Assembly (NCBI RefSeq): GCF_900250075.1
Contig: NZ_LT977072.1
Coordinates: 47,064 to 111,063 of the forward strand
Source: Cupriavidus taiwanensis
Lineage (GTDB): Bacteria > Pseudomonadota > Gammaproteobacteria > Burkholderiales > Burkholderiaceae
Length of the DNA: 64,000 nt
Reading direction: 5' to 3'
The notes beneath the pieces were generated by a model. The model saw only the letters and a program-made list of their open reading frames with translations, did no database searches and had not been told where the DNA came from. Shown one piece after another: positions 1 through 64,000 of the stretch; the first letter of the stretch is position 1; every line of letters starts with the position of its first letter. The position numbers were made by a program, and so were the translations under genes.

Positions 1-131
1 TGAATCTGCCAAGCACTTCTCTATTTCACCGCACGCGTGCCAGCCTTAATGATTCAAGTTGATAGGTCACTGGGGCGACGCGAGGGCGCGTTAGTTGCCA
101 AACGACGTATTTCGACAAAGCGCGAACGGTT

Positions 132-147
132 TGTCAGTATCGCGACG
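132..147 (+). promoter_or_regulatory. Possible imperfect NifA upstream activator site
   Basis: TGT-N10-ACG, one base off the NifA consensus TGT-N10-ACA, about 80 bp upstream of the -24 element of the nifH promoter, which is within the usual range. It is the only TGT in the upstream segment with this spacing. The mismatch keeps confidence low. Confidence 0.35.
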
Positions 148-226
148 CGGCCATAGTTCACAGTCATGGCCACCAGGAGTTCCGGAAACCCGCGATTTAT
201 CGGGCTTTCTGGAGTTCTTAGCGACA

Positions 227-242
227 TGGCACGAAAGCTGCG
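227..242 (+). promoter_or_regulatory. Sigma-54 (-24/-12) promoter of nifHDK
   Basis: TGGCACGAAAGCTGCG contains the invariant GG and GC with exactly ten bases between them and matches the -24 half TGGCACG perfectly. This is the classical RpoN promoter of nif genes. Transcription would start near 253, giving nifH a leader of roughly 135 nt. The rest of 1-389 holds no convincing gene. Confidence 0.8.
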
Positions 243-350
243 CTAAAGCGGTCGCGCGGACACGAGCTGGCCGATGCGTGCTTTTGAAAGAAGAAGACCA
301 TAGGGAAACACCGCAGACTGAGGACATGATCGTGGCCTTGCAAACCATGA

Positions 351-1271
<921 letters not shown>

Positions 1272-1286
1272 CCAGGTTTGAACGAC

Positions 1287-1310
1287 AGCCGCCGTGCGCG
1301 CACGGCGGCT
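1287..1310 (+). promoter_or_regulatory. Perfect 24-bp palindrome (hairpin) between nifH and nifD
   Basis: A GC-rich perfect palindrome, two 12-base arms starting AGCCGCCGTG, lies 15 nt after the nifH stop and 25 nt before nifD. No U-run follows, so it is not a classical intrinsic terminator. In other diazotrophs such hairpins act as 3' stabilisers or attenuators that raise nifH mRNA over nifDK; that role here is inferred. Confidence 0.7.
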
Positions 1311-1335
1311 ATTGGGACGAGCATGTTGATTACCT

Positions 1336-2808
1336 ATGGATTACGCGATGACCACGACGGTTGAGGAACGGAAGGCCGCCAACAAGGCCCTCATTGACGA
1401 AGTGCTACGAGCTTACCCTGAAAAGATGGGAAAACGACGGGCCAAGCACCTAAGTTCATTCGAGGAAGGCAAGCCAGATTGCGGGGTGAAGTCAAATATC
1501 AAGTCGCTGCCTGGGGTCATGACGATTCGCGGGTGCGCGTATGCTGGATCAAAGGGCGTGGTATGGGGCCCGATCAAGGACATGATTCATATAAGCCATG
1601 GGCCCGTTGGCTGTGGCCAGTACTCATGGGGATCGCGTCGCAATTACTACGTTGGCACCACGGGCATCGATACGTTCGTTACGATGCAGTTCACCTCTGA
1701 TTTTCAGGAGAAGGACATAGTGTTCGGAGGTGACAAGAAGCTTGACAAGATCATTGATGAGATACAGCAGCTGTTTCCGCTCAACAAGGGGATTTCGATC
1801 CAGACAGAATGTCCGATCGGTCTTATCGGAGACGACATTGAGGCTGTCTCAAAGAAGAAGAGTAAGGAGTATGGCGGGCACACCGTCGTGCCTGTGCGCT
1901 GCGAGGGTTTCCGTGGTGTGTCGCAGTCACTCGGTCATCATTTGGCAAACGACGCGATCCGCGACTTTGTGTTCGATGCTCACTCCAATAAGCGGCTCGC
2001 ACTTGAATCGACACCCTATGACGTTGCTATCATCGGCGACTACAACATTGGGGGGGACGCGTGGTCAAGTCGAATCCTTCTTGAAGAGATGGGTTTGCGG
2101 GTAATCGCACAATGGTCCGGTGACGGTACATTGGCGGAACTGGAGAACACCCCAAGGTCGAAGCTGAATTTGTTGCATTGTTACCGATCGATGAACTACA
2201 TCAGTCGACACATGGAAGAAAAGTATGGAATTCCGTGGGTGGAATATAATTTTTTTGGTCCGACAATGATTGAGAAAAGCTTGCGTGAAGTTGCAAGTCG
2301 ATTTGATGACGCGATTATGGAAAATGCAGAAAAGGTGATCGCTAAATACCGCGCAGTATCTGATGCCGTCATTGCGAAATATAAGCCTCGGTTGCAAGGT
2401 AAAAAGGTGATGCTCTTTGTAGGTGGGTTACGCCCGCGGCACGTTGTAGGGGCATACGAGGATCTAGGCATGGAAGTCATCGGAACGGGGTACGAGTTTG
2501 CACACAATGACGATTACCAACGAACCACGCATTATGTAAAGGATGGCACGCTCATCTATGATGATGTGACGGGGTACGAATTTGAAAGATTCGTAGACCA
2601 GGTGCACCCCGATCTTGTCGGTTCTGGTATCAAAGAGAAGTACGTGTTTCAGAAAATGGGAGTCCCGTTCCGCCAAATGCATAGCTGGGATTACTCAGGC
2701 CCTTATCACGGCTACGACGGATTTGCGATATTCGCACGTGATATGGACATTGCTATCTCAAGTCCTGTATGGAACCTCGCGAAGACGCCGTGGAAAGATC
2801 GAACATGA
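1336..2808 (+). CDS. nifD: Nitrogenase MoFe protein alpha chain
   Basis: Alpha subunit of the alpha2-beta2 MoFe protein that reduces N2; it carries FeMo-co and half of the P-cluster ligands. The 490-residue length is typical. P-cluster cysteines are visible in [18 protein letters not shown] and [11 protein letters not shown]; the FeMo-co ligands are the cysteine of [11 protein letters not shown] and the histidine of [12 protein letters not shown]. The start at 1336 gives MDYAMTTT; the in-frame ATG at 1348 is equally possible because no strong ribosome site marks either. Second gene of the operon, 64 bp after nifH and 70 bp before nifK. Confidence 0.97.
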
Positions 2809-2878
2809 GCAGGGAGATCGCAGCGGCGTATTGGCGTCTAGCGAACGGTTATTTATTATTTACATACAGGAGTGAGTG

Positions 2879-4435
2879 ATGCCGCAATCGACTGACAAAA
2901 TTCTCGATCATGAATTACTTTTCCGGGAGCCGGAATACAGGGCGCTCTTTCAGAATAAGAAAGAGTTCGAATTCAAGGATCCTGAAGAAAAGATAAGGGA
3001 GTTTTCCGAATGGACTAAGACAGAAGACTATAAGAAGAAGAACTTCGCCAGAGAATCACTGACTGTGAATCCGGCCAAGGCATGTCAGCCGCTTGGAGCC
3101 GTGTTTGTAGCAAACGGCTTTCACAAGACACTTCCATTCGTACATGGTTCTCAAGGCTGCGTTGCATACTACCGTTCACATTTTTCGAGGCATTTCAAGG
3201 AGCCGACTTCGTGTGTGAGTTCCTCAATGACTGAGGATGCGGCGGTCTTCGGCGGCCTGAACAACATGATTGATGGACTGGCTAACGCGTACAACCTTTA
3301 CAAGCCCGAGATGATTGCCGTATCCACAACATGCATGGCGGAGGTGATCGGGGACGACCTCGATGCATTCATCAAGAACAGCAAGCAGAAGGGCAGCGTC
3401 CCTGAAGATTACGATGTGCCTTTCGCCCACACGCCAGCATTTGTCGGTAGTCACGTGACGGGTTATGACAATGCGCTACTGGGCATCCTGAAGCACTTTT
3501 GGGGCGGTAAGGCAGGGGCGTCCAACCCGTTGGTCCGAACGCCTGACGACAGTGTGAACTTCATCGGCGGCTTTGATGGCTTTGTCGTCGGAAACATGCG
3601 TGAAATCAAGAGAATATTCGATCTGTTTGGCGTAAAAGTGAACATTATCTGCGACCCGTCGGAAACCTGGAACACACCTACGGATGGCGTGTTCAGAATG
3701 TATCAAGGTGGGACAAGGAAAGAGGAGGTGGAACGCGCACTGAACGCTAAAGCAACATTCGTTTTCCAGGAGTTCTGCTGCGAACGAACAAGTAAGTTTA
3801 TCGCTGAACAGGGTCAGGATGTCGTGGTTTTAAATGCGCCGGTTGGCGTTGGTGGCACTGACCATTTCCTTATGGAGATTTCGCGGGTGACCGGTAAGCC
3901 AATACCAGCTGAACTGGAAAAGGAGCGAGGTCAACTCGTAGACGCTATGGCGGACAGTCAGGCAAGCCTCCATGGTAAGCGGTACGCATTGTATGGGGAC
4001 CCGGACCAGATGCTGGGATACACCCAATTTCTCCTCGAGATTGGGGCTGAACCAAGCCACGTGTTATCGACAAACGGCAACGACGCTTGGGCGGAGAAAG
4101 TACAGGCGTTGCTCGATGCGTCACCATATGGTGCAGGATGCAAAGTCTATCCGAAGCGTGACCTCTGGCACCTGCGCTCTTTGTTATTCACGGAGCCGGT
4201 GGACTATCTGATCGGCAACACATACGGAAAATACTTGGAGCGCGACGCCGGGACACCCCTCGTGCGGCTCGTGTTCCCCATTTTTGACCGTCACCACTAT
4301 CATCGGTACCCCACTTGGGGATACGCTGGTGGTCTTCGCATTCTTATGGCGCTACTCGATGAATACTTTGAAGCATTGGACGCTAGCACTATTGCTGTTT
4401 CGGAGACTGACTACAGCTATGACATTGTTCGGTGA
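2879..4435 (+). CDS. nifK: Nitrogenase MoFe protein beta chain
   Basis: Beta subunit of the MoFe protein, supplying the other P-cluster ligands. The 518-residue length is normal. P-cluster cysteines are seen in [20 protein letters not shown] and [11 protein letters not shown]. The ATG at 2879 is chosen over an in-frame GTG at 2876 because AGGAG at 2868-2872 is ideally spaced. Last gene of nifHDK here: nifE and nifN do not follow, and the downstream DNA passes into IS256 debris. Confidence 0.97.
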
Positions 4436-4775
4436 ACGAACTGCGGAGCCTATCGAAGGTCAAATCGCCAAACGGCTCTTCGTTTTTGCGTGAGGACTTT
4501 GAATCGGATAAGCGGGAGATTCGTTTTTGCGAGAGCGAATGAGTGATCGCTCGCTCCGTGCGGCGATCTGCCTGCCGATAGCCATTGAGACGAGCTCTGT
4601 TGGGAGGGCGACGCAGTAGTCTCACGTGAAAGCGCTTGTTCAACGTACGTTCCTTTGCCGTTTGTCCGACAGGCTTTCCCTCAGTGCAGGCGTGGTTACG
4701 GCGGTGGACGTGTATGCCTTTCGGAGGCGCGGGAATTTATGCGGGCGGCCTCGGACCTGTCCGCATTCTTTATGT
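4436..4775. other. Gene-free stretch after nifK
   Basis: No credible gene. Two copies of the 12-mer TTCGTTTTTGCG occur at 4479-4490 and 4520-4531. I see no strong intrinsic terminator and no nifE/nifX start. Confidence 0.5.
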
Positions 4776-5284
4776 GCGAGGCGGTTTTAAATTCTGTTAG
4801 CCTCGTTCCGCAGTAAATCGCTCGACATACAGAATAGCAAACTGGTTCATGGCGGACTTTCAGTCAGGGTACGAACCGACTTGGCCAGCACGTTGCGCAG
4901 CGCCAACCACAGGAGCTTGACAGCGGCTTCATTCGAGGGAAGTGCCCTCGGGTTCTGAAGATCTTGCGCAACTGTATATTCAGGCTTTCGATGGCATTCA
5001 TGGTGTAGATCAACGCGCCGTATCTCGGGCGGGAACACGAAGAACGGCGCGACGTGCTCCCAGGCGCGTCGCCACGACTGCGCGATCATCGGCAGCTTTT
5101 CGCCCCACGGGGCATCGGCGAAGTCCTGCAGCACATGTTCGGCCTCTTGTTCGCCGGCCACGTTGCAGATTGGCCGCAGCACCTGCGCCAGCACCTTGCG
5201 GTCCTTGTAGTTGGCGTAGTCCAGGCTGTTGCGGATCAAATGCACGATGCAAGTTTGTACCGTCGTGCAGCGGCCCGCGGGCCG
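4776..5284 (-). pseudogene. IS256-family transposase, C-terminal half (inverted)
   Basis: Minus-strand translation gives the conserved C-terminal part of the mutator-type transposase: VQTCIVHLIRNSLDYANYKD, APFFVFPPEIRR, and NEAAVKLLWLALRNVLAKSV near the end. The outer end near 4776-4830 matches the copy at 26400-26511. This half lies head to head with the N-terminal half on the plus strand; the join sits on the 16-bp palindrome GCGGCCCGCGGGCCGC at 5269-5284. No functional product. Confidence 0.85.
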
Positions 5285-6040
5285 CTGCCGGCTTTGCCTG
5301 AAGGCCTGCTCGACAAACTGGTTAAAGGGCCGATGGCGCCCAGCGAGTCCAGGATCTGATGCTGGCTGTTTAACAATGCCATCATCGAGCGGGCGATGGG
5401 CGCCGAGATGAGCATGCACTTGGGCTATAAGCCAGGCGAGCCCAAGCCGGCCGAAGAGTCCAATGCGCGCAACGGCCTCACCGGCAAGACCGTCGTCACC
5501 GACCGTGGGCCGGTGCGGGTCGAATTGCCACGCGACCGCAATGACAGCTTTGAGCCGGTCTTGATTCCCAAGCATGAACGGCGTTTTACCGGATTCAACG
5601 AGCGCATTATTGCCATGTACGCGCGCGGCTTGAGCGTGCGCGAGGTCCAGGCATTCCTGGCTGAGAGCTACGGAACCGAGGTCTCCCCTGACTTCATCAT
5701 CTCCCCTGACTTCATCAGCTCGGTCACCGATGAAGTCATGACCGAGGCAATCGCGTGGCAGAGCCGCCCGCTCGAAGCCATGTACCCAGTGGTGTTCTTC
5801 GACGCGTTGCGGGTCAAGATCCGCACTGACGGCGTGGTCAGCAATAAGGCCGTGTATCTGGCATTGGGCATCCAGGCAGACGGTCAACGTGATGTGCTGG
5901 GCCTGTGGGTCGAGCAGACTGAAGGCGCCAAGTTTTGGCTCAAGGTCTTCAATGAACTCAAGAACCGAGCCAATCAGGATATCCTGATTGCCGTGGTCGA
6001 TGGCCTCAAAGGCCTGGCTGAAGCCGTTGCGACCGCCTAT
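5285..6040 (+). pseudogene. IS256-family transposase, N-terminal half
   Basis: Plus-strand translation begins ALPEGLLDKLVKGPM, continues through [61 protein letters not shown] and VYLALGI, and ends at VVDGLKGLAEAV. A short duplication repeats SPDFI. At 6041 it runs into antisense IS66 sequence, so the DDE catalytic set is incomplete. Together with 4776-5284 it makes a permuted, dead IS256 copy. Confidence 0.85.
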
Positions 6041-6930
6041 CGCTGCCTTCTGCGATTCGACCACCTATTGCAGATGCTCGATGCGGGCATCGCGCTCCAG
6101 CAGCAGGGCCTTGAGCGCTTCGATGTCGTCCGAGTACGCTTTCGCCGACGTTATGCCAGCACTCCACGCGCCGGCACTCAGAATTACAATGCCGAGATCG
6201 GCTCCGCAGTGCGCACCGGCTGTCGCAAGTCGATGCCTTCCAGCAGCATTGAGATCTGCGGCTGGCTCGGGCTGACTACACCCCCGACCGCACGCGACCA
6301 AACGAAGCGGCCTCGTACAAGCAGCGGTTTCATCAGCAGGCACATGTCATCACCGATCCACCAAAGCGGCTTGACCAGATCGCCTCGTCGGCGATGGAAC
6401 ACAAACACGGAGTCGCTAAACGGGATCCGCTCTAGCACGGTGTGCACCTTCGCGGCCAAGCTGTTGAAGCCAGAGCACATGTCCTTACGCCAGCAGCCAG
6501 CCACACCCGCGTTCCAGTTGGAAGGCCCACATCACCGAGCCCCTCCCAACAGGGTCGGCAGCACGAGCTGCAGGACGTCTGGCTCGGGCTTGCCTTCGAA
6601 CCTCACACGCACACGTCGACATTCGATGACGAGCCTGGCTGATTCAATCGGCTCCGGCTTTCGCGGCGATGCCTTCTCTATGGGCAGGAATAGTTCGTCC
6701 GGCTCGGATGCCGCGGCATGTTCATGATCTTGCAGCCACGTCGATGCAAGATTCGCGCCCAGGCCAATGCGCTCGCGGAACTTCTGACAGTGAGTGTGCC
6801 GGGTCCAGCGTTTCCGCCACGACCTTTGTGCGGAATTCCTTCGAGTAATTCTTGGAGAATTACGTGGGACCCCGCGCGTTGTTTTTGGTTCCCACCAAAT
6901 TTTGGTCGGACCAAATTGCCACCTATGGCT
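6041..6930 (-). pseudogene. IS66-family remnant (tnpA, tnpB, start of tnpC)
   Basis: Reading the minus strand: a degraded TnpA-like stretch (about 6930-6530), then TnpB with DMCSGFNSLAAKVHTVLE, RRGDLVKPLWW and SMLLEGIDLRQPVRT (about 6510-6190), then the first codons of TnpC (DDIEALKALLLERDARIEHL). TnpC is cut off at 6041-6065 by the IS256 fragment. Gene order matches IS66. Frameshifts and lost motifs make it inactive. Confidence 0.75.
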
Positions 6931-7634
6931 CTTCATAAGCAGACGGTGCTGGGCAACACTTACTGCTCTACTTTTGGAATTTCATTTGCAACGTGTAAGG
7001 GGTTTGTGGCACTTCAACGCGTCTTGTTCAACAGTGAGCGCTCTAGGACTTGAGCGGCGGGAATGCTCGGCCTATCGACGCCTGACCGCCGACCTGTGAT
7101 CTAGGCAACTACAATATCGAATCTCAAGGTCATCAGGGTTCGCGCGTACGGCTATCCTGACGAAGATAGCCTGTACAAATATCAGTAAGAGTTCGTTCCA
7201 TGAAAGAACTTCATGGCGTCTTGAAAACTGATCATTTTACCGACCTCGCACGGAGCAATTACAATAAAAAAGGTGGCTTGAAAAGAAGGCGGCTAGGGTC
7301 AAGCTAGGCAGTAAAGAACTTTAAGTGCATTCCGAGGCGGCATGGGATAAGGAAGTGTAGCGGTATCCAGCATCGCCGCAAACAAGGGGTGCCAAATTGA
7401 GCAATCCTCGTTGATTATGGCCCGCCATATTCTTTGCCGTATGTTGGGCGGTATTCTGCATTGAGCTTGAACTTATCCGTCATCAAGCAGACAAACCAAA
7501 TATCGTTTGGACGCGCGGCATGCACAAGGCACTTCCGTGAACATAATGCTCATTAATTATCGACGGGCAAGTTCAAGTCTGCGGAGGCAAAATTTGTCAA
7601 CTCTTCCGGGTCGTTATCGGGTATCCGGCGCCGA

Positions 7635-7663
7635 AATGATGAAATATGTCCTATTTCATCATT
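7635..7663. promoter_or_regulatory. 12-bp perfect inverted repeat, candidate operator
   Basis: AATGATGAAATA, a 5-base spacer TGTCC, then TATTTCATCATT: two perfect 12-bp arms about 140 bp upstream of the aminotransferase start. The symmetry and AT-rich arms suit a dimeric transcription factor. No cognate regulator gene lies next to it. Confidence 0.55.
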
Positions 7664-7678
7664 GTTCAATGGTAAATA

Positions 7679-7693
7679 TTTGAAAATTTCAAA
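7679..7693. promoter_or_regulatory. Second short palindrome upstream of the aminotransferase
   Basis: TTTGAAA-A-TTTCAAA, 7-bp perfect arms, 16 bp downstream of the larger inverted repeat. It could be a second operator half or chance in AT-rich DNA. Confidence 0.35.
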
Positions 7694-7802
7694 ATGAAAT
7701 TCTGCAGTGGATTTTTAAACACCCCCCTCGTTTAAGGTTGCGAGAAATAGCCAATTGTTAGGGTAGCATAATCAAATGCAGGGCTATTTGTGAATTGATG
7801 AA

Positions 7803-8837
7803 ATGATGGCGGACGAAGAAAGAATGAAGATTACGAAACTCTCCTCAAACGAAAACCCATTTGGTCCATCACCCAAAGCAGTTGATGCCGCGAAACTAGC
7901 AATTGCCTCGGCCAATCGCTATCCAGAACGCACCGACAACATGCTTTGCGATGCCCTAGCTGCGTTTCATGGTAGAGGCCTTACAAGCGCGCAATTTTTC
8001 TCGGCAAACAGCGGTGTCGAGGTACTGTCTTTAGTGGAAGATGCGCTGATTAATCCTGGTCAACGTGCCATCATATGTCCGCCGTGCTTTAGTGAATACT
8101 CAAGATCTCTTGCAAGTAAGGGATGCGAGATAGACAGAGTGCCTCTTATTAGACCAGATTTCCGCTTGGACGTCGATGCAATCCTGCGCAAGATAAACAA
8201 GGATACCAGGCTGCTATATCTTTGTAATCCAAATAATCCGACCGGGACCTGGTTTGGGGAAAATGTGTTGGGTGCGATGTTGGATAAAATTCCGGATTAT
8301 GTCACCGTAATTTATGACGAGGTGTATTATCAATTTGCTACGGAAGAAGGCCTTCCTGACGCTATACGGCATGTCCTCGATGACCAAAATGTCGTGATCG
8401 TTCATAGTTTTTCCAAGGCTTATGGCTTGGCTGGTATGCGAATCGGTTATGGGATCGCGCCGCAACGGATAGCACGGAAGGTGAAGAAGCGGAAACGAAA
8501 TTTTCACCTAAGCACAGCAGGAATGGAGGCTGCAATTGCCGCTTTGGGGGATAGGGTTCATTTGCAGCGCACCGTCGATAACAACCATGCCGAGCGGCGC
8601 AGGCTCGCGACCGGGCTGAAAGCCCTGAATCTGGAGGTTACACCAAGCCAGGCAAACTTTCTCATGGTTCGCTGTCCCAAAGGCTTCAACGCTGAGGAAC
8701 TGGCGGGGCTCTTGGTTGGGCACGGGGTGCTGGTACGTCCCGCGTTCGATCTGCCGCACTGCATAAGAATCACGGTCGGTGCACCACGTGACAACACGAG
8801 ATTACTCGCTTTATTAGATACGCTTCTGGAGGGCTGA
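7803..8837 (+). CDS. PLP-dependent aminotransferase, HisC-like
   Basis: Fold-type I class I/II aminotransferase related to histidinol-phosphate/aromatic aminotransferases. Visible motifs: SSNENPFGPSP (13-23), the NPNNPTG loop (142-148), YDEVYYQ (171-177) and the PLP lysine K205 in SFSKAYGLAG. At 344 residues it lacks the first 10-20 residues of typical HisC. The start may instead be the ATG at 7824 (MKITKLSSNENP), because no clear ribosome site precedes 7803. It sits 5 bp before a ThDP-dependent decarboxylase, so the pair may turn an amino acid into a 2-oxo acid and then decarboxylate or carboligate it. Not flanked by other his genes, so a specialised role is more likely than histidine synthesis. 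Substrate unknown. Confidence 0.85.
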   Translation: MMADEERMKITKLSSNENPFGPSPKAVDAAKLAIASANRYPERTDNMLCDALAAFHGRGLTSAQFFSANSGVEVLSLVEDALINPGQRAIICPPCFSEYSRSLASKGCEIDRVPLIRPDFRLDVDAILRKINKDTRLLYLCNPNNPTGTWFGENVLGAMLDKIPDYVTVIYDEVYYQFATEEGLPDAIRHVLDDQNVVIVHSFSKAYGLAGMRIGYGIAPQRIARKVKKRKRNFHLSTAGMEAAIAALGDRVHLQRTVDNNHAERRRLATGLKALNLEVTPSQANFLMVRCPKGFNAEELAGLLVGHGVLVRPAFDLPHCIRITVGAPRDNTRLLALLDTLLEG

Positions 8838-8842
8838 AGACT

Positions 8843-10450
8843 ATGAGAGCTATGACGGGTGGTGAGGCAGCAGTTCTTTCTTTGCATAACCTCGGAATAA
8901 GGACGGTATTCGGCCTACCTGGCATGCAGAACGATTGGCTCTATAATGCATTTTACGATCATCGAGAAAAATTCCGGATAATTCACACTCGACATGAGCA
9001 AGGCGCGGCATATATGGGACTCGGTCATGCTCTGGTCAGCGATTTGCCCACGGTATTCAACGTTGTTCCGGGGCCCGGCCTTCTCAATTCAACCGCCGCG
9101 ATCTCGACGGCGTACGCACTTAACGCAAAGCTGATGTGTTTGACCGGTCAGATAAACTCAACTGCAATAGGAAGGGGTTGGGGGGAATTGCATGAAATCA
9201 ATGATCAGCTCTCAATCTTGCGTTCCCTTAGCAAATGGGTAGCAACTGCTAACACTCCATCGGAGATTCCGATCTTGATCGGCGAAGCCTTTCACCAGAT
9301 GCTTTCGGGTCGACCTCGACCAGTTGGACTGGAGATTCCAATGGACGTGTTGGCCAGCACGGCTCCCGCCGATCCCCAACTCAAACTACGCACTCCCTAT
9401 GAACCTCCTCTGGACGAGGACGCTCTCGATGAGGTCGCCAAAGTGCTAGGTGCCTCAGTTGCTCCAATGATATTTGTCGGAAGCGGTGCGCAAGGCGCGA
9501 GCACACTGGTCCGGCAGTTAGCGGAGGTCTTACAGGCACCGGTCGTGGCATATCGTACCGGCATGGGGGTTGTGGATGCCCGTAGCTATCTCTCCCTTCA
9601 CCTGCCCGCCGCGAAGGATCTTTGGAGAAAAACTGATGTTGTTTTGGCCATCGGTACCAACATGCGAATCCCAGGCAAAAAATGGATTCGGACACATCGG
9701 CCGGATATTATTCGCATTGACGTTGACCCGACCACCCATCGTAGATTTTTCACGCCGAAATGCGAAATTACGGCTCGGGCAGAGCAAGCCTTGCCACTCT
9801 TGCTGAGAAGGCTTGAAAAATACAATGCAGTTCGAAGTCCACGTGAAACTGCATTGATGGAAGTCAAAGCCGCATGGGAAGCGCGTTCAGCAGTGCTCGA
9901 ACCACAATTGAGCTATCTGAAGGTTATCCGTGAAGAAATAGGTGAACATGGAATATTTGTAGACGAATTAACTCAGGTTGGCTTTGCGAGTCGCATCGTT
10001 TATCCCGTGTTCAGTCCCCGCACTTACATATCTACCGGCTATCAGGGAACACTTGGATATGGATTTCCGACTGCGCTCGGAGTGAAGGTTGCAAAGCCTA
10101 ACGTGCCAGTGGTTTCTATTACGGGGGACGGCGGGTTCATGTTTGCCGTTCAAGAACTAGCCACTGCTGTACAGCATAAGATTCCTTTGATCGTTCTGCT
10201 TTTCAATAACAACTGTTTTGGAAATGTCCAACAGATGCAAGTCAACGACTACGGCGGTAGAATTATAGCAACTGATCTTCGAAATCCAAATTTCTGCCGT
10301 TTGTCGGAAAGCTTTGGTGCACAAGCGTTCCGAACGGACTCTCCCGAAGGACTGCGGTTCGCATTACGTCGCGCCATTACAACGACGAGTGTACCGACGG
10401 TGATCGAAGTCAGCGTGGGGGATATGCCAAGTATTGACCAGTTCCGGTGA
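8843..10450 (+). CDS. ThDP-dependent decarboxylase/synthase, acetolactate-synthase-like
   Basis: A 535-residue three-domain ThDP enzyme of the acetolactate synthase/pyruvate decarboxylase superfamily. Seen: the catalytic glutamate E52 in TRHEQGAAYMG, a central nucleotide-binding-like domain (about 190-340), and the ThDP/Mg2+ motif starting GDG at 428 and ending FNNN about 27 residues later. GGAGGG 9 nt before the ATG supports the start. Five base pairs separate it from the aminotransferase, so the two are probably co-transcribed. A 2-oxo-acid decarboxylase acting on the transaminated product is the simplest reading; acetolactate synthase itself is less likely without a small regulatory subunit nearby. 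Confidence 0.85.
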   Translation: MRAMTGGEAAVLSLHNLGIRTVFGLPGMQNDWLYNAFYDHREKFRIIHTRHEQGAAYMGLGHALVSDLPTVFNVVPGPGLLNSTAAISTAYALNAKLMCLTGQINSTAIGRGWGELHEINDQLSILRSLSKWVATANTPSEIPILIGEAFHQMLSGRPRPVGLEIPMDVLASTAPADPQLKLRTPYEPPLDEDALDEVAKVLGASVAPMIFVGSGAQGASTLVRQLAEVLQAPVVAYRTGMGVVDARSYLSLHLPAAKDLWRKTDVVLAIGTNMRIPGKKWIRTHRPDIIRIDVDPTTHRRFFTPKCEITARAEQALPLLLRRLEKYNAVRSPRETALMEVKAAWEARSAVLEPQLSYLKVIREEIGEHGIFVDELTQVGFASRIVYPVFSPRTYISTGYQGTLGYGFPTALGVKVAKPNVPVVSITGDGGFMFAVQELATAVQHKIPLIVLLFNNNCFGNVQQMQVNDYGGRIIATDLRNPNFCRLSESFGAQAFRTDSPEGLRFALRRAITTTSVPTVIEVSVGDMPSIDQFR

Positions 10451-10793
10451 GGTGATTCTCCATTCTATGAAGTTTTCGATAAAGTTGACCGCTTCAGGAG
10501 CCGGTATGGAGAACGGCTGGACACAGCTATGAATTTCCAAATGTTTATGGGATCGCCCCCGTGCCCGAAGAGAATCCACTCATATGATGGCTGAGTGATC
10601 ATGGCCGCATCGATTTGTTCACCTTCACGCGCTTGCAAATCAGACGGGCACGCCAGTTGGCGACGCTCACGACGTCAACATGACCCTGTCATCACCTTAG
10701 CGATTACAATTGTATTGACCCGTCAGCCTTGCTGAGTAGGTTGGATAATGGTATCGGTCTATCACGCTGGTTACCCCCTACCCACTGTACAGA
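10451..10793. other. Gene-free stretch before IS481 remnant
   Basis: No credible gene and no convincing intrinsic terminator for the upstream unit was seen. It ends at the outer inverted repeat of the IS481-like element. Confidence 0.45.
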
Positions 10794-11691
10794 CCGGAGA
10801 CATGGGTGACAGGTGTTCGGAGACATAGGTGACACGTGATCTGCGCGCATCATGATGCGCGCAGATCAATTTCTCCGATCTCAACGCGGCTGAACCACAC
10901 TCGGTAGCAGCCGTCCTGCGCCGTGGGTCGCAAGGCAATGCGCTGGCCGATGAACGCCTTGCCAATCTTGAAGCGCCGTCGGCCAACTTCAATGCGCGCG
11001 GACCTGTCAACTTTATAGACCTTGTCACAGGACAGGTACTCGGCGGCTGGCAGTATCTCCGGATACGCAATGACGCTGGCACGATAGCGCTGCATGGGCA
11101 CCGCCATGCCCAATGCTTCGTGCGGGCGCTTGCCGTTGTAGGTTTCGCGATAGCGGTCGAAAACGCGCTGCGCTTCGTCGTTGTCCGCAAAACGCCGATG
11201 CTGCAATAGCTCGACCTTGAGGGTGCGGTGAAACCGCTCGTCCTTGCCTTGTGTCTGGGGGTGATATGGCCTTGAATGACTGACCTTGATGCCCAACTGT
11301 ATCAGCCAGACCGTTAGCACCGTATATCCCAGGCCGTCAGAATCGCCGCTTCATGGCGGACCGTTGTCCATCGTCATGCGCTGCGGCAAGCCGTAGCGGC
11401 GAAACGTCGCAATCAGCTTGGACTGGACCGTCTCAGCACGCTGGTCGCACCTCACCTTCGCCCGACTCGGCGTAGGGCGACAGCCACTTGTACAACGTCT
11501 TCGGAGCGATGCCCCATCGCCTGGCCACTCCCGCCGGTTCGCTCCCGGCTGGCTGGCCCGGATCATCAGTTCCCTGAGTTGATCCATGAGTGACACTTCC
11601 TTCCATGGCATGGCAGGTCTCCCAAAAGACACTGCCAGCCAGTCTAGTTGTGTTACCCATGTCCCCGAACAGGTGTTACCTATGTCCCCGG
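10794..11691 (-). mobile_element. IS481-family element, internally deleted and frameshifted
   Basis: Ends are inverted repeats, CCGGAGACATGGGTGACA at the left and the complement of TGTTACCTATGTCCCCGG at the right, each with a second subterminal copy. The minus strand encodes a transposase N-terminus (MPWKEVSLMDQLRELM; helix-turn-helix remnant GIAPKTLYKWL in another frame) joined to the catalytic middle (RRYGLPQRMTMDNGPP) and C-terminus (HPQTQGKDERFHRTLK, RPHEALGMAVP). About 900 bp instead of the usual 1.2-1.3 kb, so dead. Confidence 0.85.
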
Positions 11692-11926
11692 TTTATACAC
11701 ACTATGAGAACATCAGGGCCTCTGTCGCGCAAGATCATCCTGGAATAGGGATGTCGAAGGCTGACAGCCTCGGCAGGATCGGAAAAGGTGTGCCTGCCGA
11801 GGGCCAAGCGAAGCAACTTGGCTATGAGGTCTTCACGAGTCTCGGTAAGGCCGCTCGTGGGAGCGTTCTAATGCGGCGCGGGCATCGCCGTACTCCGTAT
11901 TTCCTCAGTTCTTTACGAAACATAGC

Positions 11927-14290
11927 TCAACCGAGAACCTGGACGCGTTGCGCTGCACATTCGAGTCGAATAACGCGTGCGTTCCGCCATTGTTCAAAGC
12001 GGCTGCCGGCACCGATAACGGCGGGAACACCAAGTTCGCGCGCTCTGATTGACATATGTGAATTTTCGCCACCGTACTTCGTGATGAACCCCTTGACGCC
12101 GTGCGTGAATATCCAGTCAAAACCGGGGTCAGCATTCTCCATAAATACGATACTGTCCTTGAAAGACGAACCATATACATCCGTGACAACCCCCTCAACT
12201 GTGATCTCGGTGATGAAGCTCGGGCGGGAGTGGAAGACATGGAAGCCGAAGATGTCTTTCGGTGTGCACAACAGATCAGGCAGGCGCAGATATCTGGTTG
12301 TTTCCCAGTGCTGTCGATTTCTCTCGACTGCAGACCGAAGAAAGGTCGAATGATTGGAGCGAATCTCTAAAGAAAATGCAATGTCGGGCATCGTAAGGAA
12401 CGACAGATCGTCCCTGCTAAGACCAAGATTTGCTCCGACGAGTGCGAGCATCTCCAAGGCGTCCGAAATTAGCCGGCTAAAAGAATGCTTCACGCGTTCA
12501 CGGCCCTGAATCGCCTTCATTGCAAAGGCCTCAAATATCGGCCAATCGAAAGCGTAGCCGGTTCGATCAAACTCGGAAGAAAGGGCTGATATCTGAGCGG
12601 GTGACAGAGCCAAGTCGATGGCGGATACTTCTGTCGGCTCCTCCTTGATGGTGCGATTCATCCAGTCGAAGTATTTACTAATAGGATCGTCGTATCGAGG
12701 AACGGTGATCTCGTATGTGCCAGGGCGAATATGGCCGTGTAATTTTAGAAATTCTGCAGGCTGTAGTGCGGAAAAATCGTTTACTAGTTGGGCTGCAACG
12801 GAGTCGGAGGCGCGCACGACGGCATCCAGGAACCCCGGGCGAAGCAATTTTTCAGACTCTAATGACTTGAGAATGTCCGTCGCTACGAAGGCCGCTCTCG
12901 CGATCTCAGAGAATAGTACTGTGCCATGCACGTGCACTTTTTCGATCAACGATAGTACATCAAGCAATCCGTGGTCCTCATCCCAATTTATAAATCTTGC
13001 AGCGGATTCTAATGCTTCGATGCTGTGTCTAGCACGATCAAAAAGGTCGTCGCCAGTGATAATGCGGTTCGTTAAGGTACGTAGCAGATCCAGGTACGAA
13101 GCCCATTCGTTCTCAGAAAGGCTTGGAAATAGCTCGCGCCAGTGGCCGTCCCTCATTCTTGGTTTGAGGCAAGTTGGAACAACGCGAAATTCTATTTTGT
13201 CATGAAGCTCTGGCTTTAGAATTAAATTGCGTTGAGCTTCGATGATGATTTTTTTTGCTATGGAATGGGGCAATGTGGCCGGTAAAAATGAGGCTACGCT
13301 TGCTGATACAGAAACATATGGTGTGCCGCCAATCATATGCATGAGGGGAACTGCGCGCAAATCTCGGTATCCGAAATTTGCCCGCGCGGAAGCCCAAGCG
13401 GTATTAGTGAACAGGTGACGAAAGATGGAGGCGGCCAATGGCCTTGGCTTAGTTCCTATCAACTCGGCGGGGTTCACATCCGGCATGACTCCGAGAACTT
13501 CCCCTACGAGTCCCTGGCCGTTATTGAAGCTGTTGACGTCCTCGATCGAAGCTTCAACGCAATTCAGTGATTGTAAAAGCTTGTCAAGGTGACCAACGCT
13601 ATATCCACATTTCCGCGGGGCTGTGATTGGCCTTACCTGAAAGATCACCACGGTTCCATTATTCGAGATCCCGAATTCGATATCTACCTCTTTAATACCG
13701 ACAATTTCGATCACTTCTTCGATTGCTGGCACCAAACAGCGGAGAGGCTCCGGTGCGTCGTGGCCTGGTAAAAATATGTAAGTGCGGGTACCGTTTCCAC
13801 CGGAAGTCACAACTGTGGTATCGCCGCTCTCATCGTAACTGATAATATAGTATGGAAGGCCAGATTCAGGGTCGCAAGTCATGACAACGCCACTTACTGC
13901 AATATCTTTAGCCATCGGTTGGACGAACACCTCGTCGGATGGCAATGGGGTGCCGTACGAAGAGAAAACATCACCTATTGCTTGAATCAGTTGCTCATCG
14001 GTACGAACATCTAAGACAGAAAGGTACTGGCCGGCTTTAGATTGCTCCAGACTATCCTCGGATGCTGCGCTAGATCGAACTGCTAGAGGCTCCGATATTC
14101 CAAAAGATATTTTGATTAGTTTGACAATTTTTGTGGAATTCGTGCTCCATTGTGCATGCGTCACACGATGAAGCGGATAGACGTGGAATTTCGAGGCGGC
14201 GGATCTAAGGGCGATTAATGTTTTGGCTTTTGTGTTTTTGAAGGGGGCGACGTCCGAGAAAATGCTCAAGGAGGAAGTTGATTTGTCCAA
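11927..14290 (-). CDS. PEP-synthase-like protein (ATP-grasp plus PEP-utilising domains)
   Basis: A 787-residue protein of the PEP synthase/pyruvate phosphate dikinase/rifampin phosphotransferase superfamily. N-terminal ATP-grasp region around residues 65-230 (PLAVRSSAASEDS, VFVQPMAKDIAVSGVVMTCD, VDIEFG...VIFQVRPI). C-terminal swivelling domain with the phospho-acceptor H745 in GGENSHMSIRARELGVPAVIG. The middle segment is not one I recognise. The domain order fits an ATP-driven phosphotransferase, but the acceptor cannot be read from sequence. The start is a TTG with GGAG 9 nt upstream; the same frame stays open to about 14433 with no ATG, so the N-terminus is uncertain. Isolated between two IS remnants. 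Confidence 0.8.
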   Translation of the reverse strand: MDKSTSSLSIFSDVAPFKNTKAKTLIALRSAASKFHVYPLHRVTHAQWSTNSTKIVKLIKISFGISEPLAVRSSAASEDSLEQSKAGQYLSVLDVRTDEQLIQAIGDVFSSYGTPLPSDEVFVQPMAKDIAVSGVVMTCDPESGLPYYIISYDESGDTTVVTSGGNGTRTYIFLPGHDAPEPLRCLVPAIEEVIEIVGIKEVDIEFGISNNGTVVIFQVRPITAPRKCGYSVGHLDKLLQSLNCVEASIEDVNSFNNGQGLVGEVLGVMPDVNPAELIGTKPRPLAASIFRHLFTNTAWASARANFGYRDLRAVPLMHMIGGTPYVSVSASVASFLPATLPHSIAKKIIIEAQRNLILKPELHDKIEFRVVPTCLKPRMRDGHWRELFPSLSENEWASYLDLLRTLTNRIITGDDLFDRARHSIEALESAARFINWDEDHGLLDVLSLIEKVHVHGTVLFSEIARAAFVATDILKSLESEKLLRPGFLDAVVRASDSVAAQLVNDFSALQPAEFLKLHGHIRPGTYEITVPRYDDPISKYFDWMNRTIKEEPTEVSAIDLALSPAQISALSSEFDRTGYAFDWPIFEAFAMKAIQGRERVKHSFSRLISDALEMLALVGANLGLSRDDLSFLTMPDIAFSLEIRSNHSTFLRSAVERNRQHWETTRYLRLPDLLCTPKDIFGFHVFHSRPSFITEITVEGVVTDVYGSSFKDSIVFMENADPGFDWIFTHGVKGFITKYGGENSHMSIRARELGVPAVIGAGSRFEQWRNARVIRLECAAQRVQVLG

Positions 14291-14433
14291 TTTATTGATC
14301 TCCAGGCTATTAATAAGTTTCGTAGAAGACGGGTCTTCCAGGATATATCGACCTGCTGGTTCTTTGGAGGCTACCTTATATGTTTCCGTAATGGAGGGTG
14401 AATTTGTGGTCCGAATAGAGCGAAATTATGTGG

Positions 14434-14916
14434 CATTTGGTAATTTTCACATCGACGCTCTGCGAGTACTTCGAGCAACATGCGTGCCAAACTTAAAATC
14501 ATATATACTCACAACTCAATGGATTGATTGAGAGCGGAGACTTTGAAGGAAATGACCAGGGGATCGTGGCCCCTTGAATGTCTATGCGGGTTGGTGTGGA
14601 TCTTCGACGCGCGTGACATGACTGGGCTATTGGGGCCTTCGGTACTGGCTGCGGGCTTTGTCTGGATCTCGATAGGCTGTGGGAATTTTTGATCGAGACA
14701 AGTAGCAATGATCCGTTTGCTGATACAGTAAAGACACTCTTTACTTTCTTTCTTGGTATGTCGCTATATGGTCAATAGCGGCGACTATTGGTGGGGAAGA
14801 TGACGATTTTGTCGTAAAGCTGACCTTTGCTGCTCCGTTCGTGACCGCGAAGCCATGGCAACACTGTTGCGACAAACACGCCAAGGTTCCCGTCCTGTTT
14901 GGGCATTTTGTTTGGC
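14434..14916. other. Gene-free stretch
   Basis: Contains the upstream region of the PEP-synthase-like gene (minus strand) and unassigned DNA up to the ISL3 remnant. No credible gene seen. Confidence 0.45.
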
Positions 14917-16140
14917 TCAACGAGGAATTCCGGGGAAGGCCGCGCGGATTTTGAGGAAGAAGTACTCCTCGTCGCGGTAGCCGTAGACAAGCCGCTTGAT
15001 GACCTTAATGGTGTTGTTGATCCCCTCGACCACGCTCGTGTTCAACGGCTGCCGGCAGCGGGCAACGATGCCGTGCCAGTAGGCCTTCAGGCGCTGGGCG
15101 AACATTGAGGGCAGGAATGCAGCTCGGCCATGCCTGCGCGCCCGCTGCTCCGAGGCCTTCTGCGCCCATCCCGGTCGGCGTTAGAACCACAGCCGCTTGA
15201 GTCATCTCGTAAGATGTAGGCGGTCATCAACGGCCTATTGGCTTGCAGCACCTCGTCCAGATGCACCGCCTGAGGGGCACTCAGATTCTGTTGGTTGCGC
15301 TGCAGCAGCCAGCGCGTGGACTTGAGCACCCGCCTGGTCGGGCGATCGTGCCGCAGGCGATTGGCCTGGTCGACGCGAACCCGGTCCATGACCTCGCACC
15401 CGTACTTGGCCACGACGTGGAACAGGTCATAGACTACCTCGGCTTGCGGAAAATGCTCCAGAATCTCCAGCTCGTAGGCGGTCGTCATGTCGATGGGCGG
15501 CTGCCGCGACGGGCTTGGCCGCGTCCGGTTAGAGTTGCTCGAAGAACGCTCGGGCAGTCTCGCGCGAGCGGCCCTTTCCGATCCAGAACACTTGCCGTCC
15601 GATCGGATCGACGACCACTGTGGCGTAGCGATGTCCCTTGTGCAGGGTGTTCGTCCATGGTCGGATAAGGGATTGTGGGCCAGTCCGGCTCGACCACAGG
15701 CTCGCGCAGGCGTGCCTTGTCGATGGATTTGACCGTATGCCAGCCCAGATCGTAGAAGGCCCCCACGGCCTGCACCGTGCAGCTGCGTAGCAAATGGCCG
15801 CGGACTTGCGCTAGCCGGGCCGTGACGCGTTGATCGCGTCCGAGCCATTCCAACCGTTCAAGCCGGGGCCGCCGCACTGGCTGCACCACACCCCACGTCG
15901 CGGGAAGTGCGGCGCAGCGCGGTACTCGAACAGCGGCAGATCCCTGACTCGGGAACTACCGTCTGTGAACTTGATGGCACCGCGCCCCGCACTCCTCGCA
16001 ATGCATGACCTTGCTAACCGCTTCGGATAGGGATGTGCGTTGTGGCTACATGTACTCGGGCGATTCCTCGTGGGTTCTACTGAGCCCGGCCTCTTGCGGT
16101 CGGGTCCGATCTTGCGCTGCGTCACGAATGAGAGGTCGTT
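14917..16140 (-). pseudogene. ISL3-family transposase, multiply frameshifted
   Basis: Successive minus-strand frames give recognisable ISL3 blocks: RVRDLPLFEYRAAPHFPRR and WCSQCGGP (zinc-binding N-terminus), TVQAVGAFYDLGWHTVKSID, AYELEILEHFPQAEVVYDLF with FHVVAKYG, LKSTRWLLQRNQQNLS, and the C-terminal LNTSVVEGINNTIKVIKR followed by YGYRDEEYFFLKIRAAFPGI. At least three frame changes and a gap around 15110-15200 show it is dead. Confidence 0.85.
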
Positions 16141-16640
16141 GAGCAGGCCAGCCACTTGAAAGCCAATTCCAGCACAAATGAAGCATACGGAAGTACCTAT
16201 GAGGGATCGTGCTTTAACGAAAACATTCTTTACTCGGCGCTCGACAGCACTAAAATGTTTGCCGCTGTATTTACCGTGCGCCATCAGATTGAGGATCTAT
16301 CAGGGAATTCCTACGCGCAATTCAGGTCTGACTGACGGACAGGCTATGATCGTGCGGCAGATAATTGGGAAAATGAGAGGTTCTTTGTATAGCGGGTCAT
16401 TAAATTCACCGGGCTTGTACCGTTGTGTGTGTTCTCGTTGGGCATGCCAAGTCGCAGGCCTAAGAGCCGTGTGCTGGCGGATGCTTATAGTGATCACGCT
16501 TTTGGCAAGGGACTGAGCGTGAGTGACCCAAAAGAAGTCCCGAGGTGTCGCAGAGTATTTCCGCGACGATATGTTCGGGCAAGCCTTGAGGATGGGTAGG
16601 GGGGGCGCCGCCTAAGCCAGTAACCGCCCAAAAGGCCGAC
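16141..16640. other. Unassigned stretch upstream of the RND genes
   Basis: No credible gene. It should hold the promoter of the RND operon; I see no clear -35/-10 pair or operator. AAGG precedes the adaptor ATG at normal spacing. Confidence 0.4.
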
Positions 16641-17747
16641 ATGAAACGAAAGAACCTGCTAGTCACTATTGGCTGCGCTATTTTAGTGCTGGGTATTGTG
16701 ACCTATGTGCGCACCGCTAGAAGTTCGCATCGGATGTTTGGACCTGAGGAGGCCATCGGCGTCGAATTCCTACAGACCGACTTGGTTCAGGTGGCGCGCC
16801 AGGACCTGCAACTGTCGCTGCCGCTGTCGGGCAGCCTGCGCGCGCTGAACCAGGCCTCGGTCAAGGCCAAGGTCTCCGGCGAAGTAAAGCAGGTGCTGGT
16901 GCGCGAAGGCGAACCGGTGCGCGCCGGGCAGGTCATCGTGCGCATCGACCCGGCCGAATACGAGGCCCGGGCCGCGCAGGCGCGCGGGCAGATGCTGGCC
17001 GCGCGCGGCCAGTTCGAGAACTCGCGCCAGACCTGGGAACGCAACCGCGAACTGGTCGGCAAGGGCTTTATCTCGCAGACCGCCTTCGACAAGTACCAGT
17101 CCGACCTGGCGGTGGCGCAAGCCAACCTCGACGCCGCCCAGGGCGGGCAGGCGGTGGCGCAGAAGGCGCTGGCCGACACCGTGGTCAAGGCGCCGCTCGA
17201 CGGCATGGTGGCCGCGCGCGCGGTGCAGCCGGGCGAGAAGGTGTCGCCGGATACGCGCCTGGTCGATGTGGTCGACCTGCGCGTGCTGGAGCTGGAAGCG
17301 CCGATCCCGATGGCCGACGTCGCGCGCGCCGCGGTGGGCCAGCCGGTGGCACTGGAAGTGGAAGGCGCCGGCGGCTTTGCCGGCAAGCTGGTGCGCATCA
17401 ACCCGGCGGTCAGCGAGGGCACGCGCAGCATCATGGTCTATGTCCGCGTCGACAATGCCGACCAGGCATTGCGCGCGGGCATGTTCGCGCGCGGCGCACT
17501 GGTGCTGGGCCAGCGCGCCGCGGTGGTGGCGGTGCCGGTGTCGGCGGTGCGTACCGAGGGCGAACGCGCCTTCGTCTATGCCATCGAGCGCGACACGCTG
17601 GCGGAACGCCCGGTACAGCTCGGCGTGCGCGATGAAGCCGGCGGCATGGTGGAAATCGTCTCCGGCCTCGACGCCGGCGCCGAGATCGTGCGCAACAACC
17701 TCGGCACGCTGCGCAGCGGCAGCCAGGTCAGGCGCGTCAAGGCCTGA
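16641..17747 (+). CDS. RND efflux periplasmic adaptor (membrane fusion protein)
   Basis: Adaptor linking an inner-membrane RND pump to an outer-membrane channel. 368 residues: an N-terminal membrane anchor (about 7-24, LVTIGCAILVLGIVTYV), a barrel-sandwich/lipoyl-like part (VKAKVSGEVKQVLVREGEPV), a helical hairpin (about 105-165), and beta-barrel and membrane-proximal domains. It is followed 20 bp later by the RND permease; no outer-membrane factor gene follows. The first ~48 codons have ordinary composition, while from about 16785 the DNA becomes very GC-rich with strong G/C third-position bias, so the gene looks like a mosaic or an import from a GC-rich replicon. Substrate unknown. Confidence 0.92.
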   Translation: MKRKNLLVTIGCAILVLGIVTYVRTARSSHRMFGPEEAIGVEFLQTDLVQVARQDLQLSLPLSGSLRALNQASVKAKVSGEVKQVLVREGEPVRAGQVIVRIDPAEYEARAAQARGQMLAARGQFENSRQTWERNRELVGKGFISQTAFDKYQSDLAVAQANLDAAQGGQAVAQKALADTVVKAPLDGMVAARAVQPGEKVSPDTRLVDVVDLRVLELEAPIPMADVARAAVGQPVALEVEGAGGFAGKLVRINPAVSEGTRSIMVYVRVDNADQALRAGMFARGALVLGQRAAVVAVPVSAVRTEGERAFVYAIERDTLAERPVQLGVRDEAGGMVEIVSGLDAGAEIVRNNLGTLRSGSQVRRVKA

Positions 17748-17767
17748 CGGCATAGGGGACGCGCGCC

Positions 17768-20700
17768 ATGTGGTTCACCCGCCTGTCGATCCGCAACCCG
17801 GTGCTGGCCACCATGATGATGATGGCCTTCATCGTGGTCGGGCTGTTCTCGTACCAGCGGCTGCCGGTCGACCAGTTCCCGGACATCACCTTCCCGGTGG
17901 TGGTGGTGCAGACCGAATACCCGGGCGCCGCGCCGGAGTCGGTCGAGTCCGGCGTCACGCGCAAGGTCGAGGAGATCGTCAACACCATCTCCGGCATCGA
18001 CGAGATCTTTTCGCACTCGTACCAGGGCACCTCGGTCGTCGTCATCAAGTTCGACCTGAGCGTCGATGTCGGCCAGGCCGCGCAGGACGTGCGCGACAAG
18101 ATCGCGCTGATCCGCCCGCAGTTCCGCGACGAGGTCAAGGAACCGCGCGTGCTGCGCTATGACCCCTCGGACGCACCGATCTTCAATCTGTCGGTCTCCA
18201 ACGCGCCGGGCGCCAGCCGCAGCCAGCGCGAGCTGACCACCATCGCCGACCAGATCGTGCGCAAGCGGCTGGAAACCGTGCGCGGCGTGGGCGCCATCAA
18301 TATCGTGGGCGGCACCAAGCGCGAGGTCGAGATCCGCATCCGGCCCGCGCAGCTGGAGGCGCTGGGCATCGGCGTCGACCAGGTAATGAACGCGATCCGC
18401 AACGAGAACCAGGAATTGCCCGCGGGCGAACTGCGTTCCGCGGCGACCGAGACCGTGGTGCAGATCAAGGGGCGCGTACCCACGCCGGCTGCGTTCCGGC
18501 AGATCATCGTGGCGCGGCGCGCCGGCCAGCCGGTAACGCTGGGCGAGATCGCCGACGTGCGCGACGGCCAGGAAGAACAGGAAAGCCTGGCGCTGCTTGA
18601 CGGCAAGCGCGCGCTGTTCCTGTCGGTGGTGAAGGCGCAGGGCCAGAACACGGTCGATACCGTCGACGGCCTGGTGCGCATGACCGACGAGGTGCGCAAG
18701 CTGGTGCCCGCCGGCGTGCAGCTGACTGTGGTCAACGACACCGCGCGCCGCATCCGCAGCAGCGTGAAGGAGGTGCGCTCGACCCTGCTGGAAGGCGCCT
18801 TCCTGACCGTGGCGATCGTGTTCCTGTTTCTCGGCTCGTGGCGCAGCACGGTGATTACCGGGCTGACGCTGCCGATCGCGCTGATCGGCACCTTCGGCGT
18901 GATGTACCTGTGCGGCTTCACCCTCAACGTGATCACGCTGATGGCGCTGTCGCTGTGCGTGGGCCTGCTGATCGACGATGCCATCGTGGTGCGCGAGAAC
19001 ATCGTGCGCCACAACCTGATGGGCAAGGACCACCGCAGCGCGGCGCTGGACGGCACCAACGAGATCGGGCTGGCGGTGCTGGCCACCACCTTCTCGATCG
19101 TCGCGGTGTTCCTGCCGGTGGGCTTCATGGGCGGCATCATCGGCCGCTTCTTCCACCAGTTCGGCATCACCGTGGTGGCGGCGGTGCTGATCTCGATGTT
19201 CGTCTCGTTCACGCTGGACCCGATGCTGTCTTCGGTCTGGCATGACCCGGACCTGCACGGCACCGGCAACAAGAAGAGCTGGTACGGACGCACGGTGGGC
19301 CGGCTGCTGGACTGGTTCTCGGCCAGGATGGACAAGCTCGGCGACGGCTACGCCGGCATGCTGGGCTGGGCGCTGAAGCATCGCCTGGCCACTGCCGTCA
19401 TCGCCGCCGCGACCTTCTTCGGCAGCTTTGCGCTGGTGCCGCTGATCGGCACCGAGTTCGTGCCCAATGCCGACCTCGGCGAGACCCAGGTCGGCTTCAC
19501 CACGCCGGTCGGCACCTCGCTCGACGTCACCGAAGCCAAGGTGCGGCAGGTGGAAGCCGCGCTGAAGGCCTTCCCCGAAGTGGCCTACACCTACGCCACC
19601 ATCAACTCTGGCAACGCCTCGGGACGCAACAACGCGCTGGTGTCGGTGCGCCTGACCGAGCGGCGCGCGCGCACCCTGACCACCGCGCAGCTCAACCCGC
19701 TGATCCGCCAGCGCCTGGCCGGCATCGCCGGCATCACGCTGACCATGGTCGGCATGCCCGACGGCGCCGGCGGGCAAAAGGCGATCCAGGTGTCGATCCA
19801 GGGCGACGACCTCGACGAACTGCGGCGCCTGTCGCGCGAAGCCAGCGCGCGCATGGCGGCGATCCCGGGCCTGACCGACCTGGATTCAAGCATGAAGGAC
19901 GACCGCCCCACCATCGAAGTCCGCATCCGGCGCGAGCTCGCCTCGGACCTGGGCGTGGGCGTGGCGCAGATCGGCAATGCGCTGCGCCCGCTGCTGGCCG
20001 GCGATGCCATCAGCTCCTGGCGCGCGCCCGACGACAAGAACTATGACGTGCGCGTGCGCCTGCCGAAGGACGCGCGCACCGGCATGGCCGACCTCAGCGC
20101 GCTGATGATCGCCAGCAGCCATACCAACGCCGACGGCTCGCCCAGGATGGTGGCGCTGCGCCAGATTGCCGAGCTGGTGCCCACCACCGGCGCCAACCAG
20201 ATCAGCCGGCGCGACCTGAACCGCGAGATCGAGCTGACCGCCAACGTGGCCGGGCGCTCGGCCGGCGAAGTCGCGCGCGACGTCAAGGCCGCGCTGGACG
20301 GTGTCAACTGGCCGGCCGGCTACAAGTACCGCTTCGGTGGCTCGACCAAGTCGATGAACGAGTCGTTCGGCTACGCCGTGTCGGCGCTGGCGCTGGCGGT
20401 GATCTTCATCTACATGATCCTGGCCTCGCAGTTCGCCAGCTTCTTCCAGCCGGTCGCCATCATGACCTCGCTGCCGCTGACGCTGGCCGGCGTGTTCGCG
20501 GCGCTGCTGTTGTTCGGCTCGACCCTGAACATGTTCTCGATCATCGGTTTCATCATGCTGATGGGGCTGGTGACCAAGAATGCGATCCTGCTGGTGGACT
20601 TCGCCAACCAGGCGCGCCAGGGCGATGTGGACGGCACCTATGGACGCGCGCCGCTGTCGCGCGAGGCCGCGCTGGTCGAAGCCGCGCGCGTGCGGCTGCG

Positions 20701-20998
20701 CCCGATCCTGATGACGACGCTGGCGATGATCTTCGGCATGGTGCCGCTGGCCTTCAGCCTGGGCGAGGGCGCAGAGCAGCGCGCGCCGATGGGGCAGGCC
20801 GTGATCGGCGGGATCATCACCTCGTCGATCCTGACGCTGGTGGTGGTGCCGGTGATCTATACGTACCTCGATGATTTCGGCGCGTGGTTGCGTCCATTTT
20901 GGCGAGACAGAACACCGTCTTCAGCTGCACATCCGGCTGCCGGTGATTTGCCCTCCACGAAAGGTGGCCCCGAAAAAGCGAATGAGCCTGCAAGATGA
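17768..20998 (+). CDS. RND-family inner-membrane efflux transporter (HAE1-like)
   Basis: Proton-driven tripartite efflux pump subunit of 1076 residues, the usual RND size. It starts MWFTRLSIRNPVLATMMM (TM1), has the paired aspartates of TM4 in GLLIDDAIVVREN, two large periplasmic loops, and a second TM bundle ending VVPVIYTYLDD. The pattern fits the hydrophobe/amphiphile (AcrB/MdtB-like) class rather than CzcA. Composition is extremely GC-rich up to about 20880, then drops sharply within the last 35-40 codons, so the C-terminus may be foreign to the rest. Co-transcribed with the adaptor. The long antisense open frames here are composition artefacts. Confidence 0.93.
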   Translation: MWFTRLSIRNPVLATMMMMAFIVVGLFSYQRLPVDQFPDITFPVVVVQTEYPGAAPESVESGVTRKVEEIVNTISGIDEIFSHSYQGTSVVVIKFDLSVDVGQAAQDVRDKIALIRPQFRDEVKEPRVLRYDPSDAPIFNLSVSNAPGASRSQRELTTIADQIVRKRLETVRGVGAINIVGGTKREVEIRIRPAQLEALGIGVDQVMNAIRNENQELPAGELRSAATETVVQIKGRVPTPAAFRQIIVARRAGQPVTLGEIADVRDGQEEQESLALLDGKRALFLSVVKAQGQNTVDTVDGLVRMTDEVRKLVPAGVQLTVVNDTARRIRSSVKEVRSTLLEGAFLTVAIVFLFLGSWRSTVITGLTLPIALIGTFGVMYLCGFTLNVITLMALSLCVGLLIDDAIVVRENIVRHNLMGKDHRSAALDGTNEIGLAVLATTFSIVAVFLPVGFMGGIIGRFFHQFGITVVAAVLISMFVSFTLDPMLSSVWHDPDLHGTGNKKSWYGRTVGRLLDWFSARMDKLGDGYAGMLGWALKHRLATAVIAAATFFGSFALVPLIGTEFVPNADLGETQVGFTTPVGTSLDVTEAKVRQVEAALKAFPEVAYTYATINSGNASGRNNALVSVRLTERRARTLTTAQLNPLIRQRLAGIAGITLTMVGMPDGAGGQKAIQVSIQGDDLDELRRLSREASARMAAIPGLTDLDSSMKDDRPTIEVRIRRELASDLGVGVAQIGNALRPLLAGDAISSWRAPDDKNYDVRVRLPKDARTGMADLSALMIASSHTNADGSPRMVALRQIAELVPTTGANQISRRDLNREIELTANVAGRSAGEVARDVKAALDGVNWPAGYKYRFGGSTKSMNESFGYAVSALALAVIFIYMILASQFASFFQPVAIMTSLPLTLAGVFAALLLFGSTLNMFSIIGFIMLMGLVTKNAILLVDFANQARQGDVDGTYGRAPLSREAALVEAARVRLRPILMTTLAMIFGMVPLAFSLGEGAEQRAPMGQAVIGGIITSSILTLVVVPVIYTYLDDFGAWLRPFWRDRTPSSAAHPAAGDLPSTKGGPEKANEPAR

Positions 20999-22026
20999 AC
21001 TCTACGCGAGATACGCCCATCCACTTGTGAAGCGTAGTTGTCGTGGACTAACTTCGATTACGGGTCCATATTGGCAGAGGCCATCACCACGAAAGGTAAT
21101 GTGCAAAGAGTGGCGCTCAATTTGGTGCCGGCACCTTGGCAAACAGCGCGTTGTAGGTAGCGATGAAATTCGCCATGAACGCATAGGCGGTCTCCAACGT
21201 GCCTGATGCCACGGAGATAAAAACCCTCGAAAAGCAGTCCAGGGGATTCACGTTCGACTGTTTCACGCGAACCTGGACAGACCGAAGTTGGTCCAGCTAC
21301 CTTCCATTTTTAGCTCAAACAATCGCCTGCGGAAAATTTCGCACGTTCATCGTCACTAGCCCTCTTTGATTGTTCACATGATAGCGCCAGAAGGTACGCG
21401 CAAGCAGTTGTTCTTCCTGATGACAATTCCCCGCATTGCACGCACCCGGTGTGCAGGCTTGCGCGAGAAAGCCGGGCACATAGCCTCGAAGGGACGTTTA
21501 TATATCAACGTAGCACAAAATCCTGGGTGCCGCAACCGAATTAAATCTAGGCAAGCAAAAAGATAATTGACTTGGAACTTGCAAAGATCGGGGCAAATTA
21601 CGGATTGTAACTTGGTTGCTACAGAATCACGTCTTTGGTGAACCGATGTACTGGAGCGATGTATGGTAACGGCGCTATGTCGACCCGATTACGCTCATAG
21701 CGCATTATGTAGTACAACGTAGCGGCCTGCATTGCCGTCGCACTCATCAGAAGTTTAGGTTGCAGATTGACAGCCCTAACAATCTTTGGGGGCTCCTGCC
21801 GCTTTCGCCGGCGTTGGCTTGTATTGAAACCTAAACGCATAACAAGCCGCCGATTCAATGAGCGGCCCGCCTGCATGAGGATCTTTCGAAAGTTTGTGGA
21901 ACAATCAGATCGCCTGCAAAGATTTGATTCAGATCAATTGACGGGACTAGACCTTATGTCTATCTTCTTTTGGATACCATCCCGTCCTTTAGACTCGCGT
22001 CACCATTGCATGGTGATATTGGTAGA
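20999..22026. other. Unassigned 1-kb stretch
   Basis: No credible intact gene. The minus strand at about 21120-21190 reads FMANFIATYNALFAKVP, reminiscent of an ISNCY-type transposase C-terminus, but it is too short to be sure. The distal end should hold the LysR gene promoter. Confidence 0.35.
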
Positions 22027-23043
22027 ATGTCCAATCCTACGCTGTCGGAAATTCGTCATGTTAACACGAAGCTGTTGCAAGTCTTTGTTCTCGTTATGGA
22101 GTACCGTAACCTGGGTGCTGTCGCAGCATGCACCCAGCGCAGCGTGAGCACGGTGTCCTATAGTCTCGATCGCTTGGGCGAGATCACCGGTGACCCCTTG
22201 TTCTTCAAAGGAAACGGCATACTCGTGCCCACGCCGCATGCGATACGTCTGGAAAAGATAGCGCGTCAGATCCTGGAGATATGGGGAGATTTGGTTCGAC
22301 GCCGAGAGGAGGTCACGATCAAGCGTCAGGAGGGTGGTAGGCGCGTAGCAATAGGCTTTTCGGCATCGATTGGCGATCCCCTCATCACTGAAATCTTGTT
22401 CGCCTTAGGCGAGGAGTTTCCGCAAGACACTTTTGTCACGCGGCCGGTGATTGCCGACGCGGTGCTTGCCAGTCTACTTGACGCCGGAGCATTAGACTGC
22501 GCCTTCGTCGTCGACAGCGGGCACCATCCCGAGCGTATGCGCCAGCACAACATCGTGGCAACGCAGCGTCGGCTCGTCAGCGCCACGCGCAGAGTCAACG
22601 AGGATAAGAGCGAGAATGCCTGGATCCTATTGCAAGAAGACAGCGAACCCGGCAGCCCGTTACGTGCCTTCCTGAGCCGGCAGGCCGGTACACCTGGCTA
22701 CCGAGAGACGGTGGTACCATCCTGGCATGCGCAGATAACGCTACTGCATTCAGCGGGCGGCATCTGCTCGCTGCTGGATTATAACGTTCCATTGGTGACA
22801 CGCGAGCGAGAAACGCAACTTCTAGCACTCCCTTGTAGTTTCCCCAGATGGGCTGCCTTGAATTTTTGGGGGGCGGAACGCAGTTGCGATCAACGAGTGG
22901 TGAGCGACGTCATGGAGGTTGGTAGAGCTGTGATGCGCGATCCGCTCAAGGCCATCGGCAGAAGTAACAACATGGCTCAACAGCAATTTCTAAGCAATCG
23001 CTTACCAGAGGCAGGCGCCGTAGACACAAGTACTTTCAGTTAG
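22027..23043 (+). CDS. LysR-family transcriptional regulator
   Basis: 338 residues with an N-terminal winged helix-turn-helix (about 12-70: TKLLQVFVLVMEYRNLGAVA, STVSYSLDRLGEITGDPLF) and a C-terminal periplasmic-binding-like effector domain (from about residue 95). The ATG at 22027 is preferred over a TTG at 21970 because the HTH then begins at the usual distance. It has no adjacent divergent gene and is followed by an IS630 remnant, so its target cannot be inferred. Its spacing of motifs resembles NodD-type LysR proteins, but nothing identifies it as NodD. Confidence 0.85.
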   Translation: MSNPTLSEIRHVNTKLLQVFVLVMEYRNLGAVAACTQRSVSTVSYSLDRLGEITGDPLFFKGNGILVPTPHAIRLEKIARQILEIWGDLVRRREEVTIKRQEGGRRVAIGFSASIGDPLITEILFALGEEFPQDTFVTRPVIADAVLASLLDAGALDCAFVVDSGHHPERMRQHNIVATQRRLVSATRRVNEDKSENAWILLQEDSEPGSPLRAFLSRQAGTPGYRETVVPSWHAQITLLHSAGGICSLLDYNVPLVTRERETQLLALPCSFPRWAALNFWGAERSCDQRVVSDVMEVGRAVMRDPLKAIGRSNNMAQQQFLSNRLPEAGAVDTSTFS

Positions 23044-23079
23044 AGGCCGTAATCAGCCGCCTGCGTTATTGATATATTT

Positions 23080-24024
23080 TTTTCCTGTCGGCTGCTTGGC
23101 AGGTATAGGCAGGCGTGGTGAGTCTGGACAGTCCGGAGTTACACCGATTTATCCTAGTCCTCCGCGTCATTGAAACGGAACCGGACGAATTCGTCGCGAT
23201 GGATCGTTGTACTTCCACTTGATTGAGCCAAGACGAATAAGTCGGCGTGTAGTGCAACCGGATGTCGCGATGCTTATTGAGGAAGGTACCTACGATATCC
23301 GTCTTGTAGCTGGTAATGATGTCACAAATTAGGTGGAATTCCTGCTTCGGCCTCTGACTGGCGACAACGTCGCTCAGGAACGCGACGAATTGATCGCTGG
23401 TATGGCATGGTGCGGTCTTGCCGATCACCGGCACATTTATCGTATTGAGTGCGGCAAACAGGTTGAGAGCGCCGTGCTTCCCGGCGACAGCGGCAACACC
23501 GATCCTTACTATCCAGGGACTTGAACTCCGGTCTTCTCGGTCAAGGAGAACACCACCGCATGCGCTGGCTGGTTCCGGTACAGGTCCGCGGCATTGATCT
23601 CGAAGTGCGGATCATTGGAGATCATATGCTTGTCCCAGCGATCCGGGCGTACGCCATGTCTGCGGCAGATGCGCTGCACCAGCCGTGACCGACACGTCGT
23701 AAGTTCCGCAGCAAGCTTCTGGGTACGTGGCCCATGCGCACGCTTGGAATTGAGCGTGGAGTTCAGCACGCGCGCCTCAAACTCCTCGGGCGGCTGCAGT
23801 GGCCGTCTCTCAGGATGGCTCGCGTGCAAGCAGGACAGCCGCTCGGCCAAAAACCGGCTGGATCATCGCGTGATAAAACGCGAGTCGCAGCCAGGCCGTT
23901 GCATGATTGTTTCACGCGATGTGGCTATCGTCACGCAGAAGAATCGGCTTCAAGCCTCGCGTACGGCGCGGCTCCGAGTCGCCGCCTGCAACTGTTCACG
24001 CTCAGACTCGGTCAAGTTCATTTT
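23080..24024 (-). pseudogene. IS630-family transposase, frameshifted
   Basis: Minus strand from about 24024: MNLTESEREQLQA, then LTTCRSRLVQRICRRHGVRP, RWDKHMISNDPHFEINAADL, HAVVFSLTEKTGVQ (first catalytic Asp region degraded), APCHTSDQFVAFLSDVVASQ and TPTYSSWLNQVEV. The parts lie in different frames. A shorter related piece occurs at 28735-28840. Confidence 0.85.
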
Positions 24025-24304
24025 TCCATGCACCCAATTCAAGTACAAACTGGTGTTTTTTCAATGGTGCAGTGGACTAGTCGCCGCCGTATATAGAACT
24101 CACTGCGCCTTCATGACATCGGGTAAACCAACAACGGAGGTGCGTTCGAAGAGAGTCAAGGCAGCCGCCTCGGTGACGCCGCGCCGAGCGCCCGTTGCGT
24201 TAATTGGAGCATTGCGGCTCACCTTACACGAAGCTCAGCCTCTTCAATGAGTGTAGGCTGTGGAAGCTTGCTGCACTCAACCGCGCGTTGTTGATCGGAG
24301 GGCT

Positions 24305-24772
24305 CTAGGTACTCCGCGGGCTAGTTTGATTTGCAGCGCAGCGCTGTGCCTGGGCAATTCCAGCCTCAAGTTGCGCTAGGCCGCGCGATAGTTCATCCAA
24401 GGTCGTCGTAGAAACTTCGGACAGCGCCGCTTCCAGGAAAGACGAGCGCAGCGGCATTGCGTGCGCCACCACCTGCCTCCCGGCAGGCGATAACGTGACA
24501 TGGAGGACGCGGTTGTCCCGTTCCGACATGCTACGCTCGATCCAGCCAAGCTCCTGCATAACTTTTAGCTGGCGGGTCAGCGCGCCGGGATCCATGACGA
24601 CGAGGTCAGCCAGGGCTTTCTGGCCCATGGCGCCTTCCTGATGATGCAGCGCATGTAATATTCGCCAGCGCGGCAAGGGTAGTCCCATGCGCTTCTCGAA
24701 CGCCCCCGTAAAGGCGCGATAGGTTCGGCCGAGTTGCTGCAATACGGCCACACTTTGTCGCTCCATATCCAT
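24305..24772 (-). CDS. MarR-family transcriptional regulator
   Basis: 155-residue winged-helix regulator: PRWRILHALHHQEGAMGQKA, ALADLVVMDPGALTRQLKVM (recognition helix region) and the wing ERSMSERDNRVLHVTLSP. It lies 9 bp downstream of an MFS transporter gene on the same strand, a common MarR/efflux arrangement in which MarR represses the unit and responds to the substrate. Very GC-rich like its partner. The regulator is complete although its transporter is decayed. Confidence 0.88.
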   Translation of the reverse strand: MDMERQSVAVLQQLGRTYRAFTGAFEKRMGLPLPRWRILHALHHQEGAMGQKALADLVVMDPGALTRQLKVMQELGWIERSMSERDNRVLHVTLSPAGRQVVAHAMPLRSSFLEAALSEVSTTTLDELSRGLAQLEAGIAQAQRCAANQTSPRST

Positions 24773-24781
24773 CGTTTCTCC

Positions 24782-25693
24782 TCAGGGTAAGCTGCCGCGC
24801 AGCTTTAGTCCGCCGCCATGACTGGTACAAGCCCGTGGCGTGGCTTGATCGAAGGCACCTGGCGCGCGCTCCACACACCCAGCACGGCTGCCGCCCGAGA
24901 AGCGGGATCCCACCATGCGACCGACCATGCGCAGCGATTGCAGTATGGCCGTGGCGATGCCGAGGTGCTCGCGCCCCGCGGTCTGCTGCGCGAACACCGT
25001 CAGGTTGGGCATGCTAAAGCCAAGGCCCAGGCCGCTGACCAGCATGATGGCCATCAGCACGCCATGCGGCATGCCGCGGGTGGCCTGCGACAACCCCAGG
25101 CAGGACAGTGTCCGCATGCCAAAGCCGGCATAGAGCACATTGTTTGGGCGTCGGATGCGCGTTACGATGCGGCCATTGAGGACGCTGCCCACGGTGATGC
25201 AGACCACCAGCGGCGTGATCAGCACGCCGGCCTGCTTCGGCGAGTAGCCGAACCCGCCCTGGAACAGCAGCGGCGCATATAGCAACAGCGCGAACATGGT
25301 AAAGCCGGTGAACACCGCCAGCTTGAACAGCGGCGCCATCCCGGGGTCCCGGAACATTTCGGCCGGCAGGATCGGATTGGCGCAGCGCCGCTCCCACTGC
25401 CACAGCGCCGCCGACGCCACCGCCGTCAGCACGAGCAGCCCAGCGGTAAAGGCGTCGAGGCCATGCGCCGGCAACAGTTCCACGCTCATCTGCATGCTGC
25501 CCAGGCCGGCCGCGATCAGCTGCGCCCCCAGCCAGTCGACGCGAATCGGCCCGCGATCATTGCCCACCATGGTCTGGTCTAGCGCCACAAGCGTTCCCAC
25601 GAAAGCCACGCCCAACGTAGCCATCAGAGATTCAGGGAAGGGCAACACCTTGTCGTTGGGGGAAGCGCCTTGTAGTTTTGCCACTCTTGGCAT
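24782..25693 (-). pseudogene. MFS drug exporter (DHA2/EmrB-like), internally deleted
   Basis: The first ~42 residues (LMATLGVAFVGTLVALDQTM, TM1 with the LDxT motif) jump directly to VDWLGAQLIAAGLGSMQMSV, which in the 14-TM DHA2 family lies after TM6. Roughly 120-150 residues are missing. Later TM segments are preserved (FTMFALLLYAPLLFQGGFGY). From about residue 260 the frame is lost (SGGSRAGCVERAPG). About 300 residues against the usual ~500. Transport is unlikely. Confidence 0.8.
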
Positions 25694-26259
25694 AAGAACC
25701 TCCTTGCGTCACCACCTTGCAAATCACGGGCCATCGAGCCGAATTGCTAATAGTCCTGCTCTCTGCATGCCGAATCTCCATTAGCTTTGTCGTGTTTCAG
25801 GCACGCTTCTGTCTTGTGTGCAACAAAATGACGATGCGACGGCATTCTAAACGCCGGTTTGCAAGGGCTACTCCTTGCTGAGCCAGGATGACCCAGTGTT
25901 TTTAAGGCATGAAGCTTCATATGTGTGCGCAGCTCAAGCGGTCGGTATCATGCTAGCGCTGGTTGCGCAGGTGTTCATCTAGTCGTGGCTGCCCGACCCC
26001 ATCGATGGACGCAAGTCTTCAAGACAGGCGAAATTGGGTTGCAGACCACCGAAGTGGCCATCCGTGCGGGTGTGTTCAACCGCATGGTCGCGCTCGCTTG
26101 CCTGCTATCCGTTCGTATCGCTTGAATTCGTCATCGCCGAGGAGCTCTGTTTTCAATCTCGATCTATGAAAGTGCTCACCGGTGCACCTGTCTCGATGGT
26201 CGAACCATACACCAAGTTACTCGGTGAGGAGAAGAGGGCACCGGTTCCAATCATGCGGT
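25694..26259. other. Unassigned stretch
   Basis: Holds the promoter region of the MFS/MarR unit at its left edge. The rest shows no credible gene and looks like decayed DNA leading into an IS256 fragment. Confidence 0.4.
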
Positions 26260-26511
26260 TACGAATGCCATCGAAAGCCTGAATATGCATGTGCGCAAGA
26301 TCATCAAACCCGAGGGCACCTCCCCTCGAATGAAGCAGCTGTCAACCTGCTGTGGCTGGTGCTGCGCAACGTGCTGGCCTAGTCGGTTCGCACCACCTAT
26401 GACTGAAAGTCCGCCATGAACCAGTTTGCTATTTTGTATGGCGAGTAATTTACTGCGGCACGGGGCTAACAGAATTCAAAACCGCCTTGCACACAAAAAT
26501 GAGACAGCTCC
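26260..26511 (+). pseudogene. IS256-family transposase, C-terminal fragment with right end
   Basis: Plus strand reads VTNAIESLNMHVRKIIKPEG, then in another frame NEAAVNLLWLVLRNVLA, followed by the same non-coding end as at 4776-4860 (CCAGTTTGCTATT, GGGGCTAACAGAATT). The terminal ACACAAAA near 26495 pairs with the left ends at 28841 and 33409. Confidence 0.8.
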
Positions 26512-26712
26512 CTCGACGGCGGCCAACATCACGTCGCGGATTCTGAAAGAGCTGATTCTGATTGACGCCATGCTGGCGCCCCGCCTGGGGCCGCGGCATC
26601 CAGTTGGCTGACGGCCACAATCATTGCTCTGCATTGTGTCTAGTAGTTTGTCTAAATTTCCTTCAGGCGCCACCTTGAACTGACCACAGTTTGAGTTAGA
26701 CGAAGGCTGAGT

Positions 26713-26890
26713 TCAGTATTGCACAGGAATCAGCCAATTTAGCTTCAACTTGATGCGGTCGTGATTGTGATAGCGGATGTAGCGCGCCCGTCCGGTCTGT
26801 AGTTGCTCCATATTGGCAAACTCGTTCAGGTAAAAGAATTCGGACTTGAGCGTGCCACCGGGGTGCTGGTGGAAGGGGGGCTTGAGGGTG
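26713..26890 (-). pseudogene. IS3-family transposase (OrfB) C-terminal fragment
   Basis: Minus strand reads GTLKSEFFYLNEFANMEQLQ, ARYIRYHNHDRIKLKLNWLI and PVQY before a stop at 26713, the classical C-terminus of IS3-group OrfB. Only about 55 codons remain. Confidence 0.8.
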
Positions 26891-27463
26891 ACGTCTATGG
26901 CCTGGAGCGTGATGGCAAAAACGGCAATCGCACGAAAAAATCGTGATTAATTTCGATCAAGGAAGTTAGGCTGCGGCATTTTTGGTCAGAAAGAGCGGTG
27001 GCCCGCCTCAGGTTGGAAAAAGTCCGTGGCCGGCTCGCCTTATAAGGGATGCCCCTTAAATGCTGTGCAATTTCATTGCAATTCATCTCCGCTCAATCTT
27101 TCCGTGACCTTCGGCGCAGCACTAGAAGATGCCTAGTAGGAGCGGCGTCGTAACGGCGTCTTTTGTGCGGACTGACATTGCTCGTTCGGCACCTCGCCTG
27201 GATGCCACACTTCCACGGGAATGACCATTCAGTCCGAATTTATGGGGCCAACTGCGTGAGTGCGATCATTCCAAAATGGCCTATCCGGAAGGCGATTTTC
27301 TTCTACCACGGCCTACCCAGCCAGCAACGACAACACACGATGTCATATTTCTCTTTTCGGTGACCGTTGAACACCCAAGCTTGCCACCCCGTCCGATGAC
27401 AACGAGTCCAAGCCACTTTAATCTTTTGGATATCCCAAAGTTCAAATCCTAACAGGGCGACAT
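26891..27463. other. Unassigned stretch
   Basis: No credible gene or recognisable mobile-element motif. Confidence 0.4.
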
Positions 27464-28399
27464 CTATTCTGCCGTGAGGGTCTTGGTAAAGTATACCGGG
27501 TCGACGTGGGTCATCACGTTGAGTACGCGATGGTGCTCCAGCGTGCGGCGCCGGGCGTCGACGGCAATCGCATGGCCCTGTGCCACTGTCAGCGTGGCCT
27601 CGATTTCCAGATGGACATCAACGAGCACCTGGTCGCCCATCTTGCGGGTGCGAAGGTCATGCAAGCCGAGCACGCCGGGCGTGCCCAGCATGGTGGCGCG
27701 AATGTCGGCGACGGTTTCTTTGTCGGCGGCGCGGTCCATCAGGTCATTGAGCGCGTCCCAACTGAAGCGCAGCCCCATGCGCGCGACCATCAGCCCCACT
27801 ACCATTGCCGCGATCGGGTCGAGGCTGTGATAGCCGAGCAGGTTGCCGGCGATGCCAAGCGCCACCACCAACGACGAAGCCGCATCCGAGCGCGCATGCC
27901 AGGCATTGGCTACCAGCATGCTCGAACGGACCCGCCGCGCCACGGACAGCATGTAGCGGAACAGCAACTCCTTGGATGCCAGCGCGACCACTGCCACCCA
28001 AAGTGCCATTGGCTGAACCGGCTGTAGCCCGGCGGGATGCTGCAGCTTGCCCAGTGCTGCCCACAGCATGCCCGCCGCCACCGTCAGCAGCAGCACACCC
28101 AGGACCAGCGACGCTCCTGTTTCGAAGCGCAGGTGGCCATACTGGTGATCGGCATCCGGGTCCTTGCAGCTTTGCCATCCGGCGGCCAGCACGACAAAGT
28201 CTGAAAGCAGGTCGGACAGCGAATGCGCAGCGTCGGCAATCAGCGCCTGCGAGCCGGAGATGATGCCGGCCGCCCCCTGGGCCATGGTCAGGCCGATATT
28301 GACCGCCACGCTGACAAGCGTGCTGCGCCAGCCGGCGCTGTGGCGCGCCTGTGCGTCAGTCAGCCTTCCGGCGTCGTTTTCGGGTAGTTCGGGACGCAT
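27464..28399 (-). CDS. Cation diffusion facilitator family metal transporter
   Basis: 311-residue CDF efflux protein exporting divalent metals (Zn2+, Co2+, Fe2+ or similar) from the cytoplasm in exchange for protons. TM-embedded metal-site motifs are intact: H59-x3-D63 in DAAHSLSD and H168-x3-D172 in WHARSDAA. A cytoplasmic C-terminal domain (about 215-305; VDVHLEIEATLTVAQGHAIA) is present. Strongly GC-rich compared with its surroundings, like the RND pair, which suggests origin from a GC-rich replicon. Stands alone. Confidence 0.93.
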   Translation of the reverse strand: MRPELPENDAGRLTDAQARHSAGWRSTLVSVAVNIGLTMAQGAAGIISGSQALIADAAHSLSDLLSDFVVLAAGWQSCKDPDADHQYGHLRFETGASLVLGVLLLTVAAGMLWAALGKLQHPAGLQPVQPMALWVAVVALASKELLFRYMLSVARRVRSSMLVANAWHARSDAASSLVVALGIAGNLLGYHSLDPIAAMVVGLMVARMGLRFSWDALNDLMDRAADKETVADIRATMLGTPGVLGLHDLRTRKMGDQVLVDVHLEIEATLTVAQGHAIAVDARRRTLEHHRVLNVMTHVDPVYFTKTLTAE

Positions 28400-28734
28400 C
28401 CGGTGAATTTCGATTTGATCGTGAGACTATAGCTCAAAGCGACGGGAAGTAGATCATCACGTCCAGGTGGTGACGAAAAAAGTCCTGCCGCTCCGCTTCG
28501 GCTTTCAGAAGATTGTCTTTGAAGCGATTTCCCAATTCTGGTCTTTTTCATTTTAAGGCTTCTTTGACCATGCGAAAGCACCGAGCAGCACTAGCAAAGA
28601 AAATACGAATCAGTACACCATCCACAAGCGCGAAGGATCTCCTGCCTGGTGCAGAAGGTAGGTCAAAAGCAAACTGATGCCAGACAAACCTCCACGCAGA
28701 CAACAAACCTGTCGCCGGAAGCTGCGTCCTCGGT
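28400..28734. other. Unassigned stretch
   Basis: Upstream region of the CDF gene followed by decayed DNA; no credible gene. Confidence 0.4.
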
Positions 28735-28840
28735 CGCGATGGATTGTCGAACTTCCACTTGATTAGCTTGGAGTCCTCCGGCCTTTGATTGGCGACAACG
28801 TTAGTCAAGGAACGCAACGAATTGTTCGCTGGTAGGGCCT
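28735..28840 (-). pseudogene. IS630 fragment, internally deleted
   Basis: Closely resembles two separate parts of the 23080-24024 IS630 copy joined together: GATGGATTGTCGAACTTCC and TTGGCGACAACG, the latter encoding VVANQRP on the minus strand. About 100 bp. Ends exactly where the IS256 left end begins. Confidence 0.6.
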
Positions 28841-28888
28841 ATCAGAAATTTTGTGTTTAGGGCATAACATGTCGCCAAGGAGCATGTA
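28841..28888 (+). repeat. Isolated IS256-type left end
   Basis: ATCAGAAATTTTGTGTTTAG and the following bases match 33409-33455 almost base for base over some 45 bp. The second copy leads into an IS256 transposase N-terminus; this copy does not, so it is a truncated left end. Confidence 0.75.
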
Positions 28889-29364
28889 CTCAATGAGTGC
28901 GCAACACCGCAGCGTCCCTGTCGCATCCACTGCGTTGTCAGTTCTTGCCAAGGCTCCGACCTGATCAACAATGTTGAACAAGACGTTCGCTCTCGCAGTT
29001 GGAAGCCGACTCTGCATAGAGCACGTCATCAGGATACAGGGAATCATGAACCTGTAGGGCCGATAAAGAATCTCTTCCAAGGTGTTCGGCGGGATTGAAA
29101 TTGATCTTGTTCAAATCTAATTTAAATTATCGAGTCGGATCATTTTTTCTGTACGAAGATTGATATCGCACGTGAGCGCTTTGCAACGCTGGAGGTTACC
29201 ACCCGCTCAAGCAGGGAGGGCTTATTCCAACGGACCATGCGAATAGGAGGATTGTCTAGTGTGTGATAGAGCGCGCAGAATTAGGTCTGCCAAGAATGTG
29301 GCGCCAAAAGATGCTCCAGAGGGACAGGAGTAGGAAATTATTACCTAACGTAGCGATTTGCGGC
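28889..29364. other. Unassigned stretch
   Basis: No gene recognised; AT-rich from about 29090. Confidence 0.4.
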
Positions 29365-29622
29365 ATGGAGAAGGCAACAATTAATACGCTTTTCACGCGA
29401 GAGCAGCTGGATCTGTACTTCGCGTCGTACATTGGGATGGAGGGGGGAAATCCGGCAGGTGAAGTCTGGTTTTACGATGGAGTACCGCCTTCCACGGCTG
29501 ATCCGCTTGTGGGGGCGCCTGGCGCCCAAAGTAGAACCCAATGCCTGGGATGCACAACAAGACTATCTTGACAAATGCCAACGGCAATTCCACGTTTCCT
29601 GGCGGTTGCTAAGAGTACATTG
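29365..29622 (+). pseudogene. Hypothetical protein fragment, probably frameshifted
   Basis: MEKATINTLFTREQLDLYFA and GMEGGNPAGEVWFYDG read like real protein, but the frame then appears to change to MEYRLPRLIRLWGRLAPKVE. I do not recognise the family. A frameshift near 29475 would explain both halves. Confidence 0.3.
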
Positions 29623-29936
29623 AATGTTACCGGCGGTACTGATATTGGTGCCAATCTCGCGGTGGCGCACAGGCTCAGGCGGTGAAGTACCATAGCAGGT
29701 GTGACGCCGGTGCATCGTTAATGGTTTCATTAGTTGAAAAGCATAGGAGGAGGGATGCTGAGTCCTCATGAATTCGGAAGGGGTGGATGCCCCAGATCTC
29801 GACACGCTGGAGTGCCCTGGTCGTAAGGCTGGTAGATATCCATCCGGCTAGAGCTATCCTTGTATCGAACTGTACGGACAATTTCTTGTGAAAGCCCTCG
29901 TTGGGACAACTGGGGCACATTTCCAGGGGTTTTATC
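29623..29936. other. Phasin upstream region
   Basis: No gene recognised. Presumably carries the phasin promoter; I could not identify it. Confidence 0.4.
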
Positions 29937-30503
29937 ATGCCTACGTTAGACCTAGAAACGATTGCAGCAGCGCAAAAATCGGGTATTGAGATCCTGTACG
30001 GGCTTACCAGTAGGACGCTCGATGGATTTCACAAGGTTGCGGAACTGAACTTACAGACGATGAAATCGACGTTAGCGGAAACCCAGGCGTGCACGCGCAA
30101 GGCCTTTGAAGCCAAGAACGATGCCGACCTACCGGTGATGGAAGCCAGGATTTTGCTCCCGTTGGCCGAAAAGACTCAAGCGTACTGCCGGCAAGGGCTC
30201 GAGATTGCCGCGGAGACGCGTGCCGATTTTGCGAAGGTGGCCGAAGCCCAGTATGAACAGAGCAAGCGCGTAATGCAGGACTATATTGATGCGGTCGGGC
30301 GTGTCGCTCCTTCTGGCTCGGGGACTGCCATGGCCGCCTGGAAGTCGACTCTGACCGCCACGACAAGCTTTCTCGATGCGATGCAGCGAGCAGGCAAGCA
30401 GGTGGGCGACATCACCGAGAACAACGTGAACCTCGCGGCCTCCGTGGCATCGTCCTCGGCCCTGCAGCCGTCTAGTAACGCTGCGCGGGCCGACAAAGGC
30501 TAG
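29937..30503 (+). CDS. Phasin family protein (polyhydroxyalkanoate granule-associated)
   Basis: 188-residue phasin that coats PHB/PHA granules. Its length and helical, cysteine-poor, Ala/Glu/Lys-rich sequence fit the family: LDLETIAAAQKSGIEILYGL at the start, HKVAELNLQTMKSTLAETQA in the core, and a low-complexity Ser/Ala-rich tail. AGGGG 8 nt before the ATG at 29937 supports this start over an upstream in-frame codon at 29901. PHB metabolism is prominent in Cupriavidus and in rhizobia, so a symbiosis-linked phasin is plausible. No other pha genes are adjacent. Confidence 0.9.
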   Translation: MPTLDLETIAAAQKSGIEILYGLTSRTLDGFHKVAELNLQTMKSTLAETQACTRKAFEAKNDADLPVMEARILLPLAEKTQAYCRQGLEIAAETRADFAKVAEAQYEQSKRVMQDYIDAVGRVAPSGSGTAMAAWKSTLTATTSFLDAMQRAGKQVGDITENNVNLAASVASSSALQPSSNAARADKG

Positions 30504-30994
30504 CACGCTACGGCGGCGGGAAGTGTCCACGGAGAGTCCCGCCCAAAAAAGTCGGATTGATGACTGAGCCTATTTTCAGCCCCTATCACCATGGTCGCTG
30601 CATGTGCGCTCGAGAAGTCTGCGTTCCATGGGGAGCGCTGATAGGCTTACCGAGCGTTTTAGCGGGCAGCACCCGCTTCGAGCTGATCATATTCCCTTGA
30701 GAGACGATGCAGCCCGCCTCCAGAATAGGCACAGGCCGGGTCCGGATGCTGATGAGCACGTCGCGTGAATCGCAGACAGTCTTGAGCCGCCGAGCGGATA
30801 CGGCGCTGCGCGAACTTCTTGTCGAGCGTGACAGTTGCGAGCGTTCGTTGAGCCGGTGGTGCAGATCAATGATATGGACGCCCGATGCATGCGAACAGTT
30901 GGTCACGCCGTTCGATATTTCGGATACTCGTGTCAAGCGCAGTCCAAGTCTGAGCCACTTCGAGCGCCCGCGCAAATTATAAGTGAACCAGTCA
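30504..30994. other. Unassigned stretch
   Basis: Open frames exist on both strands, but none gives a recognisable protein. Probably part of the decayed IS21 neighbourhood. Confidence 0.35.
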
Positions 30995-31480
<486 letters not shown>

Positions 31481-31745
31481 GCTTCATCTAAGCACTTAGT
31501 GCAATACGCATTCTGGCAGGCAACGTAGAAGAAGGCAGGCCGCGGCATTTTAGTGCGAACTCTGGTGACAGTTTCGGTCGGCGCACAGATGAATTGAGTT
31601 TTTCTTCAGAAGGCTTGGTTAATCCGCATTACGATGTTGTCATAGCGGCTAGCGTGGTTATAATTATGCTATTGCACACATAGTAGGGTCACGACACGCA
31701 AGAGATGTGGCCCAAGCCCAAACATGTAACAACTTTGAGGATGAA

Positions 31746-31949
31746 ATGGCGACTGGCATTGTAAAGTGGTTCAATAGTGAAAAAGGATATGGGTTCATCG
31801 CGCCCGATGATGGCGGTAAAGACTTGTTCGCTCATTACAAGGAAATCCAAGGTGGCGGCTTCAAGTCACTGGAGGAGGGCGCGAAAGTAGAATTTGAAAT
31901 CACGCAAGGTATGAAGGGACTGCAGGCGTCAAAGATTCGTAAGCTGTGA
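31746..31949 (+). CDS. Cold-shock domain protein (CspA-like)
   Basis: 67-residue single-stranded nucleic-acid-binding OB-fold protein, an RNA chaperone. RNP1 KGYGFI and the RNP2-like DLFAHYKEI are seen; the usual VHF reads AHY, a mild variant. Ends ASKIRKL. The start [14 protein letters not shown] at 31746 follows GAGG at 31738-31741. The long AT-rich leader upstream (31620-31745) fits csp genes, whose mRNA leaders are often regulatory, but no cold-box motif was identified. Confidence 0.93.
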
Positions 31950-32200
31950 GCACTTGAGAGCCATTTAGACTTGCTGGCGGCGTGGTGCTAGTTTGTGCGT
32001 GAGCTCGGCACCGTCGCCGCTCCTTTTTTATTTTTTTGCCGGGAATTCCACTTGGGAAGATCGGCGAAATTTCAGGATTGTAATTACCATTCCACAAGAC
32101 CATCGTAGCATGGCATCTAATACTCGAGTGCTTCCGTTATCCGTAAGTGGCTCCAGCAATAGGTGCGTTGTAGTAGTGGGAGCAGACTGAATCGTCGGGC

Positions 32201-32226
32201 CGCTAAAGTACAGCGCTAAAGTACAG
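32201..32226. repeat. 13-bp tandem duplication
   Basis: CGCTAAAGTACAG occurs twice head to tail; probably replication slippage. Confidence 0.6.
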
Positions 32227-32789
32227 CCCAGCCACATCCGTTGGTCGCCCGATTTCTGCACTTCCCCAGCCGGTCTGAAATTACTGTGGCGCCAGGGCGG
32301 TTCTTAACGCGAGTGAAGCAGCGTATCGCCTCTTGATGACCCTGGGAATGTATGGATCTACGCCGCCTGCGGAGCTTGGATCGCCGTGCACAAATGGAGC
32401 AAGAACAACACCCCACTGGCTCGGCGTGCCACAACGCAGCGCTGCGGGAGCGAAAGGTGCAGTTGCACGATGCGCTCGAACCATTTGTCGCGGCAAAGAT
32501 TAGGGGCGACGGTGTCGTTGACTTCAACGACCGGGGGCAAAGCCATGAAATGGCTTTTATCGCATCGCTTGATCTGAATGTCGCAACGCCGACATTGTTG
32601 TCGCTGGAACAATGCGAACAAGGACTCCAGTACATCGCGGAGTCTCAGGCTTGGCGCCGAGCAACTCGCTGAGCCTGAACTCAATCGGGGCGGCTCCGCG
32701 CCGCGAGGCTCCAACTTTGATCGCGTGCTCGGCGTGGTTCAGTAGTGGGCGCTCGGGGAGACTGTATTTCGCCAGATCGCACGAACAAA

Positions 32790-32821
32790 AAGAAACGCCC
32801 GCACCGGCTCGCCGGTGCGGG
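32790..32821 (-). terminator. Rho-independent terminator, minus-strand orientation
   Basis: CCCGCACCGG, loop CTCG, CCGGTGCGGG form a perfect 10-bp GC stem. On the minus strand it is followed by CGTTTCTTTTTG, a U-rich tail. No gene on the minus strand upstream of it was recognised. Confidence 0.6.
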
Positions 32822-33229
32822 TTAAGTTCCCATTGTGGAAACGAGTTAACAACCCATGAATAGCGCCCCCGCACCTCCATGGCTTGTTAGAATTTACTAA
32901 ACTAGCCGCCCGACACCTTGATTAATATCAAATTCAGCGAGCATAGCACGCCAGTATTTCCGGCTTTGTGGTCCCGAAAAGCATGGCAACTATGCTTTCG
33001 GTCTCACCGATCTTCCCGGCTTCGGCCGTGGGCTTTCAACTTTATATTAGGTAGAACGGGATGTATCTTTCGTTTAAAAAACCAGAGAAATATGTAACGG
33101 TATGCGAACTTTTCGGTTTATTGCATGAATACAAGCTGCTTCGGGGTACGACGTCTGTCGCTGCCGTTTTTGAATAAAGACAGGCAGAGCTAAGGAAACC
33201 GGCACTTTCAGCTCCCTAAAGTTCCGTCG

Positions 33230-33408
33230 CTTCTACTAACACGTTGACGCGCCAACTGCCCTTGCTGTCCATCGACAGCATGATGCCGAGGTTGAGCGCG
33301 TCGGTGAATTCCGTGGCGGTGAACTTGCTGCCCTGGTCGGTGTTGTCGATCTCCGGCGTGCCATATTTCGCAAAGGCCCTCCTCCAGCGCCTCGACAGCA
33401 GGAGTCTG
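33230..33408 (-). pseudogene. IS3-family OrfB fragment
   Basis: Minus strand reads WRRAFAKYGTPEIDNTDQGS, KFTATEFTDALNLGIMLSMD and GSWRVNV: the second-Asp NTDQGSQFTS block of the rve integrase domain with the SMDGKG block. Truncated at 33408 by an IS256 left end. Confidence 0.8.
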
Positions 33409-34190
33409 TCAGAAATTTTGTGTTTAGGGCATATCATGTCGCCAAGGAGCATGTATGCCCCGCAAAACCAAGACGGACCACGCCCCAGACCGTGAACTGC
33501 CGACCATATCCCTGAGGACCTGATTGCCTATTTCGTGAAGTGTCCGATGATCGCCGAGGCCGTTCAGGACGCCTCGATGTCATTCAAGAAGGTCCTGATC
33601 AAACGCGCCCTGGGTGCCGAACTGGGTCAACACCTGGGCTACCCGCGCGGCGCGCAGCGCCAGTCGGTTCGGCCAATCAGCGCAGCAATGGCAAGAGCGC
33701 CAAGACCGTGCTAACCGAAGATGGCCGCTGCGGGTCGACATTCAGCGCGACCGCGACGGCAGCTTCGATCCGATCCTGATCCCCAAGCACGAGCGGCGCT
33801 TCACCGGGTTCGATGACAAGATCATCGCCATTTACGTCCGTGGCATGACCGTGCGGGAGATCCAAGTCTTTGGCCGAATAGTGCGGCACAGAGGTATCGC
33901 CCGAGTTCATCAGTTCGGTGACCGATGCCGTCATGGACGAGATCACCGCCTGGCAGGCCCGCCCGCTGAAGGCGATGTAGCCGGTAGTGTTCTTCGACGC
34001 GCGCGCAGATGCGCGAGGACAGCGTGGCGCGCAACACGCCGTCTACCTGGCCCTGGGCGTGCTGCCGGACGGCACGCACGACATCCTGGGCTTATGGATT
34101 GAAAGCATCGAAGGAGGCAAGTTCCGGATGAAGGTGTTCAATGACCCGAAGACCCGTCGTAGCACGCAGGACAGTCACTGATGACCTTAA
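33409..34190 (+). pseudogene. IS256-family element, left end and transposase N-terminal part
   Basis: Starts with the left end also found at 28841. The reading frame MPRKTKTDHAP begins at 33452, then breaks. Blocks seen in shifting frames: [76 protein letters not shown] and FRMKVFNDPKTR. No C-terminal half follows. Dead. Confidence 0.85.
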
Positions 34191-34656
34191 GGGTATGGAA
34201 CAGGCCTTGAATGCGACGTTCCTGAATACGACCCCACTATCAAAACGATTTTCTTTTCACATTGAGCTTGGTTGCTTAAACCAGATCCACCGTCTTTTCT
34301 CATTCCACCGCTCTGATTACCTCCTGAGTTACAACAGCTGGAGCTGCTGCGCTTACTCTGGCACAGCGATTAATTGTCGCAATGGCGACGAAGACATTCA
34401 TATTTGTCCGTTTATTGACTAAAAGTTGTCGAGTATTTGCAATACTGCCTGCTCAACTGAGGTTTCAACCAAAGAATGTTGGTGGTACGAATCTCGCATC
34501 AAAGTTCCGTCGTCCCTGCCGAGGCAACGAGGCATTGCACAATAGCAATCCAAGGACGGGCGCATATTTGATGGTGAACACATAAAGCCAAAATTGTTGA
34601 AACGCACAATATCTTAGCGAAATTCGTAGAACACTAACTGCCAGTATAGCTGCGGT
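34191..34656. other. AT-rich upstream region of the GT4/GT2/radical SAM cluster
   Basis: No gene recognised. A promoter is expected here; no convincing nod box or -24/-12 element was found. Confidence 0.45.
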
Positions 34657-36063
34657 GTGAGCGACTCCAATTCTCTGAATCGAGTTAATATGACATTTGC
34701 AAAAATGAAATACGATCGGGCCATATTTATATCATTTGACGCAGTCGCGGTATCAGGAATTACCATTGAGGCACTCAAGACAGCGAAAATGCTTTCAAAA
34801 AAAGGTATAAAATCGTACCTGGACCTTGGTTATGATATAAAAGTTGACAAGGGGGTATTTAATAAACCATACGAATGGGAAAAAGACCTCTACGAGGACT
34901 TATTCACTCTTGTTCGCATAGATGACATCACTTCCATAAAAAATTATAACGCCGATTTTATTAAGCGCGCGCATAATTTGTTGATAAATCAACCGTCGTC
35001 AACGACCAGTCGAAACAAAGAAAATATAAAGAGCGACATTATATATGCATCACAGCAACTATCAAAAAAGATTGTTCAGCTTTGGGATAGTCTGAATATT
35101 GGCTATGTTATTGTAGAAAATGGGACGCTTCCTGAAAACATAATTTACACCCGAGCCCTGTACCTCGCCATCGAAGAGTATGGAAAACACAATGGATTGG
35201 GAAACTTTGTTATTTGGCGGGATCATGATTTGATGTGGAGCAGCGAAAAAACCGCCATGAAGTATGGTTCACCACCATACCAAAATGCAATCAAGCCTAT
35301 CAAGTCCAATCACATCACATACGTAACACTCAACGAAGATCTAAAGAACAAACTTGAGGAGTGGTGTAATTATGCCGTTGAGGTCAAGGTTGAAAAAAAT
35401 ACCTACGAATTTAAAGACCAGGTCGGCTACACGAATTTGAGGGAGAAGTTCTCCATCCGTGATGACGATCTTCTTATTGCAAGAACTACAAGAATTATCC
35501 CTCAAAAGCGATTGGACAGGGATATTTATATAATTCATCACCTAAATCGAATTTTTGTTGAAAATTGCATAGACAAGAGGGCGTGGCTTTTTATTGCGGG
35601 GAATCCAAATGAAGATCCAGAATATTATCAACAGCTAGTAACTTTATCCAAAACGCTTAACAGCGAGGGTTCTGTGAGATTTCTCGGCCTTCTTCAGCAC
35701 GGCGGTGTATCCTCCCGGAGCCAAACGTACACTATCGATGATCTATATTATTCCTGCGATCTGGTCTCTTTTCTCACCTCCTGGGATTATGATAGCTACG
35801 GAAATCCTATTGGCGAAGCAATTTGTCACAAACGCTGTTACATCACGACAAGCTATGAATATTATGATGAAGTCTATGGCAAGCATGGCTTCGTTGCTCC
35901 AGTTATGAGGATATCAGAGGGGAAAGATGGCTTGCCTGATCAAGAATTCATTGATGCGCTCTATGAGTTGGTCATCAACAAGCAGCTTACACAAAAAATT
36001 GCAGCAAATAATTATGTTCTAGGAAAACGATTACTTTCTCCTAGGGCCTTTGATATTTTTTAA
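34657..36063 (+). CDS. Glycosyltransferase, family 4-like (GT-B)
   Basis: 468-residue cytoplasmic nucleotide-sugar glycosyltransferase. The N-terminal half carries a substrate-side fold (SFDAVAVSGITIEALKTAKM, GTLPENIIYTRALYLAIEEY). The C-terminal half has GT4 features: RTTRIIPQKRLDR, LFIAGNPNEDPEYYQQL and the donor-site stretch YGNPIGEAICHKR, where the second acidic residue of the EX7E motif is kept and the first is Asp-like. The annotated start is GTG; ATG at 34690 or 34705 are alternatives, since no strong ribosome site marks any of them. Markedly AT-rich with many AAA/ATA/TTT codons, unlike the GC-rich genes elsewhere, indicating recent acquisition. First gene of a three-gene same-strand cluster. 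Donor and acceptor unknown. Confidence 0.85.
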   Translation: MSDSNSLNRVNMTFAKMKYDRAIFISFDAVAVSGITIEALKTAKMLSKKGIKSYLDLGYDIKVDKGVFNKPYEWEKDLYEDLFTLVRIDDITSIKNYNADFIKRAHNLLINQPSSTTSRNKENIKSDIIYASQQLSKKIVQLWDSLNIGYVIVENGTLPENIIYTRALYLAIEEYGKHNGLGNFVIWRDHDLMWSSEKTAMKYGSPPYQNAIKPIKSNHITYVTLNEDLKNKLEEWCNYAVEVKVEKNTYEFKDQVGYTNLREKFSIRDDDLLIARTTRIIPQKRLDRDIYIIHHLNRIFVENCIDKRAWLFIAGNPNEDPEYYQQLVTLSKTLNSEGSVRFLGLLQHGGVSSRSQTYTIDDLYYSCDLVSFLTSWDYDSYGNPIGEAICHKRCYITTSYEYYDEVYGKHGFVAPVMRISEGKDGLPDQEFIDALYELVINKQLTQKIAANNYVLGKRLLSPRAFDIF

Positions 36064-36083
36064 TCGATTTCTTGGGAAGTGGT

Positions 36084-37360
36084 ATGCGAGACAATATTTT
36101 TGTATCTGTCGTACTGCCAATTTATAACGAAAGCGATTGCATTGAGAAGGTACTCGCATCTTTAATCAACCAGAAAACCCATAACGGATTGATTACTCAC
36201 CAAAGTTATGAGTTGATTGTTGTAGACAACAATTCTACGGACGATACCGTCCAAAAAGTAGAGCGTCTTAAATCCGAAAATCCCACTATTGATATCAATA
36301 TCATCCCGGAAGCCGTTCAGGGGGTCTCATCTGCGAGAAAACGGGGTATGGATTATGCGTCGTTGCGTTCAAGAACGAGGGACATTCGCCTGGGGGTGCA
36401 AAAAAACACTATATTGTTTCCTCGGATGCTGATTGCACCGTAGAGCCATACTGGCTGCACGCAATAATAAAAAAAATGATGGATGATAATGGGGATCTCG
36501 GTACGTGCAATTATTATTATAATGAAAGTTTATTCGCCAGTCGTCCGAATCTATTTCGGGAAATCAAAAAAACTTTACGCTGTCGGGAAATGTCCTTTTC
36601 ACTATTCGGTGGTTTTCCAGACGGGAAGGGCTTCGCTGTTGAGCGCAGGTTCTACGACAAGGTCGGTGGCATCGAAATCTTCTACCAACTCAAAAGCGGT
36701 AAATTTGTGGAACATCTTTCCGATGATTGGGATTTTGGGATACGAGTCGTTGCATGGGGTGGCAAACCGGTTTACGCCCGAGATTCCCGGGTAGAAATTA
36801 ACAGTCGTCGGGTTGATACTCTGCTTGACGAGGTCATCACGGGCATCGCCTATGGTCAGGACGGTATTATTATCATGAAGGACGTCCGGACAGAAAAGGG
36901 ACGCCAAAATATTGCGCTGAAAGATACGACCCCCGAACAGTCACAAAATGCCTGGCTCAGCTCAATAAAAGACTATGTTCCCAAGAATATCATTCTGCCT
37001 GTGCTGCTTAATCCACATCTTTTGCTGGAAAATGCACGTGTTCGTGAATTCTTCACTGGCCGCGCGGCAGACCAGCTGTACCGGCGTCTCGAGGAAATTA
37101 AGTATGAAACTCGCATGATCGACTTTAAGTCTATCCATTCCTATAAAACGTCATGCTATCGACTTTATTTCGAATTTCGTGATGAGATCTTTAGCGCCAT
37201 GCGCCGAACCATTGGCGAAGATATCGGCTTCCCACCACCATTGCCAAAGTGTTTCGATGTTGTCAAGCCGGAAGACTTCAAGCGTTTTGTCTATTACTTT
37301 TGTGAGGACCGTGAATCCGGGGAGGCACATAATTATTTCGCGAACGGTGGAGTTTTTTAA
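36084..37360 (+). CDS. Family 2 glycosyltransferase split by a -1 frameshift
   Basis: Read as one protein of about 425 residues, this is a GT2 (GT-A) glycosyltransferase: VVLPIYNESDCIEKVLASL, VVDNNSTDDT, GVSSARKRGMDYAS, then the metal-binding DxD in IVSSDADCTVEPYWL, and DDWDFGIRVVAWGG. The first part is in the frame of ATG 36084 (GGGAAG upstream) and hits a stop at 36443. The second part, from KHYIVSSDADC to the stop at 37360, is in the -1 frame. The switch falls on an A-run that reads CAA-AAA-AAC, i.e. the heptamer A-AAA-AAC. Either programmed frameshifting or slippage produces the full enzyme, or the gene is a fresh pseudogene, or the base call is wrong. The TAA overlaps the next ATG (TAATG), so translation is coupled to the radical SAM gene. 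Confidence 0.75.
36401..36407 (+). other. Slippery heptamer A-AAA-AAC in the GT2 gene
   Basis: The zero-frame codons are AAA (36402-36404) and AAC (36405-36407), preceded by A at 36401. A -1 shift here gives AAA-AAA-CAC and exactly joins the two GT2 halves. The run is seven A (36400-36406), which also permits transcriptional slippage. Confidence 0.6.
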
Positions 37361-38787
37361 TGAACAAAGCAGCGCTAGATTCGTTGAATGACGTCGATGT
37401 TCGCTATCCTTTGCCGCGAGTATATGATTTCCTCTCGAGGCCGGAAAATAGTGAATTTCTAGATTACGTATTTAAGGACACATTCGGCTGCCATGTTTTT
37501 CCCGGTGATATTCTTAATTACCCATATTATTCTTTTTTGGGTGATATGGAGCGAGAGATAAGTAAGGCTAAACAAATCCATCTTTGGTCATATATTCCAA
37601 CTTGTCGCTACCGTTGCCACTTTTGTGCATTCCCCACCGTCATACTCAACCCACAGGTCGACTCCGCGCAGACTGTGTTCCGGGATGTGGTAGATAGTAA
37701 TATAGCAGAAGCAAGGCATTGGCTTGAGAGTATCCCAGGCCTTCGCCGAGCAGAGGTTGGGGAGTTTAATATCTTCGGTGGCACGCCATCACTACTTCCT
37801 CAGCGCGAACTGCGACGCTTAGTGGATTTTTATCGATGCAACTTTAATTTGTCGGCTGCATCGATGCGGTTTGAAGGTGATCCGGGAACGCTGACTAAAG
37901 AATATTTGAGTTTTTTAAAAAGGATAGGTTTTTCCAAGATCAGTTTTGGCGTGCAGTCTTTCAATGAGCATATTATCAAAGCATCCGGTCGTGCGCATTC
38001 AGCCCGCGCTTGCATGGAAACCGTTCATGACGCACGCGAGGTCGGTTTCGATTGGATTAGTGTCGACCTTATTTATGGACTCCTCGGGCAAAGTGTCGAT
38101 GACGTGAAACGGGACATGGAGAAGGTTCTAGAATTGGGGCTCTCTCATGTTGTCTGCACCAAGCTGCACATCGGTGAGTTTATGAGAAGACGCACCGGTG
38201 TTTCCGGCGAGCGACAAAGTTTGTGGCAGAAAAGAAAAATTTTCGCTAATAAGGGAGGGTTCCCTGGTTTAGGTAAGCAATATCAAATGCGGGAGCTTGT
38301 GGAACAGTACTTGTCCTGCAATTATCTGGAGCATCCCACAATGTACTTCCATCATAGGAATCATCCCCCCGAAAAATGGAAGGGATTAGTCACTGATCTT
38401 GGTAAGCAGTATCCAGAGGTGGCTATTGGTTTGGGTGGTAGCTCGAAGTGTACAACAGCCGAAGCTATCAACATAACTGGATACAGTAGATACAAGGAAG
38501 CACTTGGCAAGCATCGCTTGCCCATTGAAGACAGCCGAGGCATCTCCCGGGCTCATGGTGAAATTAATGCGTTCAAAATGGCCTTGTCGACATTAGTCCC
38601 AGTGAATGATGATGTGTTTAAAGAACGTTTTGAGGGGCGGAGTTTTTTTGCCAATCCGAAGATCAATCGTGCGCTGAATGCGCTGGTGGGAAAAGCACTC
38701 GTCACCGTTGACGATAATATCGTTACTTTGACTCCAAATGGCGTGACCCTCGTGGAAGCGGTGATTAACACGCAGTTCGGCGCCTAA
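37360..38787 (+). CDS. Radical SAM protein, HemN/HemW-like
   Basis: 475-residue radical SAM enzyme. The [4Fe-4S] motif CX3CX2C is C82, C86, C89 in PTCRYRCHFCAF. HemN-family features follow: GGTPS (140-144), RFEGDPGTLT (170-179), FGVQSFNEHIIKASGRAHSA (196-215), IYGLLGQ and a C-terminal HemN_C-like part (from about 380). True HemN acts in haem synthesis and HemW in haem transfer; neither sits with glycosyltransferases. Class C radical SAM methylases and cyclopropanases of natural-product clusters share this HemN-like architecture, so a tailoring role on the glycosyltransferase product is the better guess. ATG overlaps the GT2 stop by one base. Confidence 0.85.
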   Translation: MNKAALDSLNDVDVRYPLPRVYDFLSRPENSEFLDYVFKDTFGCHVFPGDILNYPYYSFLGDMEREISKAKQIHLWSYIPTCRYRCHFCAFPTVILNPQVDSAQTVFRDVVDSNIAEARHWLESIPGLRRAEVGEFNIFGGTPSLLPQRELRRLVDFYRCNFNLSAASMRFEGDPGTLTKEYLSFLKRIGFSKISFGVQSFNEHIIKASGRAHSARACMETVHDAREVGFDWISVDLIYGLLGQSVDDVKRDMEKVLELGLSHVVCTKLHIGEFMRRRTGVSGERQSLWQKRKIFANKGGFPGLGKQYQMRELVEQYLSCNYLEHPTMYFHHRNHPPEKWKGLVTDLGKQYPEVAIGLGGSSKCTTAEAINITGYSRYKEALGKHRLPIEDSRGISRAHGEINAFKMALSTLVPVNDDVFKERFEGRSFFANPKINRALNALVGKALVTVDDNIVTLTPNGVTLVEAVINTQFGA

Positions 38788-39044
38788 GCGCGACTAATAC
38801 AACTTGCCGACTGGCCGGGCGCAGATGGCAATGCAGGGAGGTTAAGCAGGCGAAAAGTATCGAGGCTACCTATATACTGCCCCGTCTTGATATTGGTCCG
38901 CGGCACAAGCCGATCAGCACCAAAATAATTCTCGCGCAGTGGTCCGATTCCTTCTGCTAGCAACCTTGAGCAAGCAAGGCAAGGTGACTGCATAGCTTGT
39001 GCTCGTCGAGCTACCCGCGCCAAAACGCACGAGTACGCGAACCT
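38788..39044. other. Short unassigned stretch
   Basis: No gene and no obvious terminator for the radical SAM gene. Confidence 0.4.
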
Positions 39045-39245
39045 GGCTTGGGCCGTTGCTTCAACCGGCTCGGCAAGCTGCGGAGTGGCACTTACGGCAC
39101 TTACGAACTTCAACGCTATCGCGCCAGCGGACTGGATCTCGTCGTCACGGGCGATCCTGCTGTGGCACATCGTCTAATCTCGAACGCGCCGTCTCCGTCA
39201 TCCTCTATGGCGACAGCCTCTGGCTGCAAAGCAAGCGCGTCGAGA
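39045..39245 (+). pseudogene. Tn3-family TnpA C-terminal fragment
   Basis: Plus-strand frames give FNRLGKLRSGTYGTYELQRY, RASGLDLVVT, and then in another frame AILLWHIV and LERAV, which together match the RASGLNLVVAAIxLWNTxYLxxA end of Tn3-type transposases. Too degraded to be functional. Confidence 0.6.
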
Positions 39246-39324
39246 GGGGCGGATTCCGACCGCTACGCTCCCGTGCGGCGACGGCTTAGGGTTTGTGATG
39301 TTGGCGCCATATTCGTACAGTACC

Positions 39325-39600
39325 CTAATCCGCGACTCGGCCCGCTGCCTTGAGGATGTTGTAGCTGGTCGTGCGAGACGGCACCTCTCCCTCGCCAAAC
39401 CGCTCGGCTAGGCGCTGCTGAATCCAGTTCCTTGCTCGCCGGGCCCCGCGGCGCCAGGATCGCTCCGCGGACGCCTTCATTGGCGTAATCCACTTGTAGC
39501 CGGTCTTGCGGCTGATGCCATAGCGCTCGCAAAGCGAGCTGTCGCTGTCCGAGCGGCGCAGATGCTCGGAAATGAGAGTGAACCCGATGCTGCCGAGCAT
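39325..39600 (-). pseudogene. IS481-family transposase N-terminal fragment
   Basis: Minus strand reads SSLCERYGISRKTGYKWI, then after an internal deletion IQQRLAERFGEGEVPSRTTS and YNILKAAGRV, all strongly similar to the intact copy at 62703 (CERYGISRKTGYKWIERY, RTTIYNILKAAGRIE). About 90 codons. Confidence 0.8.
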
Positions 39601-40174
39601 TGGCTACGCAAAGAAGCAAGAAACTTGGATCCAGCGAATTTTGTATTTACATTGCTGGAAGCGCTGGTCAGCCATATCCGACAATGATGAGAATACTCGG
39701 ATCGAACGCAGACCTGTGCGTCTCCGCTCAATCCGATTCTCCTACTCCGTCGGTGCGAGATGGACTTACTATTCCATCCCAATCCGTGGAGACGAAGGAA
39801 CCGAACCGGCGTTGTCGCGCATGAGGCTAGGTTGAGCTGGGCCAGGGATATCAGCGTGCTGTAGCATGCCCAGACAGATCACTTTAAGTGCGCAATGGTT
39901 GCTTGTGGAGCAGGGCATCGGTCCCTTTTTTTGGCTAGCGTGGGAGCCGATTTCAGCGGATCAGGTAAGCACACGCGCGCGGAGGAGTACCGTTGACTCC
40001 GAGAAGGGGGAGAGTCTCCATCGCACCCATACGGTTCAAGTACCAGCGGCACGGCAAAGCGGCCCCGGGATTTGAACGGTTTGCAACATTTTTGTAAGGT
40101 AAGGAACAAAAAGAACTTGCGGACTGACTTTAAAGTGCGTATAAGTCAAACGTCAGCAATAACCGGAGGCGCAA
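39601..40174. other. Upstream region of the first H-NS gene
   Basis: No credible gene. GGAGG at 40163-40167 (within AACCGGAGGCGCAA) is the ribosome site for the H-NS gene. Confidence 0.45.
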
Positions 40175-40489
40175 ATGGCAACATATAAAGAACTGATAGC
40201 GCAAAAGCAAGCGATCGAGGCCCAGCTTGAAGAGGCACGGGCGAGCGAGGTTGCCAGCGTCATAGAACAAATTCGTGATTTGATGGCGCAATACGACCTG
40301 TTGCCCGAAGATGTTGCGCCGCGGCGCCGTAGGGGACGGCCAGTCGGTGTTGCTTCAGCACAGCGCGAAAAGGCGCCGCTGCCACCCAAGTATATGGACC
40401 CCAAGACCGGGAAGACTTGGTCCGGAAGAGGTCGAGCACCGGCATGGTTGGGCAAACGGCCTGAACGTTTTTTGATTCCGCAGGAGTGA
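40175..40489 (+). CDS. H-NS family nucleoid protein, copy 1
   Basis: 104-residue H-NS-like DNA-binding protein. N-terminal coiled-coil oligomerisation part (1-45, KELIAQKQAIEAQLEEAR), a linker with the AT-hook-like RRRRGRP (50-56), and the C-terminal H-NS domain with KTGKTWSGRGRAPAWL. Proteins of this short Burkholderiales type bind AT-rich DNA and silence foreign genes. A second, closely related copy follows at 40998 in the same direction, about 500 bp away. Good GGAGG ribosome site. A role in silencing the AT-rich cluster just upstream is inference. Confidence 0.93.
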   Translation: MATYKELIAQKQAIEAQLEEARASEVASVIEQIRDLMAQYDLLPEDVAPRRRRGRPVGVASAQREKAPLPPKYMDPKTGKTWSGRGRAPAWLGKRPERFLIPQE

Positions 40490-40997
40490 CGACACGTACA
40501 GGTGCTCAAATGCCCGGTCAAGCTAACGCTTGAAAGCGGGCATTTCGTAAAACCATTAAGCGGACGTGGCAAACGGGCTTTAGCTAGTCTGCCACATTGT
40601 AGTGCGCACAAGTACAATGACTCTAACCTGAGATTGGCGCGTGGCCGTTAGTCCGTGACGAAGAATCGTGTAATGGATCCAGATTCGAGGCGGCCGCCTT
40701 AAATTCATCGCAGGCTAAACTGTAGCCGCGCGATGGACTGCATCAATCGCGAGCCTGCATTTCCCTTTCCAGATTTCGCCGCGCTCAGCAAGGCGCATTA
40801 TGCTACCACGTAGACGCTTTCACTATGCGTTCCGCCCCTGTGCTTCAGTGATGTCAGTGTACCCGGCCCTAAGTAGGATGAATTGAGTTGTGCGACTACG
40901 TTGCTGGCTCCCGGCTAAGTGTTCAAGAATGGATTCCTTGCAGGACTCTCTTAAGTTGCGTAATAGGTCATGAGTAACTGACCAATTGGAGATCGAA
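40490..40997. other. Spacer between the H-NS paralogues
   Basis: No gene seen. Its length suggests that copy 2 has its own promoter. Confidence 0.45.
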
Positions 40998-41309
40998 ATG
41001 GCAACATATCAGGAATTGCTAGCTCAGAAACAGGCGCTGGAAGTCCAAATCGAAGAGGCCCGTGCCAATGAGCTTTCGAGTGTTATCGAACAGATTCGCG
41101 GATTGATGATGCGCTACGAATTGTCCCAAGACGACATCGCGCCTCGCCGTCGTCGCGGCCGCCCTGCCGTTGTGGCCGCCTCGCCCGAAAAGAGGTTACT
41201 GCCTCCGAAGTACATGGACCCTAAGACGGGCAAGACGTGGTCGGGGCGTGGCCGAACGCCGGCGTGGCTAGGTAAACGGCCAGAACGCTTTCTGATTCCC
41301 CAGGAATAA
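40998..41309 (+). CDS. H-NS family nucleoid protein, copy 2
   Basis: 103 residues, very similar to copy 1: MATYQELLAQKQALEVQIEE at the start, RRRRGRP linker, identical KYMDPKTGKTWSGRGR block apart from neighbouring positions, same ending RPERFLIPQE. The ATG at 40998 follows GGAG at 40988-40991; the in-frame TTG at 40986 is less likely. Differences are concentrated in the oligomerisation part (residues 25-47) and the linker, so the two could form hetero-oligomers or be differently regulated. Confidence 0.93.
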   Translation: MATYQELLAQKQALEVQIEEARANELSSVIEQIRGLMMRYELSQDDIAPRRRRGRPAVVAASPEKRLLPPKYMDPKTGKTWSGRGRTPAWLGKRPERFLIPQE

Positions 41310-41639
41310 ACCTCCGAGGACCTGAAGGAATTTTGGCGGCGAGGGACCTCCTCCATCCCCTGCCGTCGAAGCCATGCTTCTTACGACATTTGGAGTCGTC
41401 GATGCCTGGCAAATTGTGTAGTATCACCGAACGAGCCCAGCGCTTATAGTTCGACAACACATAGGCGTCTGTTGTTCTTCACGCTCGAAGCCGCGATGAG
41501 GACATGGATGGGTGCAGGCCTGGCTCGAAAACATCGAGCTTTCAATGCGCGCGCTTTTACACCTAAATTTTATAGTTTCAGACTATCTTGCCACACAACG
41601 CTCATCCGATCTAAGCTAATCCGCATCGACGTCTGCGTT
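41310..41639. other. Unassigned stretch
   Basis: No credible gene. Confidence 0.4.
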
Positions 41640-42183
41640 GACATTGGGACCCATTGGCGACGATAGCTCACACAGAATTTGTTGGAGCGCGCGGGCAAAT
41701 CTACTGATGATGCCCTGCGTGAGCGCGTACCAGGGCAAGACGTTAATGGCGCCGCGATCCTGCCGGTGCACGAGTAAGGGCGAGTTCGTAGCGTCCAATT
41801 GGATGCCGCAGGCCATGTGCCAAGTAAAACCAGTCGCTGATATGGCCAAGACGAACTAAGTTGATGCAATTAATACGAGTGGTGATGCGCTTGCTGTAAT
41901 CGACCACTGTCATTTGGTACTCGAGTGAGTTGGCTGCAATGCGGGCCACATATGTATCGATCGCCCGATCGGTCTTACGTCGCAATCGGGTCTGATCATC
42001 CCTCCATACCTGCAACGTGTGCATCCCATCCTTGCTTTGGAATGTAGCACGGTAAAAAAGCGCGGCCGGCTCAGCACGGGCACCAAAGGCCGCGTCGAAG
42101 GTTGGCGCCAACTGTCCAGCTTCGCAATCTGGACCGGAAAAGAGCATACGAGTGCAGCGCTGGCTAAGAGCGCCCCCCGCCAT
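41640..42183 (-). pseudogene. Hypothetical protein, frameshifted
   Basis: Minus strand reads LFYRATFQSKDGMHTLQVWR, RLRRKTDRAIDTYVARIAAN, and ISDWFYLAHGLRHPIG; a second frame carries a continuation (TNSPLLVHRQDRGAINVLPW). It looks like an exported conserved protein of Burkholderiales that I cannot name. The N-terminal signal peptide appears degraded. It directly follows the phosphatase pseudogene on the same strand and was probably its operon partner. Confidence 0.5.
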
Positions 42184-44090
42184 TATCGACGGAAAGCCTT
42201 GGCATAGTCGAAGTACCGATAGGTCTTGCCGTCGACGATCAACTCCTTGACGGCTAGCTCGATAGAGTAGGTACCCTGCGTAAGCGCCAGATCCTTCGTA
42301 TTACCGGTCGGGTCGGTGGGCAGTTCAAAATTCAGTGCGGGCGCCAGCGCGGTGCTGCAATGGTTGCGGGCTTGATCACAGGGGTACACAAGCTTGCCGG
42401 TGCCTGTTAGGGCTTCATTAAGAATGCGGCCGTCGGCCTGCGTCCAACAGATAAGCCACCGTGGGTGCCACGTCGACATTGCCAGTAGGGTTCGAGATGA
42501 CAGCGCTAGTGCGGAATGATGGCCCACTGGCAATCAGCGTGTTATGCACGTCGGTACGGCCGAAACTACAGTGTATGCCGCCGTAGCCTCCGGCGCTTTC
42601 GAACTCGTGCCAGGCATGCCTTGAACCGCGACCTCGTCATCCCAATTGAAGCTGACTACCACGTCAGGTTGGATGTTATTTTGCCGCTGTGCATTCTCAA
42701 GGTTGACCTCGACATCGGGAGGGTGCCCGGCAGGAAACCATAGCGATTGTCGATAAAGATAGCACCGTACTCCTCCCGTTGCCGCAGGAATTTGACCAAA
42801 TTCTTGATAGTGCTCGAATCGTGGCTGGGCACGTAGAAGTAGTCGGATCCACCGTTTGCCGCAACCACAATGCCGTTTGCGGGTAGGTTGCCCGGTGACG
42901 GCCCTTGAAACTGGCCACCGGCGTAGCTAGTCCTGCGCTGATCGCTTGGAACTTTGTACTCGGCGAGCCGCAAGGGTGACTTTGGAATCTATCTTTACCG
43001 GCACGGTCGGCCTGCCGTTGGCCTGCAGTCCATACAAAGTCGAGGTCGTGCAGCCCGAACCATCGTAGGCCTTAAAGCCCCGAGAGGTGCAGGTCTGCCG
43101 AACGCACATCCCCCGAGAAGGAGAACCCGGTGTCTGATAGCGGGCCGATTGCAGCCATGTCTGTGCCGCTGGTAGAACCGTTGACATGAGTGCCTGTCGG
43201 AGGCCTGCGCAACGCGTAATCGCACGCAGCGGATACAATGACAAGGGGCCCGATACGCTCGTATGGCCATCATCGGAAACGATGACTAAGTTTGTGCTGG
43301 CGTACAAGCCGTTTGTCTTGAGCGCGCTGATAAGTTCTCCCAAGCGTTGATCCTGAGAGCGTAGTCCCGCAATTGCTTTGCGGCGAACCGGGGCCATAGC
43401 CGTGTTCCCCGTTGCCGGGTGTGCGGAACCAGATTAGCGAAAGCATGGGCTGCTACTTTGGCAGGATGTAGTTTGTGTACACCGAAAGCATGTACTTGTT
43501 GGCCGCATCCTCGGGCGCACCCTGAGTAGTGTCTGCGCCGCGGCAACGGCTATCACGTCATTGGCGGAGTCATAGGTCGTGGTATTGAAGGTGACATAGC
43601 CGGCGCGCGCTGTCGGGTCGTCATTGTTAGCCGTCAACGTCACCGCTTCGGCTGGGGAATAGCCGAACCGCGTGTTAAGCGGCAACGCAATGCCAGTGTT
43701 CTGCAACTCCGTCACCAAGCTCCGCGGCTGCACTGTGATTTCGTCCAGGAAATAGCCTCCTTCACCGAGGTCTTGGATGTAGGCGGCTCCCGACTTGCCG
43801 ATAGTGGCAGTAGAGAGACCTGCGGCCTGTGCCGTGGCAAACAAACTCTTAATTAGCAGTAGCTGGTCGCCGTAGTAATTTCCAAGTATCGACAAAACCT
43901 GGTAGTCCTCGGTGAAGATTGGGTTGACGTAATCAGCCTCGGCGGCGGTTGTCGTGGCTCCATTTGGCGTAGCGCGTTTACCTGAGGGGATGCTGTTAGA
44001 TGCACCTCGCGTAGTGGTAATGTATTGACATAGAACCCGCTGGTTTTTGGAAACGACCCCGTCGACAATATCTCTAGTCCTTTAGATGCA
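42183..44090 (-). pseudogene. Alkaline phosphatase/phosphodiesterase family protein, multiply frameshifted
   Basis: Minus-strand fragments in order: NPIFTEDYQVLSILGNYYGD with QLLLIKSLFATAQAAGLSTA, TIGKSGAAYIQDLGEGGYFL, FNTTTYDSANDVIAVAAAQT, RLGELISALKTNGLYASTNL, VIVSDDGHTSVSGPLSLYPL, YFYVPSHDSSTIKNLVKFLR and LALTQGTYSIELAVKELIVD. The IGKSG nucleophile region and SDDGHT metal-binding block belong to the type I phosphodiesterase/alkaline phosphatase superfamily. At least four frame changes; no function expected. Confidence 0.8.
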
Positions 44091-44966
44091 GCGATCTTGA
44101 GCTAGCATAAAACTATAGCAGCTTCATGGCCGGCGTTTGACAAGAAACTTCTTCCATCTAGTTTTAGTCTTCTTCACAGACAGATAACTTAGTTCCAAGC
44201 TAAACGCTCCATGCCTGCCTGGAACCGCTTCCGGTCGAAGATATCCTCAACTAGCCGTTCTCGCACTTGGGCCGAAAATTGGAGGTCTTGCATTTTCGAC
44301 TTTGAGTTTTACGGCTATCGTATTTCAACGCGCTGATCAATACAAGCAATGCGAGCGAGAACGATCCTGTCGCACATCGTCCCAGACCAAGGCGTTCTTC
44401 TTTGCGGTCAATCCGTCGGGTGGCGTAACGGTATTCAAGGCCGGCATCGGCGAGTGCAGCCTGGACGGGCTCGTTTCCAATCTTGAGCGCATCATGTACT
44501 CGACCAAGACCGATGCCCAGTACGATGTGGCGCTGGCGGCCTTCAGCGACCATCCGGATCCGGTCGGGCCGATGCTACATTGGGTCTGACTACACTGTCA
44601 GGATGGCCCCGGCCTGTTCAACAATCTCATCGAACTGTGGCCCCGCGTCATAACCCATTCGGCCTTATGGCGGGATTTTCTGAGATTCCGGCGTAGACCA
44701 GAACTGCGGAGGTGTGAAAGCCATTTGCGATTCGAATGAGTCCCATCCAAACAATCGATTGCCAAGTTTCGAGAAACGTCGACCTATCCGTGATAGATTC
44801 AGTGACGGCAGATCTCTGTGTGTGACTGCTCCATGGAATGGATATGTCAAGACTGCTTGGTTTTACGCGCACGATCCGGGCGAAAATGACTTGTGCGACA
44901 TACCGCATTTCCATTGACCTCAAATCGCCACCAGAAAGCATGCAGCCTCGTTGACGGAGTAGAAAA
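44091..44966. other. Mostly non-coding, with one old coding fragment
   Basis: At 44380-44589 the plus strand has a frame with strong G/C third-position bias (SSQTKAFFFAVNPSGGVTVF, GECSLDGLVSNLERIMYSTK), suggesting a real ancestral gene, but I do not recognise it and its 5' part is missing. The remainder shows nothing. Confidence 0.35.
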
Positions 44967-45833
44967 TTGCACCTTTTTGATGTAAATCAGATGGCCGAGT
45001 TTTTCGTAAACTCGTTCAAGTTCGTAGCGATATTCGCTACCGTCTGTGTCGCGCTCGAGCTGATTTTTCCGGCTTATCGATACAGTTTTGCGTCATATGT
45101 TCGCGGGGTACGAAATTGGATCATTCGCCTTGGGTTCGCTGCAGTTGTCTGGCATGTCTACGCTGTGGGTCTGGAGTGGTTAGGGGTCAAGCCGCTTCTG
45201 ACGGTGAATTTCGGGACTTTGTTTCACTCTGACAACGCAATTATTAGCGCGGGCTTCGGCGTTCTTTCAGGCATTCTAGTCGCAATTGCCGCTGATTTCT
45301 TCCGCTACTGGATGCACCGCGCACAGCATGCTATTCCATTCCTGTGGCGCATGCACGCCACCCATCATTCTATCCGCGAACTGACGGCTTGGAATTGTGC
45401 TCATCACTTATCCGAGCCGCTTATTTATGCTTTTTTCGTCGCGATGCCGCTCGCTCTGATCCACTTCGAATCTGGGGTCGTGCCAACTGTTGCGCTGACG
45501 CTGATTGCCTTTCAGGTCCACTTGTCTCACTCGAGCACGCGTATTAATCTTGGGCTGCTACGATACATCGTCGGGGATGGCCAGTTCCACCGTATTCACC
45601 ATTCAATGGAAGCGCGTCACAGGGGCCGAAACTTCGGGACATTTACGACGCTCTGGGACACGATTTTCCGTACGGCGTACTGGCCGACAAAGGATGAGTG
45701 GCCGGAAGTTGGCCTCGCAACCCAGTCTGAACCGATCACGGTGCGCGATTACCTTATGTTTCCTTTTGACCAACGCCGCTGGCGTAAAGCGACGGTCGGA
45801 AGTGGCGTACGTAAGGTTGAGGTTATCGATTAA
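44967..45833 (+). CDS. Sterol desaturase/fatty acid hydroxylase family membrane protein
   Basis: 288-residue integral membrane di-iron oxygenase family member. The histidine clusters that bind the two irons are complete: HRAQH (117-121), HATHH (130-134), H185/H188 in HLSHSS and HRIHH (208-212). About four hydrophobic segments (15-35, 55-70, 92-112, 152-182). Substrates in the family are lipids: fatty acids, sterols, hopanoids or carotenoids. The start is TTG at 44967 with GGAG 7 nt upstream; ATG at 44991 would shorten it by eight residues. Monocistronic here. It might modify membrane or lipid A/signal lipids in symbiosis, but that is speculation. Confidence 0.88.
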   Translation: MHLFDVNQMAEFFVNSFKFVAIFATVCVALELIFPAYRYSFASYVRGVRNWIIRLGFAAVVWHVYAVGLEWLGVKPLLTVNFGTLFHSDNAIISAGFGVLSGILVAIAADFFRYWMHRAQHAIPFLWRMHATHHSIRELTAWNCAHHLSEPLIYAFFVAMPLALIHFESGVVPTVALTLIAFQVHLSHSSTRINLGLLRYIVGDGQFHRIHHSMEARHRGRNFGTFTTLWDTIFRTAYWPTKDEWPEVGLATQSEPITVRDYLMFPFDQRRWRKATVGSGVRKVEVID

Positions 45834-46099
45834 GCGCGGTGAACGCCTCATTGAAGGCGTGCCGCACTTTAAACAGGTAAATTTTTACAGAGGTCAAAAT
45901 AAGTTTTTCGGTTTTCGCCCGGAAATTCAGAACAATGTCAAGTTGATGCGAGCAGTGGCGTGAAGAAGGTCAGGTCGCCCTATCACTGTTTCTGATTCCG
46001 GCAGCGGTCATCAGCTGCGCCATAGACGGCTGTCTCCGATTCAACCTGAGCCTGTGCGATGTCGACGAACTGCTGTTCTAGCTGTGAAGCGTCAAAACG

Positions 46100-46510
46100 T
46101 TATTTCTCGACGCTGGAAATCGGCACATTGGGGCAAGGCCGCCGATGCCGTATGTGATCGGTGCCAGTTATAGTGTTGCTACCAACCGAATCGCGGCGGT
46201 TGCCGGTCACGTGGTGGCTGGGCCGCTCAATGCGACTGAGCTTCTTGGTGTCGATGTGCGGCAGGTTACCCGAAGCGGCGTGTTCATAGCACATGACGGG
46301 CTCGCGTGGCAGCAGATCGGCGAGCCGGGACAGGCCAGCGTGCGCGAGCACCCGGCTGACAGTGGATTCGGAAACACCAACACTGCGGGCGATTTGCCGC
46401 TGGAGCATCTGCCGTTGGCGCCACTCGAAAATCAACTGGGTCTTGGATGGGTCAATGGTCCGCGGGGAGCGGCTCGGCCGGGACGAGTGTCAGGGAGGAA
46501 CTAATATCCG
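46100..46510 (-). pseudogene. IS481-family transposase fragment (second subgroup)
   Basis: Minus strand reads IFEWRQRQMLQRQIARSVGV, SESTVSRVLAHAGLSRLADL, PVMCYEHAASGNLPHIDTKK (first catalytic Asp region) and LSRIERPSHHVTGNRRDSV, then is lost. N- and C-terminal parts are missing. Related to the piece at 53637. Confidence 0.85.
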
Positions 46511-46659
46511 TTCTTCCCGCAGAGTTCGCCCCCTGAAAGGCTTCAGAGGAATTTTGCACCGACACAGTCGCAGGCTATAAGTCCATTTATAAAGACGCCA
46601 TGTTCAGGAGGCTGGATGTCTTTCCCATGCTAGACGAAAAAATCCACTATCTCTCCTGG

Positions 46660-47150
46660 CACTCGGGAACGACGCTGACATCCGCGAGAAACGTCCTACG
46701 AGCGAAAGCGTGTCCGACAGGAACGGGCGCAAGCCTTCGAGATCTGGCTACGCTCGGCGCTGAGCAAGGTATCGTCCAATAGCGATACCGCGAAGGCGAT
46801 GGGCTGCGCATTGAATCAGTCGACAGCACTAATGCAGTATGCCGGCGATATTTGCGATCGAGATTAACAATAACGCTGCGGAGCGGACGTTGCGGGCCGG
46901 CTCTCGGTATAAAGAACTACTTGTACTTCGTCTCGGACAGTAGCAGCGAACGCGGCATCGCCGTCTATTCGCTGGTGGCTGTAGCCAACCTGAATGATCT
47001 CGATTCGGAGGCTTACCTTCGACGTCTTTGCTCGCCTCCCCCTTCACTCGCGTCGCCGAACTACTGCCATGGGCCAAGGTTGTACAGTCCGCTCGGACGC
47101 CGCTTGAAAGTAACCTTCTTGTCACGAACGCTGACGGACGGGCGGTTGTC
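46660..47150 (+). pseudogene. IS66-family TnpC C-terminal fragment
   Basis: Plus-strand frames give EINNNAAERTLRA (the catalytic IDNNxAER block), KNYLYFVSDSSSERGIAVYS with LVAVANLNDLDSEAYLRRL, and TRVAELLPWAKV. Several frame changes. Confidence 0.8.
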
Positions 47151-47264
47151 CTAGCCCATTGGAGCACTCGAGAGATTCAGGCCGTTGCCAATGCGCTGAA
47201 TAGCAGACCCCGAAGAATCGCTTGGTTGGCGACAGCCGCCAAAGCCGTAGATGAAAATCTGTAA
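47150..47264 (+). pseudogene. IS30-like transposase C-terminal fragment
   Basis: HWSTREIQAVANALNSRPRR and AAKAVDENL resemble the conserved end of IS30 transposases (ALNxRPRKTLGWxTPAEA). About 38 codons. Confidence 0.5.
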
Positions 47265-48132
47265 TCTGCCCAACCATGTGTGCTTGCGACGACCGGTCTA
47301 AGTTGCCCGGTAGGCGAGCGATGAATATTCAGCCATGCACAGGTAGCATCAGGGGATTTGCAGCATGAGCCGAAAGGGAAATTGTTGGGGCAATGCGGTG
47401 ATGGGGCGGCTCTTCCTGAACCTCAATATGGAGCGTGTGTGGGAGTCAATAGGCTCACCATGACGAGGGTCGACGCGACATGACCTAGTAGCCCGCTTCA
47501 AAGTTGGCAGAGCAAGCTAGTCGATCGAACGGTGATTCAACCACGCCGAAGCAATCTTACTCATGAGCATCTTGATTTTATCAGCGATAATCGTATGCTG
47601 TTAACGGCAGTTCAAGAATGTACATCTCGCCTCTAATGAAGTGCGTGAAAGAGGGAATGTACGTGCAAACCTGACAAGTCGAAATCCTGAATACCCAGTC
47701 TTGAGAATGGCGCTGTTGCACAATTTCGGGTTCGGTTGGGGCTGACGTTTCGCCCAATGGCTGGAACAGGGTCTCTGTTAGCTTCTGAGGCGGTTTCGTA
47801 GTTTTCTTGGACTTTTTCGGGGGCGATGCGGAAGGACAACCAGCAGCAAGTCGAGCCCCACGGGCTACCGTGTCAAGAACTGGGCGCAGTTCGACAAGGG
47901 ATTGATAACCCGAGGAGATATCTCGAGGTGGGTGGGGCAATTGCTCGGACCGCCGGCTAACCCTGTCGCCCAATCGTGGCCACGCGCTAGTCTATATGGA
48001 TGCGCTGTCCAGGATCTGCTCGCTCTCAAGCAGGGGTTTCCGCTGCCGCTGCCGTCTCTACTTGTGCAACAACGATCTTGAAAATAATTGTGATTGCTTT
48101 TGGAATGAGCGTATAAGCGCGGGCGGATGCGT
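47265..48132. other. Unassigned stretch
   Basis: A 130-codon minus-strand frame (47581-47973) gives no recognisable protein. No terminator for the downstream end of the 48133 gene was identified. Confidence 0.35.
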
Positions 48133-49749
48133 CTATCTGAGTTTAAATTCAATAATATTCTGAAGTCCGGCGGGCCCACAATAATTTATACCGGTTTCTT
48201 GAAAGCCGGAATTGAGATATGTTCTCATGGCTATGGAGTTACGCTTGTTGACAGCCAGCATAAGACGATTTACATATTGTCTATTCGACAGAATCCAATC
48301 TACCGCCAATCCAGATGTCGCCTTACCATATCCATTGCCCTGATATGGTTGTCCAATACGGAAGCTATGCATAGTGATAGCGTCTGATGACGCCCACTCC
48401 GGCAACGCGTCCCTTTCACGCAGGACAAAAAAACCAACTATTTCATCACAGACCACAACCGCGCATGGGTGCTCATTCTCGTGATGAGAACTACGTTGAA
48501 GTTCAAGGAACACCGTATACAACGGATCGACGAACTGCCTCTGCTCGGGCTTCACGTCGAGGTGGGAAACCGACGCGCAATCGTCACGGGATAAAAATAC
48601 CAGCCTAGCGTCGCGAGCCTTTTCGGTAGATGTAGTAGCCCTGTACTGTCGGTGTAAATCCCGCTCAAGCGAGGTACTGTCGGACACTCGTCGCGGAGGC
48701 GTGTGAGAATTCGTGGACACTTGGCTAGTAAGGACTTGGTCGAGCGTACGCCCGCGCCACGCATAGGCAGACCACACGTTAATCTCTTGGGTGGGTGCGT
48801 TAACCGCCACTGGTTCTTTAGGCACCGGTGCAGGCCATCCAGGTACGGATGAGAGCCAGTTTTCGTCATAGACTGTCTCGACATACCGATGACCCTCATC
48901 CGGGAAAATTGCGACTACCTTTTTTCCAGGATTTTTTCTTGACCACCAGTCGGCCACTTTGTACGCTGCCCCACTAGTGGGGCCCATGAACAATCCGTAA
49001 AGTCGATGCAACTGATGAGTTGCATGAAAAATCTCGACGGGCGTTAGCCAGTGAACTTCATCAAACTGGGTATGATCTACATTGGAGGGTACGAATGCGC
49101 CACCAAGGCCGCTGAGGGATATCGGTTTTCCGCCGTGTTGCCCAAACAGGACAGAGTTCGGAGTGTCGACACCAATTGCGTTCAACTCAGAAAACAGTGT
49201 TCGAATAAACGTGGCCGTGCCGCACATCGATCCGCCTGATCCAACAGGCCCCACCAGACAATCAATTTTTCCCACTCTTTCGATTAGGAACTCCGCAATT
49301 TTCCCGTAGGAAATCGGATTATCCATGTTGGAGTACTGTGAGGGCCAATAGCTGCCGGGGATCGCCTTTAGGTATTCGGCGAGCCTGTTTAATCGCGCTT
49401 GCTGAAGTCCGCCGGAGCGCGCCGGTTTGTCTACAATTTCAACCTTTGCTCCTAGTTCTAGAAGTCTTTTATGAAGATGCCGATCGAGTGCCCAGTCACT
49501 CACGAGTATGAGGTTGTATCCATACTGAACAGCAAGCATGGCTAAAGCGAGGCCAAAAGTTCCGGATGATGACTCGCAGATAGTGGCGCCTGGTTTTAGC
49601 AAACCTTGATCCGATGCCCGCTCCAACATAAATCGCGCCGGTAAGAGCTTCATAAGGAAAAAACTTGCGCCATACAAATCGTCACTCAACTTAACGATTC
49701 GAGGATTTTCAAAATCTTCCAAATTCCTCATTACATTTATATTAGCCAT
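48133..49749 (-). CDS. CysK/SbnA-like PLP enzyme fused to a GNAT acetyltransferase
   Basis: 538-residue two-domain protein. Residues 1-320: fold-type II PLP enzyme of the cysteine synthase group. The Schiff-base lysine is probably K34 (FLMKLLPARFML aligns with the SVKDR block); the substrate loop reads ESSSGTFGLALA instead of the CysK TSGNTG; the phosphate-binding loop is GPVGSGGSMCGTA. Residues about 390-538: GNAT fold with an acetyl-CoA loop IGQPYQGNGYGKA and NKRNSIAMRTYLNSGF. The PLP domain most resembles the beta-replacement enzymes that use O-phospho- or O-acetyl-amino acids; the GNAT domain could then N-acylate the product. Located 15 bp downstream of a GHMP kinase on the same strand, so probably one operon. 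I know of no characterised protein with exactly this fusion. Confidence 0.85.
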   Translation of the reverse strand: MANINVMRNLEDFENPRIVKLSDDLYGASFFLMKLLPARFMLERASDQGLLKPGATICESSSGTFGLALAMLAVQYGYNLILVSDWALDRHLHKRLLELGAKVEIVDKPARSGGLQQARLNRLAEYLKAIPGSYWPSQYSNMDNPISYGKIAEFLIERVGKIDCLVGPVGSGGSMCGTATFIRTLFSELNAIGVDTPNSVLFGQHGGKPISLSGLGGAFVPSNVDHTQFDEVHWLTPVEIFHATHQLHRLYGLFMGPTSGAAYKVADWWSRKNPGKKVVAIFPDEGHRYVETVYDENWLSSVPGWPAPVPKEPVAVNAPTQEINVWSAYAWRGRTLDQVLTSQVSTNSHTPPRRVSDSTSLERDLHRQYRATTSTEKARDARLVFLSRDDCASVSHLDVKPEQRQFVDPLYTVFLELQRSSHHENEHPCAVVVCDEIVGFFVLRERDALPEWASSDAITMHSFRIGQPYQGNGYGKATSGLAVDWILSNRQYVNRLMLAVNKRNSIAMRTYLNSGFQETGINYCGPAGLQNIIEFKLR

Positions 49750-49764
49750 TTTTCGAAATCGCCT

Positions 49765-50646
49765 TTATGTGTGCACGATAAACGATTCAAAGCCTGAGCG
49801 CCTCAGCTCACGGGTGGACAATTCGATACGCTCTGCGGAGCTGACGTCCGCAGGGTCAAACATCAAACCAAAAACAGTTCCGCTGTGGGCAACTTGGACT
49901 CCTATCGCGCCATGCCGGAGACCGATCTCTTCCAGCCTGTCAAAGTGGGGATTTCGCAAGAACCTCTGGTTGATCCGGGCGCTTGCCGTAGCAACTCGGC
50001 CGAGCAAGTTGAGATCGGAAGTGTTAATCGCTTGACGCAGGAGAGCCCGCAGTGAGCGAAACTTCTCAATCTCTACTTGGTTATAATCGGCGGGTGTAAA
50101 TGTAAGTGTGTCGACGGCCTCTGTTTCTGCTGAATCAATGCTGATGAGATCGACATTGGGAATTGGCCTTTTGAAGGCCTCAATTACCAGCCCCTCGCGT
50201 TGCGCAAAAAGCACGGCGGGATGAGAAAAGATCGTGGAATCACATGCAGTCTCTGCCGCCACCGCAATTTGCATTATACGATCAAGTGACGCTTGAATAT
50301 TTAAGTAGTCAAGCACGGCCAAGATGGTTGCCACTACATCTGCAGTAGAAGATCCCATGCCGCGGCCGATGGCGATGTTGCTTGTAATTATCACGCTTCC
50401 GCCGACTCTCGTTTGTGCGAAGGAATCTAGCGTAAGCTCAGCAGCACGTTTCGCCTTTATGCAACGTTGTGGGCTAACAGAAACGCGAGTTTCTTCATTG
50501 GCTAAAAAGCTCACCTTTGACCTCAGGTTGGGACAAGGTAGCGAAACCAAGCCACGGTGAAGCTTCTTCGATTCGCTTTCAAAAACTCCCTGGAGAAGCT
50601 CGCCGTGATGCCCAATGGCTTCACCAAAACCTTCTTTAAAATGCAT
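49765..50646 (-). CDS. GHMP-family kinase (threonine/homoserine-kinase-like)
   Basis: 293-residue small-molecule kinase. Motif 1 region GEAIGHHGELLQGVF resembles L-threonine kinase PduX; motif 2, the ATP-binding loop, is GRGMGSSTADV (94-104); motif 3 is HSGTVFGLMFD near the C-terminus. It would phosphorylate the hydroxyl of a small amino acid such as Ser, Thr or homoserine. Immediately upstream of the CysK/SbnA-like-GNAT gene, whose family often consumes O-phospho-amino acids, so kinase and replacement enzyme plausibly act in series. No strong ribosome site precedes the ATG. No cobalamin genes nearby, arguing against a PduX role. Confidence 0.85.
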   Translation of the reverse strand: MHFKEGFGEAIGHHGELLQGVFESESKKLHRGLVSLPCPNLRSKVSFLANEETRVSVSPQRCIKAKRAAELTLDSFAQTRVGGSVIITSNIAIGRGMGSSTADVVATILAVLDYLNIQASLDRIMQIAVAAETACDSTIFSHPAVLFAQREGLVIEAFKRPIPNVDLISIDSAETEAVDTLTFTPADYNQVEIEKFRSLRALLRQAINTSDLNLLGRVATASARINQRFLRNPHFDRLEEIGLRHGAIGVQVAHSGTVFGLMFDPADVSSAERIELSTRELRRSGFESFIVHT

Positions 50647-51506
50647 AAGGAGCCTATAAATTTCGGTTTAAAGTTATTGATAGGCGGAGAAACGGATTTT
50701 TCAAACCGATATCCGCGAGAAAAAACTTCTCGACCATAAAGAAGATGTGATATATCGGCAGCCGAAAAGTCGAAATCGTGCTTGCGCCCATCGATTGGAT
50801 GAAGCATTTATGCATGGATCACAAGAAACTGATAATACATGCCGGTTCTCCCTGGGCGCATGGTAGTGAAACGGTGACATCACCGCGCTCTTTACGCGAA
50901 AATCCCTAACGCATACTCGGCGTGACCCGTGCTTGGATTCGTCCTGTTGGGCGATAACTCGCCGGTCGGCGCCGAGGAGAGCTACGCGTTCAGAGAGCGG
51001 TAATGGTCCAACACGTCCGCGGCGCGCTCGCGGCGGCCGCCCTCCAATTTTGGTACCGGGAAGGCGGGCCGCGCTCGACGTGCACTCCAAAATACGCACA
51101 CGCTCTAGCTCTACTATTCTCGTCATGTGACGAGTCGGAACGGGTCGCACCTATTCACCTCGATCTGATGTGTTCATTGACGCTCGAAATTGAACTGCGA
51201 GCGGCAAATGCGAGATTCGTGCCCACTCCTTTTGAGTTCTGACCATACGGAAGCTAGACCGCGTCCCGGTTAATTTTTGTTACTGAGGTAGACAATCAAG
51301 GCCGACAACCGAGTCATATTGTGTCGTTGTTACGACAAGCTCATTCGCTCGCCGTTCGGAATCGGTACAAGGCGCGGCGGAGGGAATAGAAGTTGCGAGT
51401 AGCACCTTGGCCGCATTCGGATCGTCGGTGTGGGACGACGTGGTCCGGTGGAGCAAAGGGGCGTGTGAAACCGTCTCGAGATTTGGGGGATAAAGGGAGG
51501 AAGAGC
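50647..51506. other. Divergent intergenic region
   Basis: Between the minus-strand GHMP kinase and the plus-strand small gene. A plus-strand frame 51003-51242 (MVQHVRGALAAAALQFWYRE) and one at 51340-51493 (AAEGIEVASSTLAAFGSSVW) have protein-like composition but no recognisable family or ribosome site. Promoters for both directions should be here. Confidence 0.35.
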
Positions 51507-51941
51507 ATGTCAATCCATCGTGAGCTTGAACCGGTCCTCGCTGAACAGGTAAGCGAGGCGTTTAAATTTCAGGTGTCAAGGGCGGAGTGGGTGCGCCGCA
51601 TGGATGTAACGGGGTTTCCAAACAGCAAAATGGCTGAGTCGACATGGATTGGCGAACTCTTCTCAAGCGATGTTCTGATTCATGGAGGTCTCGCACTCAC
51701 AAAAGCTCGTGACGTGTTGGTCGTCGATGCGGGGACTCCGAGGCTCCCGCACTCATCGGCATCGTCAGCTGGCCCGTATCGTACGACGTTGCTGTCCAAA
51801 ACAGTGAGGAACCGGCGGAGTTTGGCTTTCGCATATTCTCAAAGTACGAAGGCTAACGTCGCCGCTAAAGACAGCCTGCGGGTGTCCGGGGCGCGGCATC
51901 AAGCTCTCGCCCAAAATTTTCTCAGGAAGGAAATCTTGTGA
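51507..51941 (+). CDS. Small protein of unknown function, translationally coupled to an MFS exporter
   Basis: 144 residues starting MSIHRELEPVLAEQVSEAFK. An excellent ribosome site (GGGAGGAAG at 51493-51501) precedes the ATG, and the TGA overlaps the GTG start of the MFS gene (GTGA). I do not recognise the family. The frame seems to change near 51732: after VLVVDAG the -1 frame gives EAPALIGIVSWPVSYDVAVQ and stops at EG, which reads more like protein than the zero-frame tail rich in Ser/Arg. A frameshift at the G-run 51731-51734 would give a protein of about 116 residues. If so, the current 3' part is a relic. Confidence 0.5.
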   Translation: MSIHRELEPVLAEQVSEAFKFQVSRAEWVRRMDVTGFPNSKMAESTWIGELFSSDVLIHGGLALTKARDVLVVDAGTPRLPHSSASSAGPYRTTLLSKTVRNRRSLAFAYSQSTKANVAAKDSLRVSGARHQALAQNFLRKEIL

Positions 51942-53146
51942 CTTCCTTCCTGACGCGTGCTTTTCCGGTATTTGCTGAGCCTCTCGTCGGACGCTTTCTC
52001 GGCGGTCAGCTGGCGTCCAATCTCGGCCATTGGACGCTGAACATCACGCTGACTTTGCTGTTGTGGGACCAGACCCACTCAGCGTCCATCATCGGTGTGC
52101 TCAATTTCCTGCTGCAAGGACCGATGCTATTCGTGCCCATGTTGGTGGGGCCACGCCTTCAGCTCTCCACTATTCGAGCAACGACCTTATGGATTCTGAG
52201 CTGTTCCTTGGGAATATCTCTGGTATTCTTGCTAGGCGCGATTGCCGGAACGCTAAGCGTACTGTCGATCTTCTTACTGGCGGGCCTGTTGGGCTTCGTG
52301 CTGGCCTTGGAGTGGCCCGCGCGCCAGCTGCTTCTCACTTCCTCATTGCGCGACCGTTCGCTGCTTGTCGATGCGGTCGCTATGAACTCCCTCGTCTTCA
52401 ACGTCGGACGTATGGCCGGGCCTGCGGTCGCTGCAGTTCTGTTCGCCCGGTACGGCGCGATCGCAGGATTCACCTGTAGTGTCGCAGGTCTTCTGATCAT
52501 GCTAGCCGCCATCCAGAGTCTGCCGAAATCACGGTCCGTCGAAGCAACGCCGCGGGAACATACCAGCATCCGCGACGTGTTCCAATTCGCCGAACACGAT
52601 GAGTTCGCCAGGCGCTATGTGCCAATGCTTGCATGCTTCGGCCTGTTCGTCAGCTCCTATCAAACCATTATCCCCGCGTTGGCGGCGTCGGAGTTTGGCT
52701 CCGCCAGCCGCTACACCGGCGTATTCTCCGCGTGCGCTGGCGCAGGTGCGCTTTTCTCGGCGCTTGCGCTTGCTTCCCTGAGAAATTCGCGCACCGACAG
52801 AAACGCACTCAGTTGGACCCCCTGGCTGAGCGCGGCAGCATTGTTTGCCGTCGCAGCATCCCGGAACGCTATGCTAAGTGGGGCCGGTTTTTTCCTCATC
52901 GGCATGGCCCTGTCGTATTCAGTGACCGTCATCAACTCAACTCTGCAGCGGCGTTGCCCGATACATTTACGCGGTGGCGTGGTGGGGCTGTACTGTCTTG
53001 CCTTATTGGGCGGCATGCCTCTTGGACACCTGCTTATGGGGTTTATAGCCAACTGGCTCGGAGCAAAGCAAACACTCTGTGCAATGTGCGCGGCGATGCT
53101 CCTGTCGCTCTGGATTATTCGTGCCTCGATGCGACAAGTTGGGTAA
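51938..53146 (+). CDS. MFS transporter, EntS-like exporter
   Basis: 402-residue, about 12-TM major facilitator of the MFS_3 group that includes the enterobactin exporter EntS. Seen: FLGGQLASNLGHWTLNITLT (TM1), a loop with EWPARQLLLTSSLRDRSLLV, VFNVGRMAGPAVAAVLFARY (TM5) and the second half beginning YVPMLACFGLFVSSYQT. GTG start overlaps the preceding stop; AGGAAGG lies 7 nt upstream. Exporters of this group often secrete siderophores or amino-acid-derived metabolites, so a link to the divergent GHMP kinase/CysK-GNAT operon is possible but rests on proximity only. Confidence 0.88.
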   Translation: MTSFLTRAFPVFAEPLVGRFLGGQLASNLGHWTLNITLTLLLWDQTHSASIIGVLNFLLQGPMLFVPMLVGPRLQLSTIRATTLWILSCSLGISLVFLLGAIAGTLSVLSIFLLAGLLGFVLALEWPARQLLLTSSLRDRSLLVDAVAMNSLVFNVGRMAGPAVAAVLFARYGAIAGFTCSVAGLLIMLAAIQSLPKSRSVEATPREHTSIRDVFQFAEHDEFARRYVPMLACFGLFVSSYQTIIPALAASEFGSASRYTGVFSACAGAGALFSALALASLRNSRTDRNALSWTPWLSAAALFAVAASRNAMLSGAGFFLIGMALSYSVTVINSTLQRRCPIHLRGGVVGLYCLALLGGMPLGHLLMGFIANWLGAKQTLCAMCAAMLLSLWIIRASMRQVG

Positions 53147-53636
53147 ACAGTCTAGGGTCACTGGTTACCAATATGGCCCGAATTTATAGACATGGCCGCG
53201 AGCCTGCGAATCGGACAGCGGTATACGCCCACAGTCATGGGCGATCTGTTTCCCTTCCCGGACTAAGCACGTTATTTCGATATCTTGACACCAGCGTATG
53301 GGCTACAGTTCAGGTCATCGGCGGCCGATATGCATGTCATTAAAGGAAATAATTGGTGCATGGCAATGCTGCGAAACCGGCTGTGCCCGCAGTGGACCTT
53401 ACTGTCGCGACCGGCCCATGCGCTTACGCTCGAATTAGAGGGGGGGGTTTGGGAAGCGCTCCGGCTCGCTGTATCAGGGCGGCGAGCGTTCGCTCAACTG
53501 AAAAGCGCCGAGATGCGGTCGCAGAAACCTTTTGAACGCTAGTTGTGAAGCTTCAATACGTTGTATCCGTGGTTCATCCGAGCTGAGGCTGGAAACTGGA
53601 AGTCGCCAACACCCAGACTTCCAAGAGTTCAACCGG
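53147..53636. other. Unassigned stretch
   Basis: No credible gene; overlapping short frames on both strands only. Confidence 0.4.
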
Positions 53637-53732
53637 ATGAACACCCATAAGAATGTCCGACTTACGTTTGCCCGTCGAGTCGAGATGGTCCAAGACATCA
53701 CCGAACATGGCCTGAGTGCCGAGGAGCGCTGA
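53637..53732 (+). pseudogene. IS481-family transposase N-terminal stub
   Basis: MNTHKNVRLTFARRVEMVQD is the characteristic start of the second IS481 subgroup seen at 46100-46510. Stops after about 31 codons where IS5 sequence begins. Confidence 0.8.
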
Positions 53733-54390
53733 ACGGTATCTTGTATTGCAGACCGGGATTCCGTTAGAAGACTTGCCGCAGGAACTGGGCTTCGGCAGCG
53801 GCATGACCTGCTGGCGTCGGCTGCGCCACTGGCAGGCCAGCGGCATCTGCGAGCGCGCGCATCTGGCCCTGCTGACCCGCTTGCGCGAGCACGACCAGAT
53901 CGATTGGAGTGGGGCGAGCATTGACTGCGCAGCAGTGGTCAGCCCCCGGAGGGGCGAGCAGACCGGGCCGAACCCTACAGATCGTGCCAAACAAACTCGG
54001 CAGCAAACACCATCTCATCGTAGATCGGCGGGGCGTTCCTCTGGCACTGACTGTCACTTGTGCCACGGCACGACTCGGTTGTCTTCGAAGACTTGGTCGA
54101 TGCAATAACAGCAGTGGCTGGTTTGTCTGGCCGACTAACAATGCCGCCCTGACAACGCCGACAAGGGGTATGACTTCGCACGGCGCTGTCGCCATCTGAG
54201 CAAGCGAGACATCTTTCCCCGAATCGCACGCGCGTGGCATCGAGAAGAACGAGTGCCTTGGCAAACATCTCTGGGTTGTAGAGCAGCCGGGTTCGGCAAG
54301 CCGCGCATTCGCTTCGAACGCCGCCTCGAACATCCATATCGCTCTGTTCACGCTCGCCTGCGCTATCGTCTGCTCCCGATTCGTCGAGGA
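53733..54390 (+). pseudogene. IS5-family (IS427-like) transposase, frameshifted
   Basis: Plus-strand blocks in different frames: LQTGIPLEDLPQELGFGSGM with TCWRRLRHWQASG, RLREHDQIDWSGASIDCAAV, QTGPNPTD, NKLGSKHHLIVDRRGVPLAL with TVT, a jump to KGYDFARRCRHLSK, and FGKPRIRFERRLEHPYRS near the end. Internal deletions and indels. Confidence 0.85.
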
Positions 54391-54396
54391 ATTTTG

Positions 54397-54732
54397 TTAG
54401 CCGTTCTTCTCAAGAACGATTATAAGCACTCCTTCACGTGTCACGGTTGCTTCGTACCTTGCGATTCTATTGTTCGGCGCGAAAGTAACGCACGGCGTTC
54501 CTTGAGCATGACCCAACTTTGGGTCCACCGTATGCCCGTAGGGCGTCACTGCGCTCGCATCGGCCGGAACGCCTATCTCGTCGAGCGCGAGAGTTCTAGA
54601 CTGTGTCGTGGGATAATCGTCGGATTCTTTCGTGGTGATGTGCCACGTGCCGTCGCTACTCTGCCACTTGACGGAGAATTTGAACACATAGCCGGTGTTG
54701 TTTTTTACGGCGATCTTTTGAACCTGGTCCAT
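54397..54732 (-). CDS. Small hypothetical protein
   Basis: 111 residues, MDQVQKIAVKNNTGYVFKFS at the start and REGVLIIVLEKNG at the end, with alternating polar/hydrophobic stretches that suggest a small beta-sandwich. No signal peptide or TM segment. Family not recognised. Ends close to the IS5 remnant. A 19-codon open frame with an excellent ribosome site lies 144 bp upstream on the same strand and could be its leader. Confidence 0.55.
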   Translation of the reverse strand: MDQVQKIAVKNNTGYVFKFSVKWQSSDGTWHITTKESDDYPTTQSRTLALDEIGVPADASAVTPYGHTVDPKLGHAQGTPCVTFAPNNRIARYEATVTREGVLIIVLEKNG

Positions 54733-54876
54733 GATTCATCTCATGCGGAAAAATTCATAGGAAGAACATAAAGGCGTTCTCTGCTTAGCGGTGCTATGTA
54801 TGTGTGCTATTGCATAACCCTGTTCTTTGGTCTCACTGCGTACTGCGTGAGAGTCTGCGTGACGGTGCCAGAGCGG

Positions 54877-54936
54877 CTATACATTGCGATATGTCCAACA
54901 GAGGCGCCGGAGTTTGGTTGCAGCTATAAGGTACAT
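54877..54936 (-). CDS. Possible 19-residue leader peptide
   Basis: ATG preceded by AAAGGAGA at ideal spacing; encodes MYLIAATKLRRLCWTYRNV and stops. The near-perfect ribosome site in otherwise gene-free DNA is the reason for listing it. It may be a leader for 54397-54732 or the stub of a lost gene. Confidence 0.35.
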   Translation of the reverse strand: MYLIAATKLRRLCWTYRNV

Positions 54937-55069
54937 AATTTCTCCTTTGTTGATCAGATCGATATTAATCGCGGATGCACTTCTTCGACTATAGGAAAAG
55001 TTCGCGGGATCCCATAAATTTAGTGAACGCAATCTATAGGCGGATTTGATTTTGATCAAAACTGGTGCG

Positions 55070-56215
55070 CGAGAGTCAGAACCAGACGTTGATGGTGCTG
55101 GTCGAATGGGTCGGTAGTGAGACTGAAGCGTTCCTCGCTGTTTTGATCGCGCAGGTGCCGCAAGCAAGGCTACTGCTGCGAGTCAACTAGCGCCCCGAAT
55201 ACCGCCAGGACTGGGGCAGCCAGCCGTGTGCACACAACTGCAGTAGGAAAAGCTGAGCCCGGAGCCACAAATCCTGGTGACGGCGCTGCTCGGGGAGGTC
55301 CCTCGCTGATGCCGCTCAAGCAACTGATCTTGTCCAAGACCGAAGGCACCTTTTTTATTGAAGGAGTGGTCCAAACTCCGGCCGAGGAAGGCGCGTTGCT
55401 AGGCCACCCCCCGCCGCGCTATCGGATTGATAGGTTGTCGATGCCGCAAAAAGAATTACTGGCAGACGCTCGCAGTCATCGGCACCGAATTGCCTTCAAG
55501 GGGGCCGGCATGTGACGGGGCAGTCCGAAGCCGCGCTGCACCCGCTGCTGGTCGACCCCCAGGCGGGAATTTCATTTTCCGCTTACCCCGAGGTCGAATA
55601 CGCGTTCAAACATTCGTTGACCAGGAGGTCGCGGGAAAGCCTGCTATCGGTTCAGCGCAGCCTGCTGCACGAGCGAACGTGCAGGCAATCAAGGCGCTGT
55701 TCCCGGACCGGCTCAAGGAGTATTGCAATGAGTTGGCACATCATTACAGGCAGAGCGGGAATGTGCCGAAGGCGGTTGAATACCTGAAGCCGGTAGGCAA
55801 AGCAGCGTTCCGCCCAACTCGAAGCGGTTGGCCATTTCAGAAGCGCGCTCGAACTGCTCAAGCAGCGCCTGACACGCCGGATCGGATCCAGGAAGAACTG
55901 ACGTTGCTGCTCACGCTAGGCCCCGCGGGGGATGACCGCCCGCAGCTCCGGGAGGTGCTGACAATCTACGTGCGGGCCTCGCGCTGAGCGAGTAGGTAGG
56001 GGGCGCGCCGCAATGCTTCTCGGCGCATTCTACCTGCTGCGCTGTGAGCTCAATACCGCGCAAGCACTGGGTGAAAGGCTGATCGACCCCGCGCACGGAG
56101 CGCAGGATTCCAGCTGACTGAAGCACATCAAGTGCTTGGATCGACCGTGTTCCGCTTGGGCGAATTCAGGGCGGCCCGTGCCCACATGGAGCAGGCTTTG
56201 AGTTGGTTGCCTTGG
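55070..56215 (+). pseudogene. Predicted ATPase/TPR protein (adenylate-cyclase-like signalling ATPase), decayed
   Basis: Plus-strand blocks over several frames: RPEYRQDWGS, LKQLILSKTEGTFFIEGVVQ, KELLADARSHRH with VIGTE, YPEVEYAFKHSLT, LHERTCRQS / AIKALFPDRLKEYCNELAHH, YRQSGNVPKAVEYLKPVGKA, PDRIQEELTLLLTLGPA, LGAFYLLRCELNTAQALGER. These are the AAA C-terminal and TPR-repeat parts of the family of predicted ATPases often fused to cyclase domains. The N-terminal cyclase and P-loop parts are missing. Confidence 0.8.
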
Positions 56216-56560
56216 ATCGGCACATCTTTTGGCGATTGTTGACCGTGGAAATGATCGACAGGCCTCGCGCTTGCTGTTTGATGCGTAGCACCGGAGTTTT
56301 CGATTGGCGCGAAGCTGCGCCTGCGCACGTCTTCGGATGGCGGTCCGGCCTCATCGCCCCAGCGGCACGCTGTGCGGTCTCCAGATAGTCTGGGCCGCCC
56401 TTGGGCGCGCGTCGCATGAGCGCATTCTCATATCGGCCAGTTTCATTTCAGCCATATGTGGACAATGCACAATTTTTGGAAAACCCCGATCGCCAATTCA
56501 ATAGCCATGGAGCTACGTAGAGGGGCATGCATGGCACTTGGTGGCACTCGCAAGGCAAGG
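56216..56560. other. Unassigned stretch
   Basis: No gene recognised; leads into the promoter at 56562. Confidence 0.4.
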
Positions 56561-56561
56561 C

Positions 56562-56590
56562 TTGACATGATTGTGTCAGCATAGCATACT
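56562..56590 (+). promoter_or_regulatory. Sigma-70-type promoter of the eut/doe-like operon
   Basis: TTGACA (56562-56567), 17-bp spacer, CATACT (56585-56590; one mismatch to TATAAT at the first base and one at the fifth). Transcription would start near 56597, leaving a leader of about 105 nt before the first gene. Confidence 0.65.
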
Positions 56591-56654
56591 AGGTATATCT
56601 AGATGACGTTCGCCACACCTCTAAGGACAGAGTTGGAAGGAGGCGACTTTGTTG

Positions 56655-56677
56655 CTATTGCGCCGTTCCCGCAATAG
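56655..56677 (+). promoter_or_regulatory. Leader hairpin before the doeA-like gene
   Basis: CTATTGCG, 7-base loop, CGCAATAG: a perfect 8-bp stem ending 12 nt before the ribosome site GGAG at 56690. It could affect message stability or translation initiation; no family of riboswitch is recognised. Confidence 0.45.
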
Positions 56678-56701
56678 CGGGATCAGCGCGGAGAAATCAC
56701 G

Positions 56702-57901
56702 ATGAATCAAAATTCCATTCCTGTCAAAATCGCTCGCCCACTTCCGCCTGCACCCGATGTCCCTCACGATGAACTTGAGGCGCGCTTGCGGATTATCCGC
56801 AAAGAGATGGAGCGAGATCATTTCGACGTGATCGTCCTTTCCGATAAGAAGAACATCCAATATTTCGCAGATTTTCACACGCTATCTTGGGCGTACAAAG
56901 CTCGACCGGTCTTCGGAATTATCACCGCAAATGACTTCTTTGTGTTGGGCAGCAAGACCGAGTCAAAGAATGTCAATTTAAAGCCTCGAGCATTTACAGC
57001 ACAATATTATGACGGATACCTCGCTGAGGCCGTCGAGCTGGTGGTGAATAGCATTTGCAAGTCCTGCAAAGGCATTGCGCCTAGAATTGGCCTTGATTAT
57101 GGGCAGGATATGGTCGGGGTCGGTTCATTAGAGCTCGTCGATACGCTGAATAATCTGTCTTCGGGCGGTAAAGTGCTGACCGCTGCGCAGACACTCTGGC
57201 GCGTTCGTCTTATCAAATCACCTTTTGAAGCTTCGCTAAAACGTACTGCGTTCGCTATCGTAAATGACGCCTTCGATCGCGCCATTGCAGACGCGCGCCT
57301 TGGGATGCCGGAGTACGAACTTTACCAGCGTATGCAAGCTGAAATTTTTCTGAATGGTGCCGAAAGCGCTGATCAGATAGCGATGCTATTCAGTAAAGGC
57401 GATTTCGCCTATGGCCGCCAACCTAGTGAAAGGCGGCTGGAACCAGGGCATTATATTTGGACGGACTTTCGAGCAACCTATGGCGGGTACCCAGCGGACA
57501 GAAACCGTACCGCACGAGCGGGTGAACCGGAGCAGTGGGAAAGAGAGACCTACACGCTTATGCGGGATTTGACTCATGCTCTCGCGCGTTCCGTCAGAGG
57601 TGGCATGACGTGCGCAGACGTCTACGCCAATTTTGGCAGACTGTGGAATAAATTCAAGCCTGGTCAGTTATATGGGGCGGTCTCTCGAATCGGTCATGGT
57701 GGCGGCATGGACGTGACTGAACCACCATCGCTTTCCTCCAGTGACCACACCGAAATCCGCCCTGGCATGATCCTACATATCGAGCCAAAGCTAGAACGAG
57801 ATGGCGCAGTGTTCCAATTCGAAGAAGTGATATATGTGCGCGATGATGGCGTTGAATTCCTATCAGCACTGTCGCCAGAAGTAATTCCCGTGATTCTTTA
57901 A
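56702..57901 (+). CDS. doeA: M24-family hydrolase, ectoine hydrolase-like (DoeA/EutD)
   Basis: 399-residue creatinase/Xaa-Pro-aminopeptidase-fold protein. The five positions that bind metal in M24 enzymes are acidic/His here: D255, D266 (WTDFRATYGGYPADRNRT), H332 (RIGHGGGMDV), E361 (LHIEPKL) and E374/E375 (FQFEEVIYV). DoeA/EutD opens the ectoine ring to N-acetyl-diaminobutyrate in Halomonas and Sinorhizobium; this assignment rests on family plus the DoeB-like gene 14 bp downstream. First gene of a same-strand unit behind a good promoter; GGAG 8 nt before the ATG. A related substrate, not ectoine itself, is possible. Confidence 0.8.
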   Translation: MNQNSIPVKIARPLPPAPDVPHDELEARLRIIRKEMERDHFDVIVLSDKKNIQYFADFHTLSWAYKARPVFGIITANDFFVLGSKTESKNVNLKPRAFTAQYYDGYLAEAVELVVNSICKSCKGIAPRIGLDYGQDMVGVGSLELVDTLNNLSSGGKVLTAAQTLWRVRLIKSPFEASLKRTAFAIVNDAFDRAIADARLGMPEYELYQRMQAEIFLNGAESADQIAMLFSKGDFAYGRQPSERRLEPGHYIWTDFRATYGGYPADRNRTARAGEPEQWERETYTLMRDLTHALARSVRGGMTCADVYANFGRLWNKFKPGQLYGAVSRIGHGGGMDVTEPPSLSSSDHTEIRPGMILHIEPKLERDGAVFQFEEVIYVRDDGVEFLSALSPEVIPVIL

Positions 57902-57915
57902 ATAAAGGCTTAGTA

Positions 57916-58929
57916 ATGTCGACACCAACGCGTATTTGGTCGCCGATCGATTTCAATCGTGACGGAAAGCAGTCCGATTGCCTACGGTTGCCGATTTCAA
58001 CCGACCTATCGGCCTATGGCTGGATTCCAATTCCGGTTGTTTGTATCCGCAATGGCGACGGACCGACAGCGGTTCTCATCGCCGGAACGCACGGCGACGA
58101 GTATGAAGGGCAGATAGCCTTAATGGAGCTCGCGCGTTCTGTCGAGCCGAGCCAGATCCACGGCAGGATCATCATTCTTCCCGCACTTAACTATCCGGCT
58201 GTCGAGGCTGGGCGGCGCGTGTCCCCTATTGACGAGGGTAATCTAAACCGCGTCTATCCGGGAAAGGCACATGGTACCGCGACAGAAATGATCGCGCATT
58301 ATGTTACTGAAGTCATCTTGCCCCTGGCGGATGTTGTTGTAGACCTTCATTCCGGAGGACGCTCACTTGAATATCAGCCTTGTGCTCTAATTCGTCCGTC
58401 TGCAGATCGTGAGCGCCATCGACAACTGCTAGAACTAGTGAAGGTTTTTAGCGCACCCGTGAGCTATTTGACTGATGGCAACGGCGGGGGAGGCAATACC
58501 ACCTTAGCCGCAGCGGCCGAACTGTTGGGCGTCCCTGTCATCACGGCAGAGTTGGGAGGTGGTGCAACTTACCGTCAGAAGGGGAAAGACATCGCCAGTT
58601 CGGGTGTCAGACGACTTCTCAGCCATTTGGGGATTCGAAAGGACCGCGAAGTTGCTGTGGCCGATGAAACCCGCATGACTGACGTTCCGGGCCGGGAATA
58701 TTATCTCTACGCCGAATCTGATGGGCTATTTGAACCGGCAGTTGCCGTCGGAGTTGATGTGACAGCGGGGCAGCATGCGGGGTACTTGCACTCATTCTGT
58801 CGCCCGACGGAGCCTCCAATCGCGCTGTCTTTTCCCGCTTCCGGGCTTATTGCGTGTCATCGTTTTCCAACCCTTACGCGGCGCGGCGACTGCCTTTACG
58901 GATTGATGCGAGACATTTCGGATAACTGA
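57916..58929 (+). CDS. doeB: Succinylglutamate desuccinylase/aspartoacylase family deacylase (DoeB/EutE-like)
   Basis: 337-residue zinc-dependent deacylase of the M14-like AstE/ASPA family. Zinc ligands are H59 and E62 in GTHGDEYEG and H145 in VDLHSGGRS; NLNRVYPG (109-116) is the substrate-binding block. DoeB removes the acetyl group from N-acetyl-2,4-diaminobutyrate, the product of DoeA. The gap to the upstream gene is 14 bp and to the downstream one 8 bp, so the three genes form one operon. Confidence 0.82.
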   Translation: MSTPTRIWSPIDFNRDGKQSDCLRLPISTDLSAYGWIPIPVVCIRNGDGPTAVLIAGTHGDEYEGQIALMELARSVEPSQIHGRIIILPALNYPAVEAGRRVSPIDEGNLNRVYPGKAHGTATEMIAHYVTEVILPLADVVVDLHSGGRSLEYQPCALIRPSADRERHRQLLELVKVFSAPVSYLTDGNGGGGNTTLAAAAELLGVPVITAELGGGATYRQKGKDIASSGVRRLLSHLGIRKDREVAVADETRMTDVPGREYYLYAESDGLFEPAVAVGVDVTAGQHAGYLHSFCRPTEPPIALSFPASGLIACHRFPTLTRRGDCLYGLMRDISDN

Positions 58930-58937
58930 ACTAGGCA

Positions 58938-60194
58938 ATGACGATGAGCGGGACATCACTTAACTTGTACATCACCGGCATGAATTGCATCCGGTGCGGC
59001 ACCTCGCATCCCATCGCCGACTATTTTGAAGGGTGCCCCGCTTGCTTGGCGGAGGGCTTTCCCGTTAGTGTCGCGCCACACTACGAGAAAGTCCCACACA
59101 CTTATGACCGTGACCACCCTGAAGCATGGTTGGCCTATCCTGGCGGACCCTTCCTCGGCGAAGGGAGGACTCCGCTTGTTGCGTTACCTAAGTTGGCTGA
59201 GGAAATTGGCATTCGGGCGCTTTTCGCGAAGAACGAAAGTGCCAATCCGACCGGCTCCCACAAGGATCGGATGAGTGCTCTCTTTGTTCGGCGCGCTAAA
59301 GAAATCGGCGCGACCACCGTTTCAGCGGCGTCTAGTGGTAACGCCGGCGTCTCGCTCGCCGCATATGCAGCACGCGCTGGACTACGATGCGTGGTCGTCA
59401 CTACGCCAAAAATGAGTGGCAACTGGCGCCGCGCTGTAGAAATGCATGGGGCTGAGCTGATCGCCACTGCGACTCCGGAGGAACGATGGGAACTTATTCG
59501 TCGTAAAGCCGTTGCGGGAGAGTGGTATCCGGCTACGAACTATTTGACACCTCCTGTGGGAAGTAATCCGTTTGGCGTAGACGGCTACCGAGCGATCGCG
59601 CTGGAATTATATGGTCAATGTGATGCTGATGCTCGGCCGACTGACATCATCGTCCCGACAGCGAGAGGCGACATCCTATGGGGTATCGCACGGGGTTATC
59701 TGGACCTTAAGAAGGCAGGCCTTGTTCCAACGGTGCCGAAGGTGCATGCCGTGGAGCCGTTTCCTCGAATCGCCCGGGTCTTCGATGGTGCAGACTTGCG
59801 AGGTGATTTCCCGGGGGAATCGAAAATGGCTTCAATTGGCGGATCTACTGTAACCTATCAGGCGCTGGAGGCATTGCGCTTGACCGGTGGAAGAATCGCG
59901 ACCGTCGATGAGGCCGCGGTTATTAGTGATCAGCGGAAATTGGCACAAGCGGGACTCTATGCGGAACTTTCCAGTGTAGCAGCGCTGTCTGGCGTCAGGA
60001 GACTTGTCCGCCAGCGAACCGTTTCTTCCGAAGCACATGTGGTGCTCGTTGTTACTGCGCATGGGTACAAAGAGGACGCCCCTTACGATCACCCACTACC
60101 GATTGTTTCTGTCGAAGGAGGGCACAGTATCACTCGAAGCCGTCATGGGGAGCGCGCGAAGTTGACTGACTTGACAGCATACACCCACTATTGA
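58938..60194 (+). CDS. Threonine synthase-like PLP enzyme with N-terminal zinc ribbon
   Basis: 418-residue fold-type II PLP enzyme. Residues 17-36 form a zinc ribbon (C17/C20 and C33/C36). The PLP lysine is K109 in NPTGSHKDRM; SSGNAGVSLAAYAA (132-145) and GESKMASIGGST follow. Threonine synthases convert O-phosphohomoserine to threonine; this gene lies in a doe/eut-like operon where Sinorhizobium has eutB, a threonine-dehydratase-like PLP enzyme, so a catabolic lyase/deaminase role is more likely. Eight bp after the deacylase gene. ATG at 58944 is an alternative start. Confidence 0.83.
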   Translation: MTMSGTSLNLYITGMNCIRCGTSHPIADYFEGCPACLAEGFPVSVAPHYEKVPHTYDRDHPEAWLAYPGGPFLGEGRTPLVALPKLAEEIGIRALFAKNESANPTGSHKDRMSALFVRRAKEIGATTVSAASSGNAGVSLAAYAARAGLRCVVVTTPKMSGNWRRAVEMHGAELIATATPEERWELIRRKAVAGEWYPATNYLTPPVGSNPFGVDGYRAIALELYGQCDADARPTDIIVPTARGDILWGIARGYLDLKKAGLVPTVPKVHAVEPFPRIARVFDGADLRGDFPGESKMASIGGSTVTYQALEALRLTGGRIATVDEAAVISDQRKLAQAGLYAELSSVAALSGVRRLVRQRTVSSEAHVVLVVTAHGYKEDAPYDHPLPIVSVEGGHSITRSRHGERAKLTDLTAYTHY

Positions 60195-60287
60195 CCTATA
60201 CTCTTTTGTCCGCGTTGTTGAAGTTAACCAGGATGACCCAGTGAACAAAAAGGGCTCGTCGGAACTGGTACCCATCGTGTTTCCATC

Positions 60288-61091
60288 ATGCCATGGAATC
60301 CTATGAATCAGTGTAAGCTCCAAATGACAGCATCAGAACTCAAGCAAGGTGACAGTGGGGTGGGAGACGCTGACTCTCGTGAAAAAAAAAGGCCGGTTCT
60401 GGGAGTCATCAAGCTTGACTCCGGTGACGAAATGAAACAATCGTGCGAGAGTGGCCATGAGTCAGTGATGCCTTTCATGGTGGACGACCCAGCTCTATGG
60501 CCGGTGCCTTTAAGCAAGACCATTGCACAGGGTGCCGATGCAGTGTCCAACAAGATTCCGACTACCGCCGCTGCCAATGGCATTTTGGAGGCAGCTAAGC
60601 GACTCGATGGACGCACCGATCTGATCATCGGGAATTGCGGCTATATGTGGGCGTCCCGTGAACACCTATATGGGCAAACAGCTACGCCCGTATTGACCAG
60701 TGCGCTCGAATTTCTCGACCTCGCATTGCGCATGACTAAGTCGCCTGTTGGGATTATCACGTGGGACGCGAAGCCGCTTGTACCTCTATTGAAGAATCAT
60801 TCGGGGTTTGACCGCCTTCGTTTTCTTAGCATCAATGACCTGCCTGACTGGGCGAACTGGGTCTTTGACCGGTGCGCCGACGAAAATCCATGCCGTTGGA
60901 GCAAAGACGGTATGGCCAGACAGTTGACTGAGTGCCTGGTTGAGGCGTTCGATAAGGACGGGGCTTTCAATAACATCGGTGTCTTGGTGCTGGAATGCAC
61001 GTTGGTTCCGGATTTTCGGAAAAAAATCCGTGAAGTCACCTCTATTCCTGTATTAGATCTTCTTAATTTCGCGAAAACGGCACTAGCATAG
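60288..61091 (+). CDS. Asp/Glu racemase superfamily-like protein
   Basis: 267 residues. The two catalytic-type cysteines of the Asp/Glu/hydantoin racemase superfamily are seen in IIGNCGYMW and VLECTLVPDFR. Ring-opening, racemase, isomerase or arylmalonate decarboxylase activities occur in this superfamily; Sinorhizobium eutA in the ectoine locus is a member. The first ~35 residues (Ser/Lys-rich, SREKKRP) are unlike the family, so the true start may be the ATG at 60303 or 60324. It follows the threonine-synthase-like gene after 93 bp on the same strand. Substrate unknown. Confidence 0.7.
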   Translation: MPWNPMNQCKLQMTASELKQGDSGVGDADSREKKRPVLGVIKLDSGDEMKQSCESGHESVMPFMVDDPALWPVPLSKTIAQGADAVSNKIPTTAAANGILEAAKRLDGRTDLIIGNCGYMWASREHLYGQTATPVLTSALEFLDLALRMTKSPVGIITWDAKPLVPLLKNHSGFDRLRFLSINDLPDWANWVFDRCADENPCRWSKDGMARQLTECLVEAFDKDGAFNNIGVLVLECTLVPDFRKKIREVTSIPVLDLLNFAKTALA

Positions 61092-61151
61092 GGTTTCTGG
61101 AGTAACGGTTCGGATATCGGATGATAGTCTTTCGCAGATCAGTTGCTAAAA

Positions 61152-61168
61152 TGGCGCAATAAGCGCCA
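61152..61168 (+). promoter_or_regulatory. Small hairpin before the solute-binding protein gene
   Basis: TGGCGC-AATAA-GCGCCA, 6-bp perfect stem 23 nt before the ATG. It could protect or separate the binding-protein message from the upstream operon. Confidence 0.4.
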
Positions 61169-61191
61169 CCTACTACAAGCAGGGGGCAAAG

Positions 61192-62064
61192 ATGGTTTCA
61201 TTCTCAAAAATGTTTATATATATTGCTGTGGCCATTGGCATGACGGCCTCAACGGCCGCGACGGCTCAGCAGACTAAGGAACGTGTTCTGCGAGAGAGTA
61301 GTATCAAGATTGGTATAACCAACAATTCGCCTTGGTCGTTTATTAATCCTGATGGCAGTGTTTCCGGTGTTCACCCGGACTTGATTAGGGCAGTTTTACG
61401 GCCCCTAGGAATCAAGAGCTTTGAATTTGTTAATATGGAGTTTGGCGCGCTTATTCCGAGCGTGCTTGCGAAAAAAGTCGACGTTGTTGCGGCCGGTATG
61501 GGTATCACCGCACCTCGGTGCAAGCAAGTAATTTTCAGTAACCCAGATCTTGCTAGCGTCGATGGGATGCTTGTTTTGAAAGGTAATCCGCTTAAAATTC
61601 ACAGCTATGAAGATGTTATCGGCAATTCGGCCATTCGAATGGGCGGTGGTCGGGGCAGCTCCAATACCGAGAATGCAGTAGGCGCAGGCATTCCTCGAGA
61701 GCGGATGCAGTTGTTCCAGAGTGTTGATTCTGGAGTCGCCGCGCTCGTCGCGGGACGGATCGACGCTATCACGTTTGGTGCTGCAACTGTTGATACACTT
61801 CTTAAACAACCTGCGCTTAAGGATCGTATTGAACGCGCCGTTCCATTTAAAGGGCGCATACTAAAGAACGGTCGTGAGTCCGCTAACTATGGTGCCATGG
61901 TGTTTCGGCCCGAGGATGCCGATCTACGCGATGCATACAATGCGAGCTTCGCGAAATTGAAAGCTGATGGCACAGTTAAAAGCATCCTGGCAAAGTACGG
62001 TTTTCTGGAAGCACCCGAAGGTCTAACTGTTAAGGAACTGTGCTCGCCTGATTATTACAAGTAA
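61192..62064 (+). CDS. Periplasmic solute-binding protein, family 3 (EhuB-like)
   Basis: 290-residue extracellular binding protein of an amino-acid-type ABC importer. Signal peptide: MVSFSKMFIYIAVAIGMTAS followed by TAATAQ, cleavage about residue 26. Family-3 hallmarks: IKIGITNNSPWSFINPDGSV, SGVHPDLIRAV, VLAKKVDVVAAGMGITAPRC and GRIDAITFG. AGGGGG at 61181-61186 is a strong ribosome site. By position it probably binds the substrate of the doeA/doeB-like operon, as EhuB does for ectoine. No permease or ATPase gene follows; the import partner would have to be encoded elsewhere. Confidence 0.88.
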   Translation: MVSFSKMFIYIAVAIGMTASTAATAQQTKERVLRESSIKIGITNNSPWSFINPDGSVSGVHPDLIRAVLRPLGIKSFEFVNMEFGALIPSVLAKKVDVVAAGMGITAPRCKQVIFSNPDLASVDGMLVLKGNPLKIHSYEDVIGNSAIRMGGGRGSSNTENAVGAGIPRERMQLFQSVDSGVAALVAGRIDAITFGAATVDTLLKQPALKDRIERAVPFKGRILKNGRESANYGAMVFRPEDADLRDAYNASFAKLKADGTVKSILAKYGFLEAPEGLTVKELCSPDYYK

Positions 62065-62289
62065 AATGCAAGGGCGCGCGCATGTTCTAGTGCTATATCA
62101 GCGTAGTGGTGGCATTGATCCAATCATCTGATTGCGCGCACCGTATCCCGGAATCCGTGTCGAGGTGGATGGAATGGCGTCTTGCAACTTGGTCGGCCGG
62201 TTGTCCTCAACGCTATGCCACGCTCAATCGGGCGGCTCGGCGAAGCGGCCTGATGTGATCGCAACATAAACATGCCAGCTTGGCTCGGA

Positions 62290-62610
62290 CATGGCGTATG
62301 ACCCAGAAGCTAGTTAAGCCACAGCTCGGAGAAGCTGGACCGCCAGATCGAACTACTTGAACTGCGTTTTGAAGAACTCGAGGCCGACGAACACGCGGCA
62401 CCGATCGAGATTCCCCAGGACGCCGCGCACGGTGCCGGAACAGGCGCAACGCAAGCCGTTGCCGGAACCGCATGCGGCGCAGCTTAGCGATCAGCAACTT
62501 GAGATGTTCGATTTCGGCCTTGTCCGTTGCCGCCCCCTGCCTTCTGCGATTTTACCAAGTCTTCCAGATGCCCGATGCATGCATCCCAGATGCCCGATGC
62601 ATGCATCGCG
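62290..62610. pseudogene. IS66-family TnpC fragment with an inverted segment
   Basis: The plus strand reads SEKLDRQIELLELRFEELEA and PIEIPQDAAHG (about 62320-62440), while the minus strand at about 62480-62520 reads LIAKLRRMRF. In intact TnpC, LIAKLRRMRFG directly precedes SEKLDRQIE on the same strand, so the two parts have been inverted relative to each other. Confidence 0.65.
62564..62607. repeat. 22-bp tandem duplication at the IS481 left flank
   Basis: CCAGATGCCCGATGCATGCA followed by TC occurs twice, beginning at 62564 and 62586. Confidence 0.7.
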
Positions 62611-62623
62611 GGTACGGTTCACC

Positions 62624-63874
62624 CACATAGGTAACAGAACAGTTCAAGCACATAGGTAACAGTTTTCTACCCTGCATGGGCGACTGCCACCGGGAGATGC
62701 CCATGCCCTGGAGTGAGCTCACACCTATGGAACAACGATTGTTGTTTGTTATCGATCAGCTGCAACGCAGGGATAGCGTGAGTGCGTTGTGCGAGCGCTA
62801 TGGCATCAGCCGCAAGACCGGCTACAAGTGGATCGAGCGGTATGCGAACGAAGGCCTCAACGGGCTGAACGAAGGCAGCCGCTGCCGGCATGACCAAGAG
62901 CGGATTGCCTATCCGATCCGCCAGGCGGTCCTGCAATTGCGCGGGCATGGCGGCACGGAGTTGGGGCCGAAGAAGATCCAGAAACGGCTGGCCGAGCGGT
63001 TTGGCGAGGCCGAGGTACCCTCTCGCACGACGATCTACAACATCCTCAAGGCCGCAGGTCGGATCGAGCCGCGGCACAAGCGCCGGCGCGTGGCGCGGTA
63101 CGGCACGCCACTGCGCTCTGCGCGCGAGCCCAACGGACTGTGGAGCGCGGATTTCAAGGGGCAGTTCCTGACTGCGGACCAGTGCTGGTGCTATCCGCTC
63201 ACGGTGATGGACCACGCGAGCCGATACCTGCTGGGCTGCAAAGGCCTGGGCGGGCCGCAACTGGCGCCGACGAAGTCGGCGTTCGAGCGGCTGTTCCGTC
63301 GTTATGGGCTACCGGACCGGCTGCGCACGGACAATGGCGTGCCGTTCGCATCGACCAGTTGCGGCGGGCTGACGCAGTTGTCGATCTGGTGGCTCAAGCT
63401 GGGGATCGTGCCAGAGCGCATTGCCCCGGGGCGTCCGGAACAGAACGGACGGCACGAGCGCATGCATCGCACGCTCAAGCGCGCGACAGTGTTGCCGCCA
63501 GCGGCGACGCTGGCGGCGCAGCAGCGGCGCATGGACGCGTTCCGGCGGTTCTACAACGAAGAGCGGCCCCATGAGGCGCTGAGCCAGCGCACGCCGCACA
63601 GTTGCTACACATCCTCGAATCGGGAGTACCCAGCCCGGCTGCCGGAGATGAGCTATCCGAGCTACATGGAGACGCACCGGGTGAGCACCAACGGCTTGCT
63701 CAAACGTCGCAATGTGGTGATGTACGTCGGGCACCTACTGCATGGCGAGCTGGTTGGTCTTGAAGCGATCGAGGAAGGTCTCTGGCATGTTCACTTCGGC
63801 CCCATCGTGATTGGAGGAATAGATGAACGGAAACCTCACAAGAGATATCTAAGTCTCAAAGTGTTACCCATGTG
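62624..63874 (+). mobile_element. Intact IS481-family insertion sequence
   Basis: Left end CACATAGGTAACAG at 62624-62637, repeated at 62649-62662; right end GTGTTACCCATGTG at 63861-63874, its near-complement. One full-length transposase lies between. Inserted in an IS66 tnpB: flanking sequence on the right is the middle of TnpB. The only insertion sequence in the window that looks competent to move. Confidence 0.85.
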
Positions 63875-63875
63875 A
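62703..63875 (+). CDS. IS481-family transposase
   Basis: 390 residues from MPWSELTPMEQRLLFVIDQL; an in-frame ATG at 62676 would add nine residues. N-terminal helix-turn-helix (SVSALCERYGISRKTGYKWI), then the rve integrase core with catalytic carboxylates in WSADFKGQF (first Asp), RTDNGVPF (second Asp) and PGRPEQNGRHERMHRTLK (Glu). The C-terminal region includes RPHEALSQRTP. The reading frame is intact and the stop lies in the right inverted repeat. Related decayed copies occur at 10794-11691 and 39325-39600. Confidence 0.93.
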   Translation: MPWSELTPMEQRLLFVIDQLQRRDSVSALCERYGISRKTGYKWIERYANEGLNGLNEGSRCRHDQERIAYPIRQAVLQLRGHGGTELGPKKIQKRLAERFGEAEVPSRTTIYNILKAAGRIEPRHKRRRVARYGTPLRSAREPNGLWSADFKGQFLTADQCWCYPLTVMDHASRYLLGCKGLGGPQLAPTKSAFERLFRRYGLPDRLRTDNGVPFASTSCGGLTQLSIWWLKLGIVPERIAPGRPEQNGRHERMHRTLKRATVLPPAATLAAQQRRMDAFRRFYNEERPHEALSQRTPHSCYTSSNREYPARLPEMSYPSYMETHRVSTNGLLKRRNVVMYVGHLLHGELVGLEAIEEGLWHVHFGPIVIGGIDERKPHKRYLSLKVLPM

Positions 63876-63883
63876 GTGAACTC

Positions 63884-64000
63884 GGCCAAACGAACGCCGC
63901 GTGCAAGCCGTTGCATCAGCAAACACATGACATCACCGCTCTACCAAAACACCTTGACCAAACCGCCGCGTCGGCCACGGAACACAAACACGTGGCCGCT
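63884..64000 (-). pseudogene. IS66-family TnpB fragment, runs off the window
   Basis: Minus strand from the window edge: HVFVFRGRRGGLVKVFW, stop, then DVMCLLMQRLARG, equivalent to VFVFHRRRGDLVKPLWW and DDMCLLMKPLLVRGRF in the copy near 6300-6420. Interrupted at its C-terminal side by the IS481 element. The remainder lies outside the window. Confidence 0.8.

Follow-up and report, generated by a model that had tools for sequence, protein, structure and literature searches.

The three neighboring genes at 34.7 to 38.8 kb of the window (the whole 64,000-nucleotide stretch analyzed, from a symbiosis plasmid like that of Cupriavidus taiwanensis) appear, on balance, to encode an undescribed small-glycoside pathway, which in rhizobia would putatively be active inside nitrogen-fixing nodules. 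The genes, here called the triad, code for a GT4-type glycosyltransferase, a GT2-family glycosyltransferase, and a HemN-type radical SAM protein (rSAM). In the model that we infer for the product, the order of the steps, and the biological role, the triad would be a conserved, horizontally mobile operon for the synthesis of a small glycosylated molecule. GT4 and GT2 would attach two sugars to an acceptor, and rSAM, probably binding two SAM molecules, would carry out a carbon-centered radical step on the sugar or the acceptor, with one-carbon transfer or a HemN-like hydrogen abstraction/decarboxylation as candidate chemistries. The acceptor is placed in primary metabolism because no scaffold-making gene was seen to recur next to the triad. 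As far as the literature was searched, no description of the triad was found (the comparison leaves aside the review of HemN-like proteins, PMC10114718), and to that extent the original prediction of an undescribed biosynthetic system stands. If the model is true, the triad represents an uncharacterized natural-product family common to Alpha-, Beta-, and Gammaproteobacteria and Actinomycetota, a distinct HemN-type subfamily coupled with glycosyltransferases, and a candidate specialized metabolite of nitrogen-fixing bacteroids that is controlled by NifA.

Gene layout, conservation, and base composition

GT4 (34657..36063, forward strand) has 468 amino acids when read from a GTG, with a likely start at 34690 (RefSeq equivalent). 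The gene for rSAM (37360..38787, forward strand) encodes 475 amino acids with CX3CX2C at residues 82 to 89 (C82, C86, and C89). Both open reading frames are real. GT2 (36072..37360, forward strand), which the original prediction counted as one of three same-strand genes, is split in the window into two open reading frames (36072-36443 and 36476-37360), a split overlooked at the time. The frame is broken at about 36400, where an A-run is one letter short. The plasmid of C. taiwanensis STM 8555 (NZ_LT984809.1) differs from the window by one base across 31,425 bases; there, GT2 is uninterrupted (429 amino acids), the base in the A-run being its sole difference. Elsewhere, some GT4 or GT2 copies are broken or cut as well, and at 59 of the 86 loci described below GT4 and GT2 lie within a single open frame. 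GT2 and rSAM overlap, as described, in TAATG (37358-37362), and the region is indeed nif bearing, with nifHDK at about 390-4435 of the same window. An Rfam scan of 33.5-39.5 kb gave no match above the gathering score. That the cluster is bounded by IS remnants could be established for the left side only, where a Mutator/IS256-type transposase remnant is located (33614..34102, forward strand; PF00872, E 9e-11); the one right-flank open reading frame tested had solely helix-turn-helix matches, under the Pfam cut-off.

All three genes are present at each of 86 loci retrieved with rSAM alone, from Alpha-, Beta-, and Gammaproteobacteria and Actinomycetota (80 of 115 relatives were retained, and 6 of 10 plasmid matches, H1, H2, H3, H5, H6, and H9, were opened). 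Between Cupriavidus copies, dN/dS is 0.14-0.24, indicating purifying selection. From this co-occurrence and the dN/dS values, the conservation of the triad is beyond chance. The neighborhood, for which a search in other genomes had been proposed, is thus widely conserved; the set is not peculiar to its present location, since it recurs across many genomes. The root of the rSAM tree was disregarded because the outgroup branches are saturated. The cluster had also been called compositionally foreign and AT-rich. It is AT-rich, with a GC content of about 43.8% versus 55.1% in the flanking DNA of the STM 8555 locus, which is nearly identical to that of the window. The triad is GC-poorer than its flanks in 55/55 loci listed, of 86. 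AT-richness, therefore, looks like a family trait as much as a sign of recent arrival.

Relation of rSAM to HemN, HemW, and class C methylases

The predicted fold of rSAM is of the HemN type, consisting of a radical SAM core and a HemN-type C-terminal domain, and judged by its sequence, rSAM is a distinct subfamily of HemN-type proteins. Among the NCBIfam matches listed, it stays under every cut-off. The highest score, 114 bits, was obtained with the STM4012-family radical SAM protein (NF006067; cut-off, 380), in an alignment limited to residues 68-258, that is, the radical SAM core.

A fold of this kind and source names that include coproporphyrinogen oxidase and HemW would agree with a function in heme metabolism, the glycosyltransferase neighbors being incidental; the radical SAM domain is also related to that of HemW. 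However, rSAM scores 101.4 bits against TIGR00539 (HemW; cut-off, 205.4), with which the HemW of the genome itself reaches 362.9, and 101.4 bits against TIGR00538 (HemN, the oxygen-independent coproporphyrinogen III oxidase; cut-off, 325). PRYTSYPT is a mark of HemN. Neither this N-terminal motif nor the heme-binding HNxxYW motif of HemW occurs in the rSAM family (0/86 each), and elsewhere the host genome has a separate HemW with HNLNYW and a HemN-like protein with PRYTSYPTA. Orthology of rSAM to HemW or HemN was rejected on these grounds; the original prediction had held that its cluster reading would fail with a clear HemW orthologue carrying HNxxYW, and rSAM is none. Considering also the strict co-conservation of rSAM with the glycosyltransferases, a function in heme metabolism is highly improbable.

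The class C methylases (NocN/NosN) are represented by the top PDB sequence match of rSAM, NocN (9p2u), which ties with HemN once the family profile is the query; in two rSAM comparisons NocN was not among the matches listed, and its absence there is uninformative. In the alignment with NocN, the SAM-I residues are retained in the rSAM family (the catalytic Tyr276 of NocN lies outside the aligned region), and the residues corresponding to NocN Gly100-Thr101, Gly157, Arg171, and Asp196 are kept at 86/86 loci. Excerpts of PMC13266988 describe the tyrosine that stacks on SAM-II in class C methylases (HemN Y56, NocN Y34). At the position of both tyrosines, rSAM has Trp76, which is aromatic and able to stack, and NocN Arg153, Ser225, and Arg230 are replaced by Lys193, Val265, and His270, all four residues being invariant (86/86). 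Furthermore, NocN belongs to a thiopeptide pathway, whereas the partners of rSAM are two glycosyltransferases. With the fold and the residues of the SAM sites as evidence, the C-methylase or cyclopropanase activity originally envisaged is not specifically supported for rSAM.

Glycosyltransferases, neighboring genes, and possible products

The N-terminal window piece of GT2 matches PF00535 (Glycos_transf_2) with 63.7 bits, above the cut-off of 23.3, and the glycosyltransferase fusion of Paraburkholderia phymatum does so with 75.9 bits. The GT4 protein of the window matched no Pfam family and, at E <= 0.01, no PDB sequence; among 35 proteins of the GT4 family, however, 25 match PF00534 (Glycos_transf_1) at E <= 0.01. 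Further similarities are weak and far under cut-off: GT4 to VpsD/PelF, and GT2 to EPS glycosyltransferases and to glucosyl-3-phosphoglycerate synthase.

In gammaproteobacteria, the triad is usually followed by a monooxygenase-like protein (D1) and an MFS transporter, the latter within the operon at 27/86 loci. The predicted model of D1 resembles monooxygenase-type dimeric barrels in the PDB (TM about 0.4-0.55 and 8-17% identity among the leading matches), a hint at such a barrel that applies at the level of the fold only. Since the gammaproteobacterial operon usually continues with this transporter and with two monooxygenase-like proteins that are paralogues of each other, the product would be secreted by these bacteria. 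This reading applies to gammaproteobacteria: D1 was found in 0/15 rhizobial genomes, including that of the window (a control genome was positive), and the rhizobial loci gave no MFS match. At rhizobial and actinobacterial loci, no extra gene in a fixed place was seen beyond single lineages among the neighbor families listed (at most 60).

The similarities to VpsD/PelF and EPS glycosyltransferases might indicate that the triad modifies a surface polysaccharide (LPS, EPS, or another glycan), with the glycosyltransferases building or branching the repeat unit and rSAM altering a sugar; indeed, Bphy_7707 is classed under cell wall/membrane/envelope biogenesis in PMC5979394. On the other hand, among the neighbor families listed (at most 60, without Pfam annotation and assessed by eye), D1 and MFS alone keep a fixed position beside the triad from genus to genus, and nothing like a set for polysaccharide export or polymerization stood out. 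The same triad is, moreover, found in Actinomycetota, which have no LPS. A surface glycan is, therefore, the less likely product, and we regard it as unlikely. It is also imaginable that the product stays inside the cell as a compatible solute or storage glycoside against bacteroid stress, for instance, one related to mannosylglucosylglycerate, with rSAM as a modifying step: one GT4 relative (P0197, 38% identical) carries the source label mannosylglucosylglycerate synthase, GT2 weakly resembles glucosyl-3-phosphoglycerate synthase, and an internal product would suit rhizobial loci without an MFS match. However, these names amount to one automatic label and one match far under cut-off, the transporter does belong to the operon at the 27 loci mentioned, and we know of no radical SAM step in such solute pathways. 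Hence, this product is quite unlikely.

Promoter pattern, expression in nodules, and link to nodulation genomes

For the small glycoside that we favor, a possible place of synthesis is suggested by the region upstream of GT4. A sigma-54-like -24/-12 promoter, TGGTACGAATCTCGCA (34483..34498, forward strand; 9/11 scored positions), is preceded on the same strand by two NifA-site-like elements, each with one mismatch to TGT-N10-ACA: a TGT-N10-ACG at 34375..34390, 92 bases upstream of the promoter, and TGTCCGTTTATTGACT at 34405..34420, 62 bases upstream. The upstream site of nifH in the same window, at 132, is likewise of the TGT-N10-ACG type. The pattern is common to Cupriavidus and Sinorhizobium loci with conserved spacing; at five Sinorhizobium/Ensifer loci, site type and spacing equal those of the Cupriavidus element at 34405. 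With thresholds set after seeing the alignments, the pair of site and promoter was present at 10/18 rhizobial versus 1/65 other loci, the former count being inflated by near-copies (Cupriavidus, 3/3; Sinorhizobium/Ensifer, 5/5; Paraburkholderia, 2/7; others, 0/3). The scan covered 83/86 loci, without L042 (misplaced GT4 coordinate) and L055 and L074 (contig edges). Exact NifA sites were found at only 1/18 rhizobial and 0/65 other loci. Letter-shuffled upstream sequences contained the pair in 85/3,600 cases, and across the 64-kb window the same scan hit nine places that look like promoters, chance being the probable reason for most.

In P. phymatum nodules, the orthologues of rSAM and the glycosyltransferase are down in a nifA mutant (excerpts of PMC8305402) and the glycosyltransferase orthologue is down in an rpoN mutant; the rSAM orthologue is not named among the rpoN results in the excerpts of PMC5979394, and passages of PMC5789663 contained nothing on the triad genes. 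In the excerpts of PMC8305402 and PMC5979394, the triad orthologues are listed without function. The upstream scan did not find the pair of site and promoter at the P. phymatum and R. jaguaris-type loci, and NifA control in P. phymatum may, therefore, be indirect. In its NifA dependence in P. phymatum nodules (PMC8305402) and its promoter pattern in Cupriavidus and Sinorhizobium, the triad resembles the accessory genes that NifA and RpoN control on rhizobial symbiosis plasmids. In our model, the operon on these plasmids would have shrunk to its three core genes and come under NifA/sigma-54 control; such control would imply expression in microaerobic, nitrogen-fixing bacteroids, which would suit an oxygen-sensitive radical enzyme. 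More tentatively, Cupriavidus, Paraburkholderia, Sinorhizobium, and Rhizobium (under NifA), and perhaps actinorhizal Frankia, might all make an rSAM-modified diglycoside in nodules, from an operon shared with free-living plant- or insect-associated bacteria that would use the product as a secreted effector or antimicrobial; in the nodule, it could signal to the host or benefit kin, either in the manner of a rhizopine or as an antibacterial. Since transcriptomics and metabolomics of P. phymatum nifA/rpoN mutant nodules exist, the question is directly testable.

The link to symbiosis, which was lacking in the earlier cluster reading, is provided by these NifA/RpoN-dependent orthologues and by co-occurrence with nodA. 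Of 80 GTDB loci, 50 were taken for the nodA and nifH searches and 48 genomes were searched (without L062 and L063). nodA is present in 14 of the 16 Alpha- and Betaproteobacterial carriers tested, but every carrier tested from gammaproteobacteria or actinobacteria lacks it; the triad as such is, therefore, not a nodulation trait. Nor is it essential for symbiosis, since rSAM has no match on a further symbiosis plasmid of C. taiwanensis (NZ_CP016951.1), which does carry nif. nifH was found in 17/48 carrier genomes and was not taken as a marker because it fell below threshold in three nodA-positive Paraburkholderia. A sample of Rhizobiaceae (rSAM, 3/297; nodA, 17/297; two of three carriers nodA positive) is centered on a known carrier and was, therefore, not counted as proof. 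In the Burkholderiaceae sample, rSAM occurs in 3/299 and nodA in 15/299 genomes, and all three rSAM carriers have nodA; when the genome of the window itself is left out, 2/2 carriers are nodA positive, with a chance probability of 0.002.

Conservation and order of the triad

The triad (34657-38787) belongs to contig C3 in a genome of 6.77 Mb and, as the original prediction had it, is in a nif-bearing region, with nifHDK at the start of the window. The GT4-type glycosyltransferase (468 aa; RefSeq has it begin at the position matching 34690) and the HemN-type radical SAM protein rSAM (475 aa) are whole. The GT2-family glycosyltransferase is split by an A-run at ~36400 that is one A short; the plasmid of C. 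taiwanensis STM 8555, which differs from the window by a single base over the 31,425 bases compared, reads through (429 aa). The simplest explanations for such a single-base homopolymer discrepancy in otherwise identical sequences are a sequencing error and a change that occurred very recently. The dN/dS values among the Cupriavidus triad copies are 0.14-0.24. Several ORF pieces lying side by side at ~42180-43900 (minus strand), one of which STM 8555 annotation assigns to the alkaline phosphatase family, are, judged by eye, apparently a decayed gene.

Protein searches revealed close rSAM relatives in Cupriavidus, Azotobacter, Sinorhizobium, Paraburkholderia, Pseudomonas, Kosakonia, Serratia, Arsenophonus, Xenorhabdus, and many Actinomycetota. 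The GT4 and GT2 families have a similar spread. GT2 is sharply delimited, its E-values leaping from 1e-34 to 5e-7. We compared 86 loci, comprising the best 80 of 115 relatives found by rSAM motifs in a scan of GTDB genomes and 6 of 10 plasmid matches; one (L012) is a near-identical copy of the window. The three genes had been predicted to form a cluster, and this reading holds: GT4, both GT2 parts, and rSAM are present in all 86 loci (tblastn). The order GT4-GT2-rSAM is kept in 85, 81 under a strict spacing rule and 4 with broken or interrupted genes. Whole ORFs were found for rSAM in 86, GT2 in 84, and GT4 in 81 loci, the failures including cuts at contig edges. The GC content of the triad is below that of its flanks in all 55 loci, of the 86, for which values were listed, and AT-richness is therefore a trait of the triad across many hosts. 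A full-text literature search, limited to accessible papers, listed no paper describing the system; in the available parts of PMC8305402 and PMC5979394, triad genes are named in a table or list.

Two kinds of operon

The loci fall into D1-extended operons and bare triads. A 267-aa family that contains two internal repeats, D1 (e.g., L015:16450-17253), follows rSAM in 33 of 86 loci, namely 32 of the 34 gammaproteobacterial ones and Pseudoduganella, whereas rhizobial and actinobacterial loci have the triad alone. D1 was found in none of 15 whole rhizobial genomes, the window's own included; a control genome gave both copies. An MFS transporter gene is present in 27 of the 33 D1 loci (one partial), and 26 of those 27 have a second D1-like gene. 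In Kosakonia sacchari, rSAM is fused to D1 (754 aa). In Pseudoduganella flava (L042, 8721-15663), the order is GT2-rSAM-D1-MFS-D1like-GT4, and this displacement of GT4 to the distal end of a longer operon favours the view that D1 and MFS belong to the triad system. D1 matched no Pfam family above cut-off; the similarity of its predicted model (pLDDT 91) to dimeric-barrel monooxygenases, with the monooxygenase PenE and an anthrone-oxidase-like protein among the matches, is at the fold level only.

In 59 of 86 loci, including that of P. phymatum (889 aa), a single open frame encodes both GT4 and GT2; since they are so often one protein, they may glycosylate in sequence. No recurrent scaffold gene was seen, and the acceptor would therefore likely be a primary metabolite. 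The transporter in the gammaproteobacterial operons suggests that the product may be released there.

Probable link to symbiosis and NifA

In P. phymatum, the operon lies near nodA, nodS, nodU, and cysC on the symbiosis plasmid, with efflux genes in between. Of 48 carrier genomes tested, 14 have nodA. All 14 are Alpha- or Betaproteobacteria, and among the 16 carriers from these groups only Pseudoduganella and Pseudochrobactrum lack it. Within a Burkholderiaceae sample, rSAM was found in 3 of 299 genomes, all nodA-positive, and nodA in 15; hence, 12 nodA-bearing genomes lack rSAM. On NZ_CP016951.1, another plasmid of C. taiwanensis, nif is present at 96% identity, yet this plasmid is absent from the rSAM plasmid matches. 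In the rSAM tree, copies from Sinorhizobium and Paraburkholderia, which belong to different classes, group together (SH-aLRT 93); 3 changes suffice for the rhizobial label, compared to 17.5 in shuffles. This points to a likely transfer of the triad between symbiosis plasmids. All three Frankia carriers tested have nifH. In the genomes of three nodA-positive Paraburkholderia loci (L022, L023, L027), nifH was not detected at a threshold of E <= 1e-80.

A sigma-54-like promoter is found at 34483, with NifA-type sites 62 and 92 bases upstream, each with one mismatch. The promoter upstream of nifH (227, site at 132) equals it in score and one-mismatch site type; the same scan also picks seven further places in the 64-kb window. 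Five Sinorhizobium/Ensifer loci have a NifA-type site of the same kind 62-63 bases from a matching promoter. The pair occurs in 10 of 18 rhizobial versus 1 of 65 other loci, a figure inflated by near-copies and obtained with thresholds chosen after the alignments had been seen; the scan found no such pair at the P. phymatum locus. According to the accessible data of PMC8305402, mutation of nifA in P. phymatum lowers Bphy_7706 (rSAM) by 4.07 and Bphy_7707 (GT) by 4.98 log2 units in bean nodules. Mutation of rpoN lowers Bphy_7707 by 3.6 (PMC5979394); the accessible part of that account does not name the rSAM gene. Control by NifA would put an oxygen-sensitive enzyme in the low-oxygen nodule.

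Other sigma-54-like and HemN-like loci

A sigma-54-like promoter at 51224 (minus strand; GGGCACGAATCTCGCA), similar in sequence to the promoter core of the triad and with an exact TGT-N10-ACA site, precedes genes for a GHMP kinase and an SbnA-like PLP enzyme (48133-50646, minus strand; named after RefSeq and after NCBIfam matches below cut-off). Two genes of matching name, Bphy_7478 and Bphy_7479, are listed as NifA-dependent in P. phymatum nodules in the accessible part of PMC8305402. At 14489 (minus strand), a full-score sigma-54-type sequence (TGGCACGCATGTTGCT) stands before a PEP/pyruvate-binding-domain gene (~11927-14269, minus strand). Outside the window, on the same contig (G000:C3:181114-181836, locus L101), another HemN-like radical SAM protein has CRYRCTYC and lacks HNxxYW and PRYTSYPTA; its gene is directly followed by what is, by eye, a class I methyltransferase-like gene, and the two are a candidate for another HemN-like pathway.
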